Assembly: GCA_039908345.1 (NCBI GenBank)
Contig: JAMOBD010000023.1
Coordinates: 1 to 39,610 of the forward strand
DNA from: Magnetospirillum sp. WYHS-4
Lineage (GTDB): Bacteria > Pseudomonadota > Alphaproteobacteria > Rhodospirillales > GLO-3
Direction: 5' to 3'
Length of the DNA: 39,610 nt
The notes below the pieces were generated by a model. That model saw only the letters and a list, made by a program, of their open reading frames with translations, was not told where the DNA came from and searched no databases. The translations under genes and the position numbers were made by a program. Of this stretch, positions 1 through 39,610 are shown piece after piece (the stretch's first letter is position 1; each line of letters starts with the position of its first letter).

Positions 1-267
1 CAACGACAGAGAAAATGTTCCACTACATTTTTCGCCAGGTCCGGATTTCAGGCCAAAAAACCCAATATTTTCAATAGGGGCCTCTCCCAAAACGCCCCTC
101 CACTGTTCAAGTTGGGCCTGACTGCGGGCCAACCCCGACAGCCGTTCCCGTTCCCCGGAAAAATAGGCGTCGTGCAGGACGGCGAAGACGATCCCCATGC
201 CGACGACCGGCACGGTCAGGATGATCATCAGCGATCCGAGAAGGAACTTCCGATGGCTGATCGACAT
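1..267 (-). CDS. Membrane-anchored sensor-like protein, N-terminal part only
   Basis: The gene runs off the left window edge, so only the first 89 residues are visible and there is no stop codon. It starts MSISHRKFLLG at an ATG at 267. A basic N-terminus is followed by one strong hydrophobic helix (about residues 8-31, containing LMIILTVPVVGMGIVF) and then a soluble, probably periplasmic stretch beginning HDAYFSGERERLSG. This layout is common at the start of transmembrane sensor kinases, diguanylate cyclases and chemoreceptors, but no output domain is in view, so the family is unknown. No other ATG lies upstream in frame before a TAA, and the ribosome site is weak. The 3' part in the window is more AT-rich than the neighbouring genes. 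It follows accC in the same direction with a gap of about 119 bases. Confidence 0.6.
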   Translation of the reverse strand, partial: MSISHRKFLLGSLMIILTVPVVGMGIVFAVLHDAYFSGERERLSGLARSQAQLEQWRGVLGEAPIENIGFFGLKSGPGEKCSGTFSLSL

Positions 268-386
268 ATTCCGCAAGGGGCCAGAGGAACGATTCGGATT
301 CGGGCTCAACTCGAAGAACGCGAAGCCTCCATGGACTTATCCGATCGTCCCGGTCAAGAGGACCCCGCATCGCGATAAATACATAG

Positions 387-1730
387 TCATGTTTTCTTCC
401 CGACAAATTTTTCCAGCCAATGGATATCGTAGTTGCCGTTCTGGAAGTCCGGGTCGGTAATCAGGCGCTGGTGCAGCGGGATGGAGGTTTCCAGGCCATC
501 GATGACGAATTCCTCCAGGGCCCGGCGTAGCCTCATCAGGCATTCGTTGCGGTTGGCGCCGTGCACGATCAGCTTGGCGATCATGCTGTCGTAGGTGGGC
601 GGCACCCGGTAGCCGGTATAAAGCGCGGAATCGACACGCACCCCAAGTCCGCCCGGCGCATGGTACGCCCCCACGGTGCCCGGGGAAGGCACGAAAGTAT
701 CCGGATTCTCCGCGTTGATGCGACATTCGATGGCGTGGCCGGCCAATCGTATATCCTCCTGGGTGTAGCCCAGGGGGGCGCCCGAGGCGACGCGCACCAT
801 CTCGCGCACCAGATCGAGGCGGGTGACCATCTCGGTCACCGGATGCTCGACCTGCAGGCGGGTATTCATCTCGATGAAGTAGAAGCGGCCGCCCTCGTAC
901 AGGAACTCGATGGTACCGACGCTGTGGTAGCCGATCTTGCGAATCGCGTCGGCCGCCAACTCGCCGATCTGCTGGCGCTGGGATTCGTTGAGCGCCGGGG
1001 ACGGCGCCTCCTCCAGAAGCTTCTGATGGCGGCGCTGCAGGGAGCAGTCGCGCTCTCCCAGGTGCACCACGTTGCCATGGTGGTCGGCCAGGATCTGGAT
1101 CTCGATGTGGCGCGGCTTGGCGAGGTACTTCTCCATGTAGACTTCGCCGTTTCCGAAGGCCGCCGTGGCCTCGCTGACCGCCATCTGGTAGGCGGTGCGC
1201 AACTCGTCGGGCCCCTTGGCCACCTTCATGCCGCGCCCACCGCCGCCGGCCGTGGCCTTGATGAGCACCGGATAGCCGATCTGGGCGGCCACCTCGACCG
1301 CGTGATCGACGTCCCGCAGCCCGCCGTCAGAACCCGGCACGACCGGAATCCCAGCCTCCATCACCGCCCGCTTGGCGGCGATCTTGTCGCCCATCAGGCG
1401 GATATGCTGGGACGAGGGGCCGATGAAGGTGAAGCCGTGTTCCTCCACCTTCTGCACGAAGTCGGCGTTCTCGGAAAGAAAACCGTAGCCGGGATGGATG
1501 GCCTCGGCGTTGGTGATCGTCGCCGCGGTCAGGATCGCCTTTTGGTTCAGGTAGCTGTCGCGGGCCGGCGGCGGGCCGATGCAGATGGCCTCATCGGCCA
1601 GGCGCACATGCATGGCGTCGGCATCCGCCGTCGAATGGACGGCCACCGTGCGGATGCCCATCTCGCGGCAGGCGCGGTGGATGCGAAGGGCGATCTCGCC
1701 CCGGTTGGCGATCAGGACCTTTTCGAACAT
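387..1730 (-). CDS. accC: Acetyl-CoA carboxylase, biotin carboxylase subunit
   Basis: AccC uses ATP and bicarbonate to carboxylate biotin on the carrier protein AccB, the first half-reaction of fatty-acid synthesis. The 447-residue product has the usual family length and starts [16 protein letters not shown]. It contains the N-terminal pre-ATP-grasp fold, the glycine-rich ATP loop ([12 protein letters not shown], about residue 160), the active-site stretch [15 protein letters not shown] near residue 290, and the C-terminal biotin-carboxylase domain. The ATG lies 6 bases after the accB stop, so the two are co-transcribed and probably translationally coupled. The order aroQ-accB-accC is common in proteobacteria. 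Nothing in the sequence is abnormal. Confidence 0.97.
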
Positions 1731-1736
1731 CGCGGC

Positions 1737-2213
1737 CTACTCGATGACCAGCAGGGGCTCGCCATATTCCACCGGGTCCTCGCTGCTGACCATCATGTGG
1801 ACGACGCGCCCGGCCCTGGGAGACTTGATCGGGTTGAAGACCTTCATCGCTTCGATGAGCACCAGGGTATCGCCTTCCGACACCGTGTCCCCCACCTTGA
1901 CGAACGGCGGCGTGCCCGGTTCGGGCGATGTGTAGACCACGCCCACCATGGGCGAGACCACCAAGCCGGGATGGCCGGAGTAGGGATCGGCCGCCCCGCC
2001 GCCCCCGACGGCCGTCGCTGCCGGAGCCCCGTGGACCACCGGCGCCGGGGCGTGGTGGACCATGGGGGCGGGCGCCGGACCGCCACGCGCCACGCGCACG
2101 TACCAGTCGTCGCGGCCCACTTCGATCTCGCTCAGGTCCTTGTCCCGGAGGATGTCGGCCACGGTGCGGATCAGATCGGCATCGATGTCCATCTTGTTCG
2201 CTTTGTTGGTCAT
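1737..2213 (-). CDS. accB: Biotin carboxyl carrier protein of acetyl-CoA carboxylase
   Basis: AccB carries the biotin that shuttles CO2 between AccC and the carboxyltransferase AccAD. The 158-residue protein has an N-terminal helical region, a flexible Ala/Pro/His-rich linker (about residues 44-75), and a C-terminal biotinyl domain. The biotinylation site is EAMKVFN, with the acceptor lysine at residue 124, and the domain ends EYGEPLLVIE. Length and domain order match the family. The ATG at 2213 follows aroQ by 19 bases and accC starts 6 bases after its stop, so aroQ-accB-accC reads as one operon. Confidence 0.97.
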   Translation of the reverse strand: MTNKANKMDIDADLIRTVADILRDKDLSEIEVGRDDWYVRVARGGPAPAPMVHHAPAPVVHGAPAATAVGGGGAADPYSGHPGLVVSPMVGVVYTSPEPGTPPFVKVGDTVSEGDTLVLIEAMKVFNPIKSPRAGRVVHMMVSSEDPVEYGEPLLVIE

Positions 2214-2232
2214 GAACCCCTCGGTCCTGCTG

Positions 2233-2670
2233 TCATTTCGCGATCAGCCGCGCGGCGGCCTCGATCGCCAGTTCGTAGCCCAGCGGCCCCAGCCCCACGA
2301 TCACGCCCCTGGCGGCCTTGGAGACATAGGAATGATGGCGAAAGGTATCGCGCTGGTGGATGTTCGACAAGTGCACCTCGATGGCCGGCACCCCCGACGC
2401 CAGCAGGGCATCCAGAATAGCGACCGAGGTATGGGTATAGGCTCCAGCATTCAGCAGGATGGCGTCGAAGTGCCCGCGCGCCTCCTGTATCCAGGTCACC
2501 AAGTCGCCTTCCTGGTTGGACTGGCGAAAATCCATCCCCAGCCCCAGCGATTCGGCACGCCGCCGACAGGCCGTCTCGATGTCGGCCAGGGTCGCGTTAC
2601 CGTAGATGCCCGGTTCCCGGACACCCAGCAGGTTCAGGTTCGGCCCGTTGAGGACCAGAATGGCGGCCAT
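2233..2670 (-). CDS. aroQ: Type II 3-dehydroquinate dehydratase
   Basis: AroQ converts 3-dehydroquinate to 3-dehydroshikimate in the shikimate pathway. The 145-residue product starts [16 protein letters not shown] and has the hallmark segments of the small type II enzyme: the N-terminal NGPNLNLLG with the catalytic tyrosine shortly after (REPGIYG), [27 protein letters not shown], and [17 protein letters not shown] with the active-site His. The reading frame stays open upstream to about 2976, but that part overlaps the next gene in another frame. The ATG at 2670 gives the standard N-terminus and length. It is the first gene of an aroQ-accB-accC unit. Confidence 0.96.
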
Positions 2671-2776
2671 GGCGGTTCGTTCCCCCAGGCGGTTGGAAGC
2701 CCCTCTGGAGCCCTTATAACACGATGCGCGCCGCGACAACGAGAAAGAACGTCGCCGGACGGAAACGGAAATCGAG

Positions 2777-3538
2777 TCAGGTGATATGGAAGCGCTCGAA
2801 GGCATCGGCCAGGTCCTGGCCGAAGTTGGAGTCCTTGCGGATGATGCCGGCGCTTTCCGGCAAGCCTTTGAGCGCCGCGTGCCCCGCCTCGAAGGAGGTG
2901 AGCAAGGCGAAGGGAATGGACTGGGTGCGTTCGATGGCCGCCAAAGCCCGGCAAAAATCGATGCCGGACAGGGCATCCAGCATGAAGGACGAGATCACCA
3001 TGTCGGGCCGCGTGCGCACCGCCAGTTCCAGCGCCTCGTACGATTTGGTCAGCGTGGTGACGCGGTAGCCGGCCGCCCTCAGTTCCCGTTCGAAAATGCG
3101 GGCCGACGCACGCTGGGGTTCGACCAGCAGTATTTCGATGTCCAGGTGATCGAGGTCCGACATGTCCATCGGCCGCGGCACCGGCAGGGAGCGGACGAAT
3201 TCTCCCTCGTCGGCCCGGCCGTCGATTTCGCCTTCCAGAATGCTTTCCAACACCATCAGGAAGACGTCGATGTCGCCCAGGGCCGAGGGCGTCACGTCGG
3301 TGATGCCTTCGACGTAGCTTTCCAGGCGGCGTACCGCCAAGTCGATGAGCGGATGATTGGCCCAATGGGCGAGTTGGTGCAGGCGGGCGCACTCGCGAGC
3401 CAAGCGGGCCAAGGCTTCCCCTTTGTCGCCCACCCCGGACCGCATGTTGCTGAGCGTCACCGAGAAGGTGGTCAGCGTGTCCCGGGCCTCGCCCAGGAAC
3501 TCCTCGTCGATCTGGCCTTCGAACTTATCGGCGTTCAT
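2777..3538 (-). CDS. HPt-like / degenerate receiver-domain protein
   Basis: This 253-residue protein appears to join two signalling folds. Residues 10-105 are helical and resemble a histidine phosphotransfer (HPt) module; [11 protein letters not shown] would place a candidate phosphorylatable His at residue 54, but the usual Lys-Gly after it is missing. Residues 132-250 match a CheY-type receiver, with a first strand [10 protein letters not shown], a conserved Thr (ALLTS, 214) and a conserved Lys (IIRKD, 235). The phospho-acceptor Asp is absent: in [15 protein letters not shown] a Ser (184) sits at that position, and the acidic pair after strand 1 is Glu-Pro. It probably signals without Asp phosphorylation. 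It starts 26 bases after the helicase gene. Function unknown; the HPt assignment is tentative. Confidence 0.75.
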
Positions 3539-3564
3539 TGCCCGGCCCCCCCAATGACTCGCGA

Positions 3565-5157
3565 TTATTCCTCGTCGTCGTCTTCCTTCGCCGGCCCGCG
3601 CGATGGCGCGGGCGCTCGCAACAGGAAAGCGGGAACATGGTCGCCCAGCCCCTTGACCGGCGGCCCGTCTTCCCTGTCTTCCCGATGGCGGCGGCGATGG
3701 TCGCCCTCCCGAGGCCGGTCCTTCGGCCGCTCTCGCTCCGCTTGGCGCGGTTGGCGTTCCGTCCGGCGTGGCCGGCGTTCCTCTTCGCGCGACTGAGGCA
3801 CGGGGGGTTCCGCCTCGCGTGCCTCGGCCCTCGGAACGGCCTCGGATTCCCGGGAAGAACGATCCCTGTCGCGGTCGCGGCCGCGCCCGCCCCGGTCCCG
3901 ATTGCGATCCTGATCGCGATCGCGTCCCCGCCCGCGGCCACGCTCTCGGCCGTGGTCGCGTCCGCTGGATTCCGATGTCGCGTGAGCGGCTTCATCGACC
4001 GCCGCGGCGACCCCGTCCAGCACCAAGCGCGGAATGGATCGGCCCAGCATCCGTTCGATGGCGGCCAAGTATTTGGAGTCCTCGCCAAGGGCGATGGTGA
4101 AGGCTTTTCCCGAACGTCCGGCACGGCCGGTGCGGCCGATGCGATGGACATAGTCTTCCGCATGGGACGGAACGTCGAAGTTGAACACATGGCTCATGTC
4201 CTGGATATCCAGGCCGCGCGCCGCGACGTCGCTGCAGATCAGAAGGCGGATTTCACCCTTCTTGAAGCGGTCCAGGGTCTCGGTCCGGGCCGGCTGGGAC
4301 ATGTCGCCATGCAGTTGGCCGATATCGTAGCCGTGGCGCAGCAGGGACCGTGCCACCACCCCGATGTCACGCTTGCGGTTGCAGAAGATCAGGGCATTGA
4401 CCGGCTTTTCCCGTTCCAGCAGGGCGCGCAGGGCGGCCCGCTTTTCCATTTGTCCGTGATCGTGGCCACGGCCGTGGCCGTGGGGAATCTCGATCAGCGC
4501 CTGCTCGACCGTAGCCGCCGCGGTGGCCGGCGGCGACACCGAGATCGTCTTCGGATTTTGCAGGAAGGCATTGGCCAGCCGGCGGATCTCCGGCGCCATG
4601 GTGGCGGAGAAGAACAGGGTCTGGCGCATGGGCGATAGCAGAGTGACGATGCGTTCGACATCGGGGATGAAGCCCATGTCGAGCATGCGGTCGGCTTCGT
4701 CGATCACCAGCACCTTGACGTCGGTGAGCAGGAGTTGCCCCCGCTCGAACAAGTCGAGCAATCGGCCGGGCGTGGCGATCAGCACGTCGACACCCTTGTT
4801 CAGCACCTTCTTCTGATCGGCCATGGATTCGCCGCCGATCAGCAGCGCATGGTTCAGCTTGTGGTACTTGCCGTACTTGTCGAAATTTTCGGCAACCTGG
4901 GCGGCCAATTCGCGCGTCGGTTCCAGGATCAGCGAGCGGGGCATGCGAGCCCGCGCCCGGCCATGGGCCAGAACGTCGATCATCGGCAGGGTGAAGGAAG
5001 CGGTCTTGCCCGTTCCGGTCTGGGCGCAGCCCAGGACGTCGCGGCCCATCAGGACGATGGGAATGGCCTGCTCTTGGATGGGGGTCGGAGTCACGTAGCC
5101 GGCTTCCGCTACGGCACGCAACACCCCTTCGCTCAGGCCCAGTTCGGAAAAGCTCAT
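3565..5157 (-). CDS. DEAD-box ATP-dependent RNA helicase, RhlE-like
   Basis: This 530-residue protein should unwind RNA duplexes in an ATP-dependent way, for example in ribosome assembly, RNA decay or cold adaptation. Motifs in order are a Q motif (TPTPIQEQAIP), motif I AQTGTGKT, PTRELAAQ, TPGRL, DEAD in VIDEADRMLDMGF, SAT in FSATM, then CSDVAARGLDIQ and HRIGRTGRAGR. The ATG at 5157 places the Q motif at the normal distance. Between the two RecA domains is an unusual His/Gly insert (PHGHGRGHDHGQ). From about residue 395 the tail is low-complexity, Arg/Asp/Gly-rich, and it ends in an acidic stretch, suggesting RNA binding or condensate formation. RhlE-type by architecture; CshA/DeaD-like roles are also possible. 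Confidence 0.93.
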   Translation of the reverse strand: MSFSELGLSEGVLRAVAEAGYVTPTPIQEQAIPIVLMGRDVLGCAQTGTGKTASFTLPMIDVLAHGRARARMPRSLILEPTRELAAQVAENFDKYGKYHKLNHALLIGGESMADQKKVLNKGVDVLIATPGRLLDLFERGQLLLTDVKVLVIDEADRMLDMGFIPDVERIVTLLSPMRQTLFFSATMAPEIRRLANAFLQNPKTISVSPPATAAATVEQALIEIPHGHGRGHDHGQMEKRAALRALLEREKPVNALIFCNRKRDIGVVARSLLRHGYDIGQLHGDMSQPARTETLDRFKKGEIRLLICSDVAARGLDIQDMSHVFNFDVPSHAEDYVHRIGRTGRAGRSGKAFTIALGEDSKYLAAIERMLGRSIPRLVLDGVAAAVDEAAHATSESSGRDHGRERGRGRGRDRDQDRNRDRGGRGRDRDRDRSSRESEAVPRAEAREAEPPVPQSREEERRPRRTERQPRQAERERPKDRPREGDHRRRHREDREDGPPVKGLGDHVPAFLLRAPAPSRGPAKEDDDEE

Positions 5158-5283
5158 AGGGTGAGGGATCTCGACAATCCCCGCCCGCAGGCCGGGGATA
5201 AACAGGTTGTGATTGAATAAAGTCCGGCGGATATTAGGCTTTCCGTGGGCTCTGTCAATGGGGCGTTGCCGCCGAATCGAGAA

Positions 5284-5721
5284 TCAGCCCCCCGGCAGGG
5301 TCACCACATCGAGCCAGAATTGAGCGGCGGTGCGCACCGCACGGGCCAGATCCTCGGCTTGTTCCGGCTTGCTGATAAAGCAGTTGGCGTGTTCTTCATG
5401 GCAGCGCAGGATATCCTGCTGGGTGCGTGACGAAGTCAGGATCATCACCGGAATCCCCCGTAACGAGGCATCGCGCTTGATCTCGGCCAGCACGTCGCGG
5501 CCGTCCATGCCGGGCAGGCTGAGGTCGAGAAGGATCAGATGCGGAGTCGGCACGCCCTGGTAGGGTGCGTCCTTCCTGAGAAATCGCACCGCGTCCAAGC
5601 CGTTTTCCGCATGATGGACCCGGTTCAGGGACTTGGCCTCCCCGAAAACGGCACGGACCACGCTGGCATCGCCGGGATTATCTTCCACCAGCAGGACCTC
5701 GATCAAGTTGCGGCGCCTCAT
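5284..5721 (-). CDS. Single-domain response regulator (Rcp1/CheY-like)
   Basis: This 145-residue protein is a stand-alone receiver with all key residues: acidic pair E13/D14 in VLLVEDNPGD, phospho-acceptor D66 in LILLDLSLPGMDG, T96 in MILTSS and K118 in FISKPE. There is no output domain. The NPGD after the acidic pair and the overall spacing are typical of the Rcp1-like subgroup, which often works beside phytochrome-like or hybrid kinases. It lies 13 bases downstream of the GGDEF gene and is probably the last gene of the MBL / coiled-coil / adenylyl cyclase / GGDEF / receiver cluster. No cognate histidine kinase is nearby. Confidence 0.9.
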   Translation of the reverse strand: MRRRNLIEVLLVEDNPGDASVVRAVFGEAKSLNRVHHAENGLDAVRFLRKDAPYQGVPTPHLILLDLSLPGMDGRDVLAEIKRDASLRGIPVMILTSSRTQQDILRCHEEHANCFISKPEQAEDLARAVRTAAQFWLDVVTLPGG

Positions 5722-5734
5722 CGCACGGACTCCC

Positions 5735-6784
5735 TCACTCCCTATTTTCGCCCGAATGGGTCAGGACCCGGTTGCGACCTTCGCGCTTGGCCGCCGCCAG
5801 GGCTTGGTCGGCCGCCGAGAAAAAGCCGTCCACGGTGTGGCCTGCCGCGAATTCCGCCACCCCCGCCGAAATGGTGATCCGTCCCAAGGATTCGTGAGCT
5901 CCACGCTTGACCAACTCGCGGGATTCGAGGGTTTTGCGGATACGTTCGGCGAGCGCCGCGGCCTCCTTGGCCGCCGCCCGCCGGAGAATGAGTCCGAATT
6001 CCTCGCCGCCGATGCGAGCCGCCACGTCGGTAGCCCGGGTCGCCGATTTGATGATCCCTGCCACCAGCTTCAGCACGTTGTCGCCCACCGGATGGCCGTG
6101 GCGGTCGTTGAACTGCTTGAAATGATCCAGGTCGACCAGCACCAGGGCAAGGTCGCTGCCGGTCTGGCCGGCTTCTTCGACCATCTCCCGCAGGCGGGCA
6201 TCGAAGTAGCGGCGGTTGCCGAGGTCGGTAAGTTCGTCGGTAATGGCTTGGCGATGCACCTCTTCCAGGCGGTTACGCAGCAGGAAGACCTCTTCCGACG
6301 TCTCCTTCAGGGTGCGGGAAAGGTCGGCCTGCTTGGCCGCCATCTCCACCGCCATGGCGATGATCTCGGCCACGGCGCCACGGACATCGTCGAGAGTCTG
6401 GGCATCTTCCAGGCGAACCGCCGTCTCGCGCAGGCCGCGCCCGAACTCGCCGGTTTCTCCTTCTGCCTTGGCCAGATGGGTGAGCACGTTGCTCACGGCG
6501 GCATAGACGCCGTTAACCCCCTGGAAGAGCTTCCGGCATTCCAATTGCGCCAGGACGAAATGGCAGAGCATTTCGTCGCGCTTCTCGGTCGGCACGGCGT
6601 CGCGATTGGCGAGGTACTGTTCCAGCTTGCGGCTCCAGCCGGGATCGACGTCGGCCGCATAGGCGTACCAAGCCATCAAGTTGGTCGGCGTGGGTGGCAA
6701 CCCATACCGTTCCAGCAACATGACAGCCCGCTCGATATTCTTGCGCGTCTTCACGAAATCGTTCATGGCCGCGTCGATTTCCAT
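5735..6784 (-). CDS. GGDEF-domain diguanylate cyclase
   Basis: Predicted to make cyclic di-GMP from two GTP. The 349-residue form starts MEIDAAMNDF; a start at the internal ATG (6766, MNDF) is equally possible because no ribosome site clearly decides. Residues 10-150 form an all-helical N-terminal region with no recognised sensor domain and no membrane segment, followed by a coiled coil (about 150-180) leading into the GGDEF domain (ITDELTDLGNRRYFD). The active site is GGEEF (259-263). An RxxD inhibitory site (R250-ATD) sits five residues before it, so product inhibition is expected. It lies about 75 bases after the adenylyl cyclase gene, and the receiver gene follows after 13 bases, suggesting joint control of two second messengers. 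Confidence 0.9.
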   Translation of the reverse strand: MEIDAAMNDFVKTRKNIERAVMLLERYGLPPTPTNLMAWYAYAADVDPGWSRKLEQYLANRDAVPTEKRDEMLCHFVLAQLECRKLFQGVNGVYAAVSNVLTHLAKAEGETGEFGRGLRETAVRLEDAQTLDDVRGAVAEIIAMAVEMAAKQADLSRTLKETSEEVFLLRNRLEEVHRQAITDELTDLGNRRYFDARLREMVEEAGQTGSDLALVLVDLDHFKQFNDRHGHPVGDNVLKLVAGIIKSATRATDVAARIGGEEFGLILRRAAAKEAAALAERIRKTLESRELVKRGAHESLGRITISAGVAEFAAGHTVDGFFSAADQALAAAKREGRNRVLTHSGENRE

Positions 6785-6858
6785 TCCCCCTGCATGGCCC
6801 AGCATACCCCTCGCCGCCGGGCGACCGCAACGTCTTTGCGGGGACGGGCCCTTCGTTG

Positions 6859-9141
6859 CTATTTGCTTTTCATCACCCAAACGCCCTTCCAGCCTTCCGG
6901 CGGTTCCGCCTTCAGGTGCTCGCAGCGTTCGACGTAGATCTGCGACAGCTTGTCGCCCGGATTGGCCTTCAAGGCCTCCTGAAACAAGGCGATGGCGCCG
7001 TCGAAATCGCCCTTGATGTACTTGGCCCGGCCGGCGCGGAAGAAATTCACCACGTCCATCACATTGGGGAACGTCTCGTCGGTGTGGTAGTCCAGCACCT
7101 CGAAGACTTCCACCGGCTCGGTCTTGCCCTTGACCACCACGTGGTCCACGTCGCGCACCCGGTAAGTGCCGCGCAGCTTCTTGACGGTGTATTCGCTGAT
7201 AAGGATGCGGGCGGCGTACTGCTTGCAGGCGCTTTCCAGGCGCGAGGCCAGGTTCACGCCGTCGCCGATCATGGTGTAGTCCATGCGCTTGGGGCTGCCG
7301 ATGTTGCCCGACACCACCACGTCGGTGTTCAGCCCGACGCCCATGTCGACCGGCATGTCGCCGCGCGCCTTGCGCTCCTTGTTCCATTCCCACAGTTCGC
7401 GGATCATGGCGATGGAAGCCCGCACGCCGCGATCCGGATCGTCCTCATGGGCCACCGGCAAGCCGAAGCCGGCCATGATGGCGTCGCCGATGAACTTGTC
7501 GAGCATGCCGCCTTCGCGGGAGATGCAGTCCACCATGATGGTGAAGTACTCGTTCAGCAAGGCGACGGTACCCTGGGCACCCAGCTTCTCGGTGATGGTG
7601 GTGAAGCCGCGCACGTCCGAGAACAGGATGGTGGCTTCGACGCTTTTCCCCCCCATGATGTCCTCGCCGCCACCGCCGGCCAGCAACTGGTCGGCAAGGC
7701 CCGGGTCCATGTAGCGGGACATGGTGGACTTCATGCGCTTTTCCGAACTGATGTCCTCGATCATCACCATCGAGCCCAGTTTCTTCTGTTCGGTACTGAC
7801 CAGGGGCAGAACCGTCAGGTTGACCGAGCGCTTTTCCCCGCCGCAGAGCAGTTCGGCGTCCATGGCGATATCGGCCACCTGGGTCTCGCCTACCTTGGCG
7901 ATCTTCTCCAGCACCCAGCCGTTGTCGGCGGCGAAGAAGTCGTCGGCCTTCTTCTTCAGGGTCTCCTTGGCCGTCAGGCCGAAGATGCGATAGCCCGCCC
8001 GGTTGCAGGTGACGATCACGCCGTTCTCGTCCAGGGTCACCACGCCATTGGACATGCTTTCCAGCATGCTTTCGTTGTAGTTCTTCATGTTCTGGACGTC
8101 TTCGAACAGCTTGGCGTTCTCCAGCGCGATGGAGACCTGGGCGGTAAAGGCCTTGAGCCGCTGCTCGTCCTCGGCATTGAACGATCCGCCGCGCTTGTTG
8201 AGGATCTGGGTGACGCCGATGATCTTTCCGGTCTTGTTGACCAGGGGCACGCAGAGGATGGAACGGGTGAAGAAACCGGTCTTCTTGTCGAAGCCCGGAT
8301 TGAAGCGCAGGTCGGCATAGGCATAGGGAATGTTGATCGTCTCGCCCGATTTGAAGACCGCTCCGGCGATGCCGAGATGGTTGGGAAAGCGGATTTCGCC
8401 CACGCTGCCGCCCTGGGCGACGCGGGAGAACAGCTCGTTGGTCTTTTCGTCGCTGAGGAACAGCGTCGAGCGTTCCGCCTTCAACATGCGGGTCGCCTCG
8501 CTCATCACCTTCTGCAGCAGGGCGCCCAGGTCGATTTCCGAAGTCACGTCGGAAACCACGTTCAGGAATTCCAGTTCCTGGACGCGCGACTTCTTCATCT
8601 TCTCGACGAACTGGGTGCTCTGCAGCGCGATGGCCGCCTGGGTGGTCATGGCCTCCAGGAGCTTGAGGTCATCCTCCGTGAAGGGGCCGCTGCGCTTGTT
8701 GAGCGCCTGGGTGACGCCGATGACCTCGCCCTTCACCGTCCTGACCGGCACGCAGAGGATGGTCTTGGTGCGAAAGCCGGTCTGTTCGTCCACCGACCTG
8801 TTGAAGCGCTCGTCCGCATAGGCGTCGTCGATAATCAGCCCGGTGCCGGAGGTAAAGACGTGACCGGCGACGCCCGATGTGTTGAGGATGCGGATCTCGC
8901 GCTGGAAGTTTCCCTGGGCGATGCGGGAATAAAGCTCGCCGGTCTGCGCGTCGTTGAGGAACAAGGTGGAGCGTTCGGCGTCCAGTTCCCAGGAAATCAT
9001 CTCGACCAGGGTGGCGAGGATCTCGTCCAGGGACTCGATGGCAGCCACCTTGCGCGACACGTCGAGCAGCATTTCCGCCCGCTTGAGCCGCTTGGTGTCC
9101 TCGGCTTCCGGCACGCCGGGCTTGGGCGCGCCGTCATTCAT
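6859..9141 (-). CDS. GAF-GAF-PAS class III adenylyl cyclase
   Basis: A 760-residue soluble cyclase predicted to make cAMP. Domains: GAF1 (about 25-175), GAF2 (200-345), PAS (355-470), class III cyclase catalytic domain (500-685), and a C-terminal TPR-like helix pair (GDFDGAIALFQEALKANPGD). GAF2 carries the full NKFDE signature (N315, K316, F321, D325, E326) of cyclic-nucleotide-binding GAF domains; GAF1 has a weaker version. Catalytic residues are present: metal Asp D509 (LFSDVRGFT) and D553 (KFIGDAIMAGFG), N630 and R634 (GDGVNLASR). K549 and T623 form the Lys/Thr pair of class IIIb adenylyl cyclases, so ATP is favoured over GTP. The layout recalls cyanobacterial CyaB1/CyaB2, in which GAF domains bind cAMP. 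Its start overlaps the coiled-coil gene by 8 bases. Confidence 0.94.
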   Translation of the reverse strand: MNDGAPKPGVPEAEDTKRLKRAEMLLDVSRKVAAIESLDEILATLVEMISWELDAERSTLFLNDAQTGELYSRIAQGNFQREIRILNTSGVAGHVFTSGTGLIIDDAYADERFNRSVDEQTGFRTKTILCVPVRTVKGEVIGVTQALNKRSGPFTEDDLKLLEAMTTQAAIALQSTQFVEKMKKSRVQELEFLNVVSDVTSEIDLGALLQKVMSEATRMLKAERSTLFLSDEKTNELFSRVAQGGSVGEIRFPNHLGIAGAVFKSGETINIPYAYADLRFNPGFDKKTGFFTRSILCVPLVNKTGKIIGVTQILNKRGGSFNAEDEQRLKAFTAQVSIALENAKLFEDVQNMKNYNESMLESMSNGVVTLDENGVIVTCNRAGYRIFGLTAKETLKKKADDFFAADNGWVLEKIAKVGETQVADIAMDAELLCGGEKRSVNLTVLPLVSTEQKKLGSMVMIEDISSEKRMKSTMSRYMDPGLADQLLAGGGGEDIMGGKSVEATILFSDVRGFTTITEKLGAQGTVALLNEYFTIMVDCISREGGMLDKFIGDAIMAGFGLPVAHEDDPDRGVRASIAMIRELWEWNKERKARGDMPVDMGVGLNTDVVVSGNIGSPKRMDYTMIGDGVNLASRLESACKQYAARILISEYTVKKLRGTYRVRDVDHVVVKGKTEPVEVFEVLDYHTDETFPNVMDVVNFFRAGRAKYIKGDFDGAIALFQEALKANPGDKLSQIYVERCEHLKAEPPEGWKGVWVMKSK

Positions 9142-9676
9142 GGCGGCCCCCCACCAGTTCGGTCAGGGCGCTGACGGCGGCTTCCAGTTGCTGGACCTCG
9201 TCGCGCCCGTCCCGGCGCAGGCGGTAAAGGGTCTGGTCGTGCAAGATGGTCTGGCGGTCCCGTTCTTCCTGCAGGGCCTTCTCGGCGGCCCGCAACTGAT
9301 GCAATTCGTCGGAGGACAGGTAGACGGCGTCCTGGACCGCCTTGTCGTTGCCGAAGCGCATGTTCTCCAACTCGGCATCCAGGGCCTCGATGGTGCGCCG
9401 GAGTTGCGCCACCTCGTCGAAGGCGGCGGCGCGGGCTTCCTGGACTTGACGTTCCGTCTCGAAACCGAAGCGGTCGATCTCTTCGCCCAGAGCCTCGATG
9501 GCGAGACCCAACTGCCGGGCCTCGTCATGGGCCGCGGCGATGGCTTCCTCCACCGCCTTGTCCTTCTCGTAGCGGGTACGTTCCAACTCGTCTTGCATGG
9601 CCTGCTGGGTGTCGCGCAGGAACCTGACTTCCAGCCGCGCTTCATGCAGGGCCTCAGCCTGACTTCCGTTCACCAT
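9134..9676 (-). CDS. Coiled-coil protein made of four 36-residue repeats
   Basis: I do not recognise the family. The 180-residue product is highly charged and almost wholly helical, with no signal peptide or membrane segment. Four consecutive 36-residue repeats can be aligned without gaps: residues 28-63, 64-99, 100-135 and 136-171. Each has Asp-Glu at repeat position 24-25, Leu at 29 and an A-L pair at its end (EAL, EAL, KAL, SAL). Thirty-six residues make ten alpha-helical turns. The ATG at 9676 is chosen because translation further upstream enters low-quality sequence shared with the next gene. The last 8 bases overlap the adenylyl cyclase start, so the two are translationally coupled; a scaffold or cyclase partner role is inferred. 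Confidence 0.8.
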   Translation of the reverse strand: MVNGSQAEALHEARLEVRFLRDTQQAMQDELERTRYEKDKAVEEAIAAAHDEARQLGLAIEALGEEIDRFGFETERQVQEARAAAFDEVAQLRRTIEALDAELENMRFGNDKAVQDAVYLSSDELHQLRAAEKALQEERDRQTILHDQTLYRLRRDGRDEVQQLEAAVSALTELVGGRHE

Positions 9677-9762
9677 CCACCATCCCCGAGCCGACCATTG
9701 GGCTTCCCCCATCCTCGCCCTGTCCCGGTCTGGCGTCAAGACCGCGCCCCGCACCGGCAAGG

Positions 9763-10584
9763 TCACTCGAAGACGATTTCCATGCCTTCCTTGGCGACGA
9801 AGGCTTCCGACCATTCGGCCTTGGCTTCCGCTGCGATGCCGTCCATGAAGGCGTCGTCGTGGTCGGGGTCGTGGTGGAAGATGGCCAGGCTTTTGGCCCC
9901 GGCGGCGCGGCACAGCCGCAGCCCCTCGTTCCAGGTCGAATGGCCCCAGCCGATCTTGGACGGGAATTCCGCTTCGGTGTAGGTGGAGTCGTAGATCACC
10001 ACGTCGGCCCCTTCGATGAGGCCCAGGATATTCTCGTCGATCTGACCGGGCACATGTTCGGTGTCGGTCACGTAGCAGGCAGACTTTCCCTTGTATTCCA
10101 GGCGGTATCCGGTGGCGCCGTTAGGGTGGCGCAAGGGGGCTGTCCGGACATTCAGCGACTTGCCGAGCCGGAAGCTGTCGCCGGCGACGAAGTCCTCCAG
10201 GCTCAACTGGCAGCGCATGGCCTCCAGCGGCACAGGGAACATTGGGTTGTCCATCTGAGCCGACAGCACGTCCCGGATGCCCTGCCCTTTCAGGTGGCCG
10301 GCCCGGATGTGCAACGTGAAGGACGGCATGTAGGCCGGGGCGAAGAACGGGAAGCCGTTGATGTGGTCCCAGTGGGTATGGGTGAGCAGCAACTGGGCTT
10401 CCGTGCAGCCCCGCTTGAGAATCTGGGCACCCAGGGTCCGGATTCCGGTACCGGCATCCATGATGATGCATTCGTCGTCGACCTGGACTTCGAGGCAACT
10501 GGTGTTGCCGCCGTAGCGGATATGCTGCGCCGACGGGCAGGCAATGCTGCCCCGGACCCCCCAGAATCGAATTCGAAATCCCAT
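9763..10584 (-). CDS. MBL-fold metallohydrolase (PhnP/TaR3-like)
   Basis: A 273-residue metallo-beta-lactamase-fold hydrolase starting MGFRIRFWGVRGSIACP, the N-terminus of the COG1235/TaR3-like group. Metal ligands are visible: HTHWDH (H69, H71, D73, H74), H153 (LRHPNGATGY), D174 (YVTDTEH), and a late His (H237 or H238 in FHHDPDHDD). The substrate is unknown. Members of this fold hydrolyse cyclic phosphodiesters, among others, so a role in cyclic-nucleotide turnover beside an adenylyl cyclase is attractive, but it rests only on context. It is the first gene of the signalling cluster, with 86 bases to the coiled-coil gene. Confidence 0.88.
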   Translation of the reverse strand: MGFRIRFWGVRGSIACPSAQHIRYGGNTSCLEVQVDDECIIMDAGTGIRTLGAQILKRGCTEAQLLLTHTHWDHINGFPFFAPAYMPSFTLHIRAGHLKGQGIRDVLSAQMDNPMFPVPLEAMRCQLSLEDFVAGDSFRLGKSLNVRTAPLRHPNGATGYRLEYKGKSACYVTDTEHVPGQIDENILGLIEGADVVIYDSTYTEAEFPSKIGWGHSTWNEGLRLCRAAGAKSLAIFHHDPDHDDAFMDGIAAEAKAEWSEAFVAKEGMEIVFE

Positions 10585-10721
10585 AAACCTCGCTCCACCG
10601 CCGGGTCGCGTTCGGCTCCGCTTCCCGGTAGGATCGTGCCGCTCTCGGATCAGGATCGGCTCCCGGCACGACGATGGGAGAATCCTCTCGCACGCAAATC
10701 CCTAAGACTCGGTGACGGCCG

Positions 10722-11468
10722 TCACACCCCTTCGACCATCACCGCGGAGCCCGGCTCCAAGCCCAAAATCCGGTTGGCCCTTCCGCGATTTACCGCAAGT
10801 TCGACCAATCCGTTGGAATTTTCATACCAGAAAGCCGAACCGGGGGAAACGTCGGAGAATGTGAGGGCGCGCGCCAGCGCCCGGCCGCCGACCCGAACAC
10901 GGGATTCAGGGGAGAGCCCTGAAGCCCGCAGCCCCGTCACCGCATTACCGAAGCCGTCTATATAGATAATCACGCCCCAATCGTCCGGCCAGTCGGGAAA
11001 TCGGATTCCGTCTCCGGCAACGGGCCGGGCCCAATCCGAATTGCCGGGCCTCTCGCCCCTGGCCAGGCCTGCGGCAACGGGCGCGAAGAGATCGCGGCCG
11101 TGGAAGGAAGACGACAGCCGCTCCGGCCGCCAGAGAATCTCCCACCAGCGGACGGGGCCGGCGGCGCGCCGGGCCACCAGTTCGAACAGGCCGTTGCCCG
11201 GACCGACGAAGAAGCGGCCGTCCGCCTCCAGGATCACGGCCGGTCGGGGGCTCCCCACCCCCGGATCGACCACGCAGAGGAAGACGCTGCCCGGCGGGAA
11301 TTCCCCAACGAAGGCGGGAAGCAAATATGCCGCCGCCTTGGGATCGAAGGAAGGGGCGTCGGCCATCAGGTCGACCTGTGGAATGCCGGGGGCTTCCCGC
11401 AACAGAACGGCCCGCATCTGCCCGACGTAGGGCCCGCCGACGCCGAAATCGGTGAACAGGACGATCAG
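10722..11468 (-). CDS. SAM hydroxide adenosyltransferase (DUF62), apparent CTG start
   Basis: The family hydrolyses S-adenosylmethionine to adenosine and methionine and is related to fluorinase/chlorinase. The 248-residue product begins (M)IVLFTDFG, the universal family N-terminus, and carries the described Asp-Arg-His triad: D68 in VVDPGVG, R75, and H123 in SFHGRDLFAP. The codon for the first residue is CTG at 11468. No ATG, GTG or TTG lies nearby in frame upstream, where the reading frame overlaps the end of rpoH. GGGAG lies 7 bases before the CTG, and the CTG shares bases with the rpoH TGA (CTGA), which suggests translational coupling. A sequencing error or a start further inside is possible but would remove the conserved TDFG strand. 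Confidence 0.85.
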   Translation of the reverse strand: MIVLFTDFGVGGPYVGQMRAVLLREAPGIPQVDLMADAPSFDPKAAAYLLPAFVGEFPPGSVFLCVVDPGVGSPRPAVILEADGRFFVGPGNGLFELVARRAAGPVRWWEILWRPERLSSSFHGRDLFAPVAAGLARGERPGNSDWARPVAGDGIRFPDWPDDWGVIIYIDGFGNAVTGLRASGLSPESRVRVGGRALARALTFSDVSPGSAFWYENSNGLVELAVNRGRANRILGLEPGSAVMVEGV

Positions 11469-12337
11469 GCGACCGCTCCCAGGACGGCCTTCTGCACCTT
11501 CTCGAATGCCCGATTCTCGATCTGGCGGACACGCTCGCGGCTGATGCCCAGACGTCCCCCCAACTCGTCGAGGGTCACCGGATCGTCGGACAAGCGGCGG
11601 GCCTCCAGCACCAGGCGGTCGCGCTCCGACAAGGTAGCGAGGGCATCCAGGAGCAATCGGCGGCGCAGGAGAGCTTCTTGCCCCTCGGCCAGCCCCTCTT
11701 CGGCCGAGACGCGGTCGTCGGCCAGGCTGTCCTGGAATTGGGGCGCGTTCTCCCCGTCGCTTACCGGGGCGTTCAGGGACACGTCGCGGCTGCCGAAGCG
11801 CCGGTTCATGTCGACGACGTCCTGGGCGTCGACATCCAGACGGCGCGCCAGCGTCTCCGCATCCGCCGGGGTCAGGTCGCCGGATTCGGATATCTTGAGG
11901 CTGCTCTTGAGACGGCGCAGGCTGAAGAACAGCTTCTTCTGGGCCGCCAGGGTCCCCATCTTGACCAGGGACCAGGAACGCAGCACGTACTCGGTGATCG
12001 AGGCCTTGATCCACCAGATGGCGTAGGTGGCCAAGCGGAAGCCGCGCTCCGGCTCGAACTTCTTCACCGCCTTCATCAGGCCGATGTTGCCTTCCGCCAC
12101 CAGATCCGACAGCGGCAGTCCGTAGCCGCGATACTTCATGGCGATCTTGGCCACCAGGCGCAGGTGGCTGGTCACCAGCCGGTGGGCCGCGGCGACATCG
12201 CCTTGGTCGCGCCAGCGTACCGCCAGCATGTATTCCTCCTCGGCGTCCAGGATCGGAAACTTCCAGATGGACCGGAAATAGGCGGACAGGCCTTCATCGA
12301 CCGGAACCGCCGGCAGGGTCAAAGCTTTGGTCGTCAT
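11465..12337 (-). CDS. rpoH: RNA polymerase heat-shock sigma factor RpoH (sigma-32)
   Basis: A 290-residue group-3 sigma factor directing transcription of heat-shock genes. It starts MTTKALTLPAVPVDEGLSAY, standard for alphaproteobacterial RpoH. Region 2 is seen in AAHRLVTSHLRLVAKIAM, LVAEGNIGLMKAVKKFEP and FRLATYAIWWIKASI. The RpoH box is present as QKKLFFSLRR (about 133-142), and region 4 ends with the helix-turn-helix LGGRLGISRERVRQIENRAF. The gene has a leader of about 230 bases behind a good sigma-70-type promoter, and it ends by overlapping the DUF62 gene. Alphaproteobacteria often carry several rpoH copies; one is visible here. Confidence 0.96.
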   Translation of the reverse strand: MTTKALTLPAVPVDEGLSAYFRSIWKFPILDAEEEYMLAVRWRDQGDVAAAHRLVTSHLRLVAKIAMKYRGYGLPLSDLVAEGNIGLMKAVKKFEPERGFRLATYAIWWIKASITEYVLRSWSLVKMGTLAAQKKLFFSLRRLKSSLKISESGDLTPADAETLARRLDVDAQDVVDMNRRFGSRDVSLNAPVSDGENAPQFQDSLADDRVSAEEGLAEGQEALLRRRLLLDALATLSERDRLVLEARRLSDDPVTLDELGGRLGISRERVRQIENRAFEKVQKAVLGAVA

Positions 12338-12397
12338 GGTTCGTCGTTTCCCCGTCTTGCTTTCGTCAGGTTGGCACCGGGGGCGGCCGTCGGACGG

Positions 12398-12448
12398 TCA
12401 CACCCCGTCGTTCCGGCGGCGCCCAGGGCGCGGCCGGCGGCATTTCAT
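12398..12448 (-). CDS. Possible second leader ORF upstream of rpoH
   Basis: A 16-codon frame (MKCRRPRPGRRRNDGV) starts at an ATG that overlaps the TGA of the 11-codon frame upstream (ATGA). It would be very Arg-rich. Such overlap suggests coupling, but the frame is short enough to be chance, and it has no ribosome site of its own. A small hairpin (CCGTC/GACGG) lies just after its stop. Listed because of its position between the strong leader ribosome site and rpoH. Confidence 0.2.
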   Translation of the reverse strand: MKCRRPRPGRRRNDGV

Positions 12449-12480
12449 GGGCAGGCAGGGAAAGCAAAGGTTTCGCGCAT
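12445..12480 (-). CDS. Possible leader peptide upstream of rpoH
   Basis: An 11-codon frame (MRETFAFPACP) follows an excellent ribosome-binding site, GGAGG with GATAAGGCC before the ATG at 12480. It lies in the long 5' leader of rpoH, about 110 bases before the sigma-factor start. The match to a Shine-Dalgarno sequence is stronger than that of rpoH itself. It could be a regulatory leader peptide or a decoy initiation site. Translation is not shown; sequence alone cannot prove it. Confidence 0.35.
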   Translation of the reverse strand: MRETFAFPACP

Positions 12481-12622
12481 GGCCTTATCCTCCGTCAGAG
12501 CAATAAGTCTGGATCCGCCATCGGCCGGACCCTGCGATCATTCCGAAAGGCCCCGATAGGGCGCCCTTCTGTCCGGATTCTATACGCGAGGCGCCCCAAG
12601 TCAAGAGCAGGAAGAAACGACA

Positions 12623-12651
12623 ACGGCCCCGCGGGGTTTCCGCGGGGCCGT
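12623..12651 (-). terminator. Hairpin terminator after mlaA
   Basis: A 12-base-pair GC-rich stem (arms 12623-12634 and 12640-12651, loop of 5 bases) lies 24 bases beyond the mlaA stop. On the minus strand it is followed by a T-rich stretch (GTTTCTTCC), less pure than a classic U-run. It separates mlaA transcription from the rpoH promoter just beyond. Confidence 0.7.
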
Positions 12652-12675
12652 CGGTATCTTGCCAGCGTGAAGGGC

Positions 12676-13536
12676 TTACTGGGGCCGCGTCGCCGTCTGG
12701 GAGGCGGCGAGATCCTCCTCCTCGCTCAGGTCGGGGATGGGCGGCAGCTTGCCTTCCTTGCCATTGCGGATTTCCGAAGCGCGCTTCTGGCGCGCCATGC
12801 TGCGGATCGCCGCGTAATAGTCGACCGACGTCTTCTTGATCTGGTCCAGTTCGCTCATCACGCCGCTGTACTCGTCCACGGCGGTCAAGCCCTTGCGCAG
12901 CCAAGCCTCGCCATCGCGATTGGAGTTGTCCAACCACATCCCCAGCGGGTCCAGATAGCTGTCGACGAACAGCTTGCCGACGCCGTCGCGGGGACTGGAC
13001 GGACCGTAAAACGGCAACACCAAGTAGAACCCCTCGCCGACCCCCCAGACCGCCAGGGTCTGGCCGAAGTCCTCGTCGTGGCCCTCGACGCCCAACCAGC
13101 TCTTGGCGACGTCGAACAGGCCGCCCAGGCCCAAGGTCGAATTGACGGCCACGCGCTCGGTGGTCTCCCAAGCGCGGTTCCATTCGCCCTGCAGCAGATC
13201 GTTGGCCAGAACCACCGGAGAATTCACGTTGTCGAGGGCGTTGCCGATGGCTTCCCGCCCCGGAGGCGGGATCAAGGCTGCGTACAGCTCGGACATCGGA
13301 CGCAACAGAAGGGTGTAGAACGCCTCGTTGAAGAAGAAGAAGAAGCGGTTGAGGGGCTCGATGGCGTCGTTGGCCTCCTCGTCCATCGACTCGGCGGCGG
13401 CGAGTTGGATGGTCACGGGCCGGACGTTCGCTTCGTCCTCGGCGGCGGACACCGGAGCGGCGCCTGCCAGCATCACGGCGGCAGCCATCCCCCCAACTAG
13501 CGACATCTTGTATGCCTGCACGATACACGTCCCCAT
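12676..13536 (-). CDS. mlaA: MlaA/VacJ-family outer-membrane lipid transport protein
   Basis: MlaA removes mislocalised phospholipids from the outer leaflet of the outer membrane and passes them to periplasmic MlaC. The 286-residue product has a signal peptide (MGTCIVQAYK then a hydrophobic Ala/Gly/Leu stretch, probable cleavage after PVSA) and the VacJ core: NDAIEPLNRFFFFFNEAFY, the segment with NSTLGLGGLFDVA, then DFGQTLAVWGVGEGFYLVLPFYGPS and SYLDPLGM. There is no lipobox cysteine, so it is not an obvious lipoprotein, unlike E. coli MlaA. The start is uncertain: ATG 13536 includes a basic residue in the signal peptide, while ATG 13506 has a better-placed CAGG. It is divergent from two mlaC-like genes. 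The tail is acidic and polar. Confidence 0.9.
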   Translation of the reverse strand: MGTCIVQAYKMSLVGGMAAAVMLAGAAPVSAAEDEANVRPVTIQLAAAESMDEEANDAIEPLNRFFFFFNEAFYTLLLRPMSELYAALIPPPGREAIGNALDNVNSPVVLANDLLQGEWNRAWETTERVAVNSTLGLGGLFDVAKSWLGVEGHDEDFGQTLAVWGVGEGFYLVLPFYGPSSPRDGVGKLFVDSYLDPLGMWLDNSNRDGEAWLRKGLTAVDEYSGVMSELDQIKKTSVDYYAAIRSMARQKRASEIRNGKEGKLPPIPDLSEEEDLAASQTATRPQ

Positions 13537-13782
13537 AATTGGTCGTTTCGAAAGGCGCCCCCCTCCACCCCTTCCAAGCGCCTCAACAGGCCGCCCGGTG
13601 TGGAAAAGGATCACCCACGTTGATTTTTCTTGTACGCGAACTTCCCCCCGCTCGCAACCCACAAACCCGCGAACCACGCCCCCTTGTGGCAAAAATGCAT
13701 CAGATCAAGGCGTCCATTGCTTCGGGCAGCGCGAATCCTTAGTCTGCCGTCCAGTATCCGCCATAGGGAGACCCGTCGCCCC

Positions 13783-14391
13783 ATGTTTTCCAGCCTTCGC
13801 AAGCTTGCCGCCGCCCTTCTGCTGGTCGCCGGCAGCAGCCTTCCCTCTTCCGCCGCCCCCACCGCCTCCGCCGTGGTGGGCGGCTTCCAGTCCGATCTGG
13901 TCGCCGTCATGAAGGAAGCCAAGAACCTGAGCCCCAAGGCTCGATTCGACCGCCTGGCGCCCAGCATCGACCGCACCTTCCACGTCCACACCATGATTCG
14001 GGTGATCCTGGGCCCCCTCTGGGGCCAAACGCCGCCGGAAGAACGGGAACGGCTGACCGCCGCCTTCCGCCGCATGAGCATCGCCACCGTCGCCACCCTG
14101 TTCGACGGCTATTCCGGCGAGACCTTTTCCGTCGTTGCCGAAGGCCAGGGCCCGCAGGAAACCACCTTGGTGCAGACCCATCTGAAGAAGAGCGACGGCG
14201 ACGTCATCGACATCGCCTACTTCGGCAAGTCCTTCAAGGGCGAGTGGCGAATCGTCGACGTCATCGTCGACAAGGGCATCAGCGAGTTGACGGTCCGCCG
14301 TTCCGAATACAAGAGCATCCTGGAAAGCGGCGGCGTGGCCGGCTTGGTCGACGTCCTGAACAAGAAGGCCGACAGCCTGCTGGCGCAGTGA
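13783..14391 (+). CDS. MlaC/HpnM-family periplasmic lipid-binding protein, copy 1
   Basis: A 202-residue secreted protein of the MlaC (Ttg2D) family, which ferries lipids across the periplasm; HpnM is the hopanoid-linked branch. It has a clear signal peptide (MFSSLRKLAAALLLVAGSSLPSSA). The mature part shows the family pattern: FQSDLVAVMKEA, ARFDRLAPSIDRTFH, LTAAFRRMSIATVATLF, GEWRIVDVIVDKGISE and RRSEYKSIL. The ATG at 13783 follows AGGGAG. The second paralogue starts 16 bases after its stop and mlaA lies divergently upstream, so the three probably form one lipid-trafficking set. Whether the cargo is phospholipid or hopanoid is not decided by sequence. Confidence 0.9.
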   Translation: MFSSLRKLAAALLLVAGSSLPSSAAPTASAVVGGFQSDLVAVMKEAKNLSPKARFDRLAPSIDRTFHVHTMIRVILGPLWGQTPPEERERLTAAFRRMSIATVATLFDGYSGETFSVVAEGQGPQETTLVQTHLKKSDGDVIDIAYFGKSFKGEWRIVDVIVDKGISELTVRRSEYKSILESGGVAGLVDVLNKKADSLLAQ

Positions 14392-14407
14392 CGGAAGGAT
14401 CGTAGGC

Positions 14408-15025
14408 ATGACCTTTTCGCGTTATTCCCTTCTGGGCGCCGCGATGCTGCTGGCATCGGCCGGTGCCGCCCGGGCCTGCGAGGACTCCCCCAAGGCCAGC
14501 GTCGAGCGCTTCCATGCCGCCCTGCTTGGCGTGATGAAGGAAGCCAAGGCCCTGGGGACCAAGGGCCGCTACGACCGCCTGGCCCCCGAGGTGACTTCCT
14601 GTTTCGACATGCGCCTGATGAGTCGGGTGGCGACCGATTCGGCTTGGCGCGATGCCGGAGACGCCGACCGGGAGACCCTGGTCGCCGCCTTCTCGCGCAT
14701 GAGTATCGCCACCTACGCCAGCCAGTTCAGCGGCCACGACGGCGAATCCTTCGAGACCCTGGCGGTCGTCCCCGGCCCCCAGGACACCCAACTGGTCAAG
14801 ACCCGGATCGTCCTGTCCGCCAAGTCGCCGGTGCCCCTCACCTACGTGATGAAGAAGACGACCAACAGCCCCACCCTGTGGCGCGTCGCCGACATCCTGC
14901 TGGACGGGGATATCAGCCAGCTAGCCACGCGGCGGTCCGAATACCGCGCGACGCTGAAGGACAAGGGGCTGGCCGGACTGGTCGCCACCTTGAACGCCAA
15001 GGCCGAGGAACTGCTGGTCAAGTGA
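14408..15025 (+). CDS. MlaC/HpnM-family periplasmic lipid-binding protein, copy 2
   Basis: A 205-residue tandem paralogue of the preceding gene. It has a signal peptide ending AGAARA, then CEDSPKASVERFHAALLGVMKEA. It shares with copy 1 the stretches VMKEAK, YDRLAPEV, AAFSRMSIATYAS, WRVADILLDGDISQ and RRSEYRATL. It retains the lipid-cavity framework, though the middle is diverged (SAWRDAGDADRET against LWGQTPPEERER). A Cys follows directly after the predicted cleavage site (ARA-C), but the -3 to -1 residues do not make a convincing lipobox. Translation is probably coupled to copy 1 (GGAAGG before the ATG). The strong hairpin 80 bases downstream may end the transcript. Confidence 0.9.
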   Translation: MTFSRYSLLGAAMLLASAGAARACEDSPKASVERFHAALLGVMKEAKALGTKGRYDRLAPEVTSCFDMRLMSRVATDSAWRDAGDADRETLVAAFSRMSIATYASQFSGHDGESFETLAVVPGPQDTQLVKTRIVLSAKSPVPLTYVMKKTTNSPTLWRVADILLDGDISQLATRRSEYRATLKDKGLAGLVATLNAKAEELLVK

Positions 15026-15103
15026 TCGAGCCGACTCGTCGGCCGGTATCGAGCGGCCATTGAGGCCGCGGCCAAGCGAGTGGAGCGAGGGCCAAGAATA
15101 AAG

Positions 15104-15137
15104 ATACCAACCGGTCAAAGCATTGGCCGGTTGGTAT
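15104..15137. repeat. 15-bp stem hairpin, copy also in the hpnL 3' end
   Basis: Arms 15104-15118 and 15123-15137 pair over 15 bases with only one wobble position, around a 4-base loop (AGCA). The right arm with two loop bases (17 bases, 15121-15137) is repeated exactly at 15898-15914, where it includes part of the hpnL stop codon and its last codons. There is no U-run after it on the plus strand. It may end mlaC transcripts, or be a scar of the event that placed the hicAB segment here. Confidence 0.75.
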
Positions 15138-15252
15138 AAATCCAGAACGCTTTCCGGCCGCGCATCGACTTGCCGCGCCCGCGCGCCCCGCAAGGTGCGG
15201 GCGCAGGTGGACGTGAACCCCTGTGGGTTCATGTGAGGCGACGTTCGTCGGC

Positions 15253-15281
15253 TTGATGCAATGGGCATTCGTGTGTATAAT
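15253..15281 (+). promoter_or_regulatory. Sigma-70-type promoter of the hicAB remnant
   Basis: TTGATG at 15253-15258 and a perfect TATAAT at 15276-15281 are separated by exactly 17 bases. The expected start is near 15288, just before the strong GGAGGAGG ribosome site of hicA. It is one of the closest matches to the consensus that I noticed in this window, consistent with a compact, self-contained toxin-antitoxin module. Confidence 0.75.
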
Positions 15282-15305
15282 TCCTGCCCTGATGGTGGAG
15301 GAGGC

Positions 15306-15427
15306 ATGGACAGCCGCGAGGTCATCCGCAGGCTCCGGGCGGACGGGTGACGGTGCCGCATCCCCGCAAGGATTTGAAGATTGGCACGCTCCGTTCCATC
15401 GAACGCCAAAGCGAGGTGTTACCTTGA
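15306..15427 (+). pseudogene. hicA: hicA toxin gene with internal deletion
   Basis: HicA is a small mRNA interferase with a double-stranded-RNA-binding fold. Here the ATG at 15306, behind GGAGGAGG, gives the normal N-terminus MDSREVIRRLRADG and then an immediate TGA at 15348. From 15347, in another frame, the normal C-terminus resumes: VTVPHPRKDLKIGTLRSIERQ, ending at TGA 15427. The whole middle, about 20 residues including the GSHH-type segment with the catalytic His, is missing. The simplest reading is a single deletion not divisible by three. The toxin must be inactive. hicB downstream is intact. Confidence 0.85.
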
Positions 15428-15440
15428 TCGGGAGAAAGCA

Positions 15441-15836
15441 ATGAGCCAGATCATCTATCCCGCCATCATCGAAAGCGGCGAGGAGCCCGGCTTCGCGGTA
15501 TTCTTTCCCGATCTGCCGGGCTGCGTCAGTGCCGGCGATACCCTGGAAGAGGCCTTCTCCGAGGCCATGGAGGCCCTGGCCCTCCACCTGGCGGGAATGG
15601 CCGAGGACGGCGCCCCCCTCCCCGATCCGACCCCCCTGGCCGAGGTGAGGGCCGAACCCGGCATCCGGGTCGCCGCCATCGTTCCCGTTCCGGCGGAAGC
15701 TCCGGGGCGGACGGTGCGCACCAACATCACCATCGACGCCAACCTGCTCGCCCAGATCGATGCCCTGGCGACCAACCGCTCCGCCTTCCTCGCCGACGCG
15801 GCCCGCCGCGAATTGGCAAGGCGAAGGGCGGGATGA
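15441..15836 (+). CDS. hicB: HicB-family antitoxin
   Basis: A 131-residue antitoxin with the standard two parts. The N-terminal half is the HicB fold (IIYPAIIESGEEPGFAVFFPDLPGCVSAGDTLEEA) that covers HicA. A ribbon-helix-helix at the C-terminus (RTNITIDANLLAQIDALA, then FLADAARRELARR) should bind the operon promoter. ATG 15441 follows GGGAG at good spacing; translation from an upstream alternative codon would include hicA sequence. It begins 13 bases after the hicA remnant's stop. With its toxin destroyed it is an orphan that may persist as a repressor or protect against related toxins elsewhere in the genome. Confidence 0.9.
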   Translation: MSQIIYPAIIESGEEPGFAVFFPDLPGCVSAGDTLEEAFSEAMEALALHLAGMAEDGAPLPDPTPLAEVRAEPGIRVAAIVPVPAEAPGRTVRTNITIDANLLAQIDALATNRSAFLADAARRELARRRAG

Positions 15837-15896
15837 CTGCAGACCCAGTGACGGTGCGGGTTTGCGAGGCGGGCATTATGCCCACTGTCACCGTAA

Positions 15897-16895
15897 TCAT
15901 TGGCCGGTTGGTATGACAAGGCGGGCTTTTGTGAACAGGAAGCCCAGCAAGGCCCCCCAGACCAGCCAGAGCACCTCGCGGAACCGCCGCACCACGGCGA
16001 CCGCCGCCCCGAGCGTGGGCGAACCCGTCATGGCCGCCAGGATCACCAGGAAGGTCCCTTCCTGGGCGCCGATGCCGGCCGGGATGAAAAAGGCTCCGGC
16101 ACGCACCAACTGGGTTGCCGATTCGATGATCCAGGCCTCGGCCAGGGTCACCGGATGGCCCAGGAACAGCAGGGTGTAGTAGATTTCCACCGCCCCCAGG
16201 GCCCAGTTCACCCAGGCCAGGAACAGGGCGCCCGCGAAGCGGCCCTTGTATCGGGTATAGAAACGCATGAGCCGCTCGTCCATGTCGCGGACATGGTGCA
16301 GCGCGTCGTCGAATCGGCGGGCGAAGCGGAAGCCGGCCAGCCAGGTGCCGGCCAGGGAACTCGCCTGCCAGCGCTGCACGGCGTAGAACAGCCATGCCCC
16401 CAGGGCGAAGGCTCCCAGGCCCGCCGCCGCCACCCAATGGAATGCCGACCCCAGTTGCGGCGCGCCCCACATGAGGGCGAAACCGACCGCCAGGAACAGC
16501 ACCAGGGCCAGGGTGTTGATGGTCTTGGCGAGGATCAGCGACGCCGCTCCCGCCCGGTAGTCGATGCCATAATGCTTCTTCAGCAGTTCCGCCTTGACCG
16601 GCTCGCCGCCGAATCCGGCGGCCGGGATGACGGTGTTGAAGACCTCGCCCACCATCCGCACCTTCCAGGTCCGGTAAAGCCAGCGAGGCCCCAGGGACAC
16701 TTCCACCAGGGCCATCTGCCAGGTGTAGGAGTCGATCAGGAAGGCGGCGAAATAGAGAGCCAGCAGCCACAGCATGCCCCAGCCGACCTGCCAAGCCTGG
16801 TCCCAGGCCGCGGCCAGGTCCACCTGGAACAGCACCAGCCCCAGGAGACCCAGGGCGAGCAGCCAGTACAGAATCCTGGCGAGGCGAAGAACCAT
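15897..16895 (-). CDS. hpnL: HpnL-like flippase-domain membrane protein
   Basis: A 332-residue polytopic membrane protein of the AglD2/MprF-flippase fold (COG0392), closest in layout to HpnL of hopanoid loci. Seen are an N-terminal hydrophobic helix (YWLLALGLLGLVLFQVDL), LLALYFAAFLIDSYTWQMAL, the family stretch EVFNTVIPAAGFGGEPVKAELL (about 84-105), and C-terminal helices with IIESATQLVRAGAFFIPAGIGAQEG. A lipid-translocating role is inferred from the fold. Its ATG overlaps the stop of the CDP-alcohol phosphatidyltransferase gene by one base (TGATG). The last codons and part of its stop coincide with a 17-base repeat that also occurs at 15121. Confidence 0.85.
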   Translation of the reverse strand: MVLRLARILYWLLALGLLGLVLFQVDLAAAWDQAWQVGWGMLWLLALYFAAFLIDSYTWQMALVEVSLGPRWLYRTWKVRMVGEVFNTVIPAAGFGGEPVKAELLKKHYGIDYRAGAASLILAKTINTLALVLFLAVGFALMWGAPQLGSAFHWVAAAGLGAFALGAWLFYAVQRWQASSLAGTWLAGFRFARRFDDALHHVRDMDERLMRFYTRYKGRFAGALFLAWVNWALGAVEIYYTLLFLGHPVTLAEAWIIESATQLVRAGAFFIPAGIGAQEGTFLVILAAMTGSPTLGAAVAVVRRFREVLWLVWGALLGFLFTKARLVIPTGQ

Positions 16896-17575
16896 CAGAC
16901 GTGGAACTCGTTGGCGCCCTTGGCGAACTGGGCCAGCCAATAGACCTGCGAGCCGATGGCCCCGGCCGGCAACAACAGCCAAAGCCCATCCGCCAGGGCC
17001 AGGGCCAGGACGATGAAGCAGAAGTCGGCGCGGAACAGTTCGCGGAAGATGAAGACCGCCCATTCTCCGGCCGTCCGGGGGCGCCTGGATTCTTCCGGCG
17101 CTTCGTGGCCGGTCCGGGCCTCGTCGCCCTTTTGGCGCTTCTCGCGGGCCTCGACCAGGAAGCCGACCGCGTAGTTGACGGTCCCGCCGGCACAGGCGAT
17201 CCAGCCCAGCCAGAGCCACAGGTCGTTGCCCGTCACCCCCGCCCAGCCGATGCCGAGACAGGGAAAGAAGCTGGCGTGCACGATCCAGTCGACGAAACTG
17301 TCGAAGCGCCTGCCGAATTCCGAACACTGGTTCTTGGCCCGCGCCACGTCGCCGTCCGAATTGTCGAACAGGTAGCAGAGCACCATCATCACGCCGCCGA
17401 ACACCGCCCATTCCCAGGTCCCCAGGGTCAGGGCCCAGTTGCAGGCCAGCCCGAAGACCAGCGATGCGGCGGTCACCTGGTTGGCGGTGAAGGGCAGCTT
17501 CACCAGCAGGCGCGAGACGGGACGCGACAGCGGGCGGATGACGGGCAGCAGAGGGGTGGAAGTCGCCGAATTCAT
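16895..17575 (-). CDS. CDP-alcohol phosphatidyltransferase, complete active site
   Basis: A 226-residue membrane enzyme that joins a CDP-activated lipid (usually CDP-diacylglycerol) to an alcohol. The class signature D-x2-D-G-x2-A-R-x8-G-x3-D-x3-D is complete: D71, D74, G75, A78, R79, G88, D92, D96, starting DNSDGDVARAK. Hydrophobic segments flank it, and residues 140-170 form a charged cytoplasmic insert (EAREKRQKGDEARTGHE). The alcohol substrate cannot be told. The ATG at 17575 overlaps the hpnN stop by four bases (ATGA), and the stop overlaps the hpnL start, so the three are co-translated. A paralogue lies divergently at 20277. Confidence 0.9.
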   Translation of the reverse strand: MNSATSTPLLPVIRPLSRPVSRLLVKLPFTANQVTAASLVFGLACNWALTLGTWEWAVFGGVMMVLCYLFDNSDGDVARAKNQCSEFGRRFDSFVDWIVHASFFPCLGIGWAGVTGNDLWLWLGWIACAGGTVNYAVGFLVEAREKRQKGDEARTGHEAPEESRRPRTAGEWAVFIFRELFRADFCFIVLALALADGLWLLLPAGAIGSQVYWLAQFAKGANEFHV

Positions 17576-20187
17576 GGATTGCGAACCTCTTCGTTTCTTG
17601 CCTTGGCTGCCGGGCTGAGGACCATCAGGGCCGGCAGGACGAACACCGTGCACAACATGACGAGAGTGATGGCCAGCGTCAGCAGGATTCCCATGCTGGC
17701 GGTTCCCGGATGCTCGGAAGCCGCCAGGGCCCCGAAGGCGCCCACCGTCGTCAGCGTGCTGAAAAAGACGGCGCGCGGCGTGCTGGTCCCCAAAACGCCG
17801 GCGATGGAACTTTCCCGCCGTTCCCGGAGCACCAGATGGATACCCCCGGCCACGCCCATGCCGAACAGCAGCGGCAGGGCGATGATATTGGCGAAATTGA
17901 ACGGCATGCCAAGGACCACCATCGCCGCGACGGTGACCAGGGCCGCCAGGACCAGGGGCGCGAAGACCAGCAGCGTCTCGCGGAGATCGCGAAGCACCAG
18001 GGCGATCAGCATGGCGATCAGCGCCATGGACAGCAGGGCGGCCTGGCGGAAGGCGCCGACCACCGTATTGCCCGCTTCCAGGATGACCACCGGCGATCCG
18101 GTCGCCCCCGGCGCGACGGCCCGCACCGCTTCCACGAAGCGCTTCAGGGCGGCGGGATCGCGGCCGCTTTCCTTCGGCTGGACGGTGATCCGCGCCCGCC
18201 CGTCCGCAGCCACTTCCCGCGCCCGCAAGCCGGGCGGAAGATCGGCCATGACCACGGGGCCGGCCGCCAGGGCGCGGCGCAAGGCCTCCAGGCGCCCCGG
18301 CAATCCGGACAGCCACAGGCGTTCAAGTTCGGCCTCCCCGCCCGCTTCCAGGGCGCGCCGCAGCCGCGCCCCCGCCGTCTCCAGCGGCGTCCCGGCCAGA
18401 CGGTCCATCCGGCCCTTGATGTCGGCGAAGGCCTGGGCGCGTTCCTCGTCCGACGGCGGCGGCTTGCGGCCTTCGTCGGTAAGGGCCGGCAGCAGGAACA
18501 TCGCCATCGCTTCCAGCGTCTCCAGCTTCCGGTCCTGGTCGCGCGGCACGTAGTCGGAAAGGGTGCGCGCGCTCTCGACCTGGGCAAGCCCCTTCAGTTT
18601 CGCCGCGATGCCGTCCGCTTCCGCCAGATTCTTAGCCAGGACCGTGATGGAATAGGGGCCGGGATTGCCGTCTGCCATCATGTCGAACAGGGTCCGTATG
18701 GCCTCGCCGCGGGGATTCTGGAGGTTGAGCGGATCGAAATCGAAGCGCGCCCAGGGAAGGGTCAGCAGGCTCAGGAGCCCCAGGATTCCGGCCCCCCAGG
18801 CGAGGGGGCGGGCATGGCGGCAGACGAAGGCCTGCAAGGGATCGGTCTCCTCGCCCGTCGGCACCGCGTGCTGCGGGCCGAGAGGAAGGAGAGTCAGGAA
18901 GGCCGGCAGGACCGTCATGTTGGCGATCAGGGCCACGAACATGCTCGTTCCCGCGATCAGCCCCAGTTCGGCCAATCCCCGATAGTCTGTGGGCAGGAAG
19001 GAGAAGAAGGCGATGGCGGCGCTCAGGGCGCAAAGCGCCAGCGAGCCGCCGACGCTGGCGGCCGTTTCCCGCAAGGCGACGGAATGGCCATGGCCGGCAT
19101 CGATCTGTTCCCGGTAGTGAAGAACGAAGTGGTTCCCGAAGTCGTCGCTGAGGCCGATGAACAGCACCGCGAAGGCGACCGACAGCAGGTTGAACTGCCC
19201 GACCAGGAACAGGCCGATGGCGCTCGACCAGGCCAATCCGACCATCAGGCTGAACAGGGAAACCGCCACCAGCCGCGTCGACCGCAAACCGATGCGCAGC
19301 AGCACCACGACCACCAGGATCGCCAGCAGGTTGGACAGGCCGGTCCCGTCCGCCACGCTTTTCAATTCCTCCTGGGCCAAGGCGGCCGAGCCGGTAAGGC
19401 GGACCCGCAGGCCGTTCTCGGCCGTCATCCCCAGGTCGCGGGCGGTCTCGCGGATGGCGTCGATGGCATCGGACGCCGGCTGGAGGGAGCCGAAATCGAG
19501 CGCCGGCCGAACCACGAAGACGCGCCGTCGATCCTTGGCCGCAGCCTCGCCTTCCATCATGTCCCGCCAGGACAGGGGCAGGAATTCGCCCCGGTTGCGG
19601 GCCTCCGCCACTTCCGCGAGGGAATCCAGCATCCGGCCCAGTTCCAGGGGCAAATCGCCACCCCCCCCCGCGGCCTCGTCCACCGCCAAGCCAAGCAGGT
19701 GCGCCAGCCCGCGCAGGGATGGATCCTTCCACAATGCCCCCAGGAAGGGCTGGGCCGCCGCCAGGCGGTCGCCCAGGTCGGCCAGTTCCTTTTCATCCTT
19801 GTAAAGCAGGCCGTTGCGCCGGAAGAACGGATCGCCCGCCAGATCGTAGACGTCCCGGAACAGGGCCGGCTTGGCGCTGAGGGCATCGACCAGGCGAAGC
19901 GCCGCGTCGTCGGCCAGATCCGGCGTGACGCCTTCGACAGCCACCGCGATATTGTCGGAAAACTGGGGAAAGGCTTCCGACAGGGCACGGCTGTTGCGAC
20001 GGAATTCCAGATCCGGCGACAGCATGTCCGAGGTATCGGTGTTGATGCGCAAATGAGTCGCCACGTATCCGCCGGCGGCCAAAGCCGACAGAATCGCCAA
20101 CGCCGCCACCAAGGGGGCGCCCCGCCGCATGGCGTCCACCCAGGCGGCGAGGAAGCGGCGATAGCTTTCGGCAAGTCGGTCGAGCAA
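17572..20187 (-). CDS. hpnN: HpnN-type RND/MMPL lipid transporter
   Basis: An 871-residue MMPL-family RND transporter. HpnN moves hopanoids from the inner to the outer membrane. It has two halves, each with one helix, a large periplasmic domain (ATHLRINTDTSDMLSPDLEFRRN... in the first), and five further helices; DDFGNHFVLHYREQID follows a helix of the first half and LPLLFGMGVAGGIHLVLRERR the matching one of the second. Length and N-terminus fit HpnN. No ATG lies before the first helix: candidates are TTG 20187 (LLDRLAESYRRFL, chosen for family length), TTG 20253, or ATG 20130, which is too short. Core hopanoid genes (shc, hpnH) are absent here, so the cargo could be another lipid. Confidence 0.87.
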   Translation of the reverse strand: MLDRLAESYRRFLAAWVDAMRRGAPLVAALAILSALAAGGYVATHLRINTDTSDMLSPDLEFRRNSRALSEAFPQFSDNIAVAVEGVTPDLADDAALRLVDALSAKPALFRDVYDLAGDPFFRRNGLLYKDEKELADLGDRLAAAQPFLGALWKDPSLRGLAHLLGLAVDEAAGGGGDLPLELGRMLDSLAEVAEARNRGEFLPLSWRDMMEGEAAAKDRRRVFVVRPALDFGSLQPASDAIDAIRETARDLGMTAENGLRVRLTGSAALAQEELKSVADGTGLSNLLAILVVVVLLRIGLRSTRLVAVSLFSLMVGLAWSSAIGLFLVGQFNLLSVAFAVLFIGLSDDFGNHFVLHYREQIDAGHGHSVALRETAASVGGSLALCALSAAIAFFSFLPTDYRGLAELGLIAGTSMFVALIANMTVLPAFLTLLPLGPQHAVPTGEETDPLQAFVCRHARPLAWGAGILGLLSLLTLPWARFDFDPLNLQNPRGEAIRTLFDMMADGNPGPYSITVLAKNLAEADGIAAKLKGLAQVESARTLSDYVPRDQDRKLETLEAMAMFLLPALTDEGRKPPPSDEERAQAFADIKGRMDRLAGTPLETAGARLRRALEAGGEAELERLWLSGLPGRLEALRRALAAGPVVMADLPPGLRAREVAADGRARITVQPKESGRDPAALKRFVEAVRAVAPGATGSPVVILEAGNTVVGAFRQAALLSMALIAMLIALVLRDLRETLLVFAPLVLAALVTVAAMVVLGMPFNFANIIALPLLFGMGVAGGIHLVLRERRESSIAGVLGTSTPRAVFFSTLTTVGAFGALAASEHPGTASMGILLTLAITLVMLCTVFVLPALMVLSPAAKARNEEVRNP

Positions 20188-20276
20188 CGGGCGGGTTCCG
20201 TTCTTTTTCGGGGGAGAATGGCCGTTATAGCTCCCCTCCCCTTGACATCGCAAGCGCGGCCGGCCACAGCTTCGCC

Positions 20277-20903
20277 ATGACCATGCAAGGACCTCCCTGG
20301 GACCAGCGCCTCGCCAGCATCCTGGTGCGCCCGCTGGCCAAGACCCCGGTCACCCCCAACCAGGTGACCGTCTTCACCCTTCTGGTGGCCTGGGCCGGTG
20401 CCGGCCTGCTGGCCGTGGGCGATCCTTTGCTCGCCAACTGGGGCGCCGGCATCTTCGTGCTGGCCCGCTTCCTCGACCACTTCGACGGCGAACTGGCGCG
20501 CCAGACCGGGCGCAAGTCGAAGCTCGGCTATTACCTGGACTACCTGTCGGGCGCCGGCAGCTACGGCGCCCTGTTCCTGTGCATGGGCATCGGCTTTCGG
20601 GATTCCGACCTGGGAGTCTGGACCATCGTCCTGGGCGCCGCCGGCACCGTCTCGGCGGTGATCTCGATGTTCATCAACCTGGGGATAGACAAGGCCCAGG
20701 ACCTAGCCGACGGCCAGGCTTGCGGCTATCCCGGATTCCTGGGGTTCGAACTGGAGGACGGCATCTATCTGCTGGCCCCGGTGACCTGGCTGGGATTTCT
20801 CTACCCCTTCTTCGTCGCCGCCGGCATCGGCGCCACGGTCTATACCCTCTGGAGCCTCTGGACCCTGGTGCGCCTAAGGGGGCAAGCCCGTACCCGAGGC
20901 TGA
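20277..20903 (+). CDS. CDP-alcohol phosphatidyltransferase paralogue lacking the last catalytic Asp
   Basis: A 208-residue membrane protein related to the enzyme at 16895; both share a P(F)TxNQVT entry helix. The class signature is nearly complete (D67, D70, G71, A74, R75, G84, D88), but the fourth aspartate, expected at residue 92, is Gly in YYLDYLSGAG. In characterised members this Asp is thought to act as the base in catalysis, so activity may be lost or changed. The ATG at 20277 diverges from hpnN, which starts about 90 bases away, and the intergenic stretch probably holds both promoters. It may be a regulatory or substrate-binding partner of the intact enzyme. Confidence 0.85.
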   Translation: MTMQGPPWDQRLASILVRPLAKTPVTPNQVTVFTLLVAWAGAGLLAVGDPLLANWGAGIFVLARFLDHFDGELARQTGRKSKLGYYLDYLSGAGSYGALFLCMGIGFRDSDLGVWTIVLGAAGTVSAVISMFINLGIDKAQDLADGQACGYPGFLGFELEDGIYLLAPVTWLGFLYPFFVAAGIGATVYTLWSLWTLVRLRGQARTRG

Positions 20904-21136
20904 GCGGAAGACGTCCAGCGCCTGACTAAAGCGACTGTTCGCGGGCACCCAGGCAACGGTATCCCGACAGATCCATCCGATGACGTCCAGAATCACCTGA
21001 TGGTCTTCAGCAAGGTTGCGGGCCAGAATGGGTTCGTGGTGGGCAATGCGATTGCGCAGGTTGCGCAGGCGGCCGTCGGCGACACTCGGTTCAGTCCGCT
21101 CTTGACCGAAGCGACTCCCTTGAGTTAAATTAGTGA
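20874..21136 (-). pseudogene. 3' remnant of an Abi-like gene with HEPN motif
   Basis: The minus-strand frame encodes about 85 residues that look like true protein: DGRLRNLRNRIAHHEPILAR, then a stretch ending VIGWICRDTVAWVPANSRFSQAL, with a TAG at 20874. The R-N-R-I-A-H segment fits the RxxxxH motif of HEPN/Abi-like proteins, and the stretch resembles C-terminal ends of abortive-infection-like proteins. There is no start codon: the frame is closed by a TGA just upstream (about 21137), so the N-terminal two-thirds is gone. It overlaps the end of the phosphatidyltransferase gene by 30 bases. The rest of the gap up to 21195 holds only the leader of the next gene. Confidence 0.6.
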
Positions 21137-21195
21137 TGTCTAATGTTCATGACTTGATGTCCCAGTGGGCATCATTAAGACCTCAGGGGGTTATC

Positions 21196-21519
21196 ATGAA
21201 GAAACTTCTCAAGACTCTCGCGATCACCGCGGTGATCGGTGCCGCCGCGCTGTCGGCCGGCGACGCCAAGGCTTGGTGGGGCTGGGGCCCCTGGGGCGGC
21301 GGCCCCTGGAGCGGCGGTCCCTTCGACGGCAACGGCTTCGGCGATTTCAACATGAGCTTCCGCGGCTCGGGTTCCGGGTACGGCCATGGCTACGGCTATC
21401 CGTACTACGGCTATCCCTATGGCGGCTGGGGCGGCTATCCCTACTACGGCGGCCCGTGGGGCGCTCCCTATTATCCGTATGCGGCCCCGGCCGCTCCGGC
21501 GGCGCCCGAGAAGAAGTAG
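21196..21519 (+). CDS. Sulfur-globule-protein-like Gly/Tyr-rich secreted protein
   Basis: A 107-residue protein with a clean signal peptide ([26 protein letters not shown]), then [12 protein letters not shown], the segment [17 protein letters not shown], and a low-complexity tract of Gly, Tyr and Pro repeats ([20 protein letters not shown]). This is the composition and motif order of the Sgp proteins that coat sulfur globules in purple sulfur bacteria, and of related proteins in other proteobacteria. Function in this organism is not shown; other Gly/Tyr-rich envelope proteins are possible. ATG 21196 follows GGGGG at 6 bases. It stands alone with its own terminator. Confidence 0.75.
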
Positions 21520-21539
21520 GCATCTACCGATCGAACCGG

Positions 21540-21570
21540 AAAGGGCCCCCGTTTCCCAGGGGCCCTTTTC
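21540..21570 (+). terminator. Rho-independent terminator of the sulfur-globule-like gene
   Basis: Arms AAAGGGCCCC (21540-21549) and GGGGCCCTTT (21559-21568) pair over ten bases, followed by TTTTC and ATTTTC on the plus strand. It lies 20 bases after the stop. It could also serve the panC transcript arriving from the other side, though the T-run on that strand is short. Confidence 0.85.
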
Positions 21571-21574
21571 ATTT

Positions 21575-22411
21575 TCAGGCGGAAATGTTGTCGATCAGGC
21601 GGGCCTTGCCCAGACAGGCCGCCGCCAGGATGCGGACCGGACGGCCGACCGACGGCCCGGTCAGGGTTTCGGCGTCCCGGATGGTCACGTAATCGACCTT
21701 CCTAAACCCCGCCGCCAGCAGTTCGCCCCGCGCCCAGTCCTCCGCCTGGGTGCAGCCGCCCCCGCCCTGGATGCGTTCGGCGACGCCCTTCAGGGTCCGG
21801 TTGAGGGCCGGAGCGATGCGCCGTTCCTCGGGCGTCAGGTAGGCGTTGCGCGACGACATGGCCAGACCGTCGGGCTCGCGCAGGGTTTCCCCGCCCACCA
21901 CCTCGACCGGGATATCCAGATCGCGGACCAGGCGGCGGATCACTTGGAGTTGCTGGTAGTCCTTCTCACCGAACACGGCCACATCGGGCAAGGCCTGGAG
22001 CAGCAGCTTGGCGACCACGGTCGCCACCCCGGAGAAGAACCCGGGCCGGAACTCGCCTTCCAGCAGGTCGCCCAGGCCCGGCACCGAAATCAGGGTCACC
22101 GCCCCTTCCGGGTACATCTCGGAAACCCGGGGGACGAACATCAGGTCGGTGTCCACGCTTTCCAGCTTGGCGGCGTCCCCCGCCTCGTCGCGGGGGTAGA
22201 CCTGGAAGTCCTCGTTAGGGCCGAACTGCTTGGGATTGACGAACACCGTGGCCGCCACCTTGGTGCAGCCTTCGGCGCGCGCCCGGCGCACCAGCGACAG
22301 GTGGCCCTCGTGCAGCGCCCCCATGGTGGGCACCAGGCCGATCCGCCCCCCCTCGCGCCGCCAGGCCTGTATCTGGCCACGCAGTTCCGCCACCGTCCGC
22401 ACCACGATCAT
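21575..22411 (-). CDS. panC: Pantothenate synthetase
   Basis: PanC joins pantoate and beta-alanine using ATP to make pantothenate, the precursor of coenzyme A. The 278-residue product has the nucleotidyltransferase core: [20 protein letters not shown] with the HIGH-type motif, [14 protein letters not shown], the pantoate-binding region [29 protein letters not shown], and the KMSKS-like [12 protein letters not shown] 22411 overlaps the panB stop by four bases (ATGA). It ends just before the sulfur-globule terminator and appears to be the last gene of ccoGHIS-panBC. Confidence 0.96.
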
Positions 22412-23286
22412 GGCTTCTTCTTCCCCTTGGGCTTGCGCGGCGCCTTGGGCTTGGGCGGCGCCTTGGTACCGAAACAATGTTCCGCCTCCGGAAAGCGCCG
22501 GGCCCGCACGTCGGCCCCATAGGCGGCGGCGGCCTGCTCGATGACCGGCCCCAGTTCCGCATAGCGCTTGACGAAGCGCGGCGTGAAGTCCTGGAACAGG
22601 CCCAGGACGTCCTCGGCGACCAGCACTTGGCCATCGCAGGCCACCGAGGCGCCGATGCCGATGGTCGGCACCGGGACCTTGAGCGTGACGGCCCTCGCCA
22701 GGCTTTCGACCACCCCCTCGATCACCAGGCTGAAGACCCCGGCCGCCGCGACGGCGCCGGCATCGGCCTGGATGCGCCGGGCTTCCTCGGGCGTGCGGCC
22801 GTGAGCGCGGAACCCGCCGGCCACGTTCACCGACTGGGGCAGCAGCCCGACATGGCCCATGACCGGAATTCCGCGTTCGACCAGGAAACGGATGGTGGGA
22901 GCCAGGGCCAGGCCGCCTTCCAGCTTGACCGCCTGGGCGCCGGTCTCGGCCAGCACGCGGGCACAGTTGCGGAAGGCCAGTTCGGGGCTTTCCTGGTAGG
23001 AGCCGAAAGGCATGTCCACCACCACGCAGGCCTTCCTCGCCCCCCGCACGACGGCGGCGCCGTGGGCGATCATCATGTCCAGGGTCACCGGCAAGGTGGA
23101 TGGCAGGCCATAGAGCACCATGCCCAGCGAATCCCCGACCAGGAGGACATCCACATGGGAATCGAGCAGGCGGGCCATGGGGGTGGTGTAGGCGGTCAGC
23201 ACCACGATAGGCTCCGCCCCCTTGCGGGCACGGAGCGCGGGAACGGTGACGCGGCCCTCGGCGGTCTTGGCGGATTGGGCGCTCAT
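22408..23286 (-). CDS. panB: 3-methyl-2-oxobutanoate hydroxymethyltransferase
   Basis: PanB transfers a hydroxymethyl group from methylene-tetrahydrofolate to 2-oxoisovalerate, giving ketopantoate. The 292-residue protein has the metal and substrate motifs [39 protein letters not shown] and TIGIGAS. The C-terminal tail is unusual: after FPEAEHCFG it adds about 20 Lys/Pro residues ([19 protein letters not shown]) not needed for catalysis. The ATG at 23286 has GGGAGG overlapping the ccoS stop, and the gap to ccoS is only 13 bases, pointing to co-transcription with the oxidase-assembly genes. Confidence 0.95.
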
Positions 23287-23299
23287 GACATGGCCTCCC

Positions 23300-23464
23300 T
23301 TAGTTTCCCGGCGGCGGCAGGGGCTTGTCGTCGTCGAACAGGATGCGGTGGGCGGACCCGTCCAGATCCTCGAACTGCCCGGACCTGAGGGCCCAGAGGA
23401 AGGCCACCAGACCCACCAACCCAAGGAATAGGGCCGCCGGAATCAGGATCAGCAGCGAGTCCAT
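23300..23464 (-). CDS. ccoS: Cbb3 oxidase maturation protein CcoS
   Basis: A 54-residue single-helix membrane protein needed to complete the cbb3 oxidase, probably for heme b or copper insertion. It reads [20 protein letters not shown], one helix, followed by the family tail [19 protein letters not shown] and [10 protein letters not shown]. Its ATG overlaps the ccoI stop by one base (TAATG). Length and tail match the CcoS family, and its place at the end of ccoGHI is standard. Confidence 0.93.
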
Positions 23465-25797
23465 TATGCCCTCCTCCGCCCCAGGCGGAGCGCATTGACG
23501 ATCACCAATAGGCTGGAGCCGGACATGGCGGCGGCGGCGATCAAAGGCGTCACCAAGCCCGCCATGGCCATCGGCACCGTGACCACATTATAGACGAAAG
23601 CCATGGCGAAGTTCTGCTTCACCAGACGGTCGGCCAAGCGAGCCACCGCGACCACCTCGGCCACCGATCCCAGGCGCTGGCCCTGGAAGATGGCATCGGC
23701 CGCCGTCTGGCTGACATCCACCGCCGTCGAGGGCGACAGCGAGACGTCGGCCGCCGCCAGGGCGGGCGCGTCGTTGAGCCCGTCGCCAACCATCAAGACG
23801 TTGCGCCCCTCGGCCCGCAGGTCGTCCAGAACCTTGCATTTGTCGGCCGGGGCCATGGCGGCCCGCCAGTCCTCGATGCCCGCTTCCCGCGCCGCCGCCT
23901 CGACCACCGGGGCACGGTCGCCGGACAGCAGGGCGACACGGCATCCGGCCGCCTTCAAGGCCGCCACCGTCGCCGCCGCGTCGGACCGGAGCGGATCGCA
24001 AAAGGCGATACGGAGCGGCGCCGTGCCGGGCCTATGGAGCCAGAGTTCCGGCCCCTCGATCTCGCCCGCCGCTTCCGGCGCCCCGATCCAGGCCCGGCTG
24101 CCCAGGCGGACGTCGCCCAGCCTGAGCCCGCGGCCGGGAATTTCCTCCACCCCCGCCGCCACCGGGACGCCCGGCATCGCCTTGACCAGCGCGCGGGCCA
24201 GCGGATGGCGGCTGGCTCCCGCCATGGCCGTAGCCAAGCGCAGGTCGTCGGGCGGCAGGCCGTCCAGGGCGATGGGCTCGGCCCTCCCCAGGGTCAGGGT
24301 GCCGGTCTTGTCGAAGACTACGGTATCGGTGCGGGCCAGGCGTTCCAGGGCCGATCCCGACTTGACCAGGATGCCCTGGCGCAGCAGACGCCCGGAAGCC
24401 ACCACCTGCACCACCGGTACCGCCAGCGCCAGCGCGCAGGGACAGGTGATGATAAGCACGGCGGCGGCGATCAGCAGGGCTTCCTGCCATGCCATGCCAC
24501 CCCCGAAAACCCAGGCCAGGAAGGTGCAGAGCGCAAGAAGATGAACCACCGGGGCATAGAACCGCGCCACCCGGTCGGCCAGGGCGACGTATTTGGCGCG
24601 CCCCTGTTCGGCCGCTTCCATCAGGCGGACGATTTCGGCCAGCAGCGTGCCTTCGCCCACCGCATCCACCCGCAAGGTCAAGGGGCCCGACAGGTTCAGC
24701 GTCCCGGCGAAAACCCGGCTGCCCGCTTCCACCGGCTGGGGCAGGGTCTCGCCCGAAATCAGGCTGGTGTCGATGTCGCTCCGCCCGGCGATCACGGTGC
24801 CGTCGACCCCGATGCGGTCTCCGGCCACCGCCAGGACCGTCATGCCCGCCTTGACTCGAGCCGGAGGCAGCATGTGGCGCCGGCCTTCCTCGTCGATCAC
24901 GGTCACCGCCAGGGCGGACAGGGTGAGCAGATGTTCCGCCGAGGCCCGCGCCCGCCCCCGCGCCCGCCGGTCCAGGTAGCGACCGATCAGCAGGAAGAAC
25001 AGCAGCATGATCGCCGAATCGAAATAGGCATGGGGGCCGCCCCGCACCGTCTCCCACAGGCTCATGCCGGCCGTCAGCAGAACGCCGACGGAGATCGGCA
25101 CGTCCATGTTGGTGCGAAGGTGCCGGAGCGCCGCCAGGGCGGAGTGGAAGAAGGGCCGCCCCGCATAGGCGATGGCCGGCAGGGTGATGAGGGCCGACAG
25201 CCAGTGCATCAAGTCGCGGGTCGCTTGCCCCATGCCCGAGACATGCCCGGCCCAGACCGAGACCGAAAACAGCATCACGTTGCCCGCGACGAAGCCTGCC
25301 ACCGCCATGGCGCGCAGCAATTCCTTCTCCTGGCGGGCATTCTCCCGGTCCATCACGCCGGGGTCGAAAGGCACGAGACGGTAGCCCACCCCATTGACCG
25401 CCCCCACCAGGGCGTCGGCTTCCGCCTCGCCCTTGCGCCACTTGAGAACCAAGCGGCGGGTGGTCATGTTGACCCTGGCGGTCACCACACCGGGCTGGCG
25501 CGACAGGATGGATTCGATCAGCCAGACGCAGGCGGCGCAATGCAGTCCCTCGACCATCAGGTTGAGGCCCTGGATTCCCCCTTCGTCTTCATGGACATGG
25601 GTGCCGTAGTCGATAGGCGCCCCGCCATCCTCGGGCCGGAGCGGCCGCTGGGCGGGATCGACGCAACGCCTCGCATAGTATCCCTCCAGCCCCAGTCCTC
25701 GGACCAAGTGATAGGCCGCCTCGCAGCCATGGCAGCAGAATTCACCCCCCTGGGAAGGTGGAATATCCTGGCTGCAATGAAGGCACTGTGTGGTCAT
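23464..25797 (-). CDS. ccoI: Copper-translocating P1B-type ATPase CcoI (FixI)
   Basis: CcoI exports copper needed for CuB assembly of the cbb3 oxidase. The 777-residue protein starts with a Cys-rich zinc-finger-like segment typical of CcoI (CLHCSQDIPPSQGGEFCCHGC), then a heavy-metal-associated domain with GLHCAAC (C87, C90). Eight membrane helices follow, with the ion motif CPCALAL, the actuator SGETLP, the phosphorylation motif DKTGTLT and the hinge GDGLNDAPALAAADVS. All catalytic residues are intact. It lies 25 bases after ccoH and overlaps ccoS. Expression is expected under low oxygen, though no FNR/FixK box was found upstream of ccoG. Confidence 0.96.
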   Translation of the reverse strand: MTTQCLHCSQDIPPSQGGEFCCHGCEAAYHLVRGLGLEGYYARRCVDPAQRPLRPEDGGAPIDYGTHVHEDEGGIQGLNLMVEGLHCAACVWLIESILSRQPGVVTARVNMTTRRLVLKWRKGEAEADALVGAVNGVGYRLVPFDPGVMDRENARQEKELLRAMAVAGFVAGNVMLFSVSVWAGHVSGMGQATRDLMHWLSALITLPAIAYAGRPFFHSALAALRHLRTNMDVPISVGVLLTAGMSLWETVRGGPHAYFDSAIMLLFFLLIGRYLDRRARGRARASAEHLLTLSALAVTVIDEEGRRHMLPPARVKAGMTVLAVAGDRIGVDGTVIAGRSDIDTSLISGETLPQPVEAGSRVFAGTLNLSGPLTLRVDAVGEGTLLAEIVRLMEAAEQGRAKYVALADRVARFYAPVVHLLALCTFLAWVFGGGMAWQEALLIAAAVLIITCPCALALAVPVVQVVASGRLLRQGILVKSGSALERLARTDTVVFDKTGTLTLGRAEPIALDGLPPDDLRLATAMAGASRHPLARALVKAMPGVPVAAGVEEIPGRGLRLGDVRLGSRAWIGAPEAAGEIEGPELWLHRPGTAPLRIAFCDPLRSDAAATVAALKAAGCRVALLSGDRAPVVEAAAREAGIEDWRAAMAPADKCKVLDDLRAEGRNVLMVGDGLNDAPALAAADVSLSPSTAVDVSQTAADAIFQGQRLGSVAEVVAVARLADRLVKQNFAMAFVYNVVTVPMAMAGLVTPLIAAAAMSGSSLLVIVNALRLGRRRA

Positions 25798-25822
25798 GTC
25801 CGCAGACTACACCAACAGGCGA

Positions 25823-26308
25823 TCAAGGCACCTTGATTTTGCGACTGTCCTCGAAGGTTTCCTCGCCTCGCCGGGCGGCGAGATTGAGTATCCACTGTCC
25901 CGACAGGGACACCGTCACCGGGGCGGCATAGGCGCCGCCCCCTTTGCCTGCCAGATCGATCTTGAAGTCGTGGCCGCCGACCGTGGGACGGACAAAGGTC
26001 GCCTCCACCTGGAATCCATCCAGGGGCCGGCCATCGCGGTCGCGAAGGATCGCTGTCAGGTCGCCCTTGCGCTGGGCATCGGGAGAGAAGACCACTTCGG
26101 CCGTCCAGCCCCGTTCCGCCTGAGCGCGAGCCTTGGCCAACGTCTGGTTGTGGGCCAGCCCCTTCTGGTAGGCGTCCTGGGTCTCCAGGCCGGGAAAGGT
26201 CTTCACGGCCATGGTCATCATGAAGATGTTGACCGCCACCACGACCGCCATGCCGCCCACGAATATCCAGGGATACCACCAACCGCGCGGGCGCTGTCCG
26301 GCGGCCAT
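25823..26308 (-). CDS. ccoH: Cbb3 oxidase assembly protein CcoH (FixH)
   Basis: A 161-residue membrane protein that interacts with CcoN and CcoP during assembly. It has one N-terminal helix (WWYPWIFVGGMAVVVAVNIF), then a periplasmic domain containing the FixH stretch DAYQKGLAHNQTLAKARAQ, and GHDFKIDLA followed by LSGQWILNLAA. The ATG at 26308 shares a base with the ccoG TGA (GTGATG); a GTG three bases upstream would add one residue. It lies between ccoG and ccoI in the usual ccoGHIS order. Confidence 0.93.
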   Translation of the reverse strand: MAAGQRPRGWWYPWIFVGGMAVVVAVNIFMMTMAVKTFPGLETQDAYQKGLAHNQTLAKARAQAERGWTAEVVFSPDAQRKGDLTAILRDRDGRPLDGFQVEATFVRPTVGGHDFKIDLAGKGGGAYAAPVTVSLSGQWILNLAARRGEETFEDSRKIKVP

Positions 26309-27768
26309 CACTGTCCAGGCCCCATGAAGACGGTGGCCGTACTGACGATTTGGCCGGAGGCCTTGTCCTTGATCTGGAACGCCATGTCGGTCGACTTTCC
26401 TTTCAGGATGTCGGGACGCGCGGTAACGAAGATGCGGAAACTGTTGACCATGTCGGGACGGGCCGGCAATTCGATCATCGCCTTGCCGCTCTCCTCCTCG
26501 CCCACCGCCCCCAGTGTCGCGCCGGCTAGGCCGGCGATGGACAATTCGTAGATCTTATCCTTGCGCTCCTTGTTGGAGATCTTCAGCGTATAGGCGTTGC
26601 GCAAGTCCCCTTCCGACAGCATGACGAACAGCGGCGCGCGGTCGCGAATCACCGAAACATGTTCCGTGGAACGATGGGTGATGCCGTAGGCCATCACGCC
26701 CGTCACCACCGTCATGATCGCCACATAGCCCCAGGTCCGCATGCGGAGCAGATGATTCGTCGTGGGATTGCCCTTCGAGCGGGCCACTTGATTCATCTCG
26801 GAGTCGTAGGTGATCAAACCGCGCGGCAGGCCGAAGCGGTCCATGATGTTGTTGCAGGCGTCCACGCAAAGCGCGCAACCGATGCAGGCGATCTGCAGGC
26901 CCTCGCGGATATCGACGCCGGTCGGACAAGCCTGGTAGCAGCTCCCGCAATCCACGCAGTGGCCGCGCCCCTCGAACTTCTGCCCCGGCTTGGCGTTGCT
27001 GCGGGGCTCGCCGCGCCAAGCCTCGTAGGTGACGATCATCGAGTATTCGTCCATCATGGCGCTCTGGAAGCGCGCATAGGGACACATGTAGATGCAGGTT
27101 TGTTCGCGGGCGAATCCGGCGAAGATGTACGTGGTGAAGGTTAGCCCGCCCAGGGTACCGTAGACCCAGGGACCGGCAGCCCCGTCCATCATGTTGCGAG
27201 TGATGGCGAAGGCATCGTTGAAATAAAGGATGAAGCTATAGGCGGTCAGGGCCGAAACGAACAGCCAGACGGCGTGCTTGGCCCCCTTCCTGAGGATCTT
27301 GTCGACCGTCCAAGCCCCCTTGTCGAGGGCGAGACGGCGGTTGCGATCGCCCTCGAACAACCGTTCGGCCATGATGAACAGGTCGGTGAAGACGGTCTGG
27401 AAGCAGGCGAAACCGCACCAGACGCGGCCGAACAGGCTGGTGGCGAAGAACAGGCCGATGGCGGCCAGAACCAACAGTCCGGTCAAATAGTAGACCTCCT
27501 GCGGCCAGATTTCGATGTTGAAGAAGTAGCCGCGGCGCCCATCCACGTCCATCAGGACCATCTGGTCGGGTGCGCCGGCCCCACGGTCCCAGCGTAGCCA
27601 GGGAGTGCCGTAGAAGACCGCCAGCATCGCCCACAGCGAAAGGGTCTTGGCAGTCCGGAATATCCCCTTGACGTCGCGGGGATAGATCTTCTGATGCTTG
27701 GCGTAAAGCTGGGCTTGGCGCGAGGCCGGGGGGGTGGCGTCGCGAGTCGCGGAATTGGCGGTAGCCAT
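26308..27768 (-). CDS. ccoG: Cbb3 oxidase assembly ferredoxin CcoG (FixG/RdxA)
   Basis: A 486-residue membrane protein with two [4Fe-4S] clusters; CcoG reduces Cu(II) to Cu(I) for cbb3 oxidase assembly. It has membrane helices with WCGFACFQTVFTDLF and CIYMCPYARFQSAM, a ferredoxin domain (CVDCGSCYQACPTGVD and CIGCALCVDACNNIMD, with the cluster-2 cysteines), and a C-terminal immunoglobulin-like domain (about 380-486). The ATG at 27768 gives the standard N-terminus. It starts the ccoGHIS-panBC run, about 145 bases from the terminator that ends ccoNOQP. Confidence 0.96.
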   Translation of the reverse strand: MATANSATRDATPPASRQAQLYAKHQKIYPRDVKGIFRTAKTLSLWAMLAVFYGTPWLRWDRGAGAPDQMVLMDVDGRRGYFFNIEIWPQEVYYLTGLLVLAAIGLFFATSLFGRVWCGFACFQTVFTDLFIMAERLFEGDRNRRLALDKGAWTVDKILRKGAKHAVWLFVSALTAYSFILYFNDAFAITRNMMDGAAGPWVYGTLGGLTFTTYIFAGFAREQTCIYMCPYARFQSAMMDEYSMIVTYEAWRGEPRSNAKPGQKFEGRGHCVDCGSCYQACPTGVDIREGLQIACIGCALCVDACNNIMDRFGLPRGLITYDSEMNQVARSKGNPTTNHLLRMRTWGYVAIMTVVTGVMAYGITHRSTEHVSVIRDRAPLFVMLSEGDLRNAYTLKISNKERKDKIYELSIAGLAGATLGAVGEEESGKAMIELPARPDMVNSFRIFVTARPDILKGKSTDMAFQIKDKASGQIVSTATVFMGPGQ

Positions 27769-27911
27769 GGTGTCTCCAGGGTCCTGTTCGTTGCGGCGTC
27801 CCGGCGTCCCCCACCGATATCCGATGTGCCGGAGCGTATCGCGTTAAGCCATTCGGACTGAGTCTAGGGCATTATCCCGGTCGTTGTCCTGCCTCATGTC
27901 AAAAGAGAAAG

Positions 27912-27951
27912 GAAAAGCCCCGCCGCGGCCCGGGAGGAACACGCGGCGGGG
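27912..27951 (-). terminator. Terminator after ccoNOQP
   Basis: Arms 27942-27951 and 27918-27927 (CCCCGCCGCG/CGCGGCGGGG) pair perfectly over ten bases around a 14-base loop. On the minus strand they are followed by CTTTTCC. It lies about 22 bases after the ccoP stop and separates the structural genes from the ccoGHIS assembly genes. Confidence 0.85.
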
Positions 27952-27973
27952 ATGGAAGCATCCAGCAGGTACC

Positions 27974-28840
27974 TTACTTGCTGCCGCCACCCAGGGAGTG
28001 GACGTACAGCGAGACCTGCTTGATCTCGACGTCGCTCAGGCGACCGGCCCAGGCCGGCATGACGCCCTGCTTCGGCAGCGTGAGCTGGCCCATGACGCCC
28101 GCCTTGGTGGGCTCCACGTGCAGCCAGATCTTGTCGGCCAAGCTGGGGCCGCCAAGTTCCATCATGCCCTTGCCGTCCTCGCCGTGGCAGGCGGCGCAGT
28201 TGTCGGCGAACACCTTCTTGCCGGCATCCGTCGCCTTGCCGCCGCTGCCCGACAGGGTCAGCACGTAATCGGCCACGGCATCGGCCTCTTCCTTGCTGAT
28301 GATCTGGTCGGTCAGATACTTCGGCATGTCGCTGATGCGAGCGTCCTTGTGCTCGGAGCGGATGCCGAAGCGGATGGTCTGGTAGACCGCGTCCCGCGTA
28401 CCGCCCCACAGCCAGTCGTTGTCGGCCAGAATCGGGTAGCCCTTGGCCCCCGAACCGCCCGAGCCGTGGCAGGGCGCGCAGTTGTCGCCGAAGATCATCT
28501 TTCCGCCCGCCATGGCGTACTGCATGAGCTTGCGGTCGGCCGCGATCTCGTCGACGGTCTTCTTCTCGAATTCCTTCGACCAGACTTCGCGGCTCTTCTT
28601 GACGTCCTTCATCTCCCGGGCGTGTTCGGCACGGGAAGAATAGCCGAACATGCCCTTGGTGTAGTCGCTGAAGGTCGGCCAAGCCGGATAGACCATCCAG
28701 TAGCCGATCGACCAGACGATGGTCGCGTAGAACGTATAGATCCACCAGCGGGGCAGCGGCGTATTCAGTTCCTTGATGCCGTCCCACTCATGCCCGGTGG
28801 TATCAGTACCCGTCAAGGCGTCCTTTTCGACGTGCGCCAT
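27974..28840 (-). CDS. ccoP: Cbb3 cytochrome c oxidase diheme subunit III
   Basis: CcoP passes electrons from soluble cytochrome c to CcoO. The 288-residue protein has an N-terminal segment with one membrane anchor (WWIYTFYATIVWSIGYWMVYP) and a linker, then two cytochrome c domains with CAPCHGSGG and CAACHGEDGKG. Each domain supplies an axial Met (MPKYL in the first and MPAWAG in the second). The ATG at 28840 lies just after the ccoQ stop, using GGAGGG inside the end of ccoQ. Length and domain order are those of cbb3 CcoP. Confidence 0.97.
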   Translation of the reverse strand: MAHVEKDALTGTDTTGHEWDGIKELNTPLPRWWIYTFYATIVWSIGYWMVYPAWPTFSDYTKGMFGYSSRAEHAREMKDVKKSREVWSKEFEKKTVDEIAADRKLMQYAMAGGKMIFGDNCAPCHGSGGSGAKGYPILADNDWLWGGTRDAVYQTIRFGIRSEHKDARISDMPKYLTDQIISKEEADAVADYVLTLSGSGGKATDAGKKVFADNCAACHGEDGKGMMELGGPSLADKIWLHVEPTKAGVMGQLTLPKQGVMPAWAGRLSDVEIKQVSLYVHSLGGGSK

Positions 28841-28843
28841 GAC

Positions 28844-29005
28844 TCACCCTCCGTTGCTTTCATCCTTGAAAGGGATCAGGCCGTTCCGCTCAAAGCGATC
28901 CTTGTTCTTGGGGCGGAAGGCCCAGAAGATGATGCCGGAAAACAGCAGCATCATCCAAACGACCCAGGCTTCCCGCGCCCAGAGATAGATTTCTTGAAGC
29001 GTCAC
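28844..29005 (-). CDS. ccoQ: Cbb3 oxidase small subunit CcoQ
   Basis: A 53-residue membrane protein that stabilises the CcoNO-CcoP complex. It reads (V)TLQEIYLWAREAWVVWMML, then a single helix ending GIIFWAFRPKNKDRFERNG, with NPF-like polar end IPFKDESNGG. The start is GTG at 29005, chosen because GGAGG lies 7 bases before it; no ATG fits. The FRPKNKDRFE stretch is typical of CcoQ. It lies 14 bases after ccoO. Confidence 0.93.
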   Translation of the reverse strand: MTLQEIYLWAREAWVVWMMLLFSGIIFWAFRPKNKDRFERNGLIPFKDESNGG

Positions 29006-29019
29006 GGCCGATCCTCCGA

Positions 29020-29742
29020 TTACCTCTGAGCCAGCTCGGGCTTGAAGGTGGTGAAGTCCACCAGCGTCCCCAGCATCTGCAGATAGGCGACCAGCGCGTC
29101 CATCTCGGAGACCTTGTTGGGGTCGCCGTCGAAGTCACCGACCTTGGCCTTCGGATAACGTGCGAGCAGGGCATTGGAGTCGCCCTTCTCGCCGTTGGCC
29201 TGAGCCACGATGTCGGCCTTGGCGTTGGCAATCTGCTGATCGGTGTAGGGGACGCCGACGGCACGCAGGGTGCTCATCTTCGCCTGGATGTCGTCATAAG
29301 GGAGATCCTTCTTGGTCAAGAAGGGATATCCCGGCATGACGGACCCGGGGACAACCGCGCGCGGGTTGACCAGATGGGCTTTGTGCCACTCGTTGGAGTA
29401 CTTGCCGCCCACACGGGCCAGATCGGGTCCGGTACGCTTGGACCCCCACTGGAACGGATGGTCGTACATGCTCTCCGCCGCCAGGCTGTAATGGCCGTAG
29501 CGCTCCGCCTCGTCGCGGAACGGACGGACCATCTGGCTGTGGCAGGTGTAGCAGCCCTCGCGGATGTAGATGTCGCGGCCCAACTGCTCCAGCGGAGAGT
29601 AGGGACGCATGCCATCCACCTTCTCGATGGTCTGCTCCATCGTGTACAGGGGAACGATCTGCACCAGGCCGCCGATGGAAATGGTGACCAGGATAGCGAT
29701 CGCGAGGACGATCACGTTCTTCTCGAAGATTTCGTGCTTCAT
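29020..29742 (-). CDS. ccoO: Cbb3 cytochrome c oxidase monoheme subunit II
   Basis: A 240-residue membrane-anchored cytochrome c that accepts electrons from CcoP and donates them to CcoN. The single N-terminal helix ([20 protein letters not shown]) is followed by the periplasmic heme domain with [32 protein letters not shown] and [10 protein letters not shown] supply the axial Met. It lies 18 bases after ccoN. All expected features and length are present. Confidence 0.97.
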
Positions 29743-29760
29743 GGTGTGAACCTCCTCGCC

Positions 29761-31230
29761 CTAGGCCCGAGCCGCGACGGGCACTTCTTCGAAGGCCGCC
29801 TCGTTGCGGATCTCGCCCTTGGCGGTCTTGATGAAGTTGTAGACCATGATCAGCGAGCCGGCCACGAAGAGCAGACCGCCGAACGCGCGGATGATGTAGT
29901 AAGGCTTCATGGCCTCTACGGTCTCGATGAACGAGTACTGAAGGAAGCCGAGTTCGTCGTAAGCCCGCCACATCAGGCCCTGCATGATGCCCGAGATCCA
30001 CATCGCGGTGATATAGAACACGATGCCGACCGTGGCGATCCAGAAGTGCCAGGTCACCATGCGCAGGCTATAGAGCCGCTCACGACCCCACAGCTTGGGC
30101 ACCAGGAAGTAGAGGGCGCCGAAGCTGACGAAGGCCACCCAGCCGAGCGCACCGGAGTGCACGTGGCCGATGGTCCAGTCCGTGTAGTGGCTGAGGCTGT
30201 TGACCGCCTTGACCGACATGGCTGGGCCCTCGAAGGTGCTCATGCCATAGAAGGCCACCGAGGTCACCAGGAAGCGCAACACCGGATCGGTGCGGAGCTT
30301 TTCCCAGGCCCCCGACAGGGTCATGATGCCGTTGATCATGCCGCCCCAGGAGGGCATCCACAGCATGATGGAGAAGGTCATGCCAAGGGTCTGGGCCCAG
30401 TCGGGCAGCGCCGTGTAATGAAGGTGGTGCGGACCCGCCCAGATGTACAGGAACACCAGAGCCCAGAAGTGGATGATCGACAGCCGGTAGGAATACACCG
30501 GACGGCCGGCCTGCTTGGGGATGAAGTAGTACATCAGGCCCAGGAAGCCGGCGGTCAGGAAGAAGCCGACCGCATTGTGGCCGTACCACCACTGGGTCAT
30601 GGCGTCGCGGACGCCGGCCCAGGCGATGTAGCTCTTGGCCCCCATGAAGGACACCGGCAGGGCGACGTTGTTGCCCAGGTGCAGGACGGCGACCGTGAGG
30701 ATGAAGGCCAAGTAGAACCAGTTGGCCACGTAGATGTGGCTCTCGCGCCGCACGATCAGGGTCCCGGCGTAGGCCACCAGGTAGGCCACCCACACGACGG
30801 TGAGAAGCAGATCGACGTACCACTCGGGCTCGGCGTATTCCTTGCCCTGGGTGATGCCCAGGACGTAGCCCAGGGCAGCGATGACGATCACCGCCTGGAA
30901 GCCCCAGAAGACGAAATTGGCCAGGCCCGGACCGCCGAACAGCGGCACGCGGCAGGTGCGCTGGACCACGTAGAAGGACGTGCCCAACATGATGTTGCCG
31001 CCGAAGGCGAAGATGACGGCGGAAGTGTGGACCGGACGCAGGCGCCCGAAAGTCGTCCACTCGAGATCCAGATTAAGGATCGGGAAGGCAAGCTGGGACG
31101 CGATAAACGTGCCAGCGATGAACCCGATCACCCCCCAAAAGGTGGCCGCGATGACGAACTTGCGGACAATGTCCTCGTTGTACGTCACTGCGTCCGGGGT
31201 GCCACTGAAGGCAGCAGTCGGTGCGCTCAT
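29761..31230 (-). CDS. ccoN: Cbb3 cytochrome c oxidase catalytic subunit I
   Basis: CcoN holds the heme b and heme b3-CuB site where oxygen is reduced. The 489-residue protein has about twelve helices. Conserved His segments visible are [14 protein letters not shown] (low-spin heme), [12 protein letters not shown] (CuB and the cross-linked Tyr nearby), [11 protein letters not shown] (CuB) and [10 protein letters not shown] (hemes). The ATG at 31230 is the family start. It is the first gene of ccoNOQP. No FNR- or FixK-type box (TTGAT-N4-ATCAA) was found in the upstream 400 bases, which is unusual for this oxygen-regulated operon. Confidence 0.97.
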
Positions 31231-31635
31231 ACCGAACTCCCATACCGAGACGATTCCGAAGGCGAATCCAGTCTGACCACGTGCCGGTCCCCTCTCTGCA
31301 CACCCTCTCCTTCCCTAGGTGCCGACGATCGACGCCGGCTTCCGGAACGGGAGCGCGGGACGGCCAACGACCGCCCGGACACGCGAGGTCACGGACCCCC
31401 TCTCTCTCACATCGTGATATTAATAATATTCTAAATTCAATTACAACAGGCCTGGCATGGGTATTTTTGCCAAGGTCCGGGGTCAAACCATCCCAATTTC
31501 GGCTTCCGCGAGCGATTTTTCGGCTCGAACGGGTAGGAAATGGTTAATTTCATCAGCCATCGAAATATCGATGGCCACAGATGCGGCGGCCCCCCCACGG
31601 CGCGAGGGCGGTCGCTTCCATGGGACAATCGGACT
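31231..31635. other. 405-base intergenic region between tldD and ccoN
   Basis: No convincing gene was found here; the frames on both strands are short and have unnatural composition. An AT-rich tract lies at about 31415-31445 (ATATTAATAATATTC), some 190 bases before the ccoN start, and is the likeliest promoter position for ccoNOQP: TTGTAA with TTAATA 17 bases later, on the minus strand. An 8-base-pair hairpin at 31556-31575 (GCCATCGA/TCGATGGC, loop AATA) lies about 60 bases after the tldD stop and may act as its terminator, though without a U-run. A second small hairpin is at 31509-31527. No FNR/FixK box was seen. Confidence 0.5.
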
Positions 31636-33069
31636 CTACACGGCCGTTCCGCCCACCGTCAGGCCGTCCAGCTTCAAGGTCGGCTGGCCGACTCCCACCG
31701 GCACGCCCTGCCCGTCCTTGCCGCAGGTGCCGATGCCGGGGTCCAGTTCCAGGTCGTTGCCGATCATCGACACCCGGGTCAGCACGTCCGGGCCGTTGCC
31801 GATCAGGGTGGCGCCCTTGACCGGGGCACCGACCTTTCCGTCCTCGATCAGGTAGGCCTCGGTGCAGGAAAAGACGAACTTGCCCGACGTGATGTCCACC
31901 TGCCCGCCGCCGAAGGTGACGGCGTAAAGGCCCCGCTTCACCGAACCCAGGATCGCCTTCGGGTCGTGCGGCCCGGCCAGCATATAGGTGTTGGTCATGC
32001 GCGGCACCGGGGCATGGGCATAGCTTTGGCGTCGGCCGTTGCCGGTCGAGGAGGCGCCCATCAGACGGGCGTTCAGCCGGTCCTGCATGTAGCCCTTGAG
32101 GACGCCGTCCTCGATCAGCACCGTGCGGTGGCCGGGGGTGCCTTCGTCGTCGACGGTGATCGAGCCGCGCCGGTCGGGCAGCGTGCCGTCATCCACCACC
32201 GTGACCCCCGGCGAGGCCACCCGCTGGCCCAGCAGGCCGGCAAAGGCCGATGTCTTCTTGCGGTTGAAATCCCCTTCCAGGCCGTGGCCGATGGCCTCGT
32301 GCAGCAGGATTCCCGGCCAGCCGGGCCCCAGCACCACCGGCATCTCCCCGGCCGGGGCGGGGGTGGCCTCCAGATTGACGAAGGCCTGGCGCAATGCCTC
32401 ATCGACCGCCGCCTTCCAGGATTCGGGGCGCAGATAAGCCGCGTAGGCCACCCGTCCCCCAAGGCCGTGGCCGCCCGATTCCATGCGGCCGTCCTTTTCG
32501 ACCACCACCGAGACGTTGAGCCGCACCAACGGCCGGATGTCGGCCACGCGAAGCCCGTCGGGCCGGAGAATCTGCACCGCCTGCCAGGAGCCGGAAAGCG
32601 AGGCCGAGACTTGCCGAACGCGGGAATCCCGCGACCGGGCGTAGGCGTCCATCTCGCCTAGCAGCGCAACCTTGTCGGCGAAGTCGACCAGGGCAAGCGG
32701 ATTGTCGTCGACGTAGAGGCTGCGGTTGGTTCCGGCCGGCGGCGCGGCGAAGCTGCCCCCGCCCCCGCCCTGGACCGCCTTCACGGTCGCCCCGGCGCGG
32801 CGGATGGCGTCTTCCGACAGTTCGGAAGCATGGGCGTAGCCCGTGGCCTCGCCCGCCACCGCCCGGAGGCCGAAGCCCTGCGCGGTGTCGAAGGAGGCGC
32901 TTTTCAGCCGGCCGTCGTCGAAGACCAGGCTTTCCGATTGCCGGTATTCAAGGAACAACTCGCCGTCGTCAGCGCGTGCCAGGGCCTCGCCGACCAGCCC
33001 TACCACCCGTCCCCGGTCCATTCCGGCACGGCAAAAGAACAGGTCGTCGGTCTTGGCGAGATCGGACAT
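31636..33069 (-). CDS. tldD: Metalloprotease TldD
   Basis: TldD forms a heterodimer with TldE (PmbA) and cleaves peptides, for example in microcin maturation and CcdA decay. The 477-residue protein carries the HExxxH zinc motif in GILLHEAIGHGLEGDFNRK (about residue 260), which distinguishes TldD from the metal-free TldE, and the C-terminal family segments SYAHAPVPRMTNTYMLAG, GGGQVDITSGKFVF and GNGPDVLTRVSMIGNDLELDPG with GTCGKDGQGVPVG. The start ATG 33069 follows GGGAG by 6 bases. The frame is open far upstream, but that part is trpF in another frame. It is the last gene of anmK-sel1-trpF-tldD. The tldE partner is not in this window. Confidence 0.95.
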   Translation of the reverse strand: MSDLAKTDDLFFCRAGMDRGRVVGLVGEALARADDGELFLEYRQSESLVFDDGRLKSASFDTAQGFGLRAVAGEATGYAHASELSEDAIRRAGATVKAVQGGGGGSFAAPPAGTNRSLYVDDNPLALVDFADKVALLGEMDAYARSRDSRVRQVSASLSGSWQAVQILRPDGLRVADIRPLVRLNVSVVVEKDGRMESGGHGLGGRVAYAAYLRPESWKAAVDEALRQAFVNLEATPAPAGEMPVVLGPGWPGILLHEAIGHGLEGDFNRKKTSAFAGLLGQRVASPGVTVVDDGTLPDRRGSITVDDEGTPGHRTVLIEDGVLKGYMQDRLNARLMGASSTGNGRRQSYAHAPVPRMTNTYMLAGPHDPKAILGSVKRGLYAVTFGGGQVDITSGKFVFSCTEAYLIEDGKVGAPVKGATLIGNGPDVLTRVSMIGNDLELDPGIGTCGKDGQGVPVGVGQPTLKLDGLTVGGTAV

Positions 33070-33080
33070 CGGAAACTCCC

Positions 33081-33725
33081 TTACGGAATGGCGCGAACCG
33101 CATCCAGGAAGGCGCGTATCCTGGCCGGGTTCTTGATGCCGGGGGCGTCTTCCACCCCCGACGACACATCCACCGCGCGGGCGCCGCTCAGGCGCACCGC
33201 CTCGGCCACGTTGCCGGGCTCCAGCCCGCCGGCCAGCAGCCAGGGCCGGCGCCAGACCGTCCCCGCCAGCAGGGTCCAGTCGAAGGCCAGGGCGTTGCCC
33301 CCCGGACGGGTGGCGCCGCGGGGCGGCTTGGCATCGAAGAGCAGCAGGTCCGCCGCGTCCTCGTAAGCCCGCGCCGCCCGGACGTCGCCTTCCTCCGAGA
33401 TGGGGAGCGCCTTGAGGATCGGCAAGCCGAAACGTTCGCGCACCTGGCGGACGCGGTCCGGCGTTTCCCGGCCGTGCAGTTGCAGGATGTCGAGCGGACA
33501 CTCCCGCAAAAGGACAGCCAAGGCGGCGTCGTCGGCATCGACCACCAGGCCGACCCTCTTCACCGAAGGCGGGATGGTGGCGGCCAGGCGAGAAGCCTCG
33601 GTGGGGGCGACATGGCGGGGCGAGCGGGAGAAGAAGACGAAGCCCAGGTAGCGGGCTCCGCCCTCGACGGCGGCCGCGACCGCCTCCGGCGTCCTCAGGC
33701 CGCAGATCTTGGCTTCCACCGGCAT
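33081..33725 (-). CDS. trpF: Phosphoribosylanthranilate isomerase
   Basis: TrpF isomerises N-(5-phosphoribosyl)anthranilate in tryptophan biosynthesis. The 214-residue TIM-barrel protein has EAKICGLRTPEAV at the N-terminus with the catalytic Cys, GFVFFSRSPRHV, PLDILQLHGRETP, LLLFDAKPPRGATRPGG with the catalytic Asp, and the phosphate-binding LLAGGLEPGNVAEAV and VDVSSGVEDAPGIK at the C-terminus. It is 3 bases from the Sel1 gene and 11 from tldD, apart from trpB and trpA, which do not follow it here as they do in many alphaproteobacteria. Confidence 0.95.
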   Translation of the reverse strand: MPVEAKICGLRTPEAVAAAVEGGARYLGFVFFSRSPRHVAPTEASRLAATIPPSVKRVGLVVDADDAALAVLLRECPLDILQLHGRETPDRVRQVRERFGLPILKALPISEEGDVRAARAYEDAADLLLFDAKPPRGATRPGGNALAFDWTLLAGTVWRRPWLLAGGLEPGNVAEAVRLSGARAVDVSSGVEDAPGIKNPARIRAFLDAVRAIP

Positions 33726-33728
33726 CGG

Positions 33729-35906
33729 TTACTTGACCTTGCCCGACTTCATGCCTTCGTAAAGGGCGCGGAGCATGGGCAACATGGACAGATGCTCCTC
33801 GGTGGGACAGGGGGGAACCGTGTTCCAGCGCCCTTCGGCTTCGACCAGAAAGAGGGAGACGCCGTTCCAGCTCTTGCCCTTGCCGCCGTCGAAGGTGGTG
33901 AAGCCGTACTTGATATAGACCTCGTGGGTAGGCGTCGGGCGGTAGGCGGTCCCGGAATAGCCGGGGGCCACGGCGAAGGTCGCCACCTCGTGGGGCTGAC
34001 CGAGATCGATGCCGACCAGGGTCTCGTCGAGAAAGGCGAAAAATGGAGCCGTCTTGGCGTTGACGCAGGCCCGCGCCATCGGATGCATGAGGTCGTCCAG
34101 GCCGCGGGTGTCCTTGGCGCGGATGAGAACCAGCAGGCGATCGACCAGGGCCTTGCCGGCCGGCGGGAATTCCATGGGGACGCCACGCGTCGGCTCATCC
34201 TGCTTCTTCGGCGCGGGATCGAGGCGGGTCGGGCCCTTGGCCGGCACCGGAGCCGGAACTTCGGCGGCCGGGGCGCCGGTCCGGCTCCGCCGCAGCCAGT
34301 CCAGGGCATGGGGCTTCAGGCAGGGGAAGACGAAGGACCACTGCTCGCCTTCCCGAATCAAGGCGCTGCTGAAGGGAATCTTGCGACCATCCGCCGATTC
34401 CAGGTTCATGGCGACGTAATGAGTCGGCCGGCGCGGATAGTCCATGAATCCGGCGAAGGGCAAGGGGCCGTCCTCGGCCACCTTGTGGCGCTGGAGGACG
34501 GGGTCCCCCGTCCCCAGGGACTGCTCCAGGCGCGCTTGCAGCAGAGCGTCGTAGTCGGCAAGGTTGGCGTCGGCGACGCAGGCCATGCTGGCGGGATGGA
34601 ACAGGGACTTCACTCCCGCCAGATCCTTGGCCCGATGCAGGACCAGATAGCGGGCGACGAAGGCGGTGAAGGCCTCGTCCGGCGTCTCCGGATCGTCGAG
34701 CAGGGAGGCGCGGTCCTCCGCCAGGGCGCCGCCCAATCCTTCCACCATCGCCTGGGCCATGCGGCCCAGCACCTCGCCCATGGCCTCGCCCATGGCTTTG
34801 CCCAGGGCATCGCCCAGCGCTTCGCCGGTCGGGTTTCCCTCCGGCGTCCTGGCACCCTGCAACGCGGTGGCGAATCCGGCGGCGGCCTGTTGCATGGCTC
34901 CGCCCAGGTCGCGTCCGGCACGGGCGGCGGCCTCGGCCAGCGAGGAATCGGGTGAAGGCTTATTGACCTCCAGTTGCGTCACCGCCTGACGGGCCTCGTC
35001 GCTGCCTTGGGCAGCCGCCTCCCGGTACCAGTCGAGGGCCGGGGCGACGTTCTGGCGCAGTTCCAGTTCGCCGTGGCGATGGGCCTTGGCGAGCCGCAGC
35101 ATGGCCGGCAGGTTTCCGCCTTCGGCGGCGACCTCATACCATTCCACGGCCTGTCCGCCGCTACGCGGCACGCCGAGACCGGTTTCGGCCATCAGGGCCA
35201 AGCGGTAGGCAGCATCCGTATTGCCTAGCTTGGCGGCACGCAGGAACCAGATACGGGCCTGGGAATAGCTCTTGGCCACGCCCTTGCCGTCCATGAACAG
35301 GTCACCCAGCATGACCTGGGCTTGGGCCTGGATCGCCGTCCGGGCCATATCCTCGGCCTGGGCCTTGATCGCCGCTTCTGGATCGGGCTTGCCGTCTTTG
35401 GGCGGTTCGGGCGGCGGGGCCGGCTGGGCGGGGGCCGCGCCCTCGGGGGGCGGAATCTGGCCGCGCGCCATGCGCCGCAGCCCATCGTAGGCGAGGCCGA
35501 ACTTCTCCTCGCCGACTTCCCGCCGCACCGGGGCCAACACCGTCTCGGTCCGCCGGTCGGCCATGCCCAGGGTCTTGGCGGCGGCCTCGGCCTCCGGCCC
35601 CTGTTCCTTGGCCTTGGCTTCCATCCTGGCGCGCGTCTCCTTGCGGTGCCGCACCGCCTTGATGGCGGCATCCGTGGTCGGGCCGTAGCCGGGTGCCGGG
35701 CGCGGCGGCGGCTGCCCGCCCTTGTAGCGGCCGTCCTTGTCCTTGGTCTTCTTCTGCTTGGGCGCCGTCGTCTTGGCGCTGGCCGGCTTGCCGGAACTCT
35801 TGGCGCCACCCTTGGCCGCCGCGGCTTCCGACGGCAGCAGCGCGGCCGGCCCCGCCAGCGCGGCCGCCAGGAAAGCCGTCAACAGGATGCGTGCCACCGT
35901 CCGCAA
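33729..35906 (-). CDS. Sel1-repeat exported protein with a duplicated C-terminal domain, TTG start
   Basis: I do not recognise a characterised homologue. The 725-residue product starts at TTG 35906, six bases after a perfect AAGGAGG; no ATG fits. A signal peptide (RTVARILLTAFLAAALAG...SEAAAA) is followed by a Lys/Ala linker, a helical Pro-rich part, three Sel1-type TPR repeats (about 195-310: AQVMLGDLFMDGKGVAKS and following), and an amphipathic Gly/Ala/Met stretch (362-398). Residues 413-535 and 583-706 are two copies of one domain, each with RAKD, an HP pair, ACV, a PTH/Y strand, and W-x4-P-C near the end; C443/C529 and C614/C700 could form a disulfide in each. It sits 47 bases after anmK and 3 before trpF. 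Role unknown. Confidence 0.8.
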   Translation of the reverse strand: MRTVARILLTAFLAAALAGPAALLPSEAAAAKGGAKSSGKPASAKTTAPKQKKTKDKDGRYKGGQPPPRPAPGYGPTTDAAIKAVRHRKETRARMEAKAKEQGPEAEAAAKTLGMADRRTETVLAPVRREVGEEKFGLAYDGLRRMARGQIPPPEGAAPAQPAPPPEPPKDGKPDPEAAIKAQAEDMARTAIQAQAQVMLGDLFMDGKGVAKSYSQARIWFLRAAKLGNTDAAYRLALMAETGLGVPRSGGQAVEWYEVAAEGGNLPAMLRLAKAHRHGELELRQNVAPALDWYREAAAQGSDEARQAVTQLEVNKPSPDSSLAEAAARAGRDLGGAMQQAAAGFATALQGARTPEGNPTGEALGDALGKAMGEAMGEVLGRMAQAMVEGLGGALAEDRASLLDDPETPDEAFTAFVARYLVLHRAKDLAGVKSLFHPASMACVADANLADYDALLQARLEQSLGTGDPVLQRHKVAEDGPLPFAGFMDYPRRPTHYVAMNLESADGRKIPFSSALIREGEQWSFVFPCLKPHALDWLRRSRTGAPAAEVPAPVPAKGPTRLDPAPKKQDEPTRGVPMEFPPAGKALVDRLLVLIRAKDTRGLDDLMHPMARACVNAKTAPFFAFLDETLVGIDLGQPHEVATFAVAPGYSGTAYRPTPTHEVYIKYGFTTFDGGKGKSWNGVSLFLVEAEGRWNTVPPCPTEEHLSMLPMLRALYEGMKSGKVK

Positions 35907-35953
35907 ATCGGACCTCCTTACCTCGCGAGGGAGCGAATTATGGCAGAGTTTCG

Positions 35954-37009
35954 TCAAGGCCTGTAGAGGGTTCCGCCGGGCATCGGGCGCGCCACCCCGG
36001 TGGTGGTCGGCAGGCTGAGCGCCAAGCCCCGCGTCGAGCGTACGGCGAGGAACGCGAAGGCCTGGGCCTCCAGGGCGTCGCCTTGCCAGCCGACCGCCTC
36101 CACCGGATCGACCGGGACTTCCAGGGCCTGGACCAGGGCCGCCATCAGCGCCGGATTGCGCCGTCCGCCGCCGCAGACCAGCCAGCGCCGGGGTTCCTCG
36201 GGCAGCCATTCGACGGCGCGCCCCACCGCGCCCGCGGTGAAGCCGGTCAGCGTGGCCGCCCCGTCGGCCGGCGACAGCCGGGCCACGGTATCGAGCGCGG
36301 CGGCTAAGTCGTCGCGGTCCAGGGACTTGGGCGGCTTGCGGCGGAAGAAGGGATGGGCGAACAGGTCGACCAGGGTGAAGGCGTCGGCCCGGCCCGCCAA
36401 GGCGAGCTTGCCGTCCACGTCGCAGGGCATGCCCTTGTGGGTGCGGACCCAGTCGTCCAGCAAGGCGTTGCCGGGCCCGGTGTCGAAGGCCAGCAAGCCG
36501 CCGTCCCGGCCCAGGAAGGTGACGTTGCCGACGCCACCCAGATTGAGCACCGCCAAGGGCTTGTCCAGGTCGCGGGCCAAGGCGGCGTGATAAAGGGGCA
36601 CCAGCGGCGCCCCTTCGCCGCCCGCCGCCACGTCGGCCGAACGGAAGTCGCCGACCACCGGAATCCCGGTCTCGCGGGCCAGCAGGGCCCCGTCGCCCAT
36701 CTGCACGGTGATGCCGTCCTTCGGCCGGTGCAGCACCGTCTGGCCATGGAAGCCGACGATGTCCACCGGCCGGCCCCAGTCGGCGGCCAGACGCTTGACG
36801 GCCAGGGCGTGGCGGATCGTCAATTCCCGCTCCACCGCGCCATCGCCCCTGGTGCCCAGGCAGGCGCGCAGGCGATCGCGGAAGGCCGGTTCGTAAGGCA
36901 GGGTCAGCGCCGGCCCGAAGGCTTCGATCCGTTCCCCATCGGTGACCAGGATCGCCGCATCGATGCCGTCCAGCGACGTGCCGCTCATCAGGCCGAGGGC
37001 GGTGGGCAT
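35954..37009 (-). CDS. anmK: Anhydro-N-acetylmuramic acid kinase
   Basis: AnmK phosphorylates and hydrolyses 1,6-anhydro-MurNAc during cell-wall recycling. The 351-residue protein has LGLMSGTSLDGIDAAI (phosphate loop and catalytic Asp), GFHGQTVLHRP, MGDGALLARETGIPVVGDFRSADVAAGGEGAPLVP, LNLGGVGNVTFL, and FDTGPGNALLDDWV with the ATP-binding Gly/Asp, and ends ARPMPGGTLYRP. ATG 37009 is divergent from tyrS, a common pairing in alphaproteobacteria. Genes sel1-trpF-tldD follow closely in the same direction. Confidence 0.96.
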   Translation of the reverse strand: MPTALGLMSGTSLDGIDAAILVTDGERIEAFGPALTLPYEPAFRDRLRACLGTRGDGAVERELTIRHALAVKRLAADWGRPVDIVGFHGQTVLHRPKDGITVQMGDGALLARETGIPVVGDFRSADVAAGGEGAPLVPLYHAALARDLDKPLAVLNLGGVGNVTFLGRDGGLLAFDTGPGNALLDDWVRTHKGMPCDVDGKLALAGRADAFTLVDLFAHPFFRRKPPKSLDRDDLAAALDTVARLSPADGAATLTGFTAGAVGRAVEWLPEEPRRWLVCGGGRRNPALMAALVQALEVPVDPVEAVGWQGDALEAQAFAFLAVRSTRGLALSLPTTTGVARPMPGGTLYRP

Positions 37010-37183
37010 GCTTTGGAGTCTCCCGGCTATGGGATTGAGTCGACGGACATATTCGGCGTCTGAGAATTTCAGTCAATCGTTTGATGGAAAATTCGCTGGG
37101 GGCGAAAGGGCGGATTTCCGCTAGGGTCCCGGCGGGCTTCGTGCTAACTAGCGGCGTTCCATGCCTTTTTGGAAGAGACGGCC

Positions 37184-38437
37184 ATGACCACCCACCGTTC
37201 CGAATTCCTGCGCACCGTCACCGAGCGCGGCTTCGTCCACCAGTGCACCGACATGGAAGCCCTGGACGAACTGGCGGCCAAGGGGCCCATCGTCGCCTAT
37301 ATCGGCTTCGACTGCACGGCGCCCAGCCTGCACGTGGGCTCCATGGTCTCGATCATGCTGCTGCGCCGCTTCCAACAAGCCGGGCACAAGCCCATCGTCC
37401 TGATGGGCGGCGGCACCACCAAGGTGGGCGACCCGTCGGGCAAGGACGAAGCCCGCAAGATGCTCACCGATGCCGACATCGCCTGCAACATGGCGGGCAT
37501 CCGCCAGGTCTTCGCCAAGTTCCTCAAGTTCGGCGACGGGCCCACCGACGCGGTGATGGTCAACAACGCCGACTGGCTGGACGGCCTGCACTACGTCGGC
37601 TTCCTGCGCGACTATGGGCGGCATTTCACCATCAACCGCATGCTGACCTACGACTCGGTCAAGCTGCGCCTGGAACGCGAACAGCCGCTCACCTTCCTGG
37701 AATTCAACTACATGATCCTCCAGGCCTACGACTTCGTCGAACTGGCCAAGCGCCACGGCTGCGTGCTGCAAATGGGCGGTTCCGACCAGTGGGGCAACAT
37801 CGTCAACGGCGTCGAACTGGGCCGGCGGGTGGACGACCGCCAGCTCTTCGGCCTGACCACGCCGCTGCTCACCACCGCCTCGGGCGCCAAGATGGGCAAG
37901 ACGGCGGCAGGCGCCGTCTGGCTGAACGCCGACATGCTGAGCCCCTACGACTACTGGCAGTACTGGCGCAACACCGAGGACGCCGACGTGGGCCGCTTTC
38001 TCAGGCTGTTCACCGATCTGCCCCTGGGCGAGATCGCCCGCCTGGAGTCCCTGGGCGGGGCGGAAATCAACGAGGCCAAGAAGGTCCTGGCCACCGAGGC
38101 GACCCGGCTCTGCCACGGCGACGACGCGGCCCGCGAGGCGGCCGAAACCGCCCGCAAGACCTTCGAGGAGGGCGTGACGGCCGAAGGCCTGCCCACCCTC
38201 GAGGTGCCGCGCGCCGAACTGATAGCCGGCATCCCCGCCTTCATGCTGTTCCATCGCGCCGGCCTGGCGGCTTCGGGCGGCGAGTCGCGCCGCCTGATCA
38301 AGGGCGGCGGCGCCAAGCTCAACGATGCGCCGGTGACCGGCGAGACACAGTCCATCACGCTGGCGGATCTGCAGGCCGATGGATCGGCGAAACTGTCCGC
38401 AGGCAAGAAGAGACATGTGCTGGTAAAGCCTGTATGA
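37184..38437 (+). CDS. tyrS: Tyrosyl-tRNA synthetase
   Basis: TyrS charges tRNA-Tyr. The 417-residue class I enzyme has the HIGH-type motif in [18 protein letters not shown], the tyrosine-binding segments [10 protein letters not shown] and [22 protein letters not shown]-type [15 protein letters not shown], and a C-terminal S4 RNA-binding domain (about 352-417: [18 protein letters not shown]). ATG 37184 follows GGAAGAG by 7 bases; a TTG 15 bases upstream would add five unlikely residues. The small secreted-protein gene follows 29 bases later in the same direction. Confidence 0.97.
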
Positions 38438-38466
38438 TGCGCCCACCCTATGAGAGAGGTGCATCC

Positions 38467-38790
38467 ATGAGGAAAACTCTTTCCTTGATTGCCGCCGCCG
38501 GCATGGCGGCCTTCGCCCTGCCCGCCGCCGCCGAACAGGCGGGCCGCAGCGGGCAGGCGCTCAACGTCTATTGCAACACGGTGCCCGAGATGGGCACGGC
38601 GCGCAGCGATTCGGTCGACAACTGGGTGAAGATCTGCACCGTCTGGCTGAACGCCAAGGCCGGCCTGGCGGAAAAGCCGAAGAAGGGCAAGGAGAAGGTG
38701 GAGGAGGAAGACGTTCCGCCCCCGCCGCCCAAACCCGCCGCCAAGGAAAAGGAGAAGGAAAAGGAAGCCCCCGCGAAGGACAAGCGGTAG
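38467..38790 (+). CDS. Small secreted Lys/Glu/Pro-rich protein
   Basis: No family recognised. The 107-residue product has a signal peptide (MRKTLSLIAAAGMAAFALPAAA-EQ). The mature part has a short folded-looking region with two cysteines (NVYCNTVPEM and VKICTVWLNAKAGLA), which may form a disulfide. It ends in a low-complexity tail of alternating Lys/Glu and Pro (about 65-107). The tail could bind a polyanion or the cell wall. ATG 38467 follows GAGAGG at 7 bases; it is probably co-transcribed with tyrS. The stop lies only 3 bases from the stop of the convergent methyltransferase gene. Confidence 0.7.
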   Translation: MRKTLSLIAAAGMAAFALPAAAEQAGRSGQALNVYCNTVPEMGTARSDSVDNWVKICTVWLNAKAGLAEKPKKGKEKVEEEDVPPPPPKPAAKEKEKEKEAPAKDKR

Positions 38791-38793
38791 GCG

Positions 38794-39610
38794 TCAGGCT
38801 TCCTTGACGGCGACGAAGATCAGGGACGGGACGGGGACCAGCTTCTCTTCCCGGTAGCTGGCGGATTCCAGGCAGGCCAGGCGCAGACCGGCGGCGGCGA
38901 CTGTGCGTTCCACGTGCCCGCGAGCATGGCCGAAGCGCCTGGTCGGCTTGAGTTCCAGGTCGGGGCCGGCGGATTCCTCCACCGTGCCGGCGAAGCGGCC
39001 GTGGGGGCGGAGAGCCTGGGCCACCGCCGCCAGGACCGGGCCCAGATCGCCGACGTAGACCAGGGCGTCCACCGCCAGGATCAGGTCCCAGCGGGCCGCC
39101 GCCCCGAGGGCGGCCAGCATGTCGGCGACCGCCAAGGCGTCGTAGATGCCGCGTTCGCGGGCCTTGGCGACCATACCGGCCGAGACGTCGATGCCTTCCA
39201 GGCGGCGGGCGAAGGGGCGAATCGCCTCGCCCGACAGCCCGGTGCCGCAGCCGAGGTCCAGGACGTCGTACAAGCCCGGCTCCAAGCCGCCCGTGCGCCG
39301 CAGCGCATCGAGAACATGTTCGGGCCCCTTGTAGCGCAGGCGGCGGCGCATGTGATCGTCGTAGCGTTCCGAGAACTCGTCGAACAGGCAGCGGACGAAG
39401 TCGGCGGGCAGGGAAACCGGCCGCTCCTCGAGAGTGGCAAGGGCGACGGCGGCCTCGGCATCGCCGGGGGCGATCTCCAGGCAGCGGTTCAAGTGCAGGA
39501 CGGCCCGTCCACGATCGAACAGGCGCATCCAGGCGAGCCCCAGCAGGCGGTGCGCCGCCGCGTCGTCGGGGGCGCGGCGCAGCGCGCGCTGCGCCAAGTC
39601 GACGGCTTGC
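38794..39610 (-). CDS. TPR-containing SAM-dependent methyltransferase, 5' end outside the window
   Basis: The visible part is about 271 residues and the frame is open to the right window edge, so the N-terminus is missing. The first visible residues form tetratricopeptide repeats (LAQRALRRAPDDAAAHRLLG, then VLHLNRCLEIAPGDAEAA). A methyltransferase domain follows, with motif I DVLDLGCGTGLSGE, the acidic residue of motif II in EGIDVSAGMV, and DLILAVDALVYVGDL. The conserved FDEFSERYDDHMRRRLRY ahead of motif I is shared with Rhodospirillales/Rhizobiales TPR-methyltransferases. The substrate is unknown. It converges on the tyrS transcript with no clear terminator between. Confidence 0.85.
   Translation of the reverse strand, partial: QAVDLAQRALRRAPDDAAAHRLLGLAWMRLFDRGRAVLHLNRCLEIAPGDAEAAVALATLEERPVSLPADFVRCLFDEFSERYDDHMRRRLRYKGPEHVLDALRRTGGLEPGLYDVLDLGCGTGLSGEAIRPFARRLEGIDVSAGMVAKARERGIYDALAVADMLAALGAAARWDLILAVDALVYVGDLGPVLAAVAQALRPHGRFAGTVEESAGPDLELKPTRRFGHARGHVERTVAAAGLRLACLESASYREEKLVPVPSLIFVAVKEA

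Follow-up and report, generated by a model that had tools for sequence, protein, structure and literature searches.

Five closely spaced genes in a 39,610-nucleotide stretch of Magnetospirillum sp. WYHS-4 DNA (the window) raise the question of whether they form one signalling circuit or whether a smaller unit among them is what evolution has retained. All lie on the minus strand, in the order MBL-fold hydrolase (MBL; positions 9763-10584, Pfam Lactamase_B_2), a 180-residue repeat coiled-coil protein with an ATG start (CC; 9134-9676), a 760-residue GAF-GAF-PAS class III adenylyl cyclase with a TPR-like C-terminal tail (GAF-AC; 6859-9141), a GGDEF protein (5735-6784) and a single-domain response regulator receiver (REC; 5284-5721, Pfam Response_reg), separated by 86, -8, 74 and 13 nucleotides. 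Direction, order and spacings are exactly those given in an earlier sequence-only reading, which had proposed that the five genes constitute a single circuit. Comparison with relatives reveals that the conserved entity is a two-gene module, CC followed by GAF-AC, which that reading had overlooked, and that MBL, GGDEF and REC are neighbours of this module rather than parts of it.

Conservation of the CC-cyclase gene pair

CC is found directly upstream of the cyclase, on the same strand, in 99 of 102 genomes that carry a close GAF-AC, drawn from order, class and phylum samples; one of the 99 pairs is fused. The pair is split by contig ends in two of the remaining genomes (G010 and G273) and is untestable in the third (G391). 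The order sample comprised 80 relatives including the source genome; here a CC match and a close cyclase (at least 61% identity) coincide exactly, in 48 genomes, two of them cut by contig ends. The other 32 have neither CC nor a close cyclase, one of them (G061) showing a partial, more distant cyclase match. Seven families (f2, f9, f18, f19, f22, f23 and f27, the f2 case depending on an 81% complete genome) hold genomes both with and without the pair; thus, CC and the cyclase seem to have been gained or lost together, repeatedly. Among the 385 genomes of the class sample, 32 contain the cyclase (at least 58% identity) with CC adjacent in 30, the exceptions being G273, where both genes lie at contig ends, and G391, where the cyclase is cut by a contig end. 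The phylum sample of 398 genomes yielded 26 with the cyclase, all accompanied by CC (19 detected by the CC query and seven on inspection).

A further set consists of 80 named loci, whose labels cover at least five phyla and which come in part from the genomes sampled above; it displays the same arrangement. CC is directly upstream in 77, which are all of the testable loci, the other three having at most 341 nucleotides of contig upstream of the cyclase. The next neighbour cluster, containing the CHASE2 cyclase of L155, reaches only 20 of the 80 loci once antisense artefacts of six-frame reading, which most clusters ranked below the first appear to be, are set aside. The two genes are also tightly spaced, with a gap of at most 33 nucleotides or an overlap in all 34 pairs scored by the gene caller (of 41 loci), although some overlaps are too long because the caller took the first possible starts. 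In the window, the CC stop codon lies within the cyclase start in the overlap ATGAATGA (9134-9141), so that translation of the two genes is likely coupled. At one of 163 cyclase loci (L266), CC and cyclase share one in-frame reading frame of 903 residues; the genome is a draft, and the appearance of a fusion could also result from an indel where the genes overlap.

Pairing with CC is confined to one cyclase clade. Control loci numbered 24, of which 18 contain related cyclases (41-50% identity) and six surround other cyclases of the source genome; a CC repeat HMM found no match up to E = 10 among their 2105 ORFs, while the window CC, added as a positive control, was found. Since the HMM was built on the same proteins, its 148 of 148 matches within the CC set are no independent test. 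In the tree, which holds 66 clade rows including three whose CC side is cut off (L161, L173 and L196), the CC-less cyclases are separated off by a branch with support of 100. Three of these (L150, L151 and L152) are of the same class as GAF-AC and share its GAF-GAF-PAS-cyclase domain order at 44-48% identity, but they lack a CC repeat in the neighbourhood fetched and fall on the opposite side of that branch.

The pair was also encountered on two contigs of a viral collection (L235 and L236), which are most likely, at a guess, host DNA; no plasmid match to the cyclase was obtained at E ≤ 1e-100. The literature searched contained no description of the CC-cyclase pair, and nothing on Rhodospirillum centenum gcyA or on 36-residue-repeat coiled coils.

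Architecture of the cyclase and of the repeat protein

Pfam assigns two GAF domains, a PAS domain and a Guanylate_cyc domain to GAF-AC, with a TPR match below its cut-off, and the closest PDB relative is the CyaB2 GAF tandem (PDB code 1ykd). The previous identification as a GAF-GAF-PAS adenylyl cyclase is upheld, and the enzyme is of the Anabaena CyaB1/CyaB2 kind. The layout of CyaB1 is GAF-GAF-PAS. Anabaena CyaB1 and CyaB2 share with GAF-AC a tandem GAF unit carrying the NKFDE motif and a class III catalytic domain. In GAF-AC's own clade, a CC gene stands before the cyclase in every testable member. Tandem-GAF adenylyl cyclases are studied as stand-alone, self-activating enzymes, as in work on Anabaena cited in PMC4411481.

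The second GAF domain (GAF-B; residues 204-342 by Pfam limits, 8116-8532) contains the intact NKFDE motif reported before (N315, K316, F321, D325 and E326) and is a probable cyclic-nucleotide site, while GAF-A lacks the final E. Across 130 clade cyclases, N315, F321, D325 and E326 are present in 100% and K316 in 90%. D509, D548, K549, D553, N630 and R634 are identical in all 130 and D621 is retained in 94%; D509, D553, K549, D621, N630 and R634 presumably fill the metal-aspartate, substrate Lys/Asp and transition-state Asn/Arg roles. Mean majority frequencies in these cyclases are 0.84 for GAF-B, 0.81 for the catalytic domain and 0.72 for GAF-A. Given a cyclase of the CyaB1/CyaB2 kind with an intact GAF-B motif, feedback of cAMP on its own cyclase may fairly be inferred. 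Forty columns distinguish the clade from five CC-less sequences (three of eight having dropped out of the alignment), with none in the tail, two in the N-terminus and four in GAF-A, and no CC-binding surface stood out among them.

The 36-residue repeat noticed earlier in the window CC proved real, as lags of 36 and 72 residues exceed the mean for lags 5-79 by 4.8 and 4.7 SD. In the CC set, which was limited to rows carrying at least two anchor motifs and comprises 148 rows (132 without near-copies), successive repeat seeds are spaced by 36 residues in 371 of 415 cases, and the hydrophobic period is 3.60. L155 was retained in the set by hand because L089, which lies at the same location, has a 44% match to the window CC. 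The window CC is predicted as a single straight helix spanning residues 3-179 (pLDDT 93). It matched no Pfam, NCBIfam or PHROGs model over its cut-off, no Pfam model at 0.001 and no PDB sequence. Among 31 CC members scanned, 19 match DUF6779 (best 5.1e-10), 14 Rab11-FIP3 (Pfam) and 14 Sul12a (NCBIfam); membership in these families was rejected, the matches resembling general coiled-coil similarity. Likeness between CC proteins can arise from coiled-coil composition, although the shared 36-residue phase would argue against this. Bacterial coiled-coil-rich cytoskeletal proteins form long helical rods, as CC is predicted to do, and CC relatives give assorted coiled-coil matches; CC differs from them in its period of 3.60, its strict 36-residue unit and its fixed cyclase neighbour.

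The repeat region spans from two to 13 units across members. Rapid turnover of repeat number was considered and rejected, the span being unchanged in 62 of 74 close pairs; of the 12 that differ, at least one (L157/L158) involves a protein cut by a contig end. The source genome encodes a further CC-like protein (L139) that has no class III cyclase nearby, and the 36-residue repeat is therefore not exclusive to cyclases.

Possible roles of the repeat protein

The pairing described above suggests a dedicated and so far unstudied partner for a common signalling enzyme, and CC is probably a stoichiometric rod or scaffold for assembling or positioning a cAMP cyclase that activates itself. The two genes would be expressed jointly and their products would act as one unit; CC would form a long straight coiled-coil rod of 36-residue units that binds the cyclase and thereby assembles, clusters or places cyclase dimers within the cell. 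The cyclase would make cAMP, and binding of cAMP or another cyclic nucleotide to GAF-B would switch the enzyme up, so that a CC-held cluster with GAF-B activation would constitute a local, self-reinforcing source of cAMP. AKAPs are eukaryotic signalling scaffolds for adenylyl cyclases, and the proposed role of CC resembles theirs in that a non-catalytic protein concentrates cAMP machinery. CC is bacterial, however, is co-encoded with one cyclase and is built as a 36-residue repeat rod, and no sequence relation to AKAPs is claimed.

A conserved gene pair can also be explained by shared regulation or assembly help, and two other roles were weighed. CC could be a direct regulator, a rod resting on the cyclase N-terminus or GAF domains that holds the enzyme inactive (or active) until a signal arrives on CC, thus providing the missing sensory input. 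This is plausible though unlikely. Strict pairing and tight spacing suit a stoichiometric regulator no less than a scaffold, and the Pfam matches of the cyclase include no membrane domain, so that an input partner would make sense. The window CC, however, shows no recognisable domain for sensing, its predicted structure is a single helix without further features, and a span of two to 13 units is odd for a precise regulator, even if constant in most close pairs. It is improbable that the pair is kept for folding or co-translational assembly only, in which case CC would be a dedicated chaperone or dimer clamp and would have no spatial role. Genes that overlap or nearly touch, and the one possible CC-cyclase fusion, fit such a role, but the three CC-less cyclases checked share the GAF-GAF-PAS-cyclase domains, and a rod that can reach about 13 repeats is more than a clamp would require.

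The scaffold reading can be taken further, to CC polymerised or bundled into a rod that docks GAF-AC dimers at regular steps, with one site per 36-residue unit, the repeat number (two to 13) setting the size or reach of the array and GAF-B feedback leading to joint switch-on. This extension is doubtful; if true, it would define a widespread, previously unnamed class of bacterial second-messenger scaffold. If a large clade, with labels from at least five phyla in the records found, never occurs without its rod-like partner, studies confined to the cyclase overlook half the machine, and the CC-cyclase module would allow scaffold-built local cAMP sources in bacteria to be tested for directly. The module also provides a testable function for a repeat protein whose window sequence matches no family model over cut-off in three libraries.

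The MBL, GGDEF and REC neighbours

The cluster order described in the sequence-only reading is conserved in part: adjacency of CC and cyclase is widely kept, while orthologues of MBL, GGDEF and REC are not kept alongside. No GGDEF or REC orthologue was detected by tblastn near the cyclase in stretches of 3.4-20 kb from 40 relatives, where only domain-level matches occurred (a GGDEF domain in four loci and a receiver domain in two). For these two genes there is thus no conserved neighbourhood in the 40 relatives, and the five-gene cluster was rejected as a conserved unit. Gene clusters place other GGDEF genes on the upstream side in L089, L091 and L094 and small receiver genes on the downstream side in L090, L091, L094 and L095, with Pfam assignments for the L089 and L091 genes only. 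The GGDEF protein itself (Pfam GGDEF, 5.6e-44) bears the inhibitory RxxD described before, five residues ahead of GGEEF (RATD-VAARI-GGEEF), and by its GG[DE]EF and RxxD motifs fits a putative active, product-inhibited diguanylate cyclase.

MBL orthologues (at least 58% identity) are present in 67 of the 80 relatives by our own count, in 42 of the 48 with the cyclase and in 25 of the 32 without it. The steadier neighbours of MBL are the genes directly upstream on the same strand, encoding a SAM hydroxide adenosyltransferase/hydrolase (10722-11483, start chosen by the analyst) and an rpoH-like sigma-32 factor (11465-12337), one or both of which adjoin MBL in all ten loci checked (L089-L098). MBL falls below every curated NCBIfam cut-off shown, scoring 43.6 bits against a cut-off of 400 for the cyclic-nucleotide-degrading MBL phosphodiesterase model NF041851 and 64.1 against 292.95 for RNase Z (TIGR02651). 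In fold it resembles RNase Z as well as PhnP-family, YhfI and Apyc1 enzymes, at 12-21% identity among the 50 matches listed. RNase Z and cyclic-phosphodiester enzymes are not told apart by this fold. The earlier suggestion that MBL could be the hydrolytic arm is not supported for cAMP.

A five-gene circuit that links cAMP to c-di-GMP and has MBL for its hydrolytic arm is therefore highly improbable in view of these orthologue distributions, neighbours and model scores, despite the shared strand and short gaps in the source contig, the other GGDEF and receiver genes, the cyclic-phosphodiester enzymes among the fold matches and the occurrence of MBL within 12 kb of another, CHASE2-type adenylyl cyclase in 33 of 80 relatives (counted by hand). 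MBL paralogues of about 40% identity in L260, L261 and L262 start with a receiver-like stretch, as read by eye.

Genes and domains of the cluster

The five genes recognised in the sequence-only reading are present in the window sequence, all on the minus strand and with the gaps given there. They encode an MBL-fold protein (9763-10584; Pfam Lactamase_B_2), a 36-residue-repeat coiled-coil protein of 180 aa, termed CC (9134-9676), a class III adenylyl cyclase (6859-9141), a GGDEF protein (5735-6784) and a receiver (5284-5721), the last two matching the Pfam domains GGDEF and Response_reg, respectively. The cyclase comprises two GAF domains, one PAS domain and a Guanylate_cyc catalytic domain, with a TPR match under its cut-off. 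In the alignment columns, the cyclase retains the catalytic residues typical of class III adenylyl cyclases. The second GAF domain (GAF-B) displays a complete NKFDE motif, as that reading had claimed. Conservation was 0.84 in GAF-B, 0.81 in the catalytic domain and 0.72 in the first GAF domain (GAF-A); GAF-B is thus conserved on par with the catalytic domain, as expected if it holds a fixed ligand. The closest PDB relative of the cyclase by sequence is 1ykd, the tandem GAF of Anabaena CyaB2, whose GAF domains are described as binding cAMP (PMC4411481). By analogy, the GAF-B ligand is probably cAMP, which would self-activate the cyclase.

Pairing of the coiled-coil gene with the cyclase

The CC gene is a conserved neighbour of the cyclase. 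In the order sample (80 relatives, own genome included), CC and a close cyclase occur in one and the same set of 48 genomes, with the cyclase truncated by contig ends in two of them, G033 and G050; G061 holds a partial, more distant cyclase match and no CC. In 47 of the 48 a single contig carries both genes side by side (46 by coordinates and G048 from its fetched locus, L148), and in G010 both lie at contig ends. In the class sample, 32 of 385 genomes carry a cyclase at at least 58% identity, with CC adjacent in 30 (27 by coordinates, plus G271, G352 and G022 by a separate look); both genes are at contig ends in G273, and G391 is cut off. A draft contig of G442, also in the class sample, presents a further CC match with an incomplete cyclase N-terminus after it. 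The cyclase was found in 26 of the 398 genomes of the phylum sample, CC being adjacent or fused in all 26, although in seven of them (G022 and six others) CC escaped the CC query and came to light on inspection. Since the own genome and G022 are common to all three samples, the union comprises 102 cyclase genomes: in 99 the two genes are adjacent or fused, in 2 they are split, and in 1 the locus is cut off. In genomes lacking a close cyclase, the thresholds used gave a CC match in 0/32 (order), 1/353 (class; G442) and 0/372 (phylum); the phylum query overlooked 7 of its 26 positives, which leaves absence in these negatives less firmly established than presence in the positives.

CC also lies directly upstream of the cyclase in 77 of the best 80 of 570 relatives from named genomes, a set partly drawn from the same genomes as the samples (e.g. 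L155 is G001); in the remaining three loci the contig ends within 341 nt. These CCs were called by motif count and reading of the sequence, that of L155, with one motif only, being accepted because it matches the window CC at 44%. Labels in this set include Rhodospirillales, other alphaproteobacteria, betaproteobacteria, "Deltaproteobacteria", Desulfobacterales, Nitrospirae, Opitutaceae/Opitutia and Elusimicrobia, but nearly all records come from metagenome bins, in which labels may be erroneous. CC and antisense artefacts aside, the commonest neighbour cluster is the CHASE2 cyclase of L155, observed in 20 of the best 80 loci.

A repeat HMM that recovered the window CC gave no match in 2105 ORFs of 24 control loci, of which 18 hold related but more distant cyclases (41-50% identity) and six surround further cyclases encoded in the own genome; once every filter was removed, the strongest control match had E = 1.3. 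Three CC-less cyclases that were checked display a GAF-GAF-PAS-cyclase layout identical to that of CC-paired cyclases, and several others match from GAF-B onward only. In a 71-row tree, read as unrooted and flagged by the program for long branches, the five CC-less rows are separated from all other rows by a branch with support of 100. In one of 163 loci (L266, genome G485), CC repeats and cyclase share a single 903-aa reading frame, which is direct but single evidence of association and could instead be an assembly indel. The strictness of the pairing, the overlap or close spacing of the genes, the single fusion and the restriction to one clade suggest that CC is a stoichiometric partner of the cyclase.

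The 36-residue repeat and its proposed role

The repeat consensus, from 545 seed units, is dEIrQLKaTaqALRDELE.lRfekdeAVQeAvAaan, with a spacing of exactly 36 in 371 of 415 successive seed units. Anchors keep one phase within their own protein in 709 of 727 cases, and shuffling left 4 anchors in all. Repeats span 2 to 13 units (3 to 6 in 126 of 146). The hydrophobic period, 3.60, equals the α-helical repeat, which predicts a hydrophobic stripe that follows the helix axis without winding round it. AlphaFold2 predicts the window CC as a single helix from residue 3 to 179 (pLDDT 93; the pTM of 0.41 is what an isolated rod would give). The window CC falls in no curated family; its relatives match assorted coiled-coil models, most commonly DUF6779 (19 of 31). 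CC would form a rigid rod of repeats and has no recognisable domain of enzymatic or sensory function; the best interpretation is a scaffold or ruler that would assemble or position the cyclase. The literature searched (titles and abstract openings, with subscription journals mostly outside) contained no description of a GAF cyclase with a coiled-coil repeat protein as its partner; the cyclase type is known, and its constant partner is apparently undescribed.

A second 36-residue-repeat protein (312 aa, repeats in the C-terminal half) is encoded on contig C29 of the own genome (L139:8025-8963), directly downstream of a PAS-GGDEF gene; no class III cyclase match was found on that contig. L139:595-1452 and window 2777-3538 encode two proteins with a C-terminal receiver domain, assigned by Pfam for the window protein; the two look alike by eye.

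Other neighbours, the MBL protein and CHASE2 cyclases

The five genes proposed to form one cAMP/c-di-GMP circuit are not a conserved unit. In tblastn searches of 3.4 to 20 kb stretches around the cyclase in 40 relatives, neither a full-length match to the window GGDEF protein nor an orthologue of the window receiver was found; matches to the GGDEF domain occurred at L085, L089, L091 and L094, and to the receiver domain at L071 and L075. An MBL orthologue (at least 58% identity, fragments counted) is present in 67 of 80 relatives by hand count, 42 of the 48 that have the cyclase and 25 of the 32 that lack it; any match at E <= 0.001 gives 72 of 80. SAM-hydrolase and/or rpoH genes adjoin it in 10 of 10 loci (L089-L098).

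A CHASE2 adenylyl cyclase lies within 12 kb of MBL in 33 of the 80 relatives (hand count), five of which lack the GAF cyclase (G011, G030, G032, G035 and G052). This company is a point in favour of the earlier suggestion that MBL may act on cyclic nucleotides. Genes for a type I secretion ABC protein, HlyD, MotA/ExbB and MotB/OmpA separate MBL from the CHASE2 cyclase in L091, L092, L094, L095 and L097, their domains being read from L089 and assigned elsewhere by gene clusters. The recurring block (L089:10164-17633 and equivalents in those five loci), near MBL, SAM hydrolase and rpoH, consists of these secretion and MotA/ExbB- and MotB/OmpA-like genes with the CHASE2 cyclase on the opposite strand; a cyclase next to secretion genes that carry a proton-channel pair of their own appears to merit study.

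The own genome has 8 class III cyclase and 19 cNMP-binding domain matches and, judged by these matches, is cAMP-rich; contig C61 carries its closest CHASE2 cyclase, and no match to the secretion genes was found there. Only two class III cyclases were found in each of four genomes of ~1.4 Mb (G318, G087, G220 and G398; 89-93% complete), one of them CC-paired, and two small cNMP-binding proteins adjoin the second in all four. In G318 (L257, L263; contig C7) the second is a CHASE2 cyclase ~14 kb from the CC-paired one, with HlyD and ABC matches between them. MBL paralogues at L260, L261 and L262 (~40% identity, 405-418 aa) begin with receiver-like sequence, so MBL proteins of this type may form the output part of response regulators.
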